Positions 1 through 64,000 of a stretch of DNA of 64,000 nucleotides are shown in pieces (the stretch's first letter is position 1; every line of letters starts with the position of its first letter). Origin of the DNA: Branchiostoma floridae (lineage: Eukaryota > Chordata > Leptocardii > Amphioxiformes > Branchiostomatidae); assembly GCF_000003815.2 (NCBI RefSeq), contig NC_049987.1, forward strand, positions 11,740,778-11,804,777, in the 5' to 3' direction. The notes beneath the pieces were generated by a model. It had not been told where the DNA came from, did not search any database, and was given only the letters and a program-made list of their open reading frames with translations. Position numbers and translations under genes: made by a program.

Positions 1-1078
1 ATAATGCCTTGTTGATATCTCGTCTAGACTTGACTTGACTTTATTCAGATCCACTTTTAGCTATTACAACATTATGCCTGGGGATGTTGCAAGTGACCTG
101 CCAGGTTACCTACAACAATAGTTGGACTGCGCTTATCCGAGTTAATTGACTTAGTATAATTGCACGTGTGTGTTTGGTTTGTTTCCTCATTGCGAGTTGA
201 AGTAGCCGTGGAGTTTGGTTAGGGCAATCTTTACATTTAGCATTAATGACTCCGGAGTAAAATCATCAGCATTTAGAAATAACCTCGCAACTAATCTAAT
301 TATGGGGTTTTCATACCAAATATACAGCCATAGGTCAAGCGCGAGGTTCCAGTGAGTGGTGCAGACAGTTTCTTAGGCAAAATTATATTATATATGTGTA
401 TGTGTATGTCATCTTGATCATGTGATAACTCACCAGGTCCCCTAAATTAAAATACCGTACGTTTACTTGTCAGAGATACAATTCCCAAAGATAATGAATT
501 TCCAATGAACACTTATGGATAGTCAAACCAACATGGGTGATTATAGATTTGGGGAATATCAGTGATAAACAGTTAAGAATTATCTTAATCGTGATCCATG
601 TCTGGTTCATAAATGTCATCAAAATTTTGGAAATATTGGAAAACATTTAACTACCAATGTACTGACATGTTCTAAACAATGTGTAAAAAGGCTAAGGCCT
701 GAGTATCATTTTGTCCCGTGTTCTTTCCACGTTCAGTTTTCCATGTTTTCATTTTATCGCCCAAAGCAGGATATTCGCCGGACTTCCCATGACGAATCAA
801 ATGATGCACAATGATATACATCAAAACTGTGATGCGAGAACAACTTGATGCTTTCTTTCCAAAGCAATGACAATGAGGATATGATCCACAACAATGAAGT
901 CGCGAGGCCTTAATTAGTTTCCGAGAAACTTTCTATCGCGGGAAAGTCCCGACTGTGTTCTTGAGACAGACCACTTTACCAACACAACTTCCTCCAGTAC
1001 GCAGCTCATACTCAGCTCTGCACGAACTGTGACTAACCGTAAGTCCTGGCTGTTGGTAGTTCGAGTAACTGCAGCAGA
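1..1078. other. 5' flank of the collagen-like gene, no gene seen
   Basis: AT-rich sequence with no splice-consistent coding exon. The minus-strand open frame at 914-1369 is a shadow of the GC-rich first collagen exon. The promoter and 5' UTR of the collagen-like gene presumably lie here, but I see no clear TATA box at a convincing distance. Confidence 0.5.
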
Positions 1079-4000
1079 ATGAGTCAGGAGAAGTTGCGCA
1101 TGCCTTACGGCCCGCCGGTGTCTGAAAGAGTCTCCCGCCGTGAGCGCGCGGCCGGCCGGCTCGGGTCGGTCCTGGGAGTGGTCGGGGCGACTGCGGTGTT
1201 CGCCTCCGCCGTGGTGCTGGCCGTGGTGTTTCACAACATGGCGCAAAATTCTAACATCATGGCGGAGAAGGTAAACAGAATGGAGCAAGAGGTGAACAAC
1301 ATGATGATAGAAATGGTGAGCCTGAAGGAAAAGGGCGGCAGTGACAGAGAGGCGATCACCAAACTCCAACAGGAGACCGGGACCCTGAGGGAGAGGGTTG
1401 CCGTGCTGGAATCACAGATTCATGGCGGGAACTTCCCACCGAACCAGGCCGAACAACAATCGATTGATGTGAGTTACAATATATCTAGTATAATAACATA
1501 CCTCTTTTATTCAACATATATTGAATAAAATATATTAGATATTGAACATATTTCTCCTCCCATATCAGAGTACATGTATCATTTTCCACCACTTAGACCC
1601 AAGAGACCGGTGATCGACCAAAGCCTTGATAGATCGTTCAACGAATTCCATAGTTAACTAACGTTTTGTGTGTTTGTTGTGTTTAAAATCATACTTTAAC
1701 GCCTAGCTTGAACCATATTCCTATTATGAAAGCAAGGGTCTCTTAAATCCTATTTGGTCGCAATATGGTCACTCAGCGATTGCCGTCTCGCGAAAAGGAC
1801 AAGTCTTTAGTTTGTTCAGGCACACATACCATGTTTAAATAGTCTTTTCTGTAGTCAACTTGATGTATAACCCCAAAAGTCAGGTTGACAAACTTTGAGA
1901 TCGCCTCATGATCTGTCCTGTCCCATCAGACCGGTTCTGTGCTGAACCAACGGGCTGATGACGTCAGTGTTGACGACAGCGAGCTGCTGAGTAAGAACGA
2001 CAGTGTGGGAGGACTACTGCGCAGGCGCAAGAGAGACTCACCGACCCCAAATTGGGTTCGACTTCCCATTGGGCCCTCAGGTGAGTTTGGATTTGTCTGC
2101 ATGACGTCATGAAATTGTTCATATCGTCCATTCTATCAGTTCAAATATCTGTTTATATGTATATGCTACCAGCTAATAGCTAGAATATAACCCGATCGAT
2201 TGCTTGTTTGGCAAACTCACCGTCATTTTGCCTGGGTTTTAAGCCGAAGTCGTCGTTTTCACAATATTGCCCCGACACAATCATGACAAAACTTTACATC
2301 AAGAAAAACTATAAGGGATAGGAACAATAATCCGTCATAGTCATTCCAGGCCATCGTTGTTTCTGGCTATCAATGTTTAAGGCTTTAGTTGTTTCTGACT
2401 ACCGTTGTTTCACACTCTCGTTGTTTTAGACCCTCGTTGTTTCAGACTTTCGTTGTTTCAGACCCTCGTTGTACGCCCGTTGTTTCAGACTCTCGTTGTA
2501 CGCCCGTTGTTTCAGACCCTCGTTGTTTCAGACTCTCGTTGTTTCAGACTCTCGTTGTTTCAGACCCTCGTTGTTTCAGACTTTCGTTGTTTCAGACTCT
2601 CGTTGTTTCAGACTCTCGTTGTTTCAGACCCTCGTTGTTTCAGACTTTCGTTGTTTCAGACCCTCGTTGAACGCCCGTTGTTTCAGACCCTCGTTGTACG
2701 CCCGTTGTTTCAGACCCTCGCCCGTTGTTTCAGACTCTCGTTGTTTCAGACCCTCGTTGTTTCAGACTTTCGTTGTTTCAGACCCTCGTTGTACGCCCGT
2801 TGTTTCAGACTCTCGTTGAACGCCCGTTGTTTCAGACTCTCGTTGTCTCAGACTCTCGTTCTTTCAGACTCTCGTTCTTTCAGACTTTCGTTGTTTCTCC
2901 CCATCCAGGCTGTCAGTCCGGACGAGACGGACGAGATGGGATACCTGGTCAGGCTGGTGCTGCCGGCCTTCCTGTATGTAGGATACATGGATTTGGTAGT
3001 TTTGTTTTTTCTTAACAACTAGATAGTAGATAAGAACATATTTTACAAGAAAGATGAAAAATAGAACAAATGAAGATAACTATTTCGGTACTTTTGGAGT
3101 ATGTGTCTTTCACAATTTAGTTACCGGGTCCCTGTTTGATTTTTGTAGGGTGCTGCCGGACAAAAAGGAGAGACCGGACCACCCGGACTTAAGGGGGAGC
3201 CAGGCACAGGTAATAAAACACAACTTTTTGTGTCTCTCGTTATGTTCAACAAGATTAATTTGATTCTTCCTCGAACCACAATATGTTAACGCCTTACAGG
3301 GAAGATAACATATCTTCTTTTTCAATCTCCTGGCAGAGTAGCGGAGTCAGAAAGGGGACAGGGGATACACGGGCTCCACGGGTCCTAAGGGACCAGGTAA
3401 AACAATACACATAGGTGGCGTAATGCTTTACAAATGTTCTCAAACGTTTGATCATAAGAATAAAGAAGTTTCTCGTCTAAAAAGTATATGATTTGCTAGG
3501 TCCGTTTCAGATGGAAAAATTAATGTACTGGTGCTTTGCTCCTGTCAGATATTTCAGACGGCGATGTAATTGAATGTAAAACATTGAACTTTGTTTGAGC
3601 CAAATAAACCTGTAGTAATACAATGCACAAAACCGATAATCTTCCCATCAATTAGATTATGCGTAGTATACATTTTTTTATTACAGGAGGTGCTGTCTAC
3701 GTCCGTTGGGGCAGGACGACTTGTCCTTCTGGAGCAACAAAAGTCTACAATGGTAAGAGTACCCTATATCATATTATATTTCCATCATAAAGATTCGTAA
3801 AGAATTGACCTATGTTAGTAGTATAGAATATAATGGTTGTGCTAGGTTGATTAAGTATCCCTCTGTCTCTCTATATATCTATCTATCTATTATCTATCAA
3901 CCTAGTACATACATAACCCAGTGGGCATATGATGCAACAAAAGTATTCATTAGCGCATTATATTATAGTAGCCCATTGTTTTTGATTCTTCAATTCCTTT

Positions 4001-5656
4001 CTTGAATCTTGTTTGACAACCATGAAAAACAAGATTCAACCATTGAAAAAGGGTACATGTATCTTACTGAAATCAAGATGACAGCCTGGCCACACTCTAC
4101 TACGTCACTGTAGTAAACAAACGTACAAGTGGAGCAAACTGATCAGGGTATAATGCCCTGCGAAAGAGATGTCCATGTCAATGTTATTATGGTTTTATCT
4201 TTGTAATTCTTCTCTCTGGTCCCCGCGTTGAAGCCCATGACTGTTATTCTATGCGACTTTTTAGTAATTACCTCCATGAAAAATGGAGGTATAGTTTTTG
4301 GTGTCTCTCTCAGGGTCGATTTTGGGCCCCCTGGTGTGTGACCTTGGTACTGCATCAGAAATTCAATTTTTTTGTGTGTCTTTTGACCTGGACATGCTAT
4401 GGATTGATTTTTTTTGGTGGCAGGTAGCTTGTGATGTAAGGAAGAAGTGATGTATGTTTGGGCTCCCCAGCGGCTTGCTCTGGAACTGCAGGGGCAATTT
4501 TGTCAAAATCTTCCAAGGAGCATAACGGAGTATGGAATTATGGATCTCCATGACATTTAACATGCAGGTATCTTTGGCAGAGATGTACATAATGAGGTGC
4601 AAATTATGCAAATATGGACTTAATTTGCATACTTAATGAGAAAAATCTATATTTACAGTGTTTTCCATTATAGGACACGAATACCTGTAACATCTTCGCC
4701 CGTTCCGACACATATAAAAACTCATTTTTCGCACGCACCATTTCTGAGTGGAACGCCCTGCCTGGCACGGTTGTAAGTGCTCCCAACGTTGAGTGCTTCC
4801 GTGCCAAGCAGGCGGCCTGCCCGCCCTAACCCGGGAGCCTCAGCTCCCCCCGCCCCCTACTTTGCCCCTCGCGGGGTCATCTGGGGGTATACGTATTGGA
4901 TTGGATTGGATTGGATATGTAGTTTGTGGTAGGTGGAAGATAAGCAGATACCAATTATGCAAATAAGTCCCTAATTTGCATACTATTGCATAAAATTAAT
5001 GTGAAAGTGTCCTAATTCATCTAAGTACATGTAGTAAATGATTGGATTGTCAACATTGTGACCTGTGTAAGTTACTTAAAGGTGTACATAACCAAGCAAT
5101 TATGCAGAGCAGATGTGAAAGTATTTCATGGACGTATGAGGTCTCCGAACTCTTGTTTTGTTGTGCTTTCACATCAGGTTATGCAGGAGGCTCACATTAC
5201 AGTCATCCAGGCGGTGGGACTAACTACCAGTGTCTGCCCACCGACCCACAGTGGGGAAGGTACCAAGATGGAGTCCAAGGGTGGAAAGCTTTCATGTACG
5301 GTGCAGAGTTTAGCCTGAACACAAACGTCCCGTTCGGCTCCACCTCCCTTCACAATCACGACGTCCCTTGTGCGGTCTGCTACGTCCCAACCCGCGGCAG
5401 TAAGTTGATGATCCCCGCCCGTACCTCCTGTTATAGCGGCTGGACCCGGGAGTATTATGGCTATCTCATGGCTGAACGACATAGTCTGAATGGGAAAGAG
5501 TTTGTTTGCGTTGATGTAAGTCCCGAGGCCGTGACAGGCGGACAGGCCGACCATAACGGCGCTCTGTTCTGCCCCGTGGAAGCCCGCTGTGGGGCCTTGC
5601 CGTGTCCCAGATATGTGGAGGGGAGGGAACTCACCTGTGTCGTCTGCACTAAGTGA
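1079..5656 (+). CDS. Type II transmembrane short-chain collagen (collagen C4-like)
   Basis: Likely a membrane-anchored collagen that is shed or displayed outside the cell. Exons by GT-AG and phase: 1079-1468, 1930-2080, 2909-2973, 3149-3209, (3337-3396 doubtful), 3687-3752, 5178-5656. About 403 residues without the doubtful exon. Order: basic cytoplasmic N-terminus; hydrophobic segment at residues 30-52; heptad-like coiled coil about 60-113; a polybasic RRRKR-D furin-type site at 161-166; short Gly-X-Y blocks (GRD GRD GIP GQA GAA GLP, then GQK GET GPP GLK GEP); then a Cys-rich C-terminal domain opening with GAVYVRWGRTTCPSGATKVY and ending CVVCTK. That C-terminal domain is the one seen in 'short-chain collagen C4'-like proteins of amphioxus and sponges. 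The start ATG follows an open 5' region and yields the basic-TM topology. Exon 3337-3396 carries an in-frame TAG; skipping it keeps frame. The family call is from recognition, not a search. Confidence 0.85.
2354..2895 (+). repeat. 16-bp minisatellite (unit CGTTGTTTCAGACCCT) in collagen intron 2
   Basis: About thirty tandem copies of a 16-bp unit, with CTC/CCC and TTT/CTC variants and interspersed 12-bp blocks containing GTACGCCC. The array ends about a dozen bases before the acceptor of the exon at 2909. Because 16 is not a multiple of 3, all plus frames stay open for long stretches; these are not genes. Each unit contains GTTGTTTCAG followed by A, which resembles a 3' splice site. Confidence 0.93.
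3337..3396 (+). pseudogene. Decayed or skipped Gly-X-Y collagen exon with in-frame stop
   Basis: Bounded by TGGCAG and GTAAAA, 60 nt long, phase 1 to phase 1 like its neighbours. Read in the phase of the flanking exons it begins with a codon completed as GAG, then TAG, and then continues RSQKGDRGYTGSTGPKGP, clearly collagen. The stop means inclusion would truncate the protein before its C-terminal domain. Skipping preserves frame. It could be a decaying exon, a polymorphism or a sequencing error. Confidence 0.6.
4262..4640. repeat. Dispersed repeat-like block starting ATTACCTCCA hairpin
   Basis: Begins with TTACCTCCATGAAAAATGGAGG, whose ends are inverted (ACCTCCAT / ATGGAGGT). A second place in the window, about 12873, begins with the same TAATTACCTCCA word inside intron 2 of the NWD gene. 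I infer a dispersed repeat family but cannot classify it. Confidence 0.4.
4669..4915 (+). mobile_element. 5'-truncated non-LTR retrotransposon, 3' end of reverse-transcriptase ORF
   Basis: One frame across about 4674-4829 reads as the extreme C-terminus of a CR1/L2/jockey-type reverse transcriptase, including YKNSFFARTISEWNALP and a TAA stop after AACPP. A short GC-rich 3' UTR follows, then a (ATTGG)n-type tail at about 4896-4915. Everything upstream of the C-terminal tail is missing, as in a 5'-truncated insertion. It lies inside intron 3753-5177 of the collagen gene. Similar ATGCAAAT/ATTTGCAT-rich sequence flanks both sides. Confidence 0.75.
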
Positions 5657-7235
5657 ACTTAAGGTCCAGAGTTGTATGCAGAGATAGCTTACCAATATTC
5701 TCTTACATCTCTAAACGTTGAAAACTGGGAATAGACATTTTTACCTGTGCCGCCACATAATCCACTTTCTATGAAAATATGTCCTGTGGTGAAAATACAC
5801 AATTTACACAAGAATATTTTTAAGTATTGTCTTTTGATGCACCGTCTCTATATTCATCTAACATGTGCAAGTACATTTGTACATGGAAAGATCTTGCGCA
5901 GTAGCATCCAGAAATCAAAGACTTTCATAACATCCTGAAGTTCATTTCCAAAAAAATTGTTCCATTATGTAATCTTCCTGTCTCAAAAATGCGGACCATC
6001 CCCCCTGGACAGCTATTTAATTGATCTTTTTTCGAAAATGTAATCCCCAACAGTTTTTATATGTATATACTCTGAAATGAGAAAACTGTAGGTTGGATTG
6101 ATTGGATTGTGTAATTCATCGGAAGTTTTCGGCATTCCATGCGGCGCACATTAGGTCGTTGACCCCGAAATACGCAGCGTGTGTGGAAACGTGGATATGT
6201 GTGAGGCGCTTCTATTTTATATCTATAAATAGAGGACAGTAGTAAACTTTATTATTACTTGCTCTACGGAATAGCTTTAGACAAATAAGATGTGGGTATT
6301 GATCAGAGTATGATTCGTTCTTGTTGAAGATTAATTGCTAATTAAGGATTTTTTCTCAAGCCGACCGTGTCCACTTTTAATATCGCGGTTTTAATATCGC
6401 CGGCGCCCGCGGCACATATGATACTAGATCTAAAACTTCTGACGTTCTGTACTGGGGGACGTTCTATTAGTAGCAGCTGGGGACAATCTTTATAATACTA
6501 AGGTTAGTACAAATGTACCAAGAAGTGTCAAATTAACTTTTTTCAAAAGATAAGTAATTTGGTCCGACTGGTACATGGGGGTGGTCCGAGTTGACCAGGG
6601 GGGTGGTCCGAGTTGACCAAATTTTTAATGGGCCGAGTTAGTAATGGTCCGAGTCGTCCTGATTCCGTAGGGTTTGGAGACAAAAAAGACCCAAAAGAAA
6701 TAACAAGGGTACATCAATGCTGGATTGACATTGGTGCTAGAATTTGCTGTAGCTATTAGAGGAGGCAACATTTTAGCAGTCTGCAGGCTTAGGTATGTTT
6801 CCATGCAAAAGATTAAGAAATGATCCTGGATGGTATGTATTAAGATCATAAGAAAGGAATAGAATTCTTCACCCAGGGTGACAATATTTACACAAAAATG
6901 ATTTTAATCTACACGAAATTTAACACGCTTTTCGCCATACAATACAGCGCAAATTATCTTACATAATGAAAACAGTAACCAAATTTAACAATTGTATCTA
7001 TAACAAAACGCATCTTAGAGTCAAAATCTAGAAAATATTAAAATGCAATTTATTTTCATTTTCATGGATAATCCTTCATGTGTGAATACTTACGTCATCA
7101 CTTCTTTCTATGGTTTGTTGTTTGATTATATTTGGTGTCATACTATCATTCTAGTAACGTTATAATCTAAAACATGCGTTATAGTTTGTTTGTTTTTTTC
7201 CTGTTGTAGTACAAGAGAATAACATTCTGAAGCTT

Positions 7236-7600
7236 GAAATATCATGGCCGTTCCTAAAATCCTCATATATTAGTTTGGTGTTTATTCTGAGCAAGTTTGG
7301 TGTCATGTTGTCTTCAGACCATTCTTACAGCATTCTCGAACAGGCGAAATTCTGTACCTTACAATACACGGCATCATGATGGCTGTTCCTCATATCCACA
7401 AACTAGTTTTGCCATTTACTTGTTTATTCTGAACATTTTGTTTTGTGTCGTGTTATCCTTAAGCCTAGAGTTTAATTTAGAGCATGCAATTCCGTGTTTT
7501 TACAGCATTTTCCAACAAGTTATTCTGAAGCATGTACGATATCAATTGTTCCTAAAATGGCCATACATGTCAAATGTTCTTGTCATATAGCAACATAGAA
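7236..7600. repeat. Diverged tandem triplication, unit about 140-165 bp
   Basis: Three successive segments share the order 'ATCATG(G)...GTTCCT...A', 'TTATTCTGA(G/A)CA', and 'ACAGCATT(C/T)TC(C/G)AACA'. Landmarks recur near 7243, 7381 and 7546. The copies are diverged, so this is an old tandem repeat. Confidence 0.45.
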
Positions 7601-8458
7601 TTATAAAATTTGCAGGTGTTATCATTAAAGATATAACGAGCTTATAATCTAAAAACGGGTCTACTCTTCTTACGTATTTTTTTCTAATTAATGATAAGTA
7701 TACCAACTTTGCCCAGTGTTGACGAAATCCCAAAAGAAGAAACATTACGTCACACTTGCGCAACGAAAATAACAATGTCCAATCGTGATCTCGAACTTGC
7801 AACCTAGTCGGCCTGAAAGAACACTGGGTTGTTATCAAAGGTATTGCGTTTCCCCCCACCGACACAAAACAACAAATACATTTAGTGAGGTCCTTTACCA
7901 TACAGGTGATTGCTAAAAGACGGAAGTGAGTTTGCTCACGTGACGTCGAGCAAATCTAATATTTACTTTACTTTCACTCCTTCATACACAAAAACTATCC
8001 GAATACCGCAAGCATTCACAGAGGTAATTTCAGAATCTGTGTGTTGTCTTTAGCCCTTACACGAAAGCCTGTTACTTGTCCAACAGGTGTAAACGGAGTC
8101 GACACCATTACACTAATTCCCTTTCCGCCAGGCGCGTTGCCTTGGTGACAAATTCTAAACATGTGACGTCGGCCCCCCAAGGGTCAATCTAACAGGTCTG
8201 AGGTCACAAAGCCACACCTGTACCTGTACGGGTCGCTGAACTACGCAAGACGTTCGTCAACTTTACGTTCGCCGTTGCCCTGTTAGAAAACTGAAGATTG
8301 AGCAGCAATTTTGAACAGGTGGGACTATGTTTTCATGAAATTAGGTCACCTGTATACGTAAAACCATACATAATTCAGTGCTTGTCTGCCCTTGAAGTGA
8401 TCAGCCCACATGTGATCGGGCATACACACCCCTCGTCTCAGCAGTCTGTGTAGGAAGG

Positions 8459-8475
8459 GAGGGGGGGGGGGGGGT
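8459..8475 (+). repeat. Poly-G run
   Basis: An almost pure run of G (GGGA then 14 G, 8461-8474) in an AT-rich spacer. It could form a G-quadruplex and is a known trouble spot for assembly. No gene function is implied. Confidence 0.7.
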
Positions 8476-11400
8476 ATGACGGTTTCCACTTGCTATGAAG
8501 GTATGTTTACATTACAATGTTTCCCAACAGTAAGACCAGGTGCTCTAAAATCTGTACTGTCAATTGTTTCGACCTATGAACCCTCTGAACAAACAGAAAT
8601 GAAACAGATAACAATGATTAATTCTTTAAAAACCATACAAACAATCACAGACACGTACTAGGTAGTTTTTTTGTAAACTGTACTGGCCGTTGGTGTGTAT
8701 TGTACGCGTGTTGTTACATTGTCTGTACTTTGCGAACGTTATTGACAGCTGATATCCTCCAACACACCTCTGTAACTGCTTTTTATGTGTAGCATTAGGA
8801 TGATTGGACATGGATGACATATCACCATGTTTCACAGACCACTGCATTATGTTCCCACAATAATATATTTTCGACAGTTACTTGATCAGCTAAAATACAA
8901 AAGGACAATACGATTTGTTTCCAAATATCAAGCCAACTTTATGTTCGATCGTGTCAACGACATTTTACTTTGAGGTGGTAGCTTTCCATTTACTACAAAA
9001 AACAACAGCCCACATATATGATATCCCTCTTACCTAACACCTGCTTATGCCAATCTCATCTTACTATTGATGTCTAAACGACAAGTCGGATATGTTTCAT
9101 GGGGGCAATTACAGTATAAACTGTATGTAAGGGATAACACATAGGTTTGAAAGTTGATAACCATAGGTTAACGCCCCTACGGCTGATCAGCTAACTTACT
9201 AAAGGTACTGGTGGATGGATTGATTGGTGAAAGGAATTCCGAAGGTCCAACTGTGCTCCTTGGCCGATTTATATCACCCCATATTGAGGGACGGTATTAT
9301 TTTTCTCTATGGACTACATGATGTTGCCGTAATTCATAATGCAGAAATATGGATGTATAACGTTAGTGAGTTAGGGGCTTATTATCACTTGCGGAAATTT
9401 ACCTGAAAATTAGGCCAGGGTTTATTTAGGATACGGTTAAAGCTCCATTGATTTCCTATCCCTACACATTCCACAGGCACCTTGCTCTACTTTCAAACTG
9501 GTCTCCCGGACGTTTTGGACGCGGGGATTTGAAATATCCCAGAAAATATGCGTTGCATTGTTACTATGTTGGTTAGGACTTAGTGCGGCCGAAAGCCCCC
9601 CATTCCGCCCTAACGAACTCTAAACCTTGGCCCAAATCACTCAGAACGTTAGTAATGTGCCTACAGTTGTGTTTTATGTATTAGATGTACCTTCAACACA
9701 CACCACACTTCCAACCAAAAATAGAATTGAATTCTGAACTTGCGCCAAATCTATCAGACCATCTAATAACATCAAGTTTCGTTGAGTAACTTTCAGTAAC
9801 CGGAAAAAATGCCTTAAGACTATTTCATGTGCTGAATGCCTTGTACTAGCATTAACAAGAGCAGGAGAAACGGAAAGTGAAACAAACAGTTTGGCGCAAT
9901 TAAAGTCATGCCATTGTTTACACACAACAAGATGACGTCAATGTGTCTGCTGCTACATAATGGGACTGGTTGAAATGTTCAATAACTGTTGACAGATTTA
10001 TGAAGTATAGCGTAGTAGTCTAAACAAACGCGCCCTTTTTTTGGAATTTGTCAGGAGCATAAAAATGATATGAAACGATAGAGATACATGCATTGGCTAT
10101 AAAGTCCTCTTCTACTGTCCACTTATACAATGTAAACAACATTCCCTTTCTTTGCAACTCAAACGGTTTAGTATTTCATTGAAACGTTACACAGGGGAGC
10201 CATGTCGTAGTTTCACTATTGAACAGTCACGAGTATGGTAATTAGGTTTCCATGCATTGGTTGTCTGTTAATAGTGTTGAAGTGCCATTGCTAGGAAACA
10301 CTCTGTCTCACACCGACGACGCACAAAAAAACATTGGCCGCCAGATAAAAGCTGTTTGGTTGTGAGGTAAAACTGCTGAGGAAACCGGAGTCCATCACAA
10401 CAACAGAAACAATCATTGCCGTCTCTACGGCAGTTGGACATTACCGGAAGAAGAAGAAGAATAAAGTACGCCGTGATTTGGGTACAAACATTTTAGCCAT
10501 GAGGCATGGGCAGCAATGTGGAAACATCTGGTTCGCGTTATAAAAGAGCACATTGTTGCACTATTGGGTGCCTTTCACTATTTCTATGTCAGGGGTGACT
10601 TATTTGTGGTGTGGGAAAACCAGGACAACATTAACTCAGTTTATAGTTCCATAATTTGCGCTCAGAGAGGAAATGCTGTATGGAATATTAATAATAAAGA
10701 AGACTGATTGATCGCCGAAAACTGTCTTAGGTGTTTTTTAAGATTCTAAGTCGGTCAATTCCTCGACTGATCGTCTAATAAAATTCTTGCTTTATCATTG
10801 ATCATAACATTAGGACCCCAAAATGTATATTTCCTAGGACTAAGACATAACAGATTCCCTATGAAGACTCTATTTAGAATCTTTAGACATAGAGGCACAT
10901 GATGTCAGTAAAATTCACTCCCTGCTAAGCAACTGACTTGACGGCATTAGTATGACACCGGCTTATACATGTACAATGAATCAATTGCAAAAAATGATGC
11001 CCTATAACCTTGCCATTTTCGGACACATGACGGCCTGTCAGCTTGACCGTGACTTAACCATATAGTCCGTTATGCAGGATTTGTTTAGTCTACTTTCTGT
11101 ACTTTGTTTTGATTTGTTGACTGTACATGTCCTCCTTTCTCTAACCAAATCTTTTCATGCTTCGTTACCTACAAGGTACAACACAACAGCAACAACCTTT
11201 GTTCTGGCCTCCATCGTATCTTTGTCTGCTTCGTTACAGTTCTCACGCTCAATATGTAGGCCGCGCATTGCGTAGAATTGTGCCGGCTTTAGTGTCTTTA
11301 GGTTAAAACACCTGTAACGCTATCAGCCAAATGCAGAAAACGAGTGGAGTAGTCCGCGAATTCGAAATTATGTAAACATTTATGCCCTAAATATGCGCAT

Positions 11401-11791
11401 ATGCGTATTTCGTGCATTTTTAAATAGTTTTGTTGGAGGGGGGCTCAAAAAGCTCCACTGTTTTTAATTTACTAATCTACAGTGCGGACATGACAATACA
11501 TTACACCTTACTCCAATGTACGGTTAACAAGCTGGTGTATGAAGAAGACCATACTAATATACGTATACGTACTTGCTATAGTTTGCTTTTAGACCAGACA
11601 CTTGCTATATTGTTTTTACACTTTGAATCTCTCATGTTACCTGCAATTAGCCCAAGGGTAAAAATTTGCAATAAACTTATTACATTGTATATAGAACTTA
11701 TTATACTAAACAATATCTATGTAATATGTAATCAATACTTGCTTAACGACGTTTGAAACGATAAGTACTGAAACATGTTTTTCTTCTACAG

Positions 11792-11846
11792 GCGGAAATG
11801 TCCACATAGCTAAACTTCTCGCACGATGAACCCGTAAGGAACAAGA
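11792..11846 (+). promoter_or_regulatory. NWD-like 5' leader with two minimal uORFs
   Basis: The first coding exon begins after the acceptor TTCTTCTACAG at 11791, so an upstream noncoding exon is implied. In the 55-nt leader two ATGs open tiny reading frames, 11798-11809 (M-S-T-stop) and 11826-11837 (M-N-P-stop), before the main ATG at 11847. Confidence 0.55.
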
Positions 11847-14800
11847 ATGGGGAACGGTGCGTCTGTAAGCGGCCCTGTGAACCACACTGGTGGGAGCGGG
11901 AGGACGTCCGTGTGGAGCAACATCCGCACCAAACTGTCTCTACACAGCGTCAGTAGAACCATCCCGGAACGGTACGGCTGGTTTAGGACTAAATGTTTTT
12001 CTTCACGTTTGTCATCATGTTATCTTTGCATCCCAAGTGATCTATGATCAGACCTTCCTGCGATGTTTTTGTCTGTGAAAAACCAACATATAAGACTGAT
12101 TTTAATTTGCATTTTTAACAGAAGCGAGATATAACTGACCATATGAGTAAGGAAACATATGTATAAATTCATTGCAGATCTCTCTATTGTAGTCTTAATA
12201 CACACATTTAAACCTACACATAATAGGACTACCTGCCCGATGTGACCATTTTGGTGGTCCCTTAAGAGATAAGTTTTCTCATTGGCACAAGCATTATGAG
12301 CCTTGTCTAAAGTGTCCGTCTGTCAGCATAGTCGAGATTTAATCGGCCCTCTTGTCTTGGTCAGAGTTGACTGTATGTTACATTCACGTGTGCTCACCCC
12401 AGGGTCCCTTGAAAACCACCATTGTGGCGATATGTGTAATCGTATAATGGACCCAGTAGAATAACGAATAAATAAATGATTATTTCACATTAAAACATGT
12501 CCCGTTATCCCCAGGTACGCCCAGGGAGTGTGGCAGCAGCCCCGGCGGGAGAGGGAACCGTGGAAGACTCTCCTCGCCAACGCCGCTAACAACCTGCAGG
12601 AGGAGCTGAAGGGGAAACCGTCCAACAACAGGAGATTCTTACAGGAGTTTCAGGCTCTGTTGGAAGGCAACATTCCGGTTGAACCACCGTCTAACAACAC
12701 TAAAGAGGTAACATTTTAACATCTGAAGTTTGTCTAATATTTGGCAGCTAGTATGCCAACAGAAACCTTTGTCTTTGTAAAAGGGAGCCATGTCAACCAC
12801 CTACTCGTTCTCCAATTGCATTTCTCATAATTACAGAACAGATAAATCTATCTATTGTTTAATCTATTCTTAATTACCTCCACTAGAACGTTGTAGTTGA
12901 CCAGCATAACTCTCGAAGGCCTGGGTGGATTGTCTTGATATTTGATATTTGGATAGGTCTTGCTAAGACCTCAAATTGCTCAAAATAATCAGATTTGGGG
13001 CCACATTTGCAGTGGAAATTCCTGGTTTGATATCTTGCGTTCTGGACATGCTACGGTCGTGATTTTCGTTTGGAATAGCACCACCATGCTTTCGTTGTGT
13101 AGACGTGACCGGTGTCAGGTTAGGCCTTAGTTCAATCTTAAGTTTATAAATCTGGGGCAAGAACACACAAGTCTTACACAAACATTTCCCCAACTTGCAC
13201 AGGTGTGGGTCTTCATCAGTTCGACCTTCACGGACACCAAGGTTGAGAGGAACCTGCTGATGGAGGATGTGTACCCCTTCCTGCGGGAGTACTGCCGTCT
13301 GATTGGCTGTAACTTTAACGAGGTTGACCTGAGATGGGGGGTGCGGGACGAGGCCACAGACGAGCACCAGACAGTGAAGATCTGCTTACAGGAGATCCTG
13401 AGATGCAGGTATGAAACGACTATTGAAGGCGCGATCGCTTTCGTCGTAGGTCGTCATACGATCACCATTTTGGTGTAGGATTTTCAAGTAGGCAGAACTA
13501 ACCGCCGATAAGGATCTAAGACAGTCTTTTCCGTAACAAAACAACTGAAACATTGACGACCATCCCAAGAGTGCCCCTCGTTTGCGATCGTAAGGCGTTC
13601 GTATGACGAATGTACCTGGGCCTGTAGTAAGCAACAACGGCCCTCATGGTGCTAATTGCATGGCAATGGCCCCTCCTCTCTCCTCCATATATAAATACAC
13701 ACGGGACTGAAACAGCTTAATATCATCTTTAAATGAACGATTCTAATGATGATACAACAAAGACTTGTAAAATCCATGTCTTTCCTACAGAGAGACGTCC
13801 ATCGGCCCGTTCTTTGTGGGAATCCTGAGCCACAAGTACGGCTGGCGGCCGTTCCCTCCAGAGATCCCATGGATGACGTTCAACAAGCTGACGGAGCAGA
13901 TCCAACAGTCCAACGAGTTCGCGGCGCATCTGCTGAAGAAATGGTTCGCACTGGACAGGAACGCGCTGGGTAAGGCCCGTTATGGAACTTGACCTCCGTT
14001 TTTCCGACACCTACCAACATAATAACCAAGTCACAGACATGGATGGACACTCTAAATTGTAGCTAATGCAACGTTATATGTGCAACAATTGGATTTAATT
14101 GACAATATAGATGCAGAGCTAGAGGTTAATTAATGCAGAACTAGAGGTAAATTTTACTGTATATCATGATAATGACAAATTTCTTGCTACGGAGAAACAG
14201 ATAATAGCAAGAAGATAAGATAAACAGCTGGGATTCACCTTCGTGTGGCATACTTGCCTCGTTTTGACCTAAATGCATCCATTTTCTGGACAATAAACTA
14301 ACTGTTAACTGTGACTAAAAATGCCCCATGCCTTTAGAAGTCACTGTGTACGAAATGTTCAATTTTCCGCGTTTCACAGACCCAGTCTACCTCCTACAAC
14401 CGATCTCCACACACTACCCTGGGTACGTGACTGGCAGTAAGACTGACGGAAAGTCCTGGACACAAGAATACGGAGCCATGCAGGTTGCCATGCGTGGCGC
14501 GGCGAGGTTAGCAGGTCTGGACGAAGACGATATCGACAAATATCATAATTCAGTGACGGAAGGTGAGACATAATATGACCCAAGTACGCACCCAAAGTAT
14601 GACACTAAATTATGATCATTACAATTTGTAAACAGCGTAGACAGCTAGTGGCTTTTGGTTCACGTTAACGGTTGTTTTGTAAGTCTAAATGCAGTTCTGC
14701 TTTCGTGGCCTGTATTTTGCAGCATTGCATGGGCCGGCATCATATAATATACTGAGTCTAAGAGGTTTAAAAGAACGCAAGACTTCTTATACCATTTTCT

Positions 14801-17800
14801 ACTGCTACAAATCGTGCTTTTCTGTTCCAGGTGAAATTCTCAAAGCTCTTGATCTTGGAGAGTCAGATGGTCGATTACAAGAAAGATGCTTTTTCTTCAG
14901 CCGGACAATCGACGGATTCAACACGTCAGATCAGAATGCAAGGTATTGTAGACCGAACAAGACCCTCTTATAACAAGCACTCACGCTTTGGACTTTATAT
15001 TCATTCATAAAGAAAGGCTAGTGTGTACTGGGAAATGTCACAGAAACACACTCTTGCATTTATTTTTTTTACTTTTGCAATTACTAATTGCTTCATATAC
15101 ATCGCCAGATTCTACACAGACGTGTGTTCTGAAGGAAACGTTGACAACGAATCTCTGCAGAAGCTCACCACGCTGAAAGAGCGGGTCAAGGAGAAGATGG
15201 GAGACAGAGCCATGTTGAGGTACAGTACTAAGAATCCTAGCTGGATAATTTGTCGGGCACGATACTAAACTAAGACTGTAATGACGCACATAAAACGCAC
15301 ATCACGTGAATCAATTCTGTCAACCATGAAATATTTATTTTGCGTGCCTAATTTTTACTTGACATGGAGGCCTCAGCTTTTATTCTTTTAAAACTGATAC
15401 ATCAACTCTATGTTACGATAACCAGCCCAGTCTTCATTAAACCTTTGGTTAATTTTTAACTTGTAGCATAAACGTTCCAAGTTAGCTGGATTGTCTGTCT
15501 TCTATAACAATAAAGTTGAACAACAAATTCAATGAAGTTCTTTTTTTTCTATTTCACACAGGCTGATTCTGTCAACATAGTAGATTTTCCTTGATCAAAA
15601 AACAAATAGCAGCATAGACTAAGTTCCCACAAATACATATCTTTTTGTTTATCCAGTTACCACATGACGTGGGAGCCTGGTGCCGGACTGACTGCCGGCA
15701 ACAATGTCCGTAACGCGCAACTGTTTTGTGACGAGTTCTGCAGACAACTTATCTCCTCCATTGTTAAAGGTGGGCTATACATGGAATTGACATCGAATCT
15801 TCACAAACGTGGGGCAGTGTTCTGAATTCACGTCAGTTTGATTTGATTGTACATTTGAAGTTGATGAATGGATTTTACAAGTAGATAGTTAATGATTCAG
15901 AAGTACTGACCTTAAAAAGCACTTTCCAAATTCATAAGTTGAAGACTTCTAAACATCTTCAGTGACCATGGGTACTCACTGCCACCTAGCTGTAGGGTGA
16001 GGATCCCGAGTAGCGCCTCTGCCCTTGAGGAGCTGGGCTCTCTCTATCTCTCTTTCAAACACAAAGAAAGCCAAATTACACAACCTAGCGACCACCCTCC
16101 ACAAAAGTACCCCGAGAACCCTCACCGTGTCTTCAATTTAGAGTAGACACGTAATAACTGGAAGAAGAAGAAGATATCGTAACATTAAGATATCGTAACA
16201 TTACCAGAATACATTAATTTCCCGATGTTTAATTTTCACAGGGGTTGTCAAAGGACACTCTGCGGAGAACCCACTGTATGACGAGCTTGTGCATCATGCA
16301 GAGATGTGCAGACAGAGACTACAGACGTTTGTGGGCAGGGAAGACTATCTAAGCAAGGTGTATTTCTTCATTTGCTTTACACTTATTTTGTGGGATTGAA
16401 CCACTAGACTTCAATTACAGCTTTCTACGTTGACACACACACGTAATATTGTTCCTGCTTCCTTTTGTGATAGCCCATTTGATTACAGTTGTTTTATATG
16501 TTGATTTAATGCGGTGTTAATATTAAAGACTATGAAGAACATCTTGTATAGCATTAAGATAACTGGCATTAATCTTTTCAGATGCTCGAGTATCTGGCTG
16601 AGGCAAGCCCTGGAACGGTAAGTTGTATATTTCACTTCAGATTCCAGTCTCTGAATTCATAACATAGTTTCCACGCTGAGATTATTTTGTTAAACATAAT
16701 GATTTAAAACAGGAACATGGCCATTGGATACTTAGGAGGTCACGAAGTCCATATTGTCAATGTGAAGTCAACTTAAACGTACGACGTTGATTGTATCCAT
16801 GTCTTAATATTGTGCTATTATGTCTCTAATGGTTCCAGCCAATGATAGTTCACGGAATGGGAGGATCAGGAAAGACTTCCCTCCTCTCCAAGGCATTCAG
16901 TCTTTCACTAGAAAAGAACGATGGTATGGGTGTTGGACGGTGAGTGCTACAGATCTTTGATGTATGTTAATCTAGAGGTGTTCAAACGAACTTTGATGCC
17001 CAGTATGAGTCAATCAATGTCATTTTATGGTAGGATTATGTCTTCTCCTACATTATTCTTTTTTTTGTATTTGATAGAAATGCATGCTTCCTTCTAGAGT
17101 TGCCACGTCGTACTGAAGATATACAAATAAGATCACAGCCCTTGAAACTATCAATACCAACACATCTGACTTTTTTTACAGACCAACCCACGTTATCCGG
17201 TTCACAGGAACGTCTCCAGCATCGTCCAATGCCAAGAAGCTTTTACAAAGTATTTGTAGCCAGGTATGTTGATAAAGGCATATGTAAGAAATATAGACAA
17301 AGAAGCTCAACAAATGTTATGCATTGAACGTAAAGATTCATCGCCAATGTTAATCTAGATTTTGTTGAATTTGTTCAGCAAGCAGTTTGTTAGGAATGGT
17401 GTTTTATCACATGATTCTAATTACTTACAAATATGAATCGCCAAAATGTGTGCTCTAAGTATGTGCTACAATGCCAATGTTGCATCTTACTGCTACCAGC
17501 CTGTCAATCTTTAATGTCTTGCGATTGTGAGGTAAATCCGTTGGTGTCTTTGTCTTGCAGTTGAGCCTGTGTTACAACTCTCGGAAGCCTTTACCACATG
17601 ACTACAGAGGTCTGTCGGCAAGGTTCTTAGAACTTCTCTACAAGGCCACGGAGCAAAAACCTTTAGGTACAACTGTTTATAACTTCTTTGACCTTTTAAG
17701 TTGCACGACTAATCCAACACCCAGGTAGCAACAGCTGGGCCAGGCCTTTTCTTATGGAACGATTTATTCCAACAGCGTTCTTCTGCTCTGTCGACGTCTG

Positions 17801-20800
17801 TAGTGAACTTACGTTGACCATTAACCACATCCAAATGAATGCTTCAAAAATTTAAAATCAGATTGATTAAAAAGGCACAAAAGAACATATAAACTGTTTC
17901 GTTCTTAATTAAAATAAGACAAAGAAATAAAAGTCATACTGTAAAAGATGAAGCAAACTTTGTACACTTTCTACTAGTACAAGTATACTCAGGTCACTCG
18001 ACCTTTCAGAGCTGAAAAAATATGGTGGATACCATATGAAAGTTTCTCACAGCAAACTTTGAGTCGTGAGTATCAGTTTAATTCATTGATTCCTATACAT
18101 TTATACTTCCAGCATAATGAGTATCCCTTCCCTTTGTCCAGTTCTCTTCATAGATTCCCTGGACCAGTTGGAGGGAGGAGATGAAGGTGACGACCTGACA
18201 TGGCTGCCGACTGCCCTGCCGCCTAACGTTCACCTGGTACTCAGCACCCTGACACGGGGGGAGACACTCGGTATCCTCAAGAGCATGGGTTTCGGGGATG
18301 ACAGCTTCTTACAGGTAGGAGTGGATTGTCAACACGATGGAAATAAAGACTTAAATCAAGGCAAATAGGGTGTTGTTTTATTATGTAGTAGAGTAGACCC
18401 ATTCCTCAGGTAACCGACATCTATCGCCCCACAGGCATCCCTCAGTAAAACATCTTGAGCGGCATAGCTCTAGTTTAGAATCTTTATTCAGCCTGCCAGG
18501 GTGTTGTTTTATAACTCAAGCTGCAGTAATCAGATACTTTCTGGTATATATTGGACATACAAGCTGTTTCCTTGTTTTATAGGTCTTACCACTGGACGCT
18601 GCTCAGTCAAAGGATATGGTGACATCACGGTTGGAAAAACAGGGAAGGTAAAAACATTCAGATAATCCACGATGCATATTCTTCTTTGCTTTTTTAGATA
18701 CATTAAAAAAGACTCGAATGAAATCAACTTTTACCAAAACTCTACCGTCATCTAAATAGTGCAAACTACCACACTGCTGCAATTTGCCTTCTATAGATTA
18801 AGAACATGCAAGTCGCACCGGTAGGAAGATCCCATATTTGACCTTCTATTTCAGAACCCTAACGCCAGGACAGCAGGAGAAGCTGCTGACATCCCATCAG
18901 AAGGGCCAGTTGACGCCGCTGTATGTCCGCATTGCTAGTGACATGGCGGCCAAATGGAAGTCATATACCCCGTTAGAACGATGTGACTTAGCCCCATCCA
19001 CCACCGCACTCATCAAGCAGTTTTTCAGGCAGTGAGTAGCTAAGCAACATCTTAAAATGCAATCTACATTTTTGCATACCAAATCTTGGAATACAAATTA
19101 CACGAGCCGTTCGTCCCAACCGTATTATAGAAGTAGCCAAACTCAGCCTGTTTAGAAACAGCCAACACTAGTATTCGAGTATCCTCGCTCTTTTTACAAT
19201 TATGCTTATCACTGTTCATTGTCACATGTACGCTATAAATCATGTTTCTATCATGTACTTGCAATTAGCCTACGGACACGAACTTGCAAAAACAGATGAA
19301 CTTTCAAATTATACATTTAACAGTGCACTCTTATAACCGATGTTGTTTGACCAGGCAATCAGTTTATATGACAGACTAATAATTCATTATCATATACGCA
19401 CGTGTTGTTAATAAGATGTTCATCGCATGTCGAATGGGTAAAGAAAACAACCGCTGTCAAAACTAATTATAAGGCTCACAAAGACGTGTGAAACATGTGC
19501 GTTTCTAATACTTGCTTGTGTTTTAGGCTTGAGAAGACTCATGGGAAAATACTGGTCAGCCACACACTATCCTACATCACGGCTTCCAAATCCGGGCTGT
19601 CAACCAATGAGCTTCTTGATGTCCTGTCATGTGACGAGTCCGTTCTTGATGACGTGTTCCAGTACCACATGCCGCCGGTCAGGAGACTGCCCACGTTGCT
19701 ATGGACGAGGTTGAGGAACGACCTAGGTAGGATAACTATAACTTACAAGTAGCTCTCAAGTACTGTACACAAAGTATCGTGTGATAAACAACATAGAGAA
19801 TGGATACAAGCTCGATCCATCCTTCATATACAAAGACAAGGTCCAGTGAATAAGCCAGTGATATCAGTGGCAACATGACGACCATAGGGATCTAAATTTA
19901 GATACAGAATCAATCAAGTAGAAACCAAAGCTACAGACGTTAAAAATCAACTGACGTACTTTTATGTGCAAGGAATAAAAGCAACATCTGATATGTGAAG
20001 TGTCATGAAGCTATCATTATAGAAAATGGTTGTACTTAAAAAAAATCTTCTGGTTACCAGATCCGTATAGATAATGTAAAATGACTTTCCACAGGTGACT
20101 ATCTTGTTGAGAACGGAGTAGAAGGAACTGTGGTGTACAGGTGGTATCACAGACTGTTTGCTGAGGTGGCACGAGAAATGTACCTGTCCCACATGGCGGA
20201 CCTCATCCACAGAGACCTGGCAGACTACTTCATGGGCAGGTAAGAAACAGGCTTTATATCAGTAGTGCATTACGATAAAGGCACTGAATGCATTTTCGTT
20301 ACACATGTTTGGTGAAGACCTGAAACTACAAATCCAGAGGAAATGTCTGTGTCGTTTTTTCATTGAAAAAGCTTTTAACATTGATATTGATTTGATGTTC
20401 AAATACAATTCATCATCTCTACAACTGGATAAAAAAAACACGAAAATTTAGTTCCGGACGTATTTCGAGTGACATCCACCACTCTTCTTCATCCATTATG
20501 ACTACAAGTTGATGATTTTGACAAAATAATGATTGCATTCGCAACTTCTTACTCTACTCACAGATGGGCACATGAGCCCAAACCATTTCTGTCCAAGGAC
20601 GACAGGCTTCTGCATCTTAAGGGTCGTGGAGTATACCCCCAGGACCTAGTTCTGTCTGACGGGAAAGGAGATGGAAGTGAAACCATATACAACCAACGGA
20701 AGCTGACAGAGCTGCCGCACCACATCATTAGCGCCAAGATGTGGACAACGGCAGAATCGGTATGAAGCAAAATCATACATCATATCAACATTGATAGACC

Positions 20801-23800
20801 GTAGGGGAAAATAGAGTAGATTCAAACCAACGTTGATCATTACTGTCAGCGAGTGATAACAGACGTGTGCAACTGGAACTCTATATCTTTATATATTACA
20901 GAAGTTCAATACTGGTTACTGACTATGAGTGCAATGATACATTACAGGTGATGTGCAGCATTCCTTGGATGGAGGCCAAGTGCAGAACGGGTCGTGTTTA
21001 CGAGCTGACATCAGAGCTGTCACAGGTAGGTACGGACCTGCTGCCATTGCCAGCACTAGTGATATACAAATGAGAATGTTTGTCTCTCCCACGACGTGGC
21101 AGCCGTTGGTGTTCTGATTCTGTAATCCAGAGTTGCGTTTTATTTGATAGTTTGCATAGTTTAATGGTAGATAACTGTCGTATTTTGGTTTTGAACAGGC
21201 CGCCAAAGAGTGTCCCGAGGTTTCTGACTGCCATCGCTTCATCTTGGCAAACGTGCGGATCCTGCACGAGAACCCGGATGTCCTATGTCAGCAGGCCCTG
21301 AACGAGCACAAGTCTTCAAGTGTTGTAACTGCCGCTAGGAAACATTTGAAAGGGACAAAGGGTAAAGGAAATTAAAATTATTTTCTCTGATACATCTCAT
21401 ACTATCTTGTAAAAGATTTAAAACAGGCAGTTTCTGTGAGCTTCGGGTGACACAAAATAGCAAAGAAGAAATCTTTGGTTAGACCAAGCTAATTCGCCAA
21501 TTCGCCAATGTTCAATGCTCAGTTTTTACCGTTATCTACCTTTCATTCATGACTACTTTTGCGTGACAAATGACCTGAATACCTGTTTTATATCATCCAA
21601 TTCCAGTCGTGTATTGGATAGACCGGACCAAGGATCAGTCTCCGCGGCCGGAGTTGCTGGTTCTGAAACATCCTGGTGCCGTCAGGCTCTGTCTGTTCTC
21701 TCCGGATAACACTTACCTGGCTGTGGCTTCTGATGGAGGCTCACTCAACGTTTGGAAGGTATGGATCATGCCGAAAATGTAGAATAAGCTACCATTAGAT
21801 AAAATGCATGATAAGCAACCCATGTGTCAGATAGATGTTGAGCTTTGACAACCATAACGTATGCAATAACAACTGATAATTTAGTATGACGCTTAAATGG
21901 TACAAGCAATGGAAAATAATATAGCTATATATCGCTGTCCTTCAAGGTTACAGAAAATGTGGATTGTGAGAATTGCAAAGTTTTACTTACATAATATTTC
22001 CTTCCCACAGGTTGCCGTTGGGGCGCCTGTGTTCATCGTGAAGGCAGCGCCCGTTGCCATGGCGTTCCACAGGCAGAACCTCTGGCTGGCTGTGTGTGAG
22101 GCAAAGAACATCAAGATATTTGGTCTTGGAATCGGAGGAAATGCAGAAGGTTTGAATAATATATTGTCAATCCTCTAATACAGGGCAGTAATGTATCAGG
22201 CAATTGATAGTAGTCAGGAATTTGTATCGAAATGGTATTGCAGCGAAACCGTTAAAACACGAACACTTCAGCTATCTCAGGCTTTGCATTTTAGAAAGCC
22301 ATATATATTTGCCCCCTTTGTTCACTATCCAACGGTTAAAGCTGATTCTTTCCTTTCATTGCGACAGGCACGGTATTGCAAAATATCAAGCTTGGGCTAC
22401 AATGTGACTACTGCACCGTCTTGTACGTTCCACAGACTAACAAAGAGGTGAGCTATCCAACAAATACAATTATATAATATGTGATCCTATCATTGCAAAT
22501 GTCAAGATCATATGGTTATCGATAAAATGGTGTCCTTGCTGATAATGAACATCGTCTTGATTGAAAAATGAATGCTCTTTGATGTCTTGACCATAATTTG
22601 CTTACACCACCTAGGTGTGCAAGGTATTTTCCTGCTTGGCTGATTCTTGTCTGTATGGTATGTTCACATGTGTTTTCTCTATATCTACTTTACATTAGTT
22701 GAGATTGGTGACCTTCGGACAGTTCCTTGTCTTCAATGTGCAAACGGGGGAACAGTCCCAGAAGAAGAATTTCCGTGTAAGGCTTTCACTATTTCCTTGT
22801 ATTGTACTGTTCACGAACAGGGTTAGCTTGTATTCTCGTCACATTCATGTATAAGTTGCTGGTTAACCATATGAAGTTCACTGAGTAAGGAAACTTTACA
22901 TTATAACGTTATATTGGTCGCAGGATCAATTTCAATACGAAACTATTCCGTACCCTACAGTGTCGCCCAAAAGCTGCTGCATTCTCCCCTACCACCACCA
23001 GTCTAGCCGTTGTAGGCAACGAGGTCTTCCTCTGGGACTATAACACTGATACGGTAAGTACAGAAATCTTGCAGTCTGCAATTATTCTTAGAAAAAATAT
23101 CGTTAGACAGGACTGAGGTCAGGAAGTAGAGACACATACAGTACCGCAGTCTAGATCCAATGGATAACCCCGCATACAAGCAACCTGATTGAGAATCTGA
23201 TTTGTTTTCTTTCAATATTATAAAGATAGATGCATTTTAGTAGGATAAACTTGCTATATAATTCCCTCTTGAGTCGATGTGTATGATATGAAACATCTTT
23301 AACTCTTTAGACCAACCAATGAAATCCAAATGTAAATCAGAACTTCTAAACATTTTCTTAATTCTTGTTGATAATCATCCTTTTCTCTCATCTTCAGGAT
23401 CTGAAGACCCTTCATACCGACAAGAATCTGGGTGACTCCAAGCAGGCTCACATAGCTTTCTCTCGGGATGGGAGGAGAGTTGCTGCGGTCCTCGCTATAG
23501 GAACCTACCTGTGGAACGTTCCCGGCCCTTCTTGTAGGTTTAGTTGTGTATTTTTTTGTCACTTTGTCATCGTTCTTGTAATGTTTAGGAGTTGAAAGAT
23601 TTTGTGAAACATTAAACTTGCGTTTGTGCTACCAAATTATGCAGTATTACCGTCTATTCGGAAATTGATGACGTAGCAAATGTTTACTTTGGAATCTTGT
23701 AGGTTTAGTTGTGTTATTTTGTGTCACCATGTCATGACTCATATCGTACTAAGGAGTTAAAATATTTTGTCAAACATTTCACTTGCGTAGGTGCTACTAG

Positions 23801-26800
23801 ATTATGCAGAATAAGCGACTGTTTAGAAATTGATGACGTAATCTATGTTCATTTTGGAATCTGTCCGTACGCATTACATGTTGACTAGTATATATAGTAT
23901 TTTGTGCAAAAGGATATATGGTATAACTGGGTGTTTCCCCTTTTAAATGTTTCAGCCGAGCCGTTCAGAAAACTGCTGACTAATAGTCTGTCCGGCTGGG
24001 CAGCGTTCAGCCCGCATCTGGACTTCCTCGCCATGCCTGAACGGAACGACCTTTCGGTGCGTATGAAGAAGAAGCAAGTATAAATCAAAATATTTGGCTT
24101 AGAAATCTGAAATTTCAGCACCAGGGACAGGGATGTTTCAATACCAGTGACAGTGGTGCTTTTCAGCACCAGGGACAGGAACAGCGGTGCTTTTTAGCAC
24201 CAGGGTCAGCAGTGGTGGTGTCAATTCAAACTCAGGGACAGGGATAGTGGTGATTTTCAGCACCAAGGACAGGAATGTTGGTTCAGCAATAGGGGTGGCA
24301 GTATTTTTCTTTTACCTGTCGTGTGCTCTACTAGAACCACCTAAATTGTCTCACCCCTTTCCCGTGTTACAGGTTTTCTCTTTCAAGGCAAATGCTTCGG
24401 GATGGTCGAAGCTGAAGGGCCACACTGAGGCAGTCACCTGTTGTAGCTTTGGTAGCGCCAGGCCCCAGGAGAGTCCCCCTATCTGTAGCGGTGGGAATGA
24501 CAACACCGTCAGGGTCTGGGACTCCTCACTGCTGACATCAGCACCGTCTCAGAACCACAAGGCTATGGTCGTAAGTCTTTTCGTACTTATTTGCTTGTTT
24601 GTATTGCATAACTAGTAAATACGTCATCTTTGTATTTTTTGTATGATCATGAGTGATTTACCAAAACATTATGTGCATTTTCTGACATCATATATAGTAA
24701 TATTGTAAATAATCTTTTTTATGCTTGTGCCCACTGGAAAATTCAATTCTACTTGTTTCAGAATACACCAAACATTGATTCTTATATTCCTCAGTACAAT
24801 TGAAAAAAAAATTAGAGATGTAACATTACACCAGTTAGATACTTATGATTAACCATGACATTAAAATCATACACAATTGTATAGTAGTAATTTTTTATCG
24901 AAAGAGGCACTTAATTTTACATTTCATGATACTTCCACCCCTGTAGTGTCACCAGACGTCCGTTACTTCCTGTGGATTCTCCACGCTCGGGGACTCAGTG
25001 ATATCGTGCTCTGCAGACACCACATATCTGTGGGACCTACTCTCAGGAGAACCTGTGCTAAATGCAACATTACGCACCCCACAGGCATGCAGTAAGTATG
25101 ACAAGATAATTTTCTCAATATACGTACTCAAATGTTCAAGATCTGATAAGCAGTGTGCCTTCACAAAAACTGCCAAGGATGGTGAAACGCTTGTATAGCT
25201 CTTTGGTTTGCTTTGTTTAAATCATTGCTATTTAGTATACATAGTACTGATATTGCCATTAATCCTTATACATATGTGGCATTGGCAAAAATACAATAGA
25301 AGTAGTCTACTACATGAAAAGGCAGGTTTCTACTGCAATTCAGATATTTGTACTCGAATGGCACATGAGTTAAAGGATTGTATATTTTCCCAGACATCCT
25401 GTCACATATACCTACCAGTCCATATCCATATTCATTTTTCCATTCTCTGTTACTGTTTTGCAGAGGAGCACAAAGTTGCCTGTTTTTCCCTGGATGACGA
25501 CTTTGCGTGCTGTTACTGCTACCTGGGTGTGGATGTGTGGTACCTGAGGGGGAGTCACCAGGGCTCAGACACACGCATGGGGGTTCACAGGTACTGTACA
25601 AAGAATATTGTCATCCATATGTGTAATCCCACATATTTATTCTCAATTTGAATTGGTCTCTTTCTGTTCCTAAAAATCTGACACAGGAGGTATAATTTGA
25701 CATTCACAGCATATGTGGATGATATAGAAAGCCATATACCGGTAGTGCATGTGCTAGCTCTCTAACCGTACACAATATATGGCTAAAGAACTGTATTCTA
25801 TTTGACACTCCTCAATCATTTCATACTTCCTATTATTAGTATTAATGCCTATTCCAAGACAGTTTCTCTTTAAGAAGTTAATATATTCATCTCAGTACCA
25901 GGAAGAATATTAGACTTTTACATCTCTAGTGTGTACTTCACAGCTTGCTAACATGCTATTTTTACAACACAGGACAATACCCTTCTTAAACATGAGTCAT
26001 CTATTCGTCACGTTTGGTGAGAGTGGTTTGAAGGTCTGCTTCACAACGGAGGCCAAGCCAGGAGTGGTGGTGTTCTACCCCATCCTGTCCTCAGATGAAC
26101 TGGAGGACTGGCGATCAGGCAGCAGTGAGCCTGGTCCAGACACACAGACTCTCTCTACTACTGAGTTTGACCATGGAGAAAACGTTAAGGTGAGGACAGT
26201 TAGGGTAGCCCGCTTCATTACCATATGTAAAGAACTCTTTCATCCATCATCAACATACTTACTTAAGATTCTCGAAGGTTCATAATAACAGTATTGTATA
26301 AACATCCACTCATCTACAATTATTGTTATTTTTTTGTGTGCTTATGTGAGAACATGATGAACCGAGTAAGCTGGCATAAGCTACAGTTGATTGATATGAA
26401 AGTCAGAACTATGTATATTGTCACACCAAACGGTGTACTTTGTTACATATACAAGAACTTTAAAAGAAAATCGTTTCTTTTCCAGATCACTGCTGCAGCC
26501 GTTAATAGAAGAGGTGACACCCTGGGGACCATGCAAGTCGCTCTCGACTCCTACAACAGCTCCAGAAAAACCAACAGCACTTTTGTTCTGACCAGCCCCG
26601 TTGTTGTCTTGTGGAAGGTGAGATCTCAGGAGATCTCCCAACGCATTGAGCTTCCCAATGGACTAACAGCACACCACAACATCCTATTCTCTGGGTCCAA
26701 GACTGTGATCTACATGTTGGAGAGAAGGCAGACCAAGAAAGCATGCTCAACCCCTTCCAAGGATGACATGTTTGCAGTGATACGAATGCAGGGAAACCAG

Positions 26801-27088
26801 CCATCTGAACTAGAGCTCCAATACAGAGACACTGGGTACTACACAACCATGCTGGAAGTCACGGACATGACGGGAGTGTTGAAAGGCGGCCACCGGTTGG
26901 CGGGGTGGCATCTTGCAGAGCTGGACAGTCACGGAGTGTTCCACAGTCTGGAACTCGGTGGGAACAAGATGGCGTTCGCCATGACGTCAACACACGTGAC
27001 TTCGTTCGGCCTGTCAGGAGACAGGAAGGCAGCAGTGATGGGTTGTGACAATGGGCAGGTACACTTGTTAAGGAAACAGGTGTTCTGA
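11847..27088 (+). CDS. NACHT and WD-repeat protein, NWD1/NWD2-like
   Basis: STAND-type NTPase expected to act as a cytosolic signalling scaffold. Exons: 11847-11971, 12515-12707, 13203-13408, 13791-13969, 14380-14562, 14831-14942, 15109-15219, 15657-15769, 16242-16357, 16582-16617, 16839-16939, 17182-17263, 17561-17666, 18142-18314, 18583-18647, 18855-19031, 19527-19726, 20095-20239, 20564-20759, 20948-21025, 21199-21361, 21607-21758, 22011-22149, 22368-22447, 22699-22776, 22961-23053, 23398-23533, 23956-24056, 24373-24570, 24947-25091, 25464-25590, 25973-26189, 26486-27088. They sum to 4929 nt, 1642 residues, frame closed throughout. MGNGAS start; DUF4062-like module from residue 107 (VWVFISSTF...VDLRWGVRDE); Walker A GMGGSGKT at 464-471; Walker B VLFIDSLDQL at 555-564; helical linker; WD40 blades from about 954 (e.g. 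LAVASDGGSLNVWK, CSGGNDNTVRVWD, SCSADTTYLWDLLSG). Size fits NWD1 and NWD2; I cannot decide between them without a tree. Confidence 0.9.
15961..16176 (+). repeat. SINE-like fragment with (GAA)n tail in NWD intron 8
   Basis: A GC-richer segment in an AT-rich intron ends in ACACGTAATAACTGGAAG followed by GAA repeats. The clear SINE at 35527-35872 ends in the same style (GCACGTATAAAGAAGAAGAA). No A or B box is visible, so it may be a truncated SINE or another family. Confidence 0.4.
23530..23865 (+). repeat. Tandem duplication (about 165 bp x 2) covering the exon 27 splice donor
   Basis: Copy 1 starts at the exon 27/intron junction (CTTGTAGGTTTAGTTGTG) and copy 2 restarts at about 23696 with the same word. 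Both continue with diverged but collinear sequence (AGGAGTT..., TTGTGCTAC/AGGTGCTAC, ATTATGCAG, AATTGATGACGTA). The donor at 23534 therefore has a duplicate about 165 nt downstream. Confidence 0.75.
24111..24300 (+). repeat. Degenerate minisatellite with hairpin units in NWD intron 28
   Basis: Irregular repeats of 'GGTGCTTTTCAGCACCAGGGACAGG'-like units spaced about 40 bp. Each GGTGC...GCACC pair can fold into a short hairpin. The block lies just upstream of the acceptor for exon 24373-24570. Confidence 0.7.
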
Positions 27089-27616
27089 GCAAGGACCTAT
27101 GCTCAATCTTAAGCAGAAGTGAACAGTATCTGCCTTCAAGGCTTAATGTTTATGTTTTGTTGCAATAACTAAAGATAAATTATTGGAGCTGCCTGGTTAT
27201 CAGTCCACTGTTAATGTTATGCAATAACATTATTGTCTTCTCATCATAACCTAAATAATGTCTTCCAATTACAGGCAAATCACAATATTTTCGTTGGCAC
27301 AAAATAAGAGATATGACAGTGTCAAGACTTCTCAATGGGAAAACTTCTCAAATTCATCTCAAGATCTACATCTTAAAAGCCACTTTCAAGACTTGGATAT
27401 GAGAGACTAGCTTTTTATAGTATTCAGACATCTATATTTCAAACCATAGTCCTACATTCTACTAACATAGGACAAAACATTCTGAAATTAGTGAATATAA
27501 CACTAACAGGGTAAAGTGGATTAAGTCATATATATGATCTTGTCTTTAAAGCTTCAAGAAGCTAGTTGAAGGATTTGTGACAAAGTGGAATTTATGTACC
27601 GGTATATTGTACATCA

Positions 27617-27622
27617 AATAAA
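27617..27622 (+). terminator. Candidate polyadenylation signal of NWD-like gene
   Basis: AATAAA about 530 nt after the TGA at 27086-27088, in AT-rich sequence. This is the first good hexamer I see downstream of the stop. Cleavage site not determined. Confidence 0.55.
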
Positions 27623-27779
27623 AACTAGATTCATAGATTTAATCATTCTTTGTCATTCCTCTAAATTATTATGAAGTCATGGATCCATGAATGGAAATAT
27701 ATTAAGGGGTTTCGTTAGAAGGAACATTAAGGTACTGTGGGGGTTGAAATCATAACAGATCATGCTGCAACATACAGGA

Positions 27780-27785
27780 TTTATT
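27780..27785 (-). terminator. Possible distal polyadenylation signal of ENPP-A
   Basis: TTTATT on the plus strand, AATAAA on the minus strand, facing the NWD-like gene end at 27617. If used, ENPP-A would have a 3' UTR of about 3.4 kb containing the mariner palindrome and MITE. I saw no clear nearer hexamer, but I did not search exhaustively for variants. Confidence 0.25.
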
Positions 27786-28565
27786 TCAATCATAAATGAC
27801 ACAGCAATGTCCAGTGATAACAAATAATCCCTCCAATGGTCAGGTGGACAAACCAAAGGACATTTGAGAGGAGGAGAGTCAACATTGAGAAAAACAAATA
27901 CATAGTAACAACACCAACATCATGGAAGTTAATATCATAACATGGATATTTTTGCATTGAAGCTCCCATAACAAGTGAAACTTTCACTAATGCAGAGCAG
28001 AAAATGTACATCAATCCATATCAGTCTGTACACCAGCTTCCATCTATGTTTGTACTACATCATTGACTACATCAACAAAGTTACACAACAAGGCTGAACG
28101 TTATCACTGGAAAACCTGAACATTAAAATCATACATGATTGTATAGTAGTACAAATGTTTGATTGGAAGAGGCACTTATTGGTGATTCTATAGTTAAGGC
28201 CCACCCTTGGTGGGTCCAAATATTACACACTGATACACTTTTTCATATCATTTTTCTTGTTAATGTTTCTTTCAGGAGATTGTCTTCCTGCTAATTGCAC
28301 AACACACACCAATGAAACTACCCAAAACTGACATGGAATTAAACATGGAAGAATTCTTTTCAGACACGTTCAACTGTTAGAGCTACTCGGCCTCAGACCT
28401 TACAACTGCTGAAAGTGAGGGAAGAGAATATAGCTAGTAACCAAGATTTGTACATCGAGATTTAAGTATATAACAAAAGCTTCTGTACTGTCTTCAATAC
28501 TGATAGCAAATGTGATGACTTAGCCTAACCTACCGATGCAGAGCAATTGACCTAATACATGTATA

Positions 28566-29441
28566 CGAGGGGTGATCAATAAGTCCTCGGCCTCACCAAG
28601 AAATAACAAGCACAACTCAGATTTTCAGGCGAAACTTCATAGTATGAAGTCTTTTATCAATATCCTCCAAATTTCAAATCATTGGAGTCATTACTTTCCA
28701 GGCATTCGTTTTTTCTAAATTAGAAGGTAAGTGGCGAGAAAAAAGTGGCGTGAATTGTGATCAGACATGTGTGGGTCGAGTTCCCCATGCCGTAAATTCA
28801 CAAAAGACATTGTCAAAATGTTTGACAATGATTCTCTTCCTATTTCAAGCAAAAAGAATTGGGTTTCTAACTTCCAGCAGCGCAAATTGACCCGCACACT
28901 CAGGTCAGGTCAATTGTCCACTTTTTTTCCTTCTCCCTCACCTAACGTCACTGGGTGTCCCCTGCAAAGTAATGATCACAATAATTTGAATTTTGGTACA
29001 AATTTATATAAGACTTTATACTTGACATCTATGCTTCAAAAACTGAGCTGAGCTTATTATTTCTCGGTAAATCCGAGGACTTATTGATAACCCCGCGTAC
29101 ATGTATAGTCTTATATAAATGTGTACCAAAATTTAAATTATTGTGACCATTATGTTGCAGGCGACACCCAGTAACATTAGGTAGGTTATAACGAAAAAAA
29201 GGTGGACAATTGACCTTCAACCTGAGGTGTGAGATCAAACTGTCTGATCACACTTCACCCTTCTTTTTCTCGCCACTTACCTTCTAATTTAGAAAAAACG
29301 AATGCCTGGAAAGTAATGACTCCAATGATTTGAAATTTGGAGCACATTGATAAAAGACTTCATACTATGAAGTTTCGCCTGAAAATCTGAGTTGTGCTTG
29401 TTATTTCTTGGTGAGGCCGAGGACTTATTGATCACCCCTCG
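28566..29441. mobile_element. Palindromic mariner-like element (two inverted copies) with TA target duplication
   Basis: Outer termini CGAGGGGTGATCAATAAGTC and its inverse are flanked by TA on both sides, as expected for Tc1/mariner. Arms of nearly 190 bp are almost identical in inverted orientation. Copy 1 (28566-29097, +) also has its own degenerate right end (GAGGACTTATTGATAACC, then CCGCG-TA). Copy 2 (29441 down to about 29100, -) matches copy 1 but lacks about 120 bp of internal sequence and its right end. The result is a near-palindrome of 876 bp. Confidence 0.85.
28767..28912 (+). pseudogene. Relict mariner transposase N-terminus
   Basis: Inside copy 1 of the mariner palindrome an open stretch reads KFTKDIVKMFDNDSLPISSK, then KNWVSNFQQRK and TLRSGQLST. 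This resembles the DNA-binding N-terminus of mariner transposases, where a '...KxWVxxFkrGR...RSGRPST' segment is usual. The catalytic domain is absent. The match is by eye only. Confidence 0.45.
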
Positions 29442-30110
29442 TAAAACATAGAGAAGGCAAATATACATCTATACACACACATATTATTCAACAGCATTTA
29501 ACTTAAGATGGGGTTTACTAAATACATATTCAGCAGATGGGATCAGTGTACGGAACAACTTTTTGTCTAATATGCAACAACTATTATTCATATCAGAGGA
29601 ATAGTCAAGGAGAATGTTTGATTTCTCAAACAAGCAGTCTAATTGGTTACATAGCCAGTGGCAGAAAAAAAAATTGAGGAGTTACATGAAAACAAAGAGG
29701 TGCAACTTCCCTTGCAACAGAAAGGTGATGAAAGCAATCATTTCTGCGGAAACATCAAGAAATTGCAACTTGTGTTTAGAAAATCTGATACTGCATTGAC
29801 ATCATTAGCAGATATATTAGTTTTTGATGTATGCGATATGTAAAATCTCTTTCAGTGCTTCACACTTGATTGTATATTATGCTAATTTTCTATCAGACAC
29901 TTTTGAGCAGTCATGTAGATGACATGTGACACCTGGTACCTATGTCATCAGATATAGTTCCATTCCTGTAAACCTTTAGTTGTGGCTTTTAAAACAAGGG
30001 GGAAAAATTGGTATATCCTGCCAGGAATAAAATTGAGTCAGTAGGTTATTTTTTCTCTTTTTAGATTTCAGCTGAAGTGATCTGCTAAATGCAATTGTAA
30101 CAATTTGTGT

Positions 30111-30333
30111 TCAAAATACCAGCATCTTGATGCAGGATTATGTATAATGCTACTTCACCTTTATCTGCGGGGTAACCTATGTCTGTTGTTTTTAAAAACG
30201 GTATGCATTACGCATTGCACTGATATTCCTAATACCATTTGCTAATACAACGGATATAGGTTAGTTACCTCACGGATAAAGGTAAAGTAGCGTTATACAT
30301 AATACATTCTGCATCAGGATGCTGGTATTTTCA
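30111..30333. mobile_element. MITE with about 80-bp terminal inverted repeats
   Basis: Left arm AAAATACCAGCATCTTGATG onward to about 30190 is inverted at about 30250-30331, ending CATCAGGATGCTGGTATTTT. The arms share GCTACTT(C/T)ACCTTTATC and GGTAAC...CCTAT blocks. There is no coding capacity. I could not identify a clean target duplication, so the superfamily is unknown. Confidence 0.7.
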
Positions 30334-31227
30334 ACCTCATATTCTACTTAGTACATAACATATACAAGATATCGGTAATAAAATTTACAGAACTTAATAC
30401 AGCCCCTTGCTAGTGGTTGACTAAAAAAAATGTTTTTGATAGGGTTGGTGGGATAGACTCTAACCAGAATCACAAATTTTTCCTAGGCCCTCTGCTGATA
30501 TATTCTTTGACACTTTGATTACTTCTTCACATTTTGTACGAATGTTGCTTTTCCCATATGCATTGAACTCATTGAAGGAAGGCACCAGTATGGTCTTGTA
30601 CTATGCACAAAAAGACATTCTTCTACACAAATTACAGAAACATTTTATATGTAATTAGTTGAATCCTAAGCTTGTAAACAGCTTCTTTTGGATATGTTAA
30701 CAAATTCATTCAAATACTCTGGCAAAAATACAAAATGTACATTCTTAATTGTTGCAATTACAATTAAACTATAAAAAATAATCAGTAAATAACTCTTGAT
30801 TGCTGCCAATTAATGACACTTCATTTGATTGTGAAATTTCTAAAATTCATACAAATCATTCCATTATGAAACGTTTGAAATATATTGTATTACACACCAC
30901 CAGGTTGATCTACAAAAATGTTTTCTTCACTGGGAAACATCAAATTCTGTCGTAACAAAAAAATCTGGCTAGTACCTAGTCTCACAACAAAATTAATTGA
31001 CTCACACCTCTATGGAAAATGTGTAGCACAGCACGGTAAACCTACATGTAAAATATGATCTCAGTGTAACCAAACATTTTTTAACAGCATCATTAACAAG
31101 CAAAGGTATTTTGGAAAATGACATGATTTTGAGTTAATGAATAAAGGTTTTCAATCTTACATCCACTTTGGCTGCCCAGGCATCACAAATTCAAAAACGT
31201 ACTGAGGATGTTTGATGATACTGTTCC

Positions 31228-34200
31228 CTACACATCCCCCTCTGCCTCCAATAAGGGCTCCTTGTCTGCTGTGTCCCCATCCTCCTCCGAGTGGGCCTTG
31301 CCTAGGTTGGTGTAGTGAGCCTGTTTTATAGACTCACTTCTCTCCAGTCTCTGCATGTAGATGCCACAGCCAACAATACACATACCCAACACCAGGATGA
31401 GACCAATTGCAACCCCTGGAGAGAGATCATAATATGATAAGTTTATTGTAAGTTCTTGCCTGAGAGCTAATTGCAAGTGACAAAAAATGACAGACAAACA
31501 ATGGTAAACAGTGTAGTAAGCTTAAGTCTAAAGCTAAACTGTATGACAAATGATTCCAGCTTTTCTAGTAATGTTTGGGTCTTGTGATGTTAAGAGGAGA
31601 GTAGTTCTCTTTCTGTCTGTAAGCGTGGAAATATTTGGGTTTATTGGCCTCTTTAAAGAGCTCTTTTCTTCCTTGATCGTAGAAGGGACATGTTGAAATT
31701 AAATGTGTTATATACAAAGAAATCATCAAGAATTTGTACATCTGTAAGATAGTAGATCTTTATTACTTTTTGGTAGCCAAATGCTGATACATTTTGATTC
31801 TTAATAGTGTGGAAAAACAGCCAGAGATTTACTTAATACTGAGTAGGCAACTATAGCCCCAGGGTACTATCCTTACATTAGTTAACCTGGGCACCTATAC
31901 CCACAGGCTAGGTAATACAATCATCCACTAGTATGACACCTAGGTTGGGCAGAGGTGGGTTAAGCTAACTAAAGGCAGATCACTTTTAATTTGATTTCTC
32001 TCAAATTCTAAAATTCAGTCATCTATAATTACAAAATCAAGTCTGTGTGGCCTATATCTATCACATCTCTCTAAGAAAAAACAAGTGGACAAATACAAAA
32101 CAGGTTAACATAACACCGCTAATTCCTGCAAAGATTAACATCAATAGGATCAAATCTGTGTGAAAACCAATTAACAATAACTGTTGTTCAAACATTCTTC
32201 AGTGTACTGACCATGATTTAAAGTTAGCAGAACAAGTCTTAAATCTCTACAGCAGGTTGCCATAAGGTGTGAGGAGTGAGTTTGAAGAATGACTAACAAC
32301 TTACCAAGTTTGTAAGTACAGAGGAATGCAGGAACTCCAGTCACTGAGATAGAGAGGGGCACAAGAGGCAGTACCCAAACACCAATGGCAAAGAGAAGTG
32401 AGCACACAACAGACAGAAATGTGGATAGATAGTTTATTACACATATTTAGAATTCAGAAGGACATTATGAGCTGTACACAACACAAGGAGTTTGGGAAGG
32501 CACAATAGCGTAGATTCTCAAATCTTATGACTTTATATACCCAATAGGGGACTATGTTACTAGTATCTAAAAACCCTACTAAATGCACAGCCAAGGAAAG
32601 TTATTAGGTACGTGAGCCTTGCAGATTGTAAGCCTATTATGCAGAATGTAAGTCTATTCAAGATGAAAAAGGCACATCACATGACAAAGTCAGGAAGCCA
32701 GAAAAGATGACTGTGAAACAGTCTTAAAATGCTACACCACATGTAAGTTTCATGTTTGTTTGTGTATGTTTACTTACCTATGATTTCTGGTGTGGAGGGT
32801 GGGGGGCCCCAACTGGTCGGCTTCTTAACAAGGTGGGCCACCTTTTGGTAGCTGCCGTTGTTTGGGTGCGGGTCCAGGCCCAGGATGTGGCACATGAGCG
32901 GGTAGATGTCCACATTATTGAAGGGTTCAGACAGGAGGTTGGAGCGGAAGGCTGGTCCGTGGGCCACGAAGATGGGGTTCATGGGAAGGTAGCTGTTGTT
33001 GTAACCATGGTTACCTGATGAGGGGATTGTCAAAATTGTTGAAAAATGTTAAAAATAAGAATCATTGAAAAATGTACACACTAAAACACTTAATATGGTA
33101 CTGACAGGAGACCCTTATATCCACTTTTCTCTGACCTGATAGTTAGCAGTTGCAGGTGCCATAGATATTTTGATTTATTTCCAACCTAACTTTCCCAAAA
33201 AAATGTCCATTCAAAACTTAATTCTATGTAGGGTGGAATATACAAAAAATGGAAAGGTAACCATTTGTAAGCAAAACATGTCTACCTTCAAAATAGTCTA
33301 GCCCACTGCTCTTTCATGCTAAAACTACTAATCTTTATGTGGTGACCAGCCCCTCCAGCTCTGTCCTGCCACTACATAATCTGTTCACTGACAAACACCA
33401 CAAATTTTCTGCTACTTTGCCAGTGACCATGGTCCTGGTCATTGACCTTAATTGTTTAGAGAAGAAGAGGAAGAGGAAGGAATTGAGCAAAAACAACATG
33501 TTCCCTTTCTGTGAAGGTAAACATAATTATGTCATACCTGTGACGCGAAAACGTTTGATACGGGTGTTCCGGACCGGGTGATAACTTTCCGTATGGCACG
33601 GGCTCTAAGTTGTATCACACGGGCTCCATTTGAATAAATCGAACTATTTCGAGCGGGACGAGTGTGGCGCAGTAGAAAATTCGAATACCTAATTCCGACG
33701 TTAGAACAATACTGTTGTAACTCTTTTTGTTTGAGGGCACCAAATTTGTTCAACTTCTGGCGCATTTCGCATCAAAACATGGGTTTTCTCATAACATAAA
33801 TAAAATACAACACTGTGTATTCCACATCACCCTCGGTCCCAGCCCTCCCGCTGGTCGGATCACCCTCCGGCCTTTGGGCGATCCTTCCCGCGGTTGGGCT
33901 GGTACCTCGGGTGATACGGAATACACCGTGTTGTATTCTATATTTATTACCTCACCTTTGTACAAGTTCCACTCCCTGCTAAGGCTGGCATTCTGTGCGA
34001 TGGTCCAGCCAGGATCTGCCACTGCGATGACAGGCATGATCCTCCTGTTGTGTCTGTAGTGGTACTGGGCAGGGATGTCCTCCTTGTAGTACACATGCAT
34101 CTTGGGGTGGGCATTGTGTAACGCTGTGTAGATGTGCTCCCTGGTCACTTCTGTAGATGCCGGTAAATCATGTATTAAGATACATATGTTGATAGTTATA

Positions 34201-37200
34201 CATCAGATTAAGAAAACATACAAAGAGAATTTAACATGTATTTGTAAAGCCGGTTTAACCTGACCTTTGCACATTTATCTGCAGGTATCATTTAAAGCTA
34301 TCTATTGAGACTACATGTATATGCAAATGTCAGCAGGTAAGAAAAACTGGTTGTGTAAAAGATAACTCTTATGTTCTATATGCAAATGATATTTCAAATG
34401 CTGGCTTCCAATTAGAAAAAAATACATTAAATGTTTGATTCATTGGTTGATTGTGGGTGTACAAAGGCAACTTTGTTCCACTTTTCAAGATTAAAAAGGT
34501 TAGGCTCAGTTTTATGGCACCATAATGATAACAATTTCAAAGTCCAAACCAGCCCAGCAGACTCCGTATCAGAAAGTATTATGCATATTATGCATACGTA
34601 TGTGCAGAAAAATCTATTACTAGCATCTAAACTTGAAAGTTCATCAGTGTTGGTAGAAGTCATTCTGATGAATAACTGGTTATGGTGAGGATTGCATGAA
34701 AACCTGTCAGAAATTTCTTGTGTTGGAATTACACATTTACAGTCAAACTTAATTCAGAGTATACTATTACGAGCATCTGTTTCAATGCCACTACATGTAC
34801 TTCTATTGCTAAGTTACACTTACAAGCAGTGCTGTTGGTGAGAATATCAGGTACTATTTGGACACTGAACAACAAGCATGTGGTTTTCCACAATCCAATT
34901 TTACGCCTAGTCAACTTCTATTGTCCCCTTCAATAGCCTTGGGACATGTCTGCTATCACTTAATTACTATCAGAACAAAACCTGCTGAAGGTAGACTATG
35001 AATAGCTATATAGAAAAACTCCCTCAGTCAGAGTAAACATGATCAATTGTAACAGTGGTTGCTGTAGTCAAGGATGTTATTGTTGTAACCGACTGAACAC
35101 ATTTCAAACAAACAAAAAAGGAATGGAATACTAGTCAGTAGACTAGTGTGATAGGTTTAGGCTCTCGGACTGATTGTTTCCTGTCAGATCAGGCAAATTT
35201 TGAACATTTCACTAAAATTTTGGACATTTTAGTCTACTACATCAACAAAGAAATCATAGTATCATACAAGTGCTTAGTAATAACATCCCTTTTGTATGCC
35301 TCTAACATAGGCATTGTGGTAAGGTAAGGTAATGGAATTTGGGTCAGGTGTATCACGATTGTAGTTCACAATGCATTTTTGAAATTCAATTCCTTTCAAG
35401 GAAAATAAGGGATAATGCCGTTATAACAGCCCTGGATGAATAACAATGGATAACAAATACAAATACCAATACGAATTAAGAAACCAAATGGTATTGAAGT
35501 CCTGAGATTGTGCATGGAACAACTAGTGGGGCCACGTAGCACAGTGGTAGTGTATTCGGCCCGTGACCGAGAGGTCGCCGGTTCGAATCCGCCTGCCGTG
35601 TTGCCGGTCTTGTGCCCTTGGGAAAGGCACTTGACACCACTTTCCTCACTTTACTCAAGTGAAAAATGAGTCGTCCCTCGGATAGGACATTAAATGGAGG
35701 TCCCGTGTATGGGGAGAGCCATACCCCATACACGTTAAAGAACCCCCACACGTGCGATGGTGCGGTGTGAGTGGATCAAAAACTTACAGTCTTGTGTACG
35801 TCTTACGTACCGTGCTTGGAGTCCTCAGCCTAATGAGGTTAAGCACGTATAAAGAAGAAGAAGAAGACTAGAATTCTAAAACTTTAAGCTTACTAGTAGG
35901 TACTCACTTGGTACATATGTCTGACTGTCTATCCTGCCTTACTAAGTGTGTCTGGGACTACTACATGTATACACTTTTGTCTTGAAATCAGTTCAGCCAT
36001 CTAAACCCTAATGTGATCCATTGCACATTGTCATATGACATATTGTTGTCCTGTGACGCACTACATAGATAAAACCTGTGACGTCACCAAATCTACAATC
36101 AGCTTTGACAAAACTAGCTCACGATCACACAAAAAAAATCAATCCACTCACCATCATGTGGCCAGATGGCCGCTACAGGTGTTCTGTCCACCCACAGGTA
36201 AGTACTGGGGTCCAAGTAGCGGTCAAGCTCAATCACTCTTTCCTGGGACACCTCCATCATGCCATGGTCACTTGTGATGATCACGTTCATTCTCTCAAAC
36301 AGCCCTGCCGCCTTCAACTCATCTATGAGATAGCCAACTGTCCTGTCCACCATGTCTAACGTTTCGTCTATCTCCTTAGACTCTGGGCCAGCAAAGTGAC
36401 CGGTATGATCTGGTTCTTCAAAGTATAAAACTCCCAAGTTGATTGGATCTTCCGAGTCTTTGAACCAGCCAACCATGGTGTCTACTCTTTCCTTGTAGGG
36501 AATGGACATATTGTAGGCTGGAAGATGTCTGAATGGTAGGGTGTTATTGAATTGGGCTTGCATGCCAGGCCAGTTCAGAACACCGCTCTTACCGCCTAAA
36601 TGTTTTTGATTGGTTATCCAAATAGGTTCACCGCCGACGTCCCACCATCTTGGATCGGAGGTGTTCACATGGAACATTTCCCCCAGTTCTGGGTCATACA
36701 TGGAGTTGGCGACGATTCCGTGGCTTTCTTCGTACATGCCTGTCGCTATGGTGAAGTGGTTGGGGAATGTTTTGGTAATGAAACTGTTGTGGACCCATTT
36801 TGCCCGAACACCTGTATCAAATGAGGCAGAGAAAAATACATCATTGTGCTACCTACACGGTAAATACTAGTATATAAATTTAATAATAATGTTACCTAAA
36901 GCCTAAAGAAAAAAAATCTTGTGTTTCCTGTTTACCAACCTACCCCAGAAAAACCCGCCAACCCTAGCTTTTTTGGATGGACAGTGGAGTCACATAGTTT
37001 CCAGTTAGAATCTTTATTCAGCCTGCTTCCTATTCAAGTAAAAAAAACTGCTTGTCCTACCTAGTATCCAATCAAGGATAAATGCATCCACAACAGATTT
37101 GTAACCATTATGCACAAAATCAAAGTTTGACATTTGATAATATAACTTATGTAAGTGCCCTCATGAATTTTAGTTTCACTTTGTTAAATTGTATTGTACA

Positions 37201-38327
37201 AGAGTTTTGGCCAAAGTCTTAACAATTTATTTAAAAAATATAATCCCTACATACCGACCCTATCTTTTTCAGAACTGAAACATGAAACACAGCATTTTTT
37301 CCTAGGGAGTAGGTCATACTGAAATTAACAAAAAAGTCATAAATTCATGTTCAAAGTTCAGGACCCATCCATCACAAGTTCTGCCTTAAAAGAAGCCTTA
37401 TTGCATACCATATTCATAACTAATAAATTTTGTGTCCCTTCTGAAAGACGATTTCATGGAATTCTTGATCCGGCTTAATGCAGCAGGGACCGACCTTAAT
37501 CCATTAAAAGCTCATGGTTTATCCAGCGTAACAAATTCTGTAATACAGTACAGGTATTCCCAAAGGATGGAGATAAATAGTAACATGCCAAAGAGATCAG
37601 GTCTCATTCAATTCCTTCCTGATTGCTGAGGTAAGGAAATGTTAATGTTACATTACTTGCATTAGTAATGTATGTAGTATAGGCTTCATCATCAAGTGCC
37701 TTGGAAAGAAAAGATTTTCTATCTGTTTTCCCCAAAGTACATTTTCCTCGACTATAATATCTTGTCATCTGACTATGAGTATGAAGATTATAAGATAAGT
37801 AAAAGCTCAAGTCTTGAATAGACAGTATGTCAAAAAGCAGGGAACAACAGGATTATTGTACAACACAGCTACAAATCTGACGTGAAAAATTTCAAGAACA
37901 AAAAGATCAGAGTTAATAGTTAAAAGTAACTCTTCAATCAGTGATTCTTGAAGTTGAAAACACGTAAAACACGTAGGCCGTTCCGTGATCAAGAATTACA
38001 TCTAAAATCTGGAGGTTACGTGTTTCATGTGTTTTCAAGAGTCACTGATTGAAGAAATACGTTATAACTTACTTTATAACTTTAATATTCAATGAAAAGA
38101 TCAAAGGTTCACGCCCTTTCAGTGTTTCCACACCCACCTGTTTGGACAAGATACTTGAAGTTGGGCAGTTGGACCCTATCCTGACTCCTGTCCAGATAGT
38201 CGTACCGGAACCCGTCAAAGGAGACCAGCAGCAGGAGAGGCCCGTCATGGACAGAGTCTGTCCGCCCGCCCAACATCAGGAGAACAAACACAAGCTCAAA
38301 CACACGGACGGCCGCCATCATAGACAT
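31228..38327 (-). CDS. ENPP4/5-like ectonucleotide pyrophosphatase/phosphodiesterase (ENPP-A)
   Basis: Alkaline-phosphatase-superfamily ectoenzyme cleaving phosphodiester or pyrophosphate bonds outside the cell. Exons (plus coordinates, read right to left): 38138-38327, 36152-36811, 33956-34150, 32778-33014, 31228-31415; total 1470 nt, 489 residues. An optional 39-nt exon at 32305-32343 also keeps frame. Signal peptide about 1-25; metal/catalytic set all present: D38 (SFDGFR), nucleophile T78 (KTFPN), D198 and H202 (PDHTGH), D245-H246 (SDHGM), H351 (GNHGYNN). One hydrophobic helix near the C-terminus (GVAIGLILVLGMCIVGCGIY) and a short acidic cytoplasmic tail ending EAEGDV give type I topology, as in ENPP4/ENPP5. 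ATGs at codons 3 and 4 are alternative starts. Which vertebrate ENPP it matches best needs a tree. Confidence 0.9.
32305..32343 (-). CDS. Candidate 39-nt cassette exon of ENPP-A
   Basis: On the minus strand CTCTCTATCTCAG precedes and GTAAGTTG follows a 39-nt segment encoding VTGVPAFLCTYKL between exons 32778-33014 and 31228-31415. Phase 1 at both ends, so it can be included or skipped. Inclusion would lengthen the region just before the membrane helix. Good splice sites but no independent conservation evidence. Confidence 0.4.
33540..33950. mobile_element. MITE-like element with inverted ends next to ENPP-A exon 3
   Basis: The segment 33796-33948 has inverted arms of about 50 bp: AATACAACACTGTGTATTCC with ATCACCCTCGG and CCAGCCC on the left, and the inverse GGGCTGG, CGGGTGAT, GGAATACACCGTGTTGTATT on the right. 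GC-rich, unlike the surrounding intron. Sequence 33540-33700 (GGGTGATAACTTTCCG etc.) looks related in composition and may belong to the same or a neighbouring element. Confidence 0.6.
35527..35872 (+). mobile_element. tRNA-derived SINE in ENPP-A intron 2
   Basis: tRNA-like head with A-box-like TAGCACAGTGGTAG at 35537-35550 and B box GGTTCGAATCC at 35580-35590. A tRNA-unrelated body follows (GCCCTTGGGAAAGGCACTTG, then TTTCCTCAC...CAAGTGAAAAATGAG) and the element ends in a (GAA)n tail. It is antisense to ENPP-A. A second, diverged family member lies at 40478 and beyond. Confidence 0.85.
37932..38054. repeat. Inverted repeat in ENPP-A intron 1
   Basis: CTTCAATCAGTGATTCTTGA with AAAACACGTAAAACACGTA is inverted about 50 bp later as TACGTGTTTCATGTGTTTTC with AAGAGTCACTGATTGAAG. 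Arms of about 40 bp. It could be a small MITE; no target duplication identified. Confidence 0.6.
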
Positions 38328-39144
38328 TAGGTATAGTCACGGCGCGCGGGCTCGTAAAACGGCCTAGAGGGCAACCGGGGTATTCGGACACCCGGAACTA
38401 GATACCACTTCGATCTCAGGTCCCCGAAATCACAGACAAGGCGAAACCAGTGCTGACTCACTGTGGGAAGACAACCAATAGTTCTAGACACCTTGAATAT
38501 GAGAAACTTGCTACGTGTAGTGACCTATCGGTCAAGAATCCGGAAAATACGCCAACGTTACACGTAGACACACAGGCGGGGTTTGCCGACGGTTTTCGGG
38601 TCAGATCTACGTTTCCCGAAGATCAGGAGACTGTTTACATTATAAGTCTCGACTCAACAAACATACAAGATCGAAAACGCGTGGGAAAAAGAGAAACTCC
38701 CACGAGAGGTGTTGCCAGGCGCGTTCCTCGCGTTCCCGAGTCTTAATCCGCCATCTTGGGACGAGTCTATTATACACAAAGGGGTGTCCAATTATGTAAT
38801 TAACCTGTTTGATACAGATGCCCAAGGAGTTTAACATTGATATACCACTGTAGCGTTAGAACCACTCATGAATGCTTGCAAATTAAGAATTATGATATTG
38901 ACTTTTTTTTCTTTTGCTGGATTAAAAAAAAACACGCATGCTTCCGAATGTGACAGGAAAAATGAATGAAAGATCTATCTATAATTCAGAAGAAGCGCGT
39001 CCATGGGGTCACCTGCGGTCATGTGTCATTACGAGAGGTTCACAAAGCATGAAAATACAAATGATCTATTACTATTACCAAGAAGCGAGAAGCATCCGAA
39101 CTTTTGTGTTAGACTAGATTTGTGACACTTTTATGTATGTATAT

Positions 39145-39232
39145 ATCCTGACTTGTTGTGACCTGTACTTAGCCCGGTTGGGCAAAATTGTTCAATAAAG
39201 GTCTTCATTCATTCATTCATTCATTAAAACAT
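39145..39232 (+). repeat. Retroelement 3'-end-like repeat with (ATTC)n tail
   Basis: GTTGTGACCTGTACTTAGCC ... CAATAAAGGTCTTCATTC followed by ATTC repeats. The same end, inverted, occurs at about 61735-61805 (CCTTTATTGTACA ... GTACAGGTCGCAAC). Two copies with a tail microsatellite suggest the 3' end of a short retroelement family. Confidence 0.55.
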
Positions 39233-39966
39233 AGGAAAAATCTGGACCTTTGAAACACCACAAGGGAAATGTTTTTACACTAATGGACACATCTCTGCAT
39301 TGGAAATTTTATTAGCAAAGAAACCGCACTGGCACATAATGCAACAAGCTGGTCCGCTAATCTTTGCCCATTTTCAGAAGAAGACGTATTAAACGTTAAT
39401 GTTTCTGTTTTTATGATGTTGTCTACCACTATGGGTTAATGTTGGGCTTTTACATTCGTGTAACAGACGTTTTCTTGGTGAATAATTAATAATTCATACA
39501 GACAATAAGAATTAACCGCAACGATTAATCTGTCTCACACGGAAGGAACTGCTAGTATTGTTGAGTAATGATGATCACAATCCAGTTATCTGCACTCTCA
39601 CACACTGCATGTTGGATGATAAGGATACTGAGGGGGCTTCGTAAAATCAAGGAGGTTGAAATAAAGTATTTTAGAATAATATTATTTTTAAAAGTAATAT
39701 CCTTCGTAAAATCAAAGGAGTTCATGGAGTATATCGCGGCCGAGTTTTTACGCCGATAGATCGTTTTTCGCAGAGCAAAAACACGATATTTCGGAATAAC
39801 CAAACGGAATGAACTTTCATCAAGGATGAAAGCTCCTTCTCTCCAAGCAGAGGTTGGTGGGAAAAATCCCAAGGTTGGTGGGAAGGCCGATCGAAAAAAA
39901 AAAAGGAAAGGGTCACGATTTTTGCCACCAGCCTCTGTTTGGAGAGTAGAAAGGTCCTTGGTATAA

Positions 39967-40005
39967 CCAAGGACGTTATATCAGATACTAGTATAACGTC
40001 CTTGG
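39967..40005. repeat. Perfect 14-bp-arm inverted repeat
   Basis: CCAAGGACGTTATA at 39967-39980, an 11-base spacer, then its exact inverse TATAACGTCCTTGG at 39992-40005. CCTTGGTATAA also repeats directly on either side. Possibly the end of a transposon. Confidence 0.7.
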
Positions 40006-40477
40006 TATAACGACCTCGCCATTATGACAACCTGGCCGCGATAGATCACGCGATATCAGCGCTCTCCCCAACAAGAATTAAGTGCCAACGTCCATGGAAG
40101 GTCGCGAAGGAGGCTACTCCTGACAGGCTGACGCTACTAGTATTCACAGTATTCTCCGAGTACATGTATGTAGCAGCCCCAGAATGTCTTGTGTTAAATA
40201 CATGTACATTTGTGTGCTATTAGATCCTATAAATCCAGCCTGATTAAATCGCCCTCGAGCTCCAAGCGGCCGGTCTGACAGTTACCATTCCCTAGAGCGG
40301 GCAGGGATCGAAATACTTTTTTCTGCATACCTGCACTAAACTAACATTAAAAATTACCTGCACCAGACAAATCTTACCTGCACCAGTTTGACTTTAGCCA
40401 GTATGGATCATACTAAAATTGTTCAGGAACCATTGCTATTTTTTCTTTTATATTATATAGGTGGTAACTGCCAATGT

Positions 40478-40594
40478 GGGACCGCGTGGCACGATCGGGA
40501 GCGCGTTGGTCTCAGGCCCGAGAGGTCCCGGGTTCAAATCCGCTTGCCGTGTCACCGATCTTGTGCCCTTGGGAAAGGCACTTTACACGACTTT
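40478..40594 (+). mobile_element. Left half of a tRNA-derived SINE split by the LINE
   Basis: tRNA-like head with A-box-like TGGCACGATCGGGA and B box GGTTCAAATCC (40531-40541), then GCCCTTGGGAAAGGCACTTT, as in the intact SINE at 35527. It stops at ACGACTTT (40587-40594), where the LINE poly-T begins. The continuation is found at 45755 onward. Confidence 0.8.
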
Positions 40595-40644
40595 TTTTTT
40601 TTTTTTTTTAACTTTTCCGTGTCCGCCACGGCACTTTATTTTAT

Positions 40645-43600
40645 TTACTCAGCACTGTACAGGGAGCACAGAGACATAAACGTGTTGTGTACATCATCGA
40701 GTAGCAATTGTCTCGGGTTATCTTTCCATCGTATCCAAGAAATATAAATTGAAAACTTGGCGATAGTCAACAATGTAATGTTACATTTGTTATGTTCCAA
40801 CAGTACATTTTTAACAGATTGATTGTCTTCAGTATTATTTAATCTACCCCAAAATTTCCTTAGTCTAGTGCATTCTAAAAACATGTGTTCGTAGTTTTCC
40901 AGCTTATTACAGATATCACAAAAAGGACTGTATACATTTCCAGACGTATCTCTTATTTTCCACTTGTTTAGGAGGTATCTGCAAGGAAGTATTTTATGGA
41001 GCAATTTGAAATTAAATTCGCGGAGCTTGTTGTATCTGATATAGCATGTCTGGGACTCCCAGATAGCTTTCCAATCAAGATTAGGGGTTACAGAATCCCA
41101 ATATGCTTGGGCAGTAGGTCTTACAACATTTTCCATGAGACTAACAGAATACAAATATCTACTGTTAAGTGTATCAAGTGAAATCATGCTGGAATTGAAC
41201 CATACACAAGTGCCATATAATGTTTCACGACCAGTACAATCGTTTTCATCAGTCCAGCTATAGCCTATAGCTCTTTTGACCTGCATAAATTCACTCATCC
41301 AGTTTCTTTTGTCACTTAGCTTTCTTAACAATATATCAGATGCTACATATTCAGAGTTTTCACATAAGTCATTTACATATATCAATCCGCTCCTAATCCA
41401 GTGTTCAAAGAACAATGTGCTGTTATTGAGCTTGTAGTTTTTATTACACCAAATTATTTCTTGTCTTTGTCTTACAAAGTCTGTTTTTCCCCCTCCAAGT
41501 TCGTGCCAGGCCAAGACTACCTGTCTATAGAAGGGTGGGAGCACTCTAAGAGAAGGAGCATCTCCTCCTTTACAAAAATTGAAGCGGAAGAGAAGGAAAT
41601 CTTTTCCGAAATGATTAATAAAGTGTAATGGTATAAGATGCCAGTGGCGCTCTTTAGTGTCATCGAGTGCCGACTGCATTAGTCTTTTAACCCACACAGC
41701 CTGTAGGCTACTGCGTTTTGAATATATATCAACCATTTTTAACCCTCCTTCTTGGTAATTTGAGTACAGCACTTTTCTTTTTATTTTGTCCGGCTTGCGG
41801 TTCCATAGAAAAGAGAAACATGCTTTTTCAATACGTTTTAAGGCCCAGTCAGGTGTTGAGATCATGGACATATTATAAATTAATTGAGAGATAGCTAATG
41901 TTTTTATAATCAGTACTTTACCATAAAGGGTTAATTTGCGACTAAGCCATTTTAGAAGCATATTTTCGAAGTTATCTATTCTTTTTTCCCAATTCAAAGT
42001 CTCACACTCTTCCTCTGACAGACCATAGTAAATTCCAAGCGATTTAATGGGTCTATTTGGCCAGTCGATTCCGAAGGGAGTGTCTCTTCGTCCTCGATTG
42101 GCCCCAATCCACATAGCTTCACACTTTCTACGATTCAGAGTAGGTCCAGCCACATTACTAAAGTCATCTACAATCTGTAAGGCATTTCTTATAGAATCAT
42201 CTCCACAAAGAGTAAGAGTTGTATCATCTGCAACTTGACTTATCTTTAGTTCAAACATATTATCATTAATCTCGACATTAATACCCTTGACTGTGCATGT
42301 TTGTCGAATTTTAGTACCAAGAATTTCAACTACTAGGTTGAACAGTAGGGCTGACAGAGGACATCCCTGTCTGATTCCTCTTTGCAGTTTGAAATAAGCA
42401 GATTGCCAACCAGCATTTATGATACAACTCTCTATGTCAGTATACATGGTCTTAACTATGGAGGTAAATGTGGGTCCAAACCCAAACTTGTCTAAGGTTC
42501 TAAGCATAAAATTCCAGTTTACCGAATCAAAGGCTTTTTCAAAGTCTAGCCAGACGACTGCAGCAGGTATGTTGTAAAAATTGGAGTAATAAATAACGTC
42601 CTGTATAAGTCTAACATTTTGTCCAATAAATCTGGACTTAATGTAGGCGGTTTGATCCTCAGAAATCAATTTTGGAAGAAAGTCCTGCAGTCGTTTTGCT
42701 AGGACGACTGCTAATATCTTAAAATCAGTATTCAGCAAACTTATTGGTCTCCAGTTGGATAAGTCAGTCTTATCACCCTTTTTATAAATAAGTTTTAATA
42801 AGGCTCTCTTCTGTGTTACTGAAAGGCGTTTATTTTCTATCCCTTCTTTCAAGGATTCGAAGACCATGTCTCCTATTTCTTTCCAGAATTTCAGGTAGAA
42901 TTCGGCTGGTAAGCCGTCAGTTCCGGGAGCTTTATTTTGCTTCATGTATTTCAAAGCTGAAAAACATTCGTTTTTTGTTATAGGATCATCAAGCAGAAGT
43001 CTGTCCTCATCCGAAAGAGAGGGTACATCAACCGACTCAAGAAACGTGTCGATTTGTTCGTCAGTAGCAGGATTATCACAACAATAAAGATTTTCATAGA
43101 AAGCTGATTCCAAATCTAAAATTTTAAACGGATTTGTTTCCTCTCTGTTCTCATGCTTTAATCTAGTAATGGTGTTTTGTTTTGAACGGGAGCTCTCAAG
43201 AGATAAGAAATATTTGTTGGATCTTTCCCCTTTTTCGATCCATTGTTCTCTAGATCTTACTTGTGCCCCTTTCGCTTTATATTCATATATAGTTTCTACT
43301 TTTGACTTAACCTGTGCATATACATCAAGAACATCTTTATCTAACGTCTCATCTATTTTCTTATCAAGTTCTGTTAACTGAGTTTCCAAGCGCACAAGGT
43401 CGTTATTCAGTTGGAATGCTTTTTGTCTAGAGAACTTATCCGTAAAGTCCTTAATCTTATTTTTGCAGATTTCCCAGAGCATTTGTTTCGATACATTATT
43501 GTCTTTAAACTCTTTAACGACATCAATAAGAGTGGACTTAACACCATTAACATAACAATCATCTGAAAGGTGTGAAGTATTGAAACGCCACACTCCGGGT

Positions 43601-44331
43601 CCTCTGGCAAAGTCTGTCAGTAATAACTTTAAAAATATCGCTTGATGATCAGTTTTTATAGAACAGCGTATGTCACATTTCACAACAGAATCAATAATTG
43701 ACTTCTGAATGAGCCAAAAGTCTATTCTACTTGAAATTAAGTCTGGGTTCTTCCGCCTCCAGGTGAACTGCCTCACCTGGGGGTGGCGCTCCCGCCAGAT
43801 ATCCACGAGTTTTAGCTGTCTTTTAAATCTAATTAGTTCTTTTTCTCCTGCGCTAGGCGCCAGAGATTGTTTACTATTCCTATCCATAGCTGTGTTATTT
43901 ACCATATTAAAGTCCCCTCCAGCAATCAGATTATCGACATTGTTGTCATTAATCCAATCCCTTAGAGAGGTAAGGAAGGTTTGTTGCTCCTTCTTTTCCG
44001 TTGGTACATAAACATTAAGAATTGTAAGATCTTTTAACTTAATCAATAGTTTTCTACCATCATTTCCTTTGATTACATCTGTGACATTCATATCAATCTT
44101 CTTTTTACAAAGTATGGACACACCTCTACTATGAGAGTCACCAAAACAATGGAATTGAGGTCCATTCCAATCTCTTTCAAAGACATCCATCTTATCTTCA
44201 GTGTAATAGGTTTCTTGTAAGAGAAAGATGTCTGCCTTCTGGCGTTCCAACCAATGGTAAAGGGTTGTACGTTTACTGTGGTTTCTAAGACCTCGAACAT
44301 TAAGCGAGATAAAGGATAAGTTGGATGTCAT
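40645..44331 (-). CDS. LINE ORF2: APE endonuclease and reverse transcriptase
   Basis: 1228 residues. Residues 1-235 form an APE-type endonuclease (SLNVRGLR at 9-16, catalytic Glu in LQETYY at 40, GGDFNMV at 138-144, TDH at 227-229) that nicks target DNA for target-primed reverse transcription. Reverse transcriptase follows: APGTDGLPAEFY about 468-479, NWRPISLLNTDFKILA about 526-541, catalytic Asp in WLDFEKAFDSVNW about 594-606, RQGCPLSALLFNLV about 654-667, and the active-site motif VADD at 700-703 in place of the more usual FADD. The C-terminus has a zf-RVT-like Cys/His segment (CDICNKLENYEHMFLEC). L1/Tx1 group by motif style; clade not proven. No frameshift or stop in the frame. Confidence 0.92.
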   Translation of the reverse strand: MTSNLSFISLNVRGLRNHSKRTTLYHWLERQKADIFLLQETYYTEDKMDVFERDWNGPQFHCFGDSHSRGVSILCKKKIDMNVTDVIKGNDGRKLLIKLKDLTILNVYVPTEKKEQQTFLTSLRDWINDNNVDNLIAGGDFNMVNNTAMDRNSKQSLAPSAGEKELIRFKRQLKLVDIWRERHPQVRQFTWRRKNPDLISSRIDFWLIQKSIIDSVVKCDIRCSIKTDHQAIFLKLLLTDFARGPGVWRFNTSHLSDDCYVNGVKSTLIDVVKEFKDNNVSKQMLWEICKNKIKDFTDKFSRQKAFQLNNDLVRLETQLTELDKKIDETLDKDVLDVYAQVKSKVETIYEYKAKGAQVRSREQWIEKGERSNKYFLSLESSRSKQNTITRLKHENREETNPFKILDLESAFYENLYCCDNPATDEQIDTFLESVDVPSLSDEDRLLLDDPITKNECFSALKYMKQNKAPGTDGLPAEFYLKFWKEIGDMVFESLKEGIENKRLSVTQKRALLKLIYKKGDKTDLSNWRPISLLNTDFKILAVVLAKRLQDFLPKLISEDQTAYIKSRFIGQNVRLIQDVIYYSNFYNIPAAVVWLDFEKAFDSVNWNFMLRTLDKFGFGPTFTSIVKTMYTDIESCIINAGWQSAYFKLQRGIRQGCPLSALLFNLVVEILGTKIRQTCTVKGINVEINDNMFELKISQVADDTTLTLCGDDSIRNALQIVDDFSNVAGPTLNRRKCEAMWIGANRGRRDTPFGIDWPNRPIKSLGIYYGLSEEECETLNWEKRIDNFENMLLKWLSRKLTLYGKVLIIKTLAISQLIYNMSMISTPDWALKRIEKACFSFLWNRKPDKIKRKVLYSNYQEGGLKMVDIYSKRSSLQAVWVKRLMQSALDDTKERHWHLIPLHFINHFGKDFLLFRFNFCKGGDAPSLRVLPPFYRQVVLAWHELGGGKTDFVRQRQEIIWCNKNYKLNNSTLFFEHWIRSGLIYVNDLCENSEYVASDILLRKLSDKRNWMSEFMQVKRAIGYSWTDENDCTGRETLYGTCVWFNSSMISLDTLNSRYLYSVSLMENVVRPTAQAYWDSVTPNLDWKAIWESQTCYIRYNKLREFNFKLLHKILPCRYLLNKWKIRDTSGNVYSPFCDICNKLENYEHMFLECTRLRKFWGRLNNTEDNQSVKNVLLEHNKCNITLLTIAKFSIYISWIRWKDNPRQLLLDDVHNTFMSLCSLYSAE

Positions 44332-44377
44332 GTTGAGACAAAAAGAAACTCACAATCATAAGTCCATGAAGTTTAGC

Positions 44378-45553
44378 CTATGCGTCATCTTCACTTGAGC
44401 TTGTAAGCGTTGACCCTGTGGCATCAGACCCCGGGGGACTGCTCCAAGAGTGCCGTCCGGCCTCTATCAGCTCCATTACTCGTGGGTCAGGTGCCTGCAC
44501 CTGTCTGCTGGGCTGGACACCTGCTGGTTCCTTCCGACTCTGTTGTATCTGTCTGCTATTGGGCTGTTGTCGACTGTTACTTCTAGTCACCCTAGACCCT
44601 GTCGACTTCTGGCCCCCAGGTCTCTGTTGGTCTTTTTTGTTCTTCTTTTTGCTAGCCGCAACAGTAAAGTCAGTGATCTGGCTTTGTCTTGCCGCTGCGC
44701 TCCGTTCAGGTTCAGTGTCTGCGTCTTCACAGGAGTAGCCCTCAGAAGCAGGTACAGCACCCCTCACTTCAGCTCCTGTCTCAAGACTGTTTTCGCCTGC
44801 AGAGGCTACAACTCCGCTACAGTCAGCTCGCTTGTGCCCTAGTTTATTGCACTGTGAGCATCTCCACTCAGAGGTGCAATCTCTCTTCAGGTGTCCTTTA
44901 CCAAGGCACTTTGAGCACTTTCTGTCATTCGTCTGGTCTCGATAGAAAATCCGAGCCCTCCAGCGTCCTGCCAACTCGACGTTCCTAGGAATGTTATCTG
45001 CCGGAGTAGCAGGCTCTTGCATATAACCAAATCTGTCTCCGGTTTCACAGTTGGTTAAGCGGCCATCTACTCTTAACTTCTCGCGCCTGAGCGGTCCCAG
45101 AAGCTTGGCGCCGTATCTTCTTAGGCCCTCTGCAACAACACTATCGTCAACGGAAAGTGGTACATCCTTGACTGTGATGCGTACTCCCTCGTTCTGTCGA
45201 AAAGGATGTACATCTCGTAGGTCGACATGTTTGTTGCGAACATTAAATCCAGACACGAGTAGTTTTGCTCGATCGGCGATTTCACTTAAGTAAATTCGCC
45301 ACATACTTCTCACCTGCTGGATGCCTAGGATTTTGGAGCCATCAATGACGCGACTAATTGCTTTATACACCTCGACGTTGGAAAAGTACGGCTCGTTCTG
45401 AGATACCTCATGTACATCCCTCTCCAGGAAGAACAGGGGTTTGCAGCCCGACCTCACGTTAGATCCAGCAGTCTCTTCCCGTGATGTTGTTACAGGGCCT
45501 GTTGTTGCTGCTGCCTGCGCGTAGCTCGAGGGATGTGTCATGGCGGTCGCCAT
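44378..45553 (-). CDS. LINE ORF1: nucleic-acid-binding protein with two CCHC zinc knuckles
   Basis: 391 residues. Two zinc knuckles of C-x2-C-x4-H-x4-C type at 213-226 (CSKCLGKGHLKRDC) and 232-245 (CSQCNKLGHKRADC), preceded by an RRM/DUF4283-like middle region and followed by a long Ser/Gln/Arg-rich tail. It coats LINE RNA to form the ribonucleoprotein used for retrotransposition. It lies directly upstream of ORF2 with a short gap, so ORF2 translation probably depends on reinitiation or readthrough of the same transcript. Start ATG chosen as the first one in frame; upstream is the element 5' UTR. Confidence 0.88.
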   Translation of the reverse strand: MATAMTHPSSYAQAAATTGPVTTSREETAGSNVRSGCKPLFFLERDVHEVSQNEPYFSNVEVYKAISRVIDGSKILGIQQVRSMWRIYLSEIADRAKLLVSGFNVRNKHVDLRDVHPFRQNEGVRITVKDVPLSVDDSVVAEGLRRYGAKLLGPLRREKLRVDGRLTNCETGDRFGYMQEPATPADNIPRNVELAGRWRARIFYRDQTNDRKCSKCLGKGHLKRDCTSEWRCSQCNKLGHKRADCSGVVASAGENSLETGAEVRGAVPASEGYSCEDADTEPERSAAARQSQITDFTVAASKKKNKKDQQRPGGQKSTGSRVTRSNSRQQPNSRQIQQSRKEPAGVQPSRQVQAPDPRVMELIEAGRHSWSSPPGSDATGSTLTSSSEDDA

Positions 45554-45754
45554 GATCCAACTTTCCGCCGCACTATCGGCTTTTCTCAGTCCGTCTGCGC
45601 CTCTCCAGCTTGTTTACCGGCTCGTGGGAGGCACAGTGTGGTCTTGGATATCTCCGACACACGATTGTCTAATATAACACCTCAAGACTTTGAAATTGTA
45701 TGGAATAAGCGATCGTAAGCGTAAGAGCGCTCGAAAACCCGTCTCCCTTGGGAG

Positions 45755-46050
45755 ACGACTTTCCTCACCTATCTCAGGTGTAAATGAGTACATAGCTTCG
45801 GCTAGTGGCAGTGACAGGCCTTGTTGTGGTGACAGGCCATAGGGGCATGTTCGGGCATGACGCACCCGCCATGACACACGAGTCAGGGGTAGGAGGAACC
45901 CCTTACATCCTTGGTCGGAAGTCCTCCTAGGAGACGGTAACTCCAAATAACAAACCTGCATCTGCTGGGGCCGTCTTACACGTTGCAAACAATTGCCCCT
46001 GTAGGACTAAGTGCGCCAGTGGACGAGAGGGTGGTGGAGAAGGAAGTGCA
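45755..46050 (+). mobile_element. Right half of the split SINE, then unclassified repeat
   Basis: After the second ACGACTTT the sequence continues CCTCACCTATCTCAGGTG and AAATGAGTAC...CGGCTAGTGG, collinear with the body of the SINE at 35527 (CCTCACTTTACTCAAGTG, AAATGAGTCG...CGGATAGGA). This is the missing half of the SINE at 40478. Where the SINE ends is unclear; similarity fades after about 45800. Confidence 0.65.
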
Positions 46051-46706
46051 CACCCCTCCTTCACCTTAAAAAGTGCAGGCCAGGCAGACGGGTCGCCTTA
46101 AAAAACCCACCCTGTCTGCCTCCATTGTCTTCCGAGACAGACGGATGCCAAAACAAACTGCCAATGCAGCTTAAAAACAATCCATATACACCTACATCAT
46201 AGGACATTTTTGTATAAAATACCTGCACAGCTCCAATTTTACCTGCACTAACCTGCATATGCAGGTGGTATTTTGAGCCCTGGCGGGTCATTAACCCCAG
46301 CCAGGGAGAGATTGTTTAACACAGGCTACTACAAATGTCTTTGATGTGATTTTATTTTGCGAAAAGGAAAAATGTATTGTTCAAAGTGGTTTGAGTTCAC
46401 GATAGCAATAATGTCACAAATTGTCACAAAAACACAGGTTGTTTTAATTTATATCTTATTTATAGTATTTATTTCTTGGTTTCACTGTTCAGCACACACA
46501 GTAAGGGCTGCCCAAATAGCCTGTAGCTACAAAGGGCTAGCTCTGCTGACAAACATCAACAACAATATTCTATTAAAGTACATAAAAACTAGCATGGTCT
46601 AAAATAACGTATGCAGTGTCTGGTTCTTATTTGGTGGTGTAGGAGAAATTTCTTGAACTACAGTATTGACAAGTCTGGTTTAGCTACTTAAGATTTATAC
46701 TACTCC

Positions 46707-46712
46707 TTTATT
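46707..46712 (-). terminator. Polyadenylation signal directly after ENPP-B stop
   Basis: AATAAA on the minus strand begins two bases after the TAG of ENPP-B (stop at 46715-46717). An unusually tight 3' end if used; it would give almost no 3' UTR beyond the signal. Confidence 0.45.
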
Positions 46713-46714
46713 GG

Positions 46715-49037
46715 CTACTTAAGAATATGCTGCACGTTCTGAAGGGACCCGTTGTTTGGGTGCGGGTGCAGGCCCAGGATGTGGCACATGAGCGGGTAGA
46801 TGTCCACGTTATTGAAGGGTTCAGACAGGAGGTTGGTGCGGAAGGCTGGTCCGTGGGCGACGAAGAGGGGGTTCATGGGAAGGTAGCTGTTGTTGTAACC
46901 ATGGTTACCTGGAGAGGATAATCATGGTAATAGAAAAAACATCAATCAGACAGAAAACACAATATCAAAAGTCCATAGAGTAGAAGTAGGATTTTATATG
47001 TAGAAGGCTTTTTCTTCCAACACACGTGGTATCACAGAGGATCAAATTTTCAACAACCACTGTCGCCTTCTTCAGGACTAATGACAGTGACTTCCGAATG
47101 TTAACTCATGAGAGTTATACACAAGTAACCTTAATGACACATGATATTGTGTGTGAGTGATGTCAGCAATTGGTCAAAAGTGCCAGGAAGATTCTATCGT
47201 CCACCGTCTCTGTTTACTGATGGCCCTGTTGTATATGGCCTCCTTGATTTTACGTCTTAGCCTTAGGTATAAATGGCTCAGGATTAAGATTGTACAAACA
47301 AACCCAACCTTTCGGTACCCAGCCAGTGCTGATGTTCTGCACGATGGTCCAGCCAGGATCTGCCACTGCGATGACAGGCATGATCCTCCTGTTGTGTCTG
47401 TAGTGGTACTGGGCAGGGATGTCCTCCTTGTAGTACACCTTAAGGTGGGGATGTGCCTTGTGAAGTGATGTATAAATGTACTCTATACTGATGCCTGAAA
47501 ATCCAATGATTATCATTATCAAAACCTTTTTGATGATGTTCACAAATTATGGAATACATTGTACAAGGATACAAAAAAATCTTAACAGAATGTTTTATGC
47601 AATAGAGTATCTGCCTTTTCTTTTCTCTATTTTGTCCTTACCACTCACCATCATGTGGCCATATACACATGTAGCTGCAACAGGAGTTGTATCCACCAGC
47701 AAATATATACTGGGGTCCAGGTAACGATCCAGCTCAATCACTTCATCCTTAGATACCTCCATCATGCCATGGTCACTCGTGATGATCAAGTTCATTCTCT
47801 CAAACAGTCCTGCTTGTTTTAACTGACCGATAAGGTAGCCAACTGTTCTGTCCACCTTGTTTAACGTCCGGTCCATCTCTGGGGAATCCGGTCCATACTT
47901 GTGACCGGTTTCATCCGGTTCTTCAAAATACAAAACTCCCAGATTGATGGCATATTTATCATCTGTAAACCATTTTATCATAGTGTCTACTCTTTCATCA
48001 TAGGGCATGCTGCCATTGTATTGTTGAAGATGTCGGAATGGTTGAGTGTTGTTGAACTTGACCGTCATACCAGGCCAGTTCAGGACACCACTCCTGCCCC
48101 CCGGGTGCCTTTGATTGGTTATCCAAATTGGCTGTCCGCCGACGTCCCACCATTTTGGATTGGTGGTGTTGTGGTTGTGGAAGCCTTCCTGTAAAACTGG
48201 GTCGTACATGTTGTTAGCCACAATGCCATGACTTTCCTCATACATCCCCGTGGCTATGGTGAAGTGGTTAGGGAAGGTGACTGTGATGAAACTGTTGTGG
48301 ATCCACTTGGCTCGAATGCCTGCATGTAAAAGTGTAACAAAGCCGCATTACAGTCAGACTACAGTACTTGCCAGAAAAAAAGAACTTCAATCGATCTAGA
48401 ATGAGTAACACTCAATAATATTTCTTGTTCTGAAATAGTTTTTCTTCTTCCAATCTAGAGTCCTTGTGCAATTTAAAACTCAATAGATGACTATTAAAGA
48501 GTAACTTGTTCTGAACTGAGATTACATACATTTCCAATTACATATGGCTTCTTCGATGAAGATTGCTGGATATCACCCCAACAGCTATTAAAGAGGAGCG
48601 CGTCAGTAAATTTCCCGAGTCCCGACTACTACTAACGTTATATCTCCACGACTTAACCTCTGCTTGGAGAGTACTCAACAGCAACTGTTTCAAGATTCTG
48701 CATTTGCAGCGACTCCTGGCGAATTATACTTGCAGCACAGCTTCGAGGCTAACAGATATCTCTCTCAAAATATAGGGTAGGGGTCGCGGGTCATACGACT
48801 ACAACTGTACAACGTACACTACAGACCATTACGGATAAGGTACTTCAGGTTGGGCAGTTGAACCCTCTCCTGACTCCTGTCCACATAGTCGTACCGGAAC
48901 CCGTCAAAGGAGACCAGCAGAAGTAGCGGTCTGTCATCGGACGACGCCGAGCTTCCCACAAACTGCAGTATTATAAACGTTACAGAAAGAAACCACAGGA
49001 ATCTGAAGAAGATTGGAAAAACTTCCCAGTCTGCCAT
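46715..49037 (-). CDS. ENPP-B: paralogue of ENPP-A, truncated and possibly frameshifted
   Basis: Same fold and gene structure as ENPP-A. Exons (plus coordinates): 48827-49037, 47649-48319, 47309-47494, 46715-46908. Signal-anchor-like hydrophobic N-terminus (IFFRFLWFLSVTFIILQFV), SFDGFRYD, nucleophile in TVTFPN, PDETGH, SDHGM and GNHGYNN all present. Two lesions: an extra 8 bp near 47662-47671 changes the expected A-I-W-P-H-D-G end of exon 2, so the conserved donor leads to a stop in exon 3; and codon AAG in ENPP-A aligns with TAG here, so the membrane helix and tail are missing. A new GT inside the insertion (donor after 47669) would restore phase 1 and give a 413-residue secreted form without that WPHDG segment. 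Exon 1 ends in GTCTGT, a weak donor. Either a recently decaying gene or a soluble variant. The next gene is divergent, about 0.8 kb away. Confidence 0.75.
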
Positions 49038-49811
49038 TGATTTTTTGGACACTCGCTGAACAGTTACAGCTCGCGAACGAAATTCACATGCTTGCTTAGA
49101 ACTTGAACTCGTCTGTCATGTCTGTTGTTGTTTGCTGACAGCTTCGTTGCAGAAAAAAATAGTAGTTTATTTCCTTCACACGATTACTTAGTCTCTATTC
49201 CAGTATTAAACGGCAGCTACACGTTACAAAAGTTGTATTATTTGCCACGTTTCTTAAACGTATTACGTGCAACAAATATCAATTGATGGTTTTCTTTTTT
49301 TCCGTATTTGGCTTAGGGAAGAATATTGAATCTAAAGTCAAATGCAGAGCTAGTGTCTAACTTGTAGTCACTTGCCTGTCAGAGAGACGAGCCCATTCGA
49401 GTTTTAACTTTGCTCTGATAATGGTATAAAATGGGTTGTACAAATGTATTGATATAACATTATTATAGCCAAAACTCAGCTTCGTTTTCTGCTTATGATA
49501 TCCTCAATACCCATTATGTATTTTTTTTCTACACCGTAGTTACCTTTTAATTAATGGTACGGTCTAACATCCCACAGTGCATTGCGCATACTTTCTTGAA
49601 GAGGTCAACACGGGTCATCCGCTGCAGATATCTGATGTTTCTGAAGAAAACAACTAATTTCTGATATTTCTGGCAGGAAACCTGAAATATCTATAAGGTA
49701 AGACTTTCTAAGAACATCGCATAGTCCATTATTTACAATGAAGTATTACTCTCACCATGTTTGCACCGGCAATACCTATTTATTTCCCTTGGCAACTGCA
49801 TATCAACAAAC
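49038..49811. promoter_or_regulatory. Divergent promoter region between ENPP-B and MFI-like gene
   Basis: About 775 bp separate the ENPP-B ATG (minus) from the first candidate ATG of the MFI-like gene (plus). AT-rich with no clear TATA box. A GT at about 49697 (TATAAGGTAAGAC) could be a donor of a 5' UTR exon for the plus-strand gene. Shared regulation is inference from spacing only. Confidence 0.4.
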
Positions 49812-52800
49812 ATGGCGGACCAACAAAATACGTTAGCTATGAAACGAAATAAAAAGTTCTTACAAAAAACAATGGTGAGATGTTCTTAGTCTTACAGAAA
49901 TTTTTACTCTCTCCTCGTGGAGTAGAAATTCTATACTCATCAAAATAACTGGTAACGTACTACAAGCAGGAAAGGACAGCTATAAAAAATAGTATATGTT
50001 ATTTTATGTAACGTTATTGAGTGATGTTACTGTATGGCTTGCAACAGGGAGGCTCCTCAGCACCAAGAGACCACGTCTAGCGAAATAATAGACGTTAAAT
50101 GAGGACAACAACAACAACAACTCTTTTCAACTTCCTTGCTTGCAAGTAGAAATGTTGGAAAAACATGAAGGACTGACCAAGCTGACCGAAATTGATTTGA
50201 TTTGATTTATTAGGTTGTGCATAACGTATAACTATAAGATATACAGCCACATCTTCAGTTACAGCGTATGTGAATGCTGCATATGACCGCATGTTTCTTC
50301 GCATTATGTTAATTAAATTAAGAATATTGAGTATTGTTTTGGTTACAGTATACTAACTTGCATGAGGCTTGTTGCTGCTTGGTGGAGTATTGCTTGTGCA
50401 TGAGATGAACTATGTTGAGTTCTAAAGAAGCACAGAAGATAGTCGACCAAGTCGATCTTCCAGGTAAGACAGAGCTAGCTTAACCTTAATTTGTCATCTC
50501 TCAAAACCCAACGTTTCCTTGCATAAAGCAAGATATTGTCCTACACTGCTCCTTGGTGAAATTCACCTTACCATTCCCAGAATTGTTTAATATATAACCT
50601 CTCTTCATCAAGAAAGGCTCATTTAAACATCTAACTGTATACCAGTAGATTTTATGCCCAGTTGATTTGATTTGACTTGTAAAAAGATAATAATAAGAAG
50701 CTATCATTGTTATGCAAACTAATAATACAATCTNNNNNNNNNNNNNNNNNNNNNNNNNNNNNNNNNNNNNNNNNNNNNNNNNNNNNNNNNNNNNNNNNNN
50801 NNNNNNNNNNNNNNNNNNNNNNNNNNNNNNNNNGGATTCTCCCAATGCTTAGCATAGAAAGGTTTTTAAACATCTGACTGTATACCAGTACACTAGATTT
50901 ATGTCAAGCTGATTTGGTTTATAAGAAAGCTCAGAAGGTACCATGAGCACTAATGTGTGTTTTTCTTTTTGCATACGTCAAACACAAAGATGATCCCCAT
51001 ACACAGATTTCCAGACTATCCAAGCCTGAAAGACAGGTGAGAAAACAAGTCATTCTATCTGGTGTGATTTATAGAAAAAATGTATAGGCTTTGTTTTGAG
51101 CAGTTGCTCAATTCCATTACTTCCTTCAAAACAAGCATTTTCCAGCCTGGTCTATTTGGAAATAGCTATTAACATATTAACATAAATTACATCAAGACTT
51201 TTTGGCCATGTATATATTAGTAAGCTATCAGTTAGTGGAGAAAAGCTCACATTTGCTTTGATACTTCTATTGCCCTTTCCCAGACCCTTATCCAGCAGAA
51301 AACCAGTGATGAAGCCCTGTGGGCAGCAGCAGTGGAGATCCAGAGAGTCTGGAGGGGCCATTTTGTCAGGTGAGCTTGTTTGGGTCTCAGATATACTAGT
51401 ATGTTGAGTCATACCAGAGCATTTTACCAAAGTCATAGCTGGTACAAGTGCAGGGGACAAGATACACAAACAACATCCACACTCTTTTAGTTTGAGTGCT
51501 CATAGACAACTTGACTTTGTTCAAACATGACAACACATGCTAAGTTCAGTGCTCTCGTTACTGTACTGTACTGTACCTGTACAGTATCTTGAGAAGCTTG
51601 GTACATATACGTACATTCTAATCCCCTGAAAATTATGTAAAGAACTATTAAAGATGCCAAATGACCCTAGACAAACCAGTTCCCCATTGTCTGCTGTGTT
51701 GCAGGTGTAAGTACTTTGCGCTCACCCACCCTGATGAGAGTAAGCAGTGTGAGTACCAGGGCAGCAGGTTCCAGCACAGTGAGCAGGGACTGCGCGATGT
51801 CAGGACACCTCCACAGGAGATGGTGGTACCCAAAAGGGTGAGCAGTCCTTCCTTAACCTTCTAACTACTACTGTATTTACTACTAACAGTACCTGTTTAT
51901 GTCAGTCACATGGGGTTCAAGAAAGCACATAACGTCTTTATATTGAAAGTGAAGGACACAATTTTTGAACAATTAATTCATTGTGAACAGTAGCATGCCT
52001 TTTCATGCAACTTCTTGATATCTAGAGTATTTACTTGCCTTCTCTTAGGTTTCAGTTTTGGACTTCCCTTGTAGGTACATGTATATCTTTGCCATTAGAG
52101 CATACTACAGTATCACATTGATTACAGCAGGTCTGATAATGGATTTTTACTGTATCTGCATGTGTTATGATTTTGTATGATTTATATTGAGATGAGATGC
52201 AATAGTTTACAATGTATTAATGATGAAGCAGTTTCCAGCCAAGAACCCTACATCCAGCCCAATTGGGCCAAAGTTCCCCATGGAACTTCACATCTACCCA
52301 GGCCTTCCCAGGGAAAAGGATGCATCAGATGGGAGTGATCATAGTAAACGTAGTGGGAGTGTTAGTCCACTCTCTGAACATCAGTCAGAGAGAGAAGAAC
52401 CAGATCCAGAAGAACAAGAGAAAGAATTGACCAAACCAGAAGAAAAGGACTGGAAACATGATACAGACAAACTAGGAGCAAAAGAAGCTGTCACAGCTGG
52501 CAATGATGATGATAGTATCAAGGATGAGGATGACAATCATGACGACTATGATGATGATGATGATGGTACTGTTGATGATGATGATGATGATGTTGATACC
52601 AAAGGTTCTGAAGATAATGTAATGGAAGAAAAACCCGTCCATTTCTCACATCACTATGACAACAAGGTTAAGGATGAAATCACCACAGGTTCCTCGTGTA
52701 GTCTGCAGACGACAGACTCCAGTCCTGAACCACAGGAGCCTGGAGAGGTGCAGCAGCTAACTCATACATGGGGAAATGCACATCTGCACTTTCAATTGTA

Positions 52801-55800
52801 AACAAAGGAGATGATGTTCACAATATGAATGCACACCTTACAGGAAAAGTTCACATTCAGCAATGATAAAATTGGTATCAACAGTGTCTGTTATCAATGT
52901 TAAAAGCTCCTTGGTATCAATAAGGTGCATTGAGACACAGTGTATAGGAAAGAGATAACAGTGCTAAAACACCCTTATATCAACAGAGCAAAGCTTTATC
53001 AAGTGTTTGCTTTGGTTAACCTTGGAGCACTTCACAGATGTTTTCCTCTGAACCATCTTGATGTTGATTTCACAATGTACCATCTTAGTGTACAAGCACT
53101 AGTAGCAAGCTACAGACAGTGTTTCATACCTTACCTGCACCTTTTTCTTCCCTTTACAGCTGGTTTTGTTGATAAACAGCACATTTTAGGACGGAGAGTT
53201 TTGATACTGCACTGTCTGAGACGAGTTTTTAAAGCCGAAGGTGACACTGTGAAATGAACAATACACATGTACCATGAGAAGAGTACCATATGTCTTTGAC
53301 AGTTCAGCTCTGACTGTTACTAAATTTCTTGCATCTTTTCCAGGATAAATCCCTGCAGAGGATGAAGCTGGAAACAGCCTATAAGAACTATGTGGAGGAG
53401 ATGGTGAGGCAGGGGAGGAACCTAGACAGGGCTGAGATCTTCTCGTGAGTATGAAAAGAACATTTTCCATAAATCATATGAAAGGTACCATGGTTAAGGT
53501 CTCGGACCGGAGTTGCTTTTACGATTTCGGAGGTCTGCGGACAGCCTCAGGCCGAAGGGCTACAGTTCCGCTATTAAACGTAGGACGTGAAACTTAATTA
53601 ATATGGTGGAAAGCCGTTTACTGCCTCTTTCCGACAAACCTATTGGTATCGTCTGTTGTCTCTTTATTTTGGGTAGAATATGTAGTAAAATTTTAATTTT
53701 GGACCCGAAAACTATCATTTTTTAACACTTTTTTGATCGAAGCTGCTTGGGAAAAACAAATTTTCCCAGGATAACGGCCTACGTGGCAGAGAAGCTAAAT
53801 TCTTCATGTTTGTGTAAAATGAAAATAAAAAAATTCCATGTGATAACTTTTTTGCAATCTCCGATGACGTCATTTCTTCGAAATCGCGTGAAAAACGATG
53901 CTATTTGGGTCATCAGGCGAAAAAACCGCATCACCGTTGCAGCGGACTAATCCAAAAATGGTTTCGCTGGCCGACCAACTACTCCTCGCACAAAAACAAT
54001 ACAACCCACGGGCTTTTCAGGAAATACGACAAATCTATGCTCAGCTATAACGATCACCAAGCAATAGGGAGCAAAAGTTAGGGAGACAACAGCGCACTTC
54101 CGGCCTATTACACCACCCTTCTGCCAACTCCGGTCAGATTTGAACTCCGACCCGGAACCTTAAGTAGTCATAGAACTAACTGAAGCTCGTTGTTACAATG
54201 CTATGCACTAGGGAATTCCAGCTTAGCTGTATGTTTACAGCTTCACAGTAGATCCCATTTTGAACTGGCCCCAATTAAGAGTTAGAAAGTAGGTAGGTAA
54301 AAAGAAGATAAAGGTAGTCTCATAACCATTTTAAGGCAGCAGGGTAGTGGGTGTCTATGGTATGGTATTTGGAGGCAGAGCCAAACTCTCTCCTGTCACT
54401 GCCTTTTACCTCCTCAACCGAAGTCAGGTACTCATTTCTACACCTAAGTGTAGAAAAACTTGTGAGTACCAAGAGCACAAGATTCATAGCAGGACCTCTA
54501 GCTTATGGGCCAAACACCCTGTAGTTATGCCACATGACCCCACAAAGTAGACCTTTGATTACAATTAGCCCAATGCTCTTTTTTGCCAAAATCACACAAG
54601 TTCCTGCCCAATTGTACGACTGTGAGAGCAGATTTTACAATGACGGCCAAGTTTGGAAAGGGGTCTATCAAATAATATAGTATCTGCTATCTATAAAGAC
54701 AAAGTGCTAACTTATCTTTGTCTCCTGTCCCAGGTTTAATGACTTCTGTGCATCAGAGATCCAGAAGGCGTGGCGGCGCTCTAACAAGGGGCGTGTCATC
54801 AGCAAGCCTCTCAGCGCCATGTCCAGCGGGATGTCCTTCCTCAAGGACGAGGGGAAAACCGAACCGATCAGCGAGAGGAAAGCTGCCATGAAAATTCAGC
54901 GGGCCTGGAGAAGGCACATTGTGAGTTATAATTGTTTAAAAGTGTACACAAGAGGGTGTACAAGACAGGACTATAACTTGTGTTTCATCTATTCACACTG
55001 AGGTGTAGCCCTAGTGTTTTCGTTAAGTGTGGTGAGTTCTTTAATGTGCTTGAGGTGTGGCTGTCTTCAAACACACTCTGAGCCTACTGCTTTATGTTCC
55101 ATCCAAGAGGATGTCTCTGATAATGAATATCAAATTCTTCAGCTAGGTACCCATTTTCACAGAAAGTTAACAACGCTACCCAGGAGACCACCCAGCCACC
55201 TTAACATGTGTTGTAGTACAGTGTTAGACTTAAGTTTTATGCGCTTTCTTTTTCTAGATTATAAACTGTTCCTCTTGTACACATATCATGAATGTTAATT
55301 TTGGTCTCATACAAGAGTTTTCTTTCCAACAGGATGTCCAAGTCTACAGATATTACAGGGACCTCATCAACTTCAAGGGGAAGGGAGACCCGTCCATGAT
55401 GCTGAGGTGTATCAACCCTAACGAGTCGAAACTGCTGGACTCAGCCATGGGGGCACATGTCAAGTTTAGGCTGGCTGGGGTAAGTAAACATGCATACATA
55501 TTTACATCATACCTATTTTCTGTCTATAGAGATTAAATGCTTAACTCAATTTTCTCAAGTTCATGTATCATCAGAGTACTCAACAAAGTCTAGTCAAAGT
55601 TCAGAAAAAATGTAACCTGTAAATGTGGTCACCTCTATTTGAAGACCAACTGACCAACATGACCACTTTTTAGTGGTCTTTTTCATTATCATATTCCCCC
55701 CTTGACACAAGTGTTAAGAATCCTGTCTAAAGTGACCACCTATCCATATAGACCATATTTATTGCCCTCTGGGTGGTCGTCTTAGGCAGTATTCACTGTA

Positions 55801-58239
55801 CTTGTGCATCAAGGTAACAGTATAACTATTATGTCAAACTATTAAGTTAAATGTTGTTTCTAAAACATGTCTTCTGCTGGAGAAAGTCCTGAGTTTTTAT
55901 CCAAGGATTTACCATTCTGTGTTTGTGTATTTCTAGGAGAGATTCCCACCAAACATCTACTACAAGATCTTCACCCACCGAACCATCATCGACCTGTGTG
56001 CCAACAGTCCCAAGGACTACACTAAAGCTGCCATACTGAGAGTAGAGGCCAAACAGAGACACAACAGAACGATACACAAACCCATAGTGGATGGTGAGGG
56101 AATGTGATATTTTGATGTGCTGCATTTAGGTACAGCAGTAAGGAATAGCCTGGGTTTTTTCTTAACTTGAAAGTTCATCTGTGTTGGTAGAAGACATTCT
56201 GCAAAAGTTTAATTGTAATTTCTAACACACAAGTTGGACTTTAATACCCAAATTTTCAACTGAACATCTCCAGTTTTTGTCAAGGAATGAACAATCCAAT
56301 TTGTTTTTTCTTTCTTTTTCATACATTGATTATAATTCTGACCTTTTCTTTCCACACAGACAAGGTGGGCTGGTATGAGAGAATAGAGAACAATGGCTGG
56401 AGACTTGTGTCTGACAGAGTAAGTGTCATTGAAAATTGTACCTACATAGTTACAAGCTAGTCCTACATAGCTCTATAGAATTGATACAGTGCGATTAAAG
56501 TATATACTAATAGATTGCAACATAACTTTGAAGTGTATTCCGTGTATGCACAATTTGTCAAAGACATACATCAGGAAGTCATTTCCATTAAATATGCTAT
56601 AAACAAACTCAAATGTTCAAGCATGCAGAATATTTAGACTTAAATCCTCCATTGCACTTGTATCATTACTATCATTGGTGAAAAAAATTGACCCTTACCG
56701 ATACATGCTACAGATTGAAGACTTCAAGCAGAGTGGTTTCAGTGGAATAATAAATGTTCCTGTCTACTTTACCCTCAGTTACTACAGAATGCCCAGCAGG
56801 ACATGATTACATGGGAATCATCCAGGAAGAAGGTGGACTTCCACCACAATAAGGTTTGTTTTCTTGTATTGTATTTCCTGAAGGAAACCTAGCACAACAA
56901 CCCTTCCTGTGTTTTGTTTTTTGTGTCCTTGTTGTAAAATGTACATGGTGAAATTTGCGAATGGTACATGTATTCAAACCAAAGAGTAGAATGGCCCATG
57001 CCAAACAGAAGTGTGATATCATTTCCTTCATGTTGATACATGTTCTAGGTATACTTGCTTGTCACTCTTTTGCTGAACAGCTATCAATGTTTCTTACACT
57101 TAGTTGAGGAGAAAACAGGATGTGGAGAAGAAGAGGAAGAAGAAAAAGGTGGAGTGGATGATGAAAATGTGAGTATATTTTATGCATGTCATTTTGTGGT
57201 TTTTCAACAATAGTGTACCAATTCAAACATGCATCTTTAGTGCAAAGCATACAGATTTCTACCCCTCTTTTTGATTTTGTGATTTTCCTTTAGCTTTAGG
57301 CGAAATTTTTCATTGTCAGTTACCCTTATCCATCTACAATTTTATTAGCGAGTGTAGGGCATTAGTGAAACCACTTTATTCTTCTTACTAACTAGGTACA
57401 AAGAGGGCATGCTGCGCTCCAAGTCGACAGACTCGCACACCTCGACACTGATCCAGGACGCAGCAAACGGGATTGTACGCGTGGCCCAGGAGAAGGGACC
57501 CGACTCCATCCAGGACTGGGAGGTCGATGAACTCTTGGACTGGACCAACGGACTCAACTTTGACGAGTAGGTTTTCAGTAGATTAGACAAAAACTGTAAA
57601 GAACGGAAGCCTCTGTCAAGCCAGCATACTTTTTCCATAGCATCCAAAAATGAATTTATGAATGATTTTCCTATTTTTCCATGAATGAACAAACAAGTGA
57701 TGTGTGGCAGAGGTGGTAACAGTCAATCAAGAAACTGACTGATGACAAGTTGAATGTAGAAAATGTCAGATGATATAACAGTTGTGTTGCCCATCATAGG
57801 TACATGGACACATGGAAGGAGATTGGAACAAGTGCTGCATCAGAGAGACAAATAAGTAAGTACAATAGCTACTCTTTATACCCTTTTTAGCCATTGTTAT
57901 ACTTTCCAATTTATAGCTATTTCAACCAGTGTTTACAGCTTGTATAATTCATGTTCTCACACAGAGAACCAGACTTTGGAAGGGCATTTTTCTTTTCATT
58001 GCTGACAACTGTTCATCAGCATGATTAAATTTCTGATACCTGGTTTGTCTTTCACAGATATCATCTCGGCAGATCCTGCGGCCTTTGCGCTGTCGTCTGT
58101 GGCACACCTGATAGATACACCGAAGGGCTCACGTGTGTCCGGGGCACAGAGTAAGCACCAGTCCCCCCACCCTGGGGCCATGGACTCCCATCCCCCCTCC
58201 AGACCCACCCCTGGTACACCTGAACCTGAGGCATACTAA
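49812..58239 (+). CDS. C11orf65/MFI-like protein with IQ motifs
   Basis: Vertebrate C11orf65 (MFI, described as a mitochondrial fission regulator) is about 310 residues; here about 677 are predicted. Exons: candidate first 49812-49874 and/or 50412-50463, then 50990-51036, 51284-51369, 51705-51837, 52232-52747, 53344-53444, 54734-54920, 55333-55479, 55937-56093, 56360-56418, 56779-56853, 57104-57168, 57396-57566, 57800-57855, 58058-58239; phases agree from 50412 on. Perfect IQ motif IQRVWRGHFVR in exon 51284; further IQ-like IQKAWRR and IQRAWRRH in exon 54734; Asp-rich stretch in exon 52232. The conserved C-terminal part includes YRYYRDLINFKGKGDPSMML, INPNESKLLD, FPPNIYYKIFTHR, GWYERIENNGWR, DVEKKRKKKKVEWM and WEVDELLDWTNGLNFDEYM. 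IQ motifs suggest calmodulin binding. The N-terminus is uncertain because of the nearby gap of Ns. Confidence 0.85.
50734..50833. other. Assembly gap of exactly 100 N, flanked by similar sequence
   Basis: One hundred N, a standard placeholder for unknown length. Sequence on the left (TTTAAACATCTAACTGTATACCAGTA) recurs on the right from about 50864 with few changes (AAACATCTGACTGTATACCA), so the gap sits in a local duplication. An MFI-like exon could be hidden here. Confidence 0.95.
52500..52610 (+). repeat. (GAT)n-rich coding repeat, poly-Asp tract
   Basis: Runs of GATGATGATGAT in exon 52232-52747 encode several Asp blocks. In-frame triplet repeat, so length changes would alter Asp number without shifting frame. 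Confidence 0.85.
53498..54159. mobile_element. TTAA-flanked nonautonomous DNA transposon (piggyBac-like)
   Basis: 662 bp between TTAA (53494-53497) and TTAA (54160-54163). Ends GGTCTCGGACCGGAGTT and the imperfect inverse AACTCCGACCCGGAACC, with another ACTCCGG nearby. GC-richer than the intron around it and without a meaningful ORF. TTAA duplication is the hallmark of piggyBac; the superfamily is inferred from that alone. Lies in the MFI-like intron 53445-54733. Confidence 0.7.
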
Positions 58240-58500
58240 GCACTAGTCCCCCACCCAGGGGTCGTGGACACCCCCTCCTCCAGACACCACCCACTCGAGA
58301 CCCACCCCTGGTACACCTGAACCTGAGGCATACTGAGCACCAGTCCCCACCCAGGGGTCGTGGACACCCCCTCCTCCAGACACCACCCACTCGAGACCCA
58401 CCCCTGGTACACCTGAACCTGAGGCATACTAAGCACTAGTCCCCCACCCAGGGGTCGTGGACACCCCCTCCTCCAGACCAACCCTTGGTATAACTGAACC
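58146..58500 (+). repeat. 98-bp minisatellite overlapping the MFI-like stop codon
   Basis: Units start at about 58229, 58327 and 58425 with GAGGCATACT(A/G)AGCAC, and a shorter related copy at about 58146-58228 lies within coding sequence. Contents: CCACCCAGGGGTCGTGGACA, CCACCCCTGGTACACCTGAA. The stop TAA at 58237-58239 lies in the first full unit. Confidence 0.88.
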
Positions 58501-59092
58501 AGAGGAGAAATCTTCAATACTTATTCTAAATTATGAGCTGTGAAATAAAACATCTAACGTTACTACCTTAGGCCAGATAATTGCCAGTACATGTATTAGA
58601 TGTACATTGTGGATATTTATACATTCTTTCCACAGTGCTATTGGTTGAGTGATCACTGTTTGAAAATGGGTTGTTTATAATATTACCCCATCATGTATGA
58701 GATTTGTAGAAATCTCCACACTTCAGCCACAGACTGTTGTAAACATTGCTGTAATAGTTCAATCTGTAAATTTGAGAATAATATTTACAGGTCAATGAAG
58801 ACATACATATGTATATACATTTGAAGTTCTAGGTATGACTTGATACACATCACTATGCAAAGGCCTTGATAAGTTTTGTCAATGTGATTTTGTAGAAATG
58901 TCAAATACTTCTCAACTCCTCAGCTCAGCATCTTCAGTTTCCAGTACAGTTTAGAGCTATTTATAACCAATAAGGAAAGTCTTTGTACAATATCTTCACA
59001 TGTAAAGGTTGTATATTTTGTTTGGAAATTGAGGAATCATGCATAGGTGGAATGTGATAGAAACTGTACTGGATTAAAAACTTTCAGTGCAT

Positions 59093-59098
59093 AATAAA
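59093..59098 (+). terminator. Candidate polyadenylation signal of MFI-like gene
   Basis: AATAAA in ATAATAAAGG about 855 nt after the stop. An earlier AATAAA at 58544-58549, just after the minisatellite, is an alternative proximal signal. Confidence 0.5.
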
Positions 59099-61591
59099 GG
59101 CTGTGTCTCGTTTTTTTAGCTCTTAAAAGGTCAGGTTTTTAGCTGACATATAGGGTTTTAGGCATTGCTTCTTTTCTGTTTTTATAAAATCAACCAATGT
59201 GAAGTTTCTAGAAATTTCTAGCAGTTTGTGAACTGCATGTGTTAGGAAGCAACACTTTCCTGTAAATAAAATCATGTCCGAAGACATTTAACATTTTAAA
59301 CCTAGAACAAAAATATGAAGCATAGTTCCATCCGTCTAAATGGAATGACCAATCCAAGAGTGGCAACGCAATCTTTGCTGCAACTCCCGCAGAAGAAAGT
59401 TATGTCGTGTGGTGGTCTTGCCTTTTATGCTGCAGTACTAATAGTGATTAATAGAGGTCGCTTTTGATCCATACGACCGAAGCTGAATGCTCGCTACAAA
59501 ATGTCATAACGTACTGTAGTAATCGGCACTATTCCTCGATGGTCGTTGGTTACCAAAACAACAACAGGACAGGGCAAGATCGATTCATATTCTGCAGTGC
59601 TGGTAAGAAAACACAGATGTCGCTATGATACGGTATTACTGCTCGCAACCCAACTTATGTTGGGGAAGCTAGAGTGCTAGAATACGCCACATGCAATGCA
59701 TCCTATTCCGTGGCTATTACTGGCAATAACGTTACAGCCAGATTTTTAGAGCAAATTTTGCATTTCTTTGTCGTCATTGTGTTCTACGTAGTTACGTGTG
59801 GTTTAGGTGCAAAATGAAAACTACTCACATAGCAACAACTAGAAAGGCCGACATTTGCTTGGGTGCAAATACAGCATATTTCAGCCATACCCATTCCCAC
59901 GCAACATTGGACTGTTCCAAGTCACCCCTGCGCAAAAATGCAATATTTAATGTAAGTTATCCCCAAAAGAGAACTAATATTGTGAATTGATTCCATGTCA
60001 AAACAGAGCTTGCCCAATATGCCCCGGGCCCATATGGAAGAATATAATCTTCCACAGGAGCGCCTATGCATAACTGATTGGTTTTTAGAATTGCGGCAGC
60101 TCCTATTTTTCCGAGAGTGAAAAAAAAACGCATCTTCCATTCAGAAGATTTTCGTCATGAAATTACATGACGCCATTCAACAATTTCCACTTCGATAACT
60201 AGGTCTAAGTACCGTCATAATCTCCTTGTGATGTGGGTGCATTTATTATTGCAGTGAACTTTTTTTTAAGCAAGTAGGGCATACGTTTTAATAATTGTCA
60301 GGTGCAGGTACTGTGTAGTAGGAGTGTTGTTGTTTTTTTTCAAGCTAAAAACTTCAATCTTCTTCTTGTTTTGTATGAGCCATTACATAAACGGAGACGT
60401 CTCGAAATTTTACAAGAATTTTACCACCCTGTCGCTTCATTTCTTTTCTGAAAAATCCCAGGACGAACAAGTTAACTTGATTTGGCTTTATCTATATATT
60501 TCATTTTCCTTCGAATTCTTTGTTAAGTATATGCCCCTGCATACCACTGTTAAATTGTTTTACTTTGTATGCAATCAGCCATCGGACGTAATCTTGTCTG
60601 AGTGTTATAATTTCCTGCTCGTAGCGTGCGAGACCTGGAGGATAGGTGTTTCTACTTTGTTCGGGGGTTTCTTTTCGGAGGTCAGTGGTGATACTCTGGT
60701 ATTGAGAGTGTTTTATTGGGCTCAAACTCTGGCAGTTTAAAGTTACTTACAATTTGAATGTACAAAGTTTACGTCAAAAAAGAACAACAACAACACTAGA
60801 AGTACCTACATTTGTTCGGGGAAAAATACATGCATTCTCGCCACTGTCAAACTTACGTATCAAAACTAAACGCAAGCCGTCCAATTTTCCCTGTCCAAAT
60901 CTGCCGAAAATGATTGATAGTGCCATGCGGAATGTTGGTAAATTCATCGACACTAACGTTCAATGCACGCGTACCGTCCGCTACCGCTCAAATGACCCTG
61001 TCTGAACTCCAAATCCTCGCAAACTACAATTTCAAACCCGGCAAAGGGGACCATATGGCCACTGTAAGGCTGTAATATGCATCTGTTTGTGTATATACGG
61101 GATTGCAAGGCCCCGCTTATGAATATTAACTAGCATTCGCCTTTCTCGTCGCTGATTGGCTGGCGTCCATAAAGTAATTATCTCTCGCTCTCCCCAGACC
61201 GCTGGCACCTGGCACGTGTGGGCTCTGGGGTCACTGGAGTTCACGGCAGGAAGCCGAAAGAAAACCAATTTCCCCTCAGAAAAGCGCTGAAATTAAGCAT
61301 TTTAAAGTAGTTTATGCCCAAAATTTTACTTGGATCATTTTACCAACTATCTAATGCCTATCTACACCAAATTTAAGGTCATTCCATTGTAATTCAAGGG
61401 AACAGGGGGCCACAATATACCGTTTTGGTCAAAACATGACCTTTAAACTTCAATAAAATCATTTTAGAGGCAGATATAAAAAAAAATGAGAAAACAGCAC
61501 CTCGGTATTGACCCACTCTACCCTTGTGCCAAATTCCAGGTCATTCGGTCACGGAACGACGGAGATGAATCGCTTTGAAGATTTGACAGGA

Positions 61592-61619
61592 GAAAGAAAG
61601 AAAGAAAGAAAGAAAGAAA
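61592..61619 (+). repeat. (GAAA)n microsatellite, tail-like
   Basis: Seven or so GAAA units after a stretch (about 61260-61590) that reads like noncoding TE 3' sequence. The position suggests the tail of a truncated retroelement, but I could not identify the family. Confidence 0.65.
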
Positions 61620-61633
61620 CATTACGAATACAA

Positions 61634-61672
61634 TATATTTCACCATACCATATATGGTATGGCTGAAATATA
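61634..61672. repeat. Long near-perfect palindrome
   Basis: Core CCATACCATATATGGTATGG (61643-61662) is a perfect 20-bp palindrome. It extends outward on both sides by nine more pairs (TATATTTCA / TGAAATATA) with a single unpaired C at 61663. Function unknown; could be a transposon end or cruciform-prone site. Confidence 0.85.
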
Positions 61673-61734
61673 ATTATCTACAAAGAAATTATGGTTTCAG
61701 TGTCCTCGAAATTACAGGTAATCGGTGATTTAAT

Positions 61735-61805
61735 GAAGGAGAATGAAGACCTTTATTGTACATACTAGTATATTCCCACTGGATTAAGTACAGGTCGCAA
61801 CAACA
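61735..61805 (-). repeat. Inverted copy of the retroelement 3'-end repeat
   Basis: Minus-strand reading gives GTTGCGACCTGTACTTAATC ... ACAATAAAGGTCTTCATTC, matching the copy at about 39145-39232. The two copies differ in the middle, as expected of an older family. Confidence 0.55.
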
Positions 61806-64000
61806 TGATAGTTTACAAATACATTAAATATTTACCATGTCAACTAACACAAGAATCATATTCTACTAGTATACTTAAAGTGAATTTTGACACTTATTCT
61901 ATGCAACTTCTGTCTTTTTGGCTTTGTTCAAGCCATTTTACACGTCCTTTCAAGGACGTCCTTGGTCCTTTTAATGCAAACAGGTCAACATGAAGAAATG
62001 CGTTTACAAAACAACACAAACTAATTAACTACTAAAATCGGCCAAGTCAGACTCAAAAAGGTTCAATCTTATTAACTGCGTAAGGTACAAATCCATTTAG
62101 GCACAGTACTAGTATACTGTTCAAGTTCAAAAGAAGAATCAAATTTGGGGACCTCTTTAGCCGCACTGGCCACGCGTATACGTGGTCGCTGCATGAACAT
62201 TTGAGAAATTAAAATAGGCTTAAACTTTTGAATAGATTTTTTCACAAAGTTTGTTAAATACATGTTCAGCAGTTATTGTTACTTTCAATTGTTTTGCACA
62301 CTGAGTCATATCTATTTTGCAATAGTTCTGTAGGGGGTTCTCAATGCCAACATTACCAGTATACTCAAAAGTCAACAATCCAAGACATTTTGAAGCGTTC
62401 TGTATGTCCTTATCTATATGGCAGTGAAATACATTGGATTGTTCCTTTGTAACTGTGTGGTGCATGGTAAAACTATTAAATCATGTATGACTTGGACTCC
62501 ATCCAGAACAAGTCCTCCGTTAACCATCAATAATCATAATAATTCGATTTCTTCGCAGTAGCATGAACATGCATCCATACAGGCTACGGGCAAAAGTAGA
62601 CAAAAAACATGCATCTAAAAGATTTGTTGTGTGAGGAAATAGTGTAACATAAAGTGAAAAGGATACGACTTAAGACTTACAACGTCCTCGACTAAGACCA
62701 AGCAAGGAAAATTAATAAAAGTAACATTACCCAGCCCTAGGTCTTCGTTCCAGCACCAAGTTTTCTTCGTCTGTAGTACACAGATATTCAGTATGAGGGC
62801 GCTCGTTTCTTTTGCTTTCCGCACGGTTCAGTTAGATTGAGAATGTGTGCATCTTTGTCACTGAAGCGATTCTTTTGGAGATTAGAAATGTCTCTATTCA
62901 TTTTTAACAGCCTTCTGGAGTTATGCAAGAGTAAACTTACAAGCTCTCGACACTTAGAGACTGCCTAGTTGAATTGACAATTATAGCGTTTCTCATTTGC
63001 TTTGTGAAACTCGTATTTATATCAGGTCATATCAGAAAAAGAAGTCAAACCTAATACGTTGTAATTCTAAGAATCAGCATTTAGACTAGACAGTCACAAT
63101 TTATATTGTTCAACTGCATAGTTCGGCTTTTTCTTGTTCCCTGCAATTAGCCGTTGGGTATTAGAATTTATAATAATCTTATAACTATCATCTAATTAGC
63201 GATGTGATAGTCTTATTCTAAAATACACCAAATTCACAGATATTGTGGGAATTTTACTTGTGAATATATCTTACAGTTAAGTTACACGTTTTTTCGCCTA
63301 CACATACGTGGGCATGTGCGTAGTCAAAATATGGTTTCTTCGAATTTCATATTCGACAGAAATTGTTTAATTTGTTTATTTGCCAATCTCTTCATTTCCA
63401 GGTCATCTTTGTGTTGAAATAATCCATGGAAAAAAATTACCAATTCGTATCAACATTTTTGTACAAGTAAGCTAAATTTAATTCCCACCCCTACCCCATG
63501 GAAACGTTTACTAGAATTGTCAGAAATCCTTGAACTGAGGACCTGTTCCCCCCGCGTTCCACGGCAATTATCGCGATGGAATCGTCCAATTTCTGGGCGC
63601 CCTTGTTATCAATCACGTGTGGGCAAATGTTTCAAGGGGAAAAAGAAACTTCAACAAAATTACTCCCCGTAAATACGAAAAGTTTGCATGATTCTCAGGA
63701 TGCATGAAATGTTGTCGTCTCCTGTGATATTTTACCATGTGGAAAAGTGTCTCCATGAATTATTTCATCTCGCCTAGAAAATACGCTGCCAACGCGATGT
63801 TTTGAAACGGAGCGAGCGATGGGGCCCAGAATGGTTTGTGCAACAGACTTTGTAGGACAAAGGGGCACCAGCGATATTTTTCTTCTCTGAACCGTAAAAA
63901 CAAAAATTAACCAAGGATAGTACAAAGGTTAGGTGGCTAGTTCGCCTAGGAGTGGGGGAAAATTACGAATAGAATTGTTTGGTGGAGTTTTAGCTCCTGA

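Follow-up and report, generated by a model that had tools for sequence, protein, structure and literature searches.

An exon 2 frameshift and a nearby in-phase splice donor in a tandem ENPP4/5-like gene of Branchiostoma floridae

ENPP-B of Branchiostoma floridae is, by its sequence, one of a tandem set of ENPP4/5-like ectonucleotidase paralogs, with predicted phosphodiesterase activity. Its second exon holds 8 extra bases that break the reading frame. Judged from this sequence, there is close to an even chance that the gene, as a copy or as an allele, has recently lost its function, perhaps with some leaky in-frame product spliced from a GTAAGG donor that lies 7 nt beyond the conserved one. 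If splicing does rescue the frame, it probably does so at this downstream site and not at the GT born of the insertion.

The window analysed is a stretch of 64,000 nucleotides (contig NC_049987.1, positions 11,740,778 to 11,804,777). Its two ENPP genes, ENPP-A and ENPP-B, both lie on the minus strand; a third copy, ENPP-C, is found on the plus strand about 96 kb from ENPP-B, with an open frame and its exons within L009 2888-7668. ENPP-A has five exons that form one open frame of 487 aa, with a membrane segment discernible by eye near the C-terminus. Four exons of ENPP-B were identified, the exon borders of all copies being read directly from the sequence.

36152..36811, minus strand: exon 2 of ENPP-A, the intact comparison copy, 660 nt
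38138-38321, 33956-34150, 32778-33014 and 31228-31415, minus strand: the other exons of ENPP-A
48827..49037, minus strand: exon 1 of ENPP-B, with a signal peptide-like start (by eye), the SFDGFR motif and a weak donor, ATG/GTCTGT
47649..48319, minus strand: exon 2 of ENPP-B up to the conserved donor ATG/GTGAGT, 671 nt; PF01663, 231.5 bits
47309..47494, minus strand: exon 3 of ENPP-B, with a weak donor, AAG/GTTGGG, and a core common to A and C
46715..46908, minus strand: exon 4 of ENPP-B, with the final TAG

Exon 2 of ENPP-B scores 231.5 bits against the PF01663 catalytic domain, and that of ENPP-A 229.5 (cut-off 23). Among solved structures, the ENPP-B product joined through the downstream donor matches ENPP5 best (389.8 bits), followed by ENPP4 (373) and then ENPP7 (274.2); ENPP5 and ENPP4 are also the top matches of ENPP-A exon 2. 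The ENPP5 score of the spliced ENPP-B product is on a par with that of ENPP-A (390.4 bits), and the extra residues introduced by the downstream donor sit in an alignment gap. The motifs SFDGFR, TFPNH, EEPDxTGH, SDHGM and NHGY, which we take to supply the nucleophile and the metal ligands, all appear in the ENPP-B alignment, NHGY only if the frame is restored. ENPP-B thus has the catalytic motifs in common with ENPP4 and ENPP5. These two carry a C-terminal membrane anchor; ENPP-B differs from them in its frameshift and in that no C-terminal membrane exon was found for it.

The lesion is evident from the ends of the second exons. In ENPP-A the exon closes with GCC ATC TGG CCA CAT GAT G/GTGAGT, and in ENPP-B with GCT, 8 further nucleotides and then ATA TGG CCA CAT GAT G/GTGAGT. 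The extra bases follow the A-A codons and lie 15-17 nt upstream of the conserved donor. The earlier note had placed them near 47662-47671; they are real, and alignment to ENPP-A puts them close by.

47664..47673, minus strand: stretch holding the 8 extra bases by alignment to ENPP-A, with placement at 47666-47673, 47665-47672 or 47664-47671
47485-47483, minus strand: TAG reached in exon 3 via the conserved donor, the fourth codon of that exon

The difference in exon length, 671 nt in ENPP-B against 660 in ENPP-A, is an 11-nt gap made up of these 8 nt and a one-codon indel elsewhere, and exon 2 of ENPP-C lacks the 8 bases and keeps its frame. After the insertion the frame arrives at the conserved donor in phase 0, and splicing there reads ATG ATG/GCA TCA GTA TAG, exactly the stop in exon 3 that had been claimed before. 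The standard splice pattern is thereby blocked from giving the full product. Apart from the final TAG of exon 4, the insertion is the only frame lesion seen in exons 1-4. Elsewhere in the window a single match to the 8 bases, with 3 mismatches, was judged unconvincing as a template, and no stray amphioxus DNA spanning the insertion turned up when viral contigs were scanned by pattern.

It is conceivable, if rather doubtful, that the 8 bases are an error of the reference assembly or an artefact of haplotype merging and that the gene is intact in the animals themselves. The available text of one study gives heterozygosity of 3.2-4.2% for amphioxus species and about 3% for the B. floridae parents of one pedigree (PMC12862219), and the accessible part of another records 20,731 gaps in the large scaffolds of the published B. 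floridae assembly (PMC9673378). As far as these sources go, heterozygosity so high makes segregating alleles and assembly faults both plausible, and together with the gaps it favours an artefact, as does the standing of the insertion as sole frame lesion, the exon 4 TAG aside. ENPP fragments on C163 and C18 with equal or nearly equal scores also suggest that unmerged haplotypes persist in the assembly. Against an artefact, nothing elsewhere in the window resembles the inserted stretch closely enough to have served as its template, exons free of repeats seldom, in our judgement, suffer an 8-nt error, and no other copy seen in the assembly speaks against the insertion. When the assembly was searched at the DNA level, with 40 of 186 candidates scored, neither a second copy nor a haplotig of ENPP-B appeared; besides ENPP-B the matches comprised its two paralogs, one portion of a more distant ENPP gene and the dispersed repeat of intron 1. 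Because no second ENPP-B copy was seen, the assembly neither confirms nor contradicts the 8 bases.

What becomes of the frame depends on the choice of donor. The 25 GT sites from 47900 to 47500 were scored with a human donor matrix (PWM), which may not fit amphioxus, and the named donors were scored also by pairing to the 5' end of U1.

47643..47648, minus strand: conserved donor GTGAGT; PWM 6.34, top of the 25; U1 pairing -10.3 kcal/mol
47636..47641, minus strand: downstream tandem donor GTAAGG, exon end 47642, phase 1; PWM 4.39, second of the 25
47663..47668, minus strand: GTGTAT, the insertion-born donor of the earlier note, exon end 47669; PWM -1.81, rank 9 of 25; in-register U1 pairing +0.9 kcal/mol

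The GTAAGG donor (GTG/GTAAGG) is intronic, 7 nt downstream of the conserved donor and outside the insertion, and pairs with U1 at -5.8 kcal/mol in register and -8.5 kcal/mol when free. Because 8 and 7 make 15, its use brings the reading back into frame as far as the end of exon 4 at a cost of five additional residues, which places an in-frame alternative site beside the lesion. In its product TCVYGHMMVSG replaces the IWPHDG of the conserved frame, and the remainder is in the conserved frame. The homologous bases of ENPP-A are GATTGA, which is no donor. The hexamer GTAAGG is present at the exon 2 end of ENPP-C, where the open frame suggests that it is used. GTAAGG was also considered as the ancestral donor of ENPP-B and rejected: without the insertion it would, by hand reckoning, give phase 2.

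The GT after 47669 is present as claimed, restores phase 1 and leaves the frame open to the end of exon 4. Use of this insertion-born donor, with IWPHDG dropped, is nevertheless barely plausible. In favour of it are its phase and the absence of stops through exon 4; against it are a PWM score of -1.81, a positive U1 energy, a rank of 9 among 25 and the proximity of two much stronger donors within 30 nt. Sites scoring at least as well are common, numbering 1586 of the 8029 GT sites in the window, and 13 of the 34 strong donor-like sites (score at least 6), ENPP-B included, have an in-phase GT as good or better within 60 nt when stops are ignored. With -1.81 against 6.34 for the conserved donor, and comparably good in-phase sites ordinary near strong donors, the proposal of a rescue donor made by the lesion lacks support. 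The earlier note had offered a choice between a pseudogene and a lesion that created its own rescue site, which is fair in part: its frameshift is real and the conserved donor is top-scoring, but the inserted GT is a poor donor. It overlooked the stronger in-phase donor downstream and the in-frame acceptor within exon 3, and it left out of account the weak donors 1 and 3 and the missing anchor exon.

The downstream site is less ordinary than the one at 47669, although the test of it was post hoc. At a threshold of 4.38, just under its score, in-phase sites within 60 nt accompany two of the 34 strong sites, ENPP-B and one other, and within 10 nt downstream ENPP-B alone. GT sites scoring at least 4.39 number 86 of 8029 in the window, about 0.00067 per base per strand, and by post hoc arithmetic the chance of an in-phase one is about 0.3% within 10 nt downstream and about 3% within 60 nt on either side.

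These figures bear on a second reading, in which ENPP-B is a working gene whose exon 2 boundary has slid, the insertion being compensated by GTAAGG so that the major mRNA encodes a secreted ENPP. The five further residues would fall between the conserved PVAA strand and the next helix, if the secondary structure is as presumed. This is unlikely, though a serious contender, and we give no better prospects to the broader claim that it would embody: a frameshift in an animal gene absorbed by a splice-site shift, with a net gain of 15 nt of exon, a remodelled loop and a secreted ENPP paralog kept alive. The downstream donor does restore the frame to the end of exon 4 and ranks second of 25 GT sites over 400 nt; the site is lacking in ENPP-A (GATTGA there); an in-phase site of this quality within 10 nt downstream is expected in only about 0.3% of cases and occurs in ENPP-B alone of 34; and the match of the spliced product to ENPP5 is on a level with that of ENPP-A (389.8 against 390.4 bits). 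Set against this, the conserved donor, which lies upstream, is stronger by both scores, and donors 1 and 3 of ENPP-B are weak. The human pattern of tandem-site usage also counts against a slid boundary: in the available text of a human catalogue, minor sites are on average weaker than major ones, usage grows with relative strength, and at similar strength a minor site is used more when it lies upstream than when it lies downstream (PMC8055015).

The frame might also be restored on the far side of the intron. A second, candidate in-frame acceptor lies 14 nt into exon 3 (exon from 47480), and if the conserved donor were joined to it the frame would be open and the linker would have the length of that in ENPP4 (10 residues, hand count). 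Such splicing would have to pass over the first AG that follows a pyrimidine-rich stretch, as well as two intervening AGs, and is very improbable.

Whichever splice form prevails, the sequence upstream of the lesion indicates that ENPP-B is not an old pseudogene; its exon 2 is constrained like those of paralogs A and C. Between A and B, exon 2 up to the insertion gives dN 0.169, dS 1.147 and dN/dS 0.147, and the three pairs among A, B and C give ratios of 0.13-0.16, with dS near saturation. A has 11 residues peculiar to it, B has 15 and C has 29, and at 24 sites all three differ. Where A and B differ in exon 2, ENPP5 agrees with A at 7 sites, with B at 13 and with neither at 29, and ENPP4 with A at 12, with B at 9 and with neither at 28. 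The A-B ratios of exons 1, 3 and 4 (0.52, 0.47 and 0.55) come from few sites and are confounded in exon 1 by signal peptides that differ between the copies, and in exons 3 and 4 by the shared cores.

ENPP-B has no stop upstream of the lesion. Neutral evolution of exon 2 was simulated by equal-rate substitutions from ENPP-A in 400 runs. At 0.57 substitutions per site, half of dS, a mean of 7.3 stops accumulated and none of the 400 runs was stop-free; when divergence was set at 0.05 substitutions per site, 29% of runs escaped stops. Since neutral simulations accumulate stops and ENPP-B has none, the gene can have been unconstrained only briefly, if at all, and any relaxation of selection on exon 2 is at most very recent. 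A neutral phase too short to leave stops is compatible with ENPP-B, as the 29% of stop-free runs at 0.05 substitutions per site indicate. The recent constraint expected of a young loss is visible in the exon 2 dN/dS of 0.147, the PF01663 scores, the agreement with ENPP4/5 and the lack of stops before the lesion.

Exons 3 and 4 cannot date ENPP-B, and their use for this purpose was ruled out, the cores being common to A, B and C.

33991-34139 and 47335-47483, minus strand: shared exon 3 cores of ENPP-A and ENPP-B
32855-33027 and 46749-46919, minus strand: shared exon 4 cores of ENPP-A and ENPP-B
L009 5664-5849 and 6435-6674, plus strand: the corresponding cores of ENPP-C

The longest identical runs in exon 3 are 97 bp for A-B, 97 for A-C and 116 for B-C, and in exon 4 they are 41, 36 and 95 bp, respectively. 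Exon 2 is 70-76% identical among the copies, with runs of at most 26, and intron 2 of ENPP-B is no more similar to A or C than shuffles are. Because a more distant ENPP copy is only 69-74% identical in exon 3, the cores are read as the result of gene conversion and not of general conservation.

Other signs of decay accompany the frameshift. Donor 1 of ENPP-B, GTCTGT (48821-48826, minus strand), has a PWM score of -0.55 and C at +3, and donor 3, GTTGGG (47303-47308, minus strand), scores 0.67 with T at +3. The four donors of ENPP-A score 5.9-7.1 and the four of ENPP-C 4.2-5.5, and all eight have a purine at intron position +3, where donors 1 and 3 of ENPP-B have a pyrimidine. These two donors look eroded, to judge by their letters, and of the ten top-scoring GT sites lying no more than about 100 nt from each, none was at once better, in phase and stop-free. 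Exon 4 of ENPP-B ends in a TAG that aligns to a lysine codon in A and an arginine codon in C, with an AATAAA at 46707-46712, 2 nt past it. ENPP-B therefore ends in exon 4 without the C-terminal membrane anchor that is present, by eye, in A and C. When the part of the window beside ENPP-B was searched in translation with the tails of A and C, no convincing membrane exon emerged, the only matches at E<0.01 being the exons of ENPP-A themselves. The product of ENPP-B is thus a predicted secreted form, which may possibly be a function as well as a lesion.

The favoured reading, a young loss of function, draws these observations together. We infer the expression, splice choice and polymorphism of ENPP-B from its DNA. 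ENPP-B would have been under purifying selection until recently and would then have acquired a young frameshift, either as a fixed loss or as a segregating allele. The conserved GTGAGT donor, intact and best-scoring, routes the shifted frame to the TAG of exon 3. Because this donor scores highest, most ENPP-B transcripts should reach that stop, and most of the mRNA would presumably be unproductive, a target of nonsense-mediated decay. Use of GTAAGG may yield a minor in-frame mRNA that encodes a secreted ENPP in which AATCVYGHMMVSGIS replaces AAIWPHDGIS, and the insertion-born donor at 47669 is probably hardly used. Besides the constraint described above, the order of the donor scores (6.34 for the conserved donor, 4.39 for the downstream one and -1.81 for that at 47669), the pyrimidine at +3 in donors 1 and 3, the exon 4 TAG with no membrane exon found beyond it and the open frames kept by copies A and C all speak for a young loss. 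Against it stand the otherwise intact frame over four exons and a strong in-phase donor only 7 nt away, for which a dead copy has no need.

That splicing can restore a frame broken by an indel is already known, and the mechanism is not new. The available text of a study of CRISPR-edited rice describes, after an indel, a frame-restoring splice isoform at 39 of 73 loci; such isoforms were commonly scarce, and a relative level of 0.1 was exceeded in 6 of 73 genes (PMC8893660). ENPP-B resembles these lines, as far as that text describes them, in that a non-3n indel could be bypassed via a shifted splice site that restores the frame; it is unlike them in that its insertion is natural and lies in an animal gene, and in that the bypass is predicted from sequence. 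Like the tandem alternative donors described in the accessible part of PMC8055015, it has two donors a few nucleotides apart, and the minor role is expected of the weaker one; unlike them, its shift of 7 would break the frame of a normal gene and mends that of ENPP-B. Compensatory frameshifts in expressed transcripts, in the part of the survey at hand, likewise show a local out-of-frame stretch, bounded by two changes of frame, with the downstream frame kept (PMC1449882). The cases given there differ from ENPP-B in being cDNA-based and nearly always caused by indels, at least two arising by alternative splicing (PMC1449882, in part). The ENPP-B locus itself seems to be undescribed in the literature searched, on amphioxus ectonucleotide pyrophosphatase and invertebrate ENPP4/5 duplicates.

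Should the downstream donor be used, ENPP-B would show, in nature and in a chordate, how splicing can absorb a frameshift, and the two intact sister genes close by would serve as controls. Otherwise the gene would represent an early stage of loss within a tandem array. On either outcome, a frameshift beside a donor cannot be called a null from DNA alone.

Several repeats lie in and around these genes. Between ENPP-A and ENPP-B, at 40645-45613, is a non-LTR retrotransposon with two ORFs, one of 411 aa that includes a zinc knuckle and one of 1234 aa that includes an endonuclease and a reverse transcriptase. Intron 1 of ENPP-B contains a short dispersed repeat (48585-48691), on which 43 of the 51 assembly-search matches fell, and some of its genomic matches elsewhere form close inverted pairs. 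Self-comparison of the window also revealed imperfect tandem repeat arrays at 2344-2897 and 58152-58478, the former of which reads as a repetitive RCFRLSLFQTLVV-type open frame.
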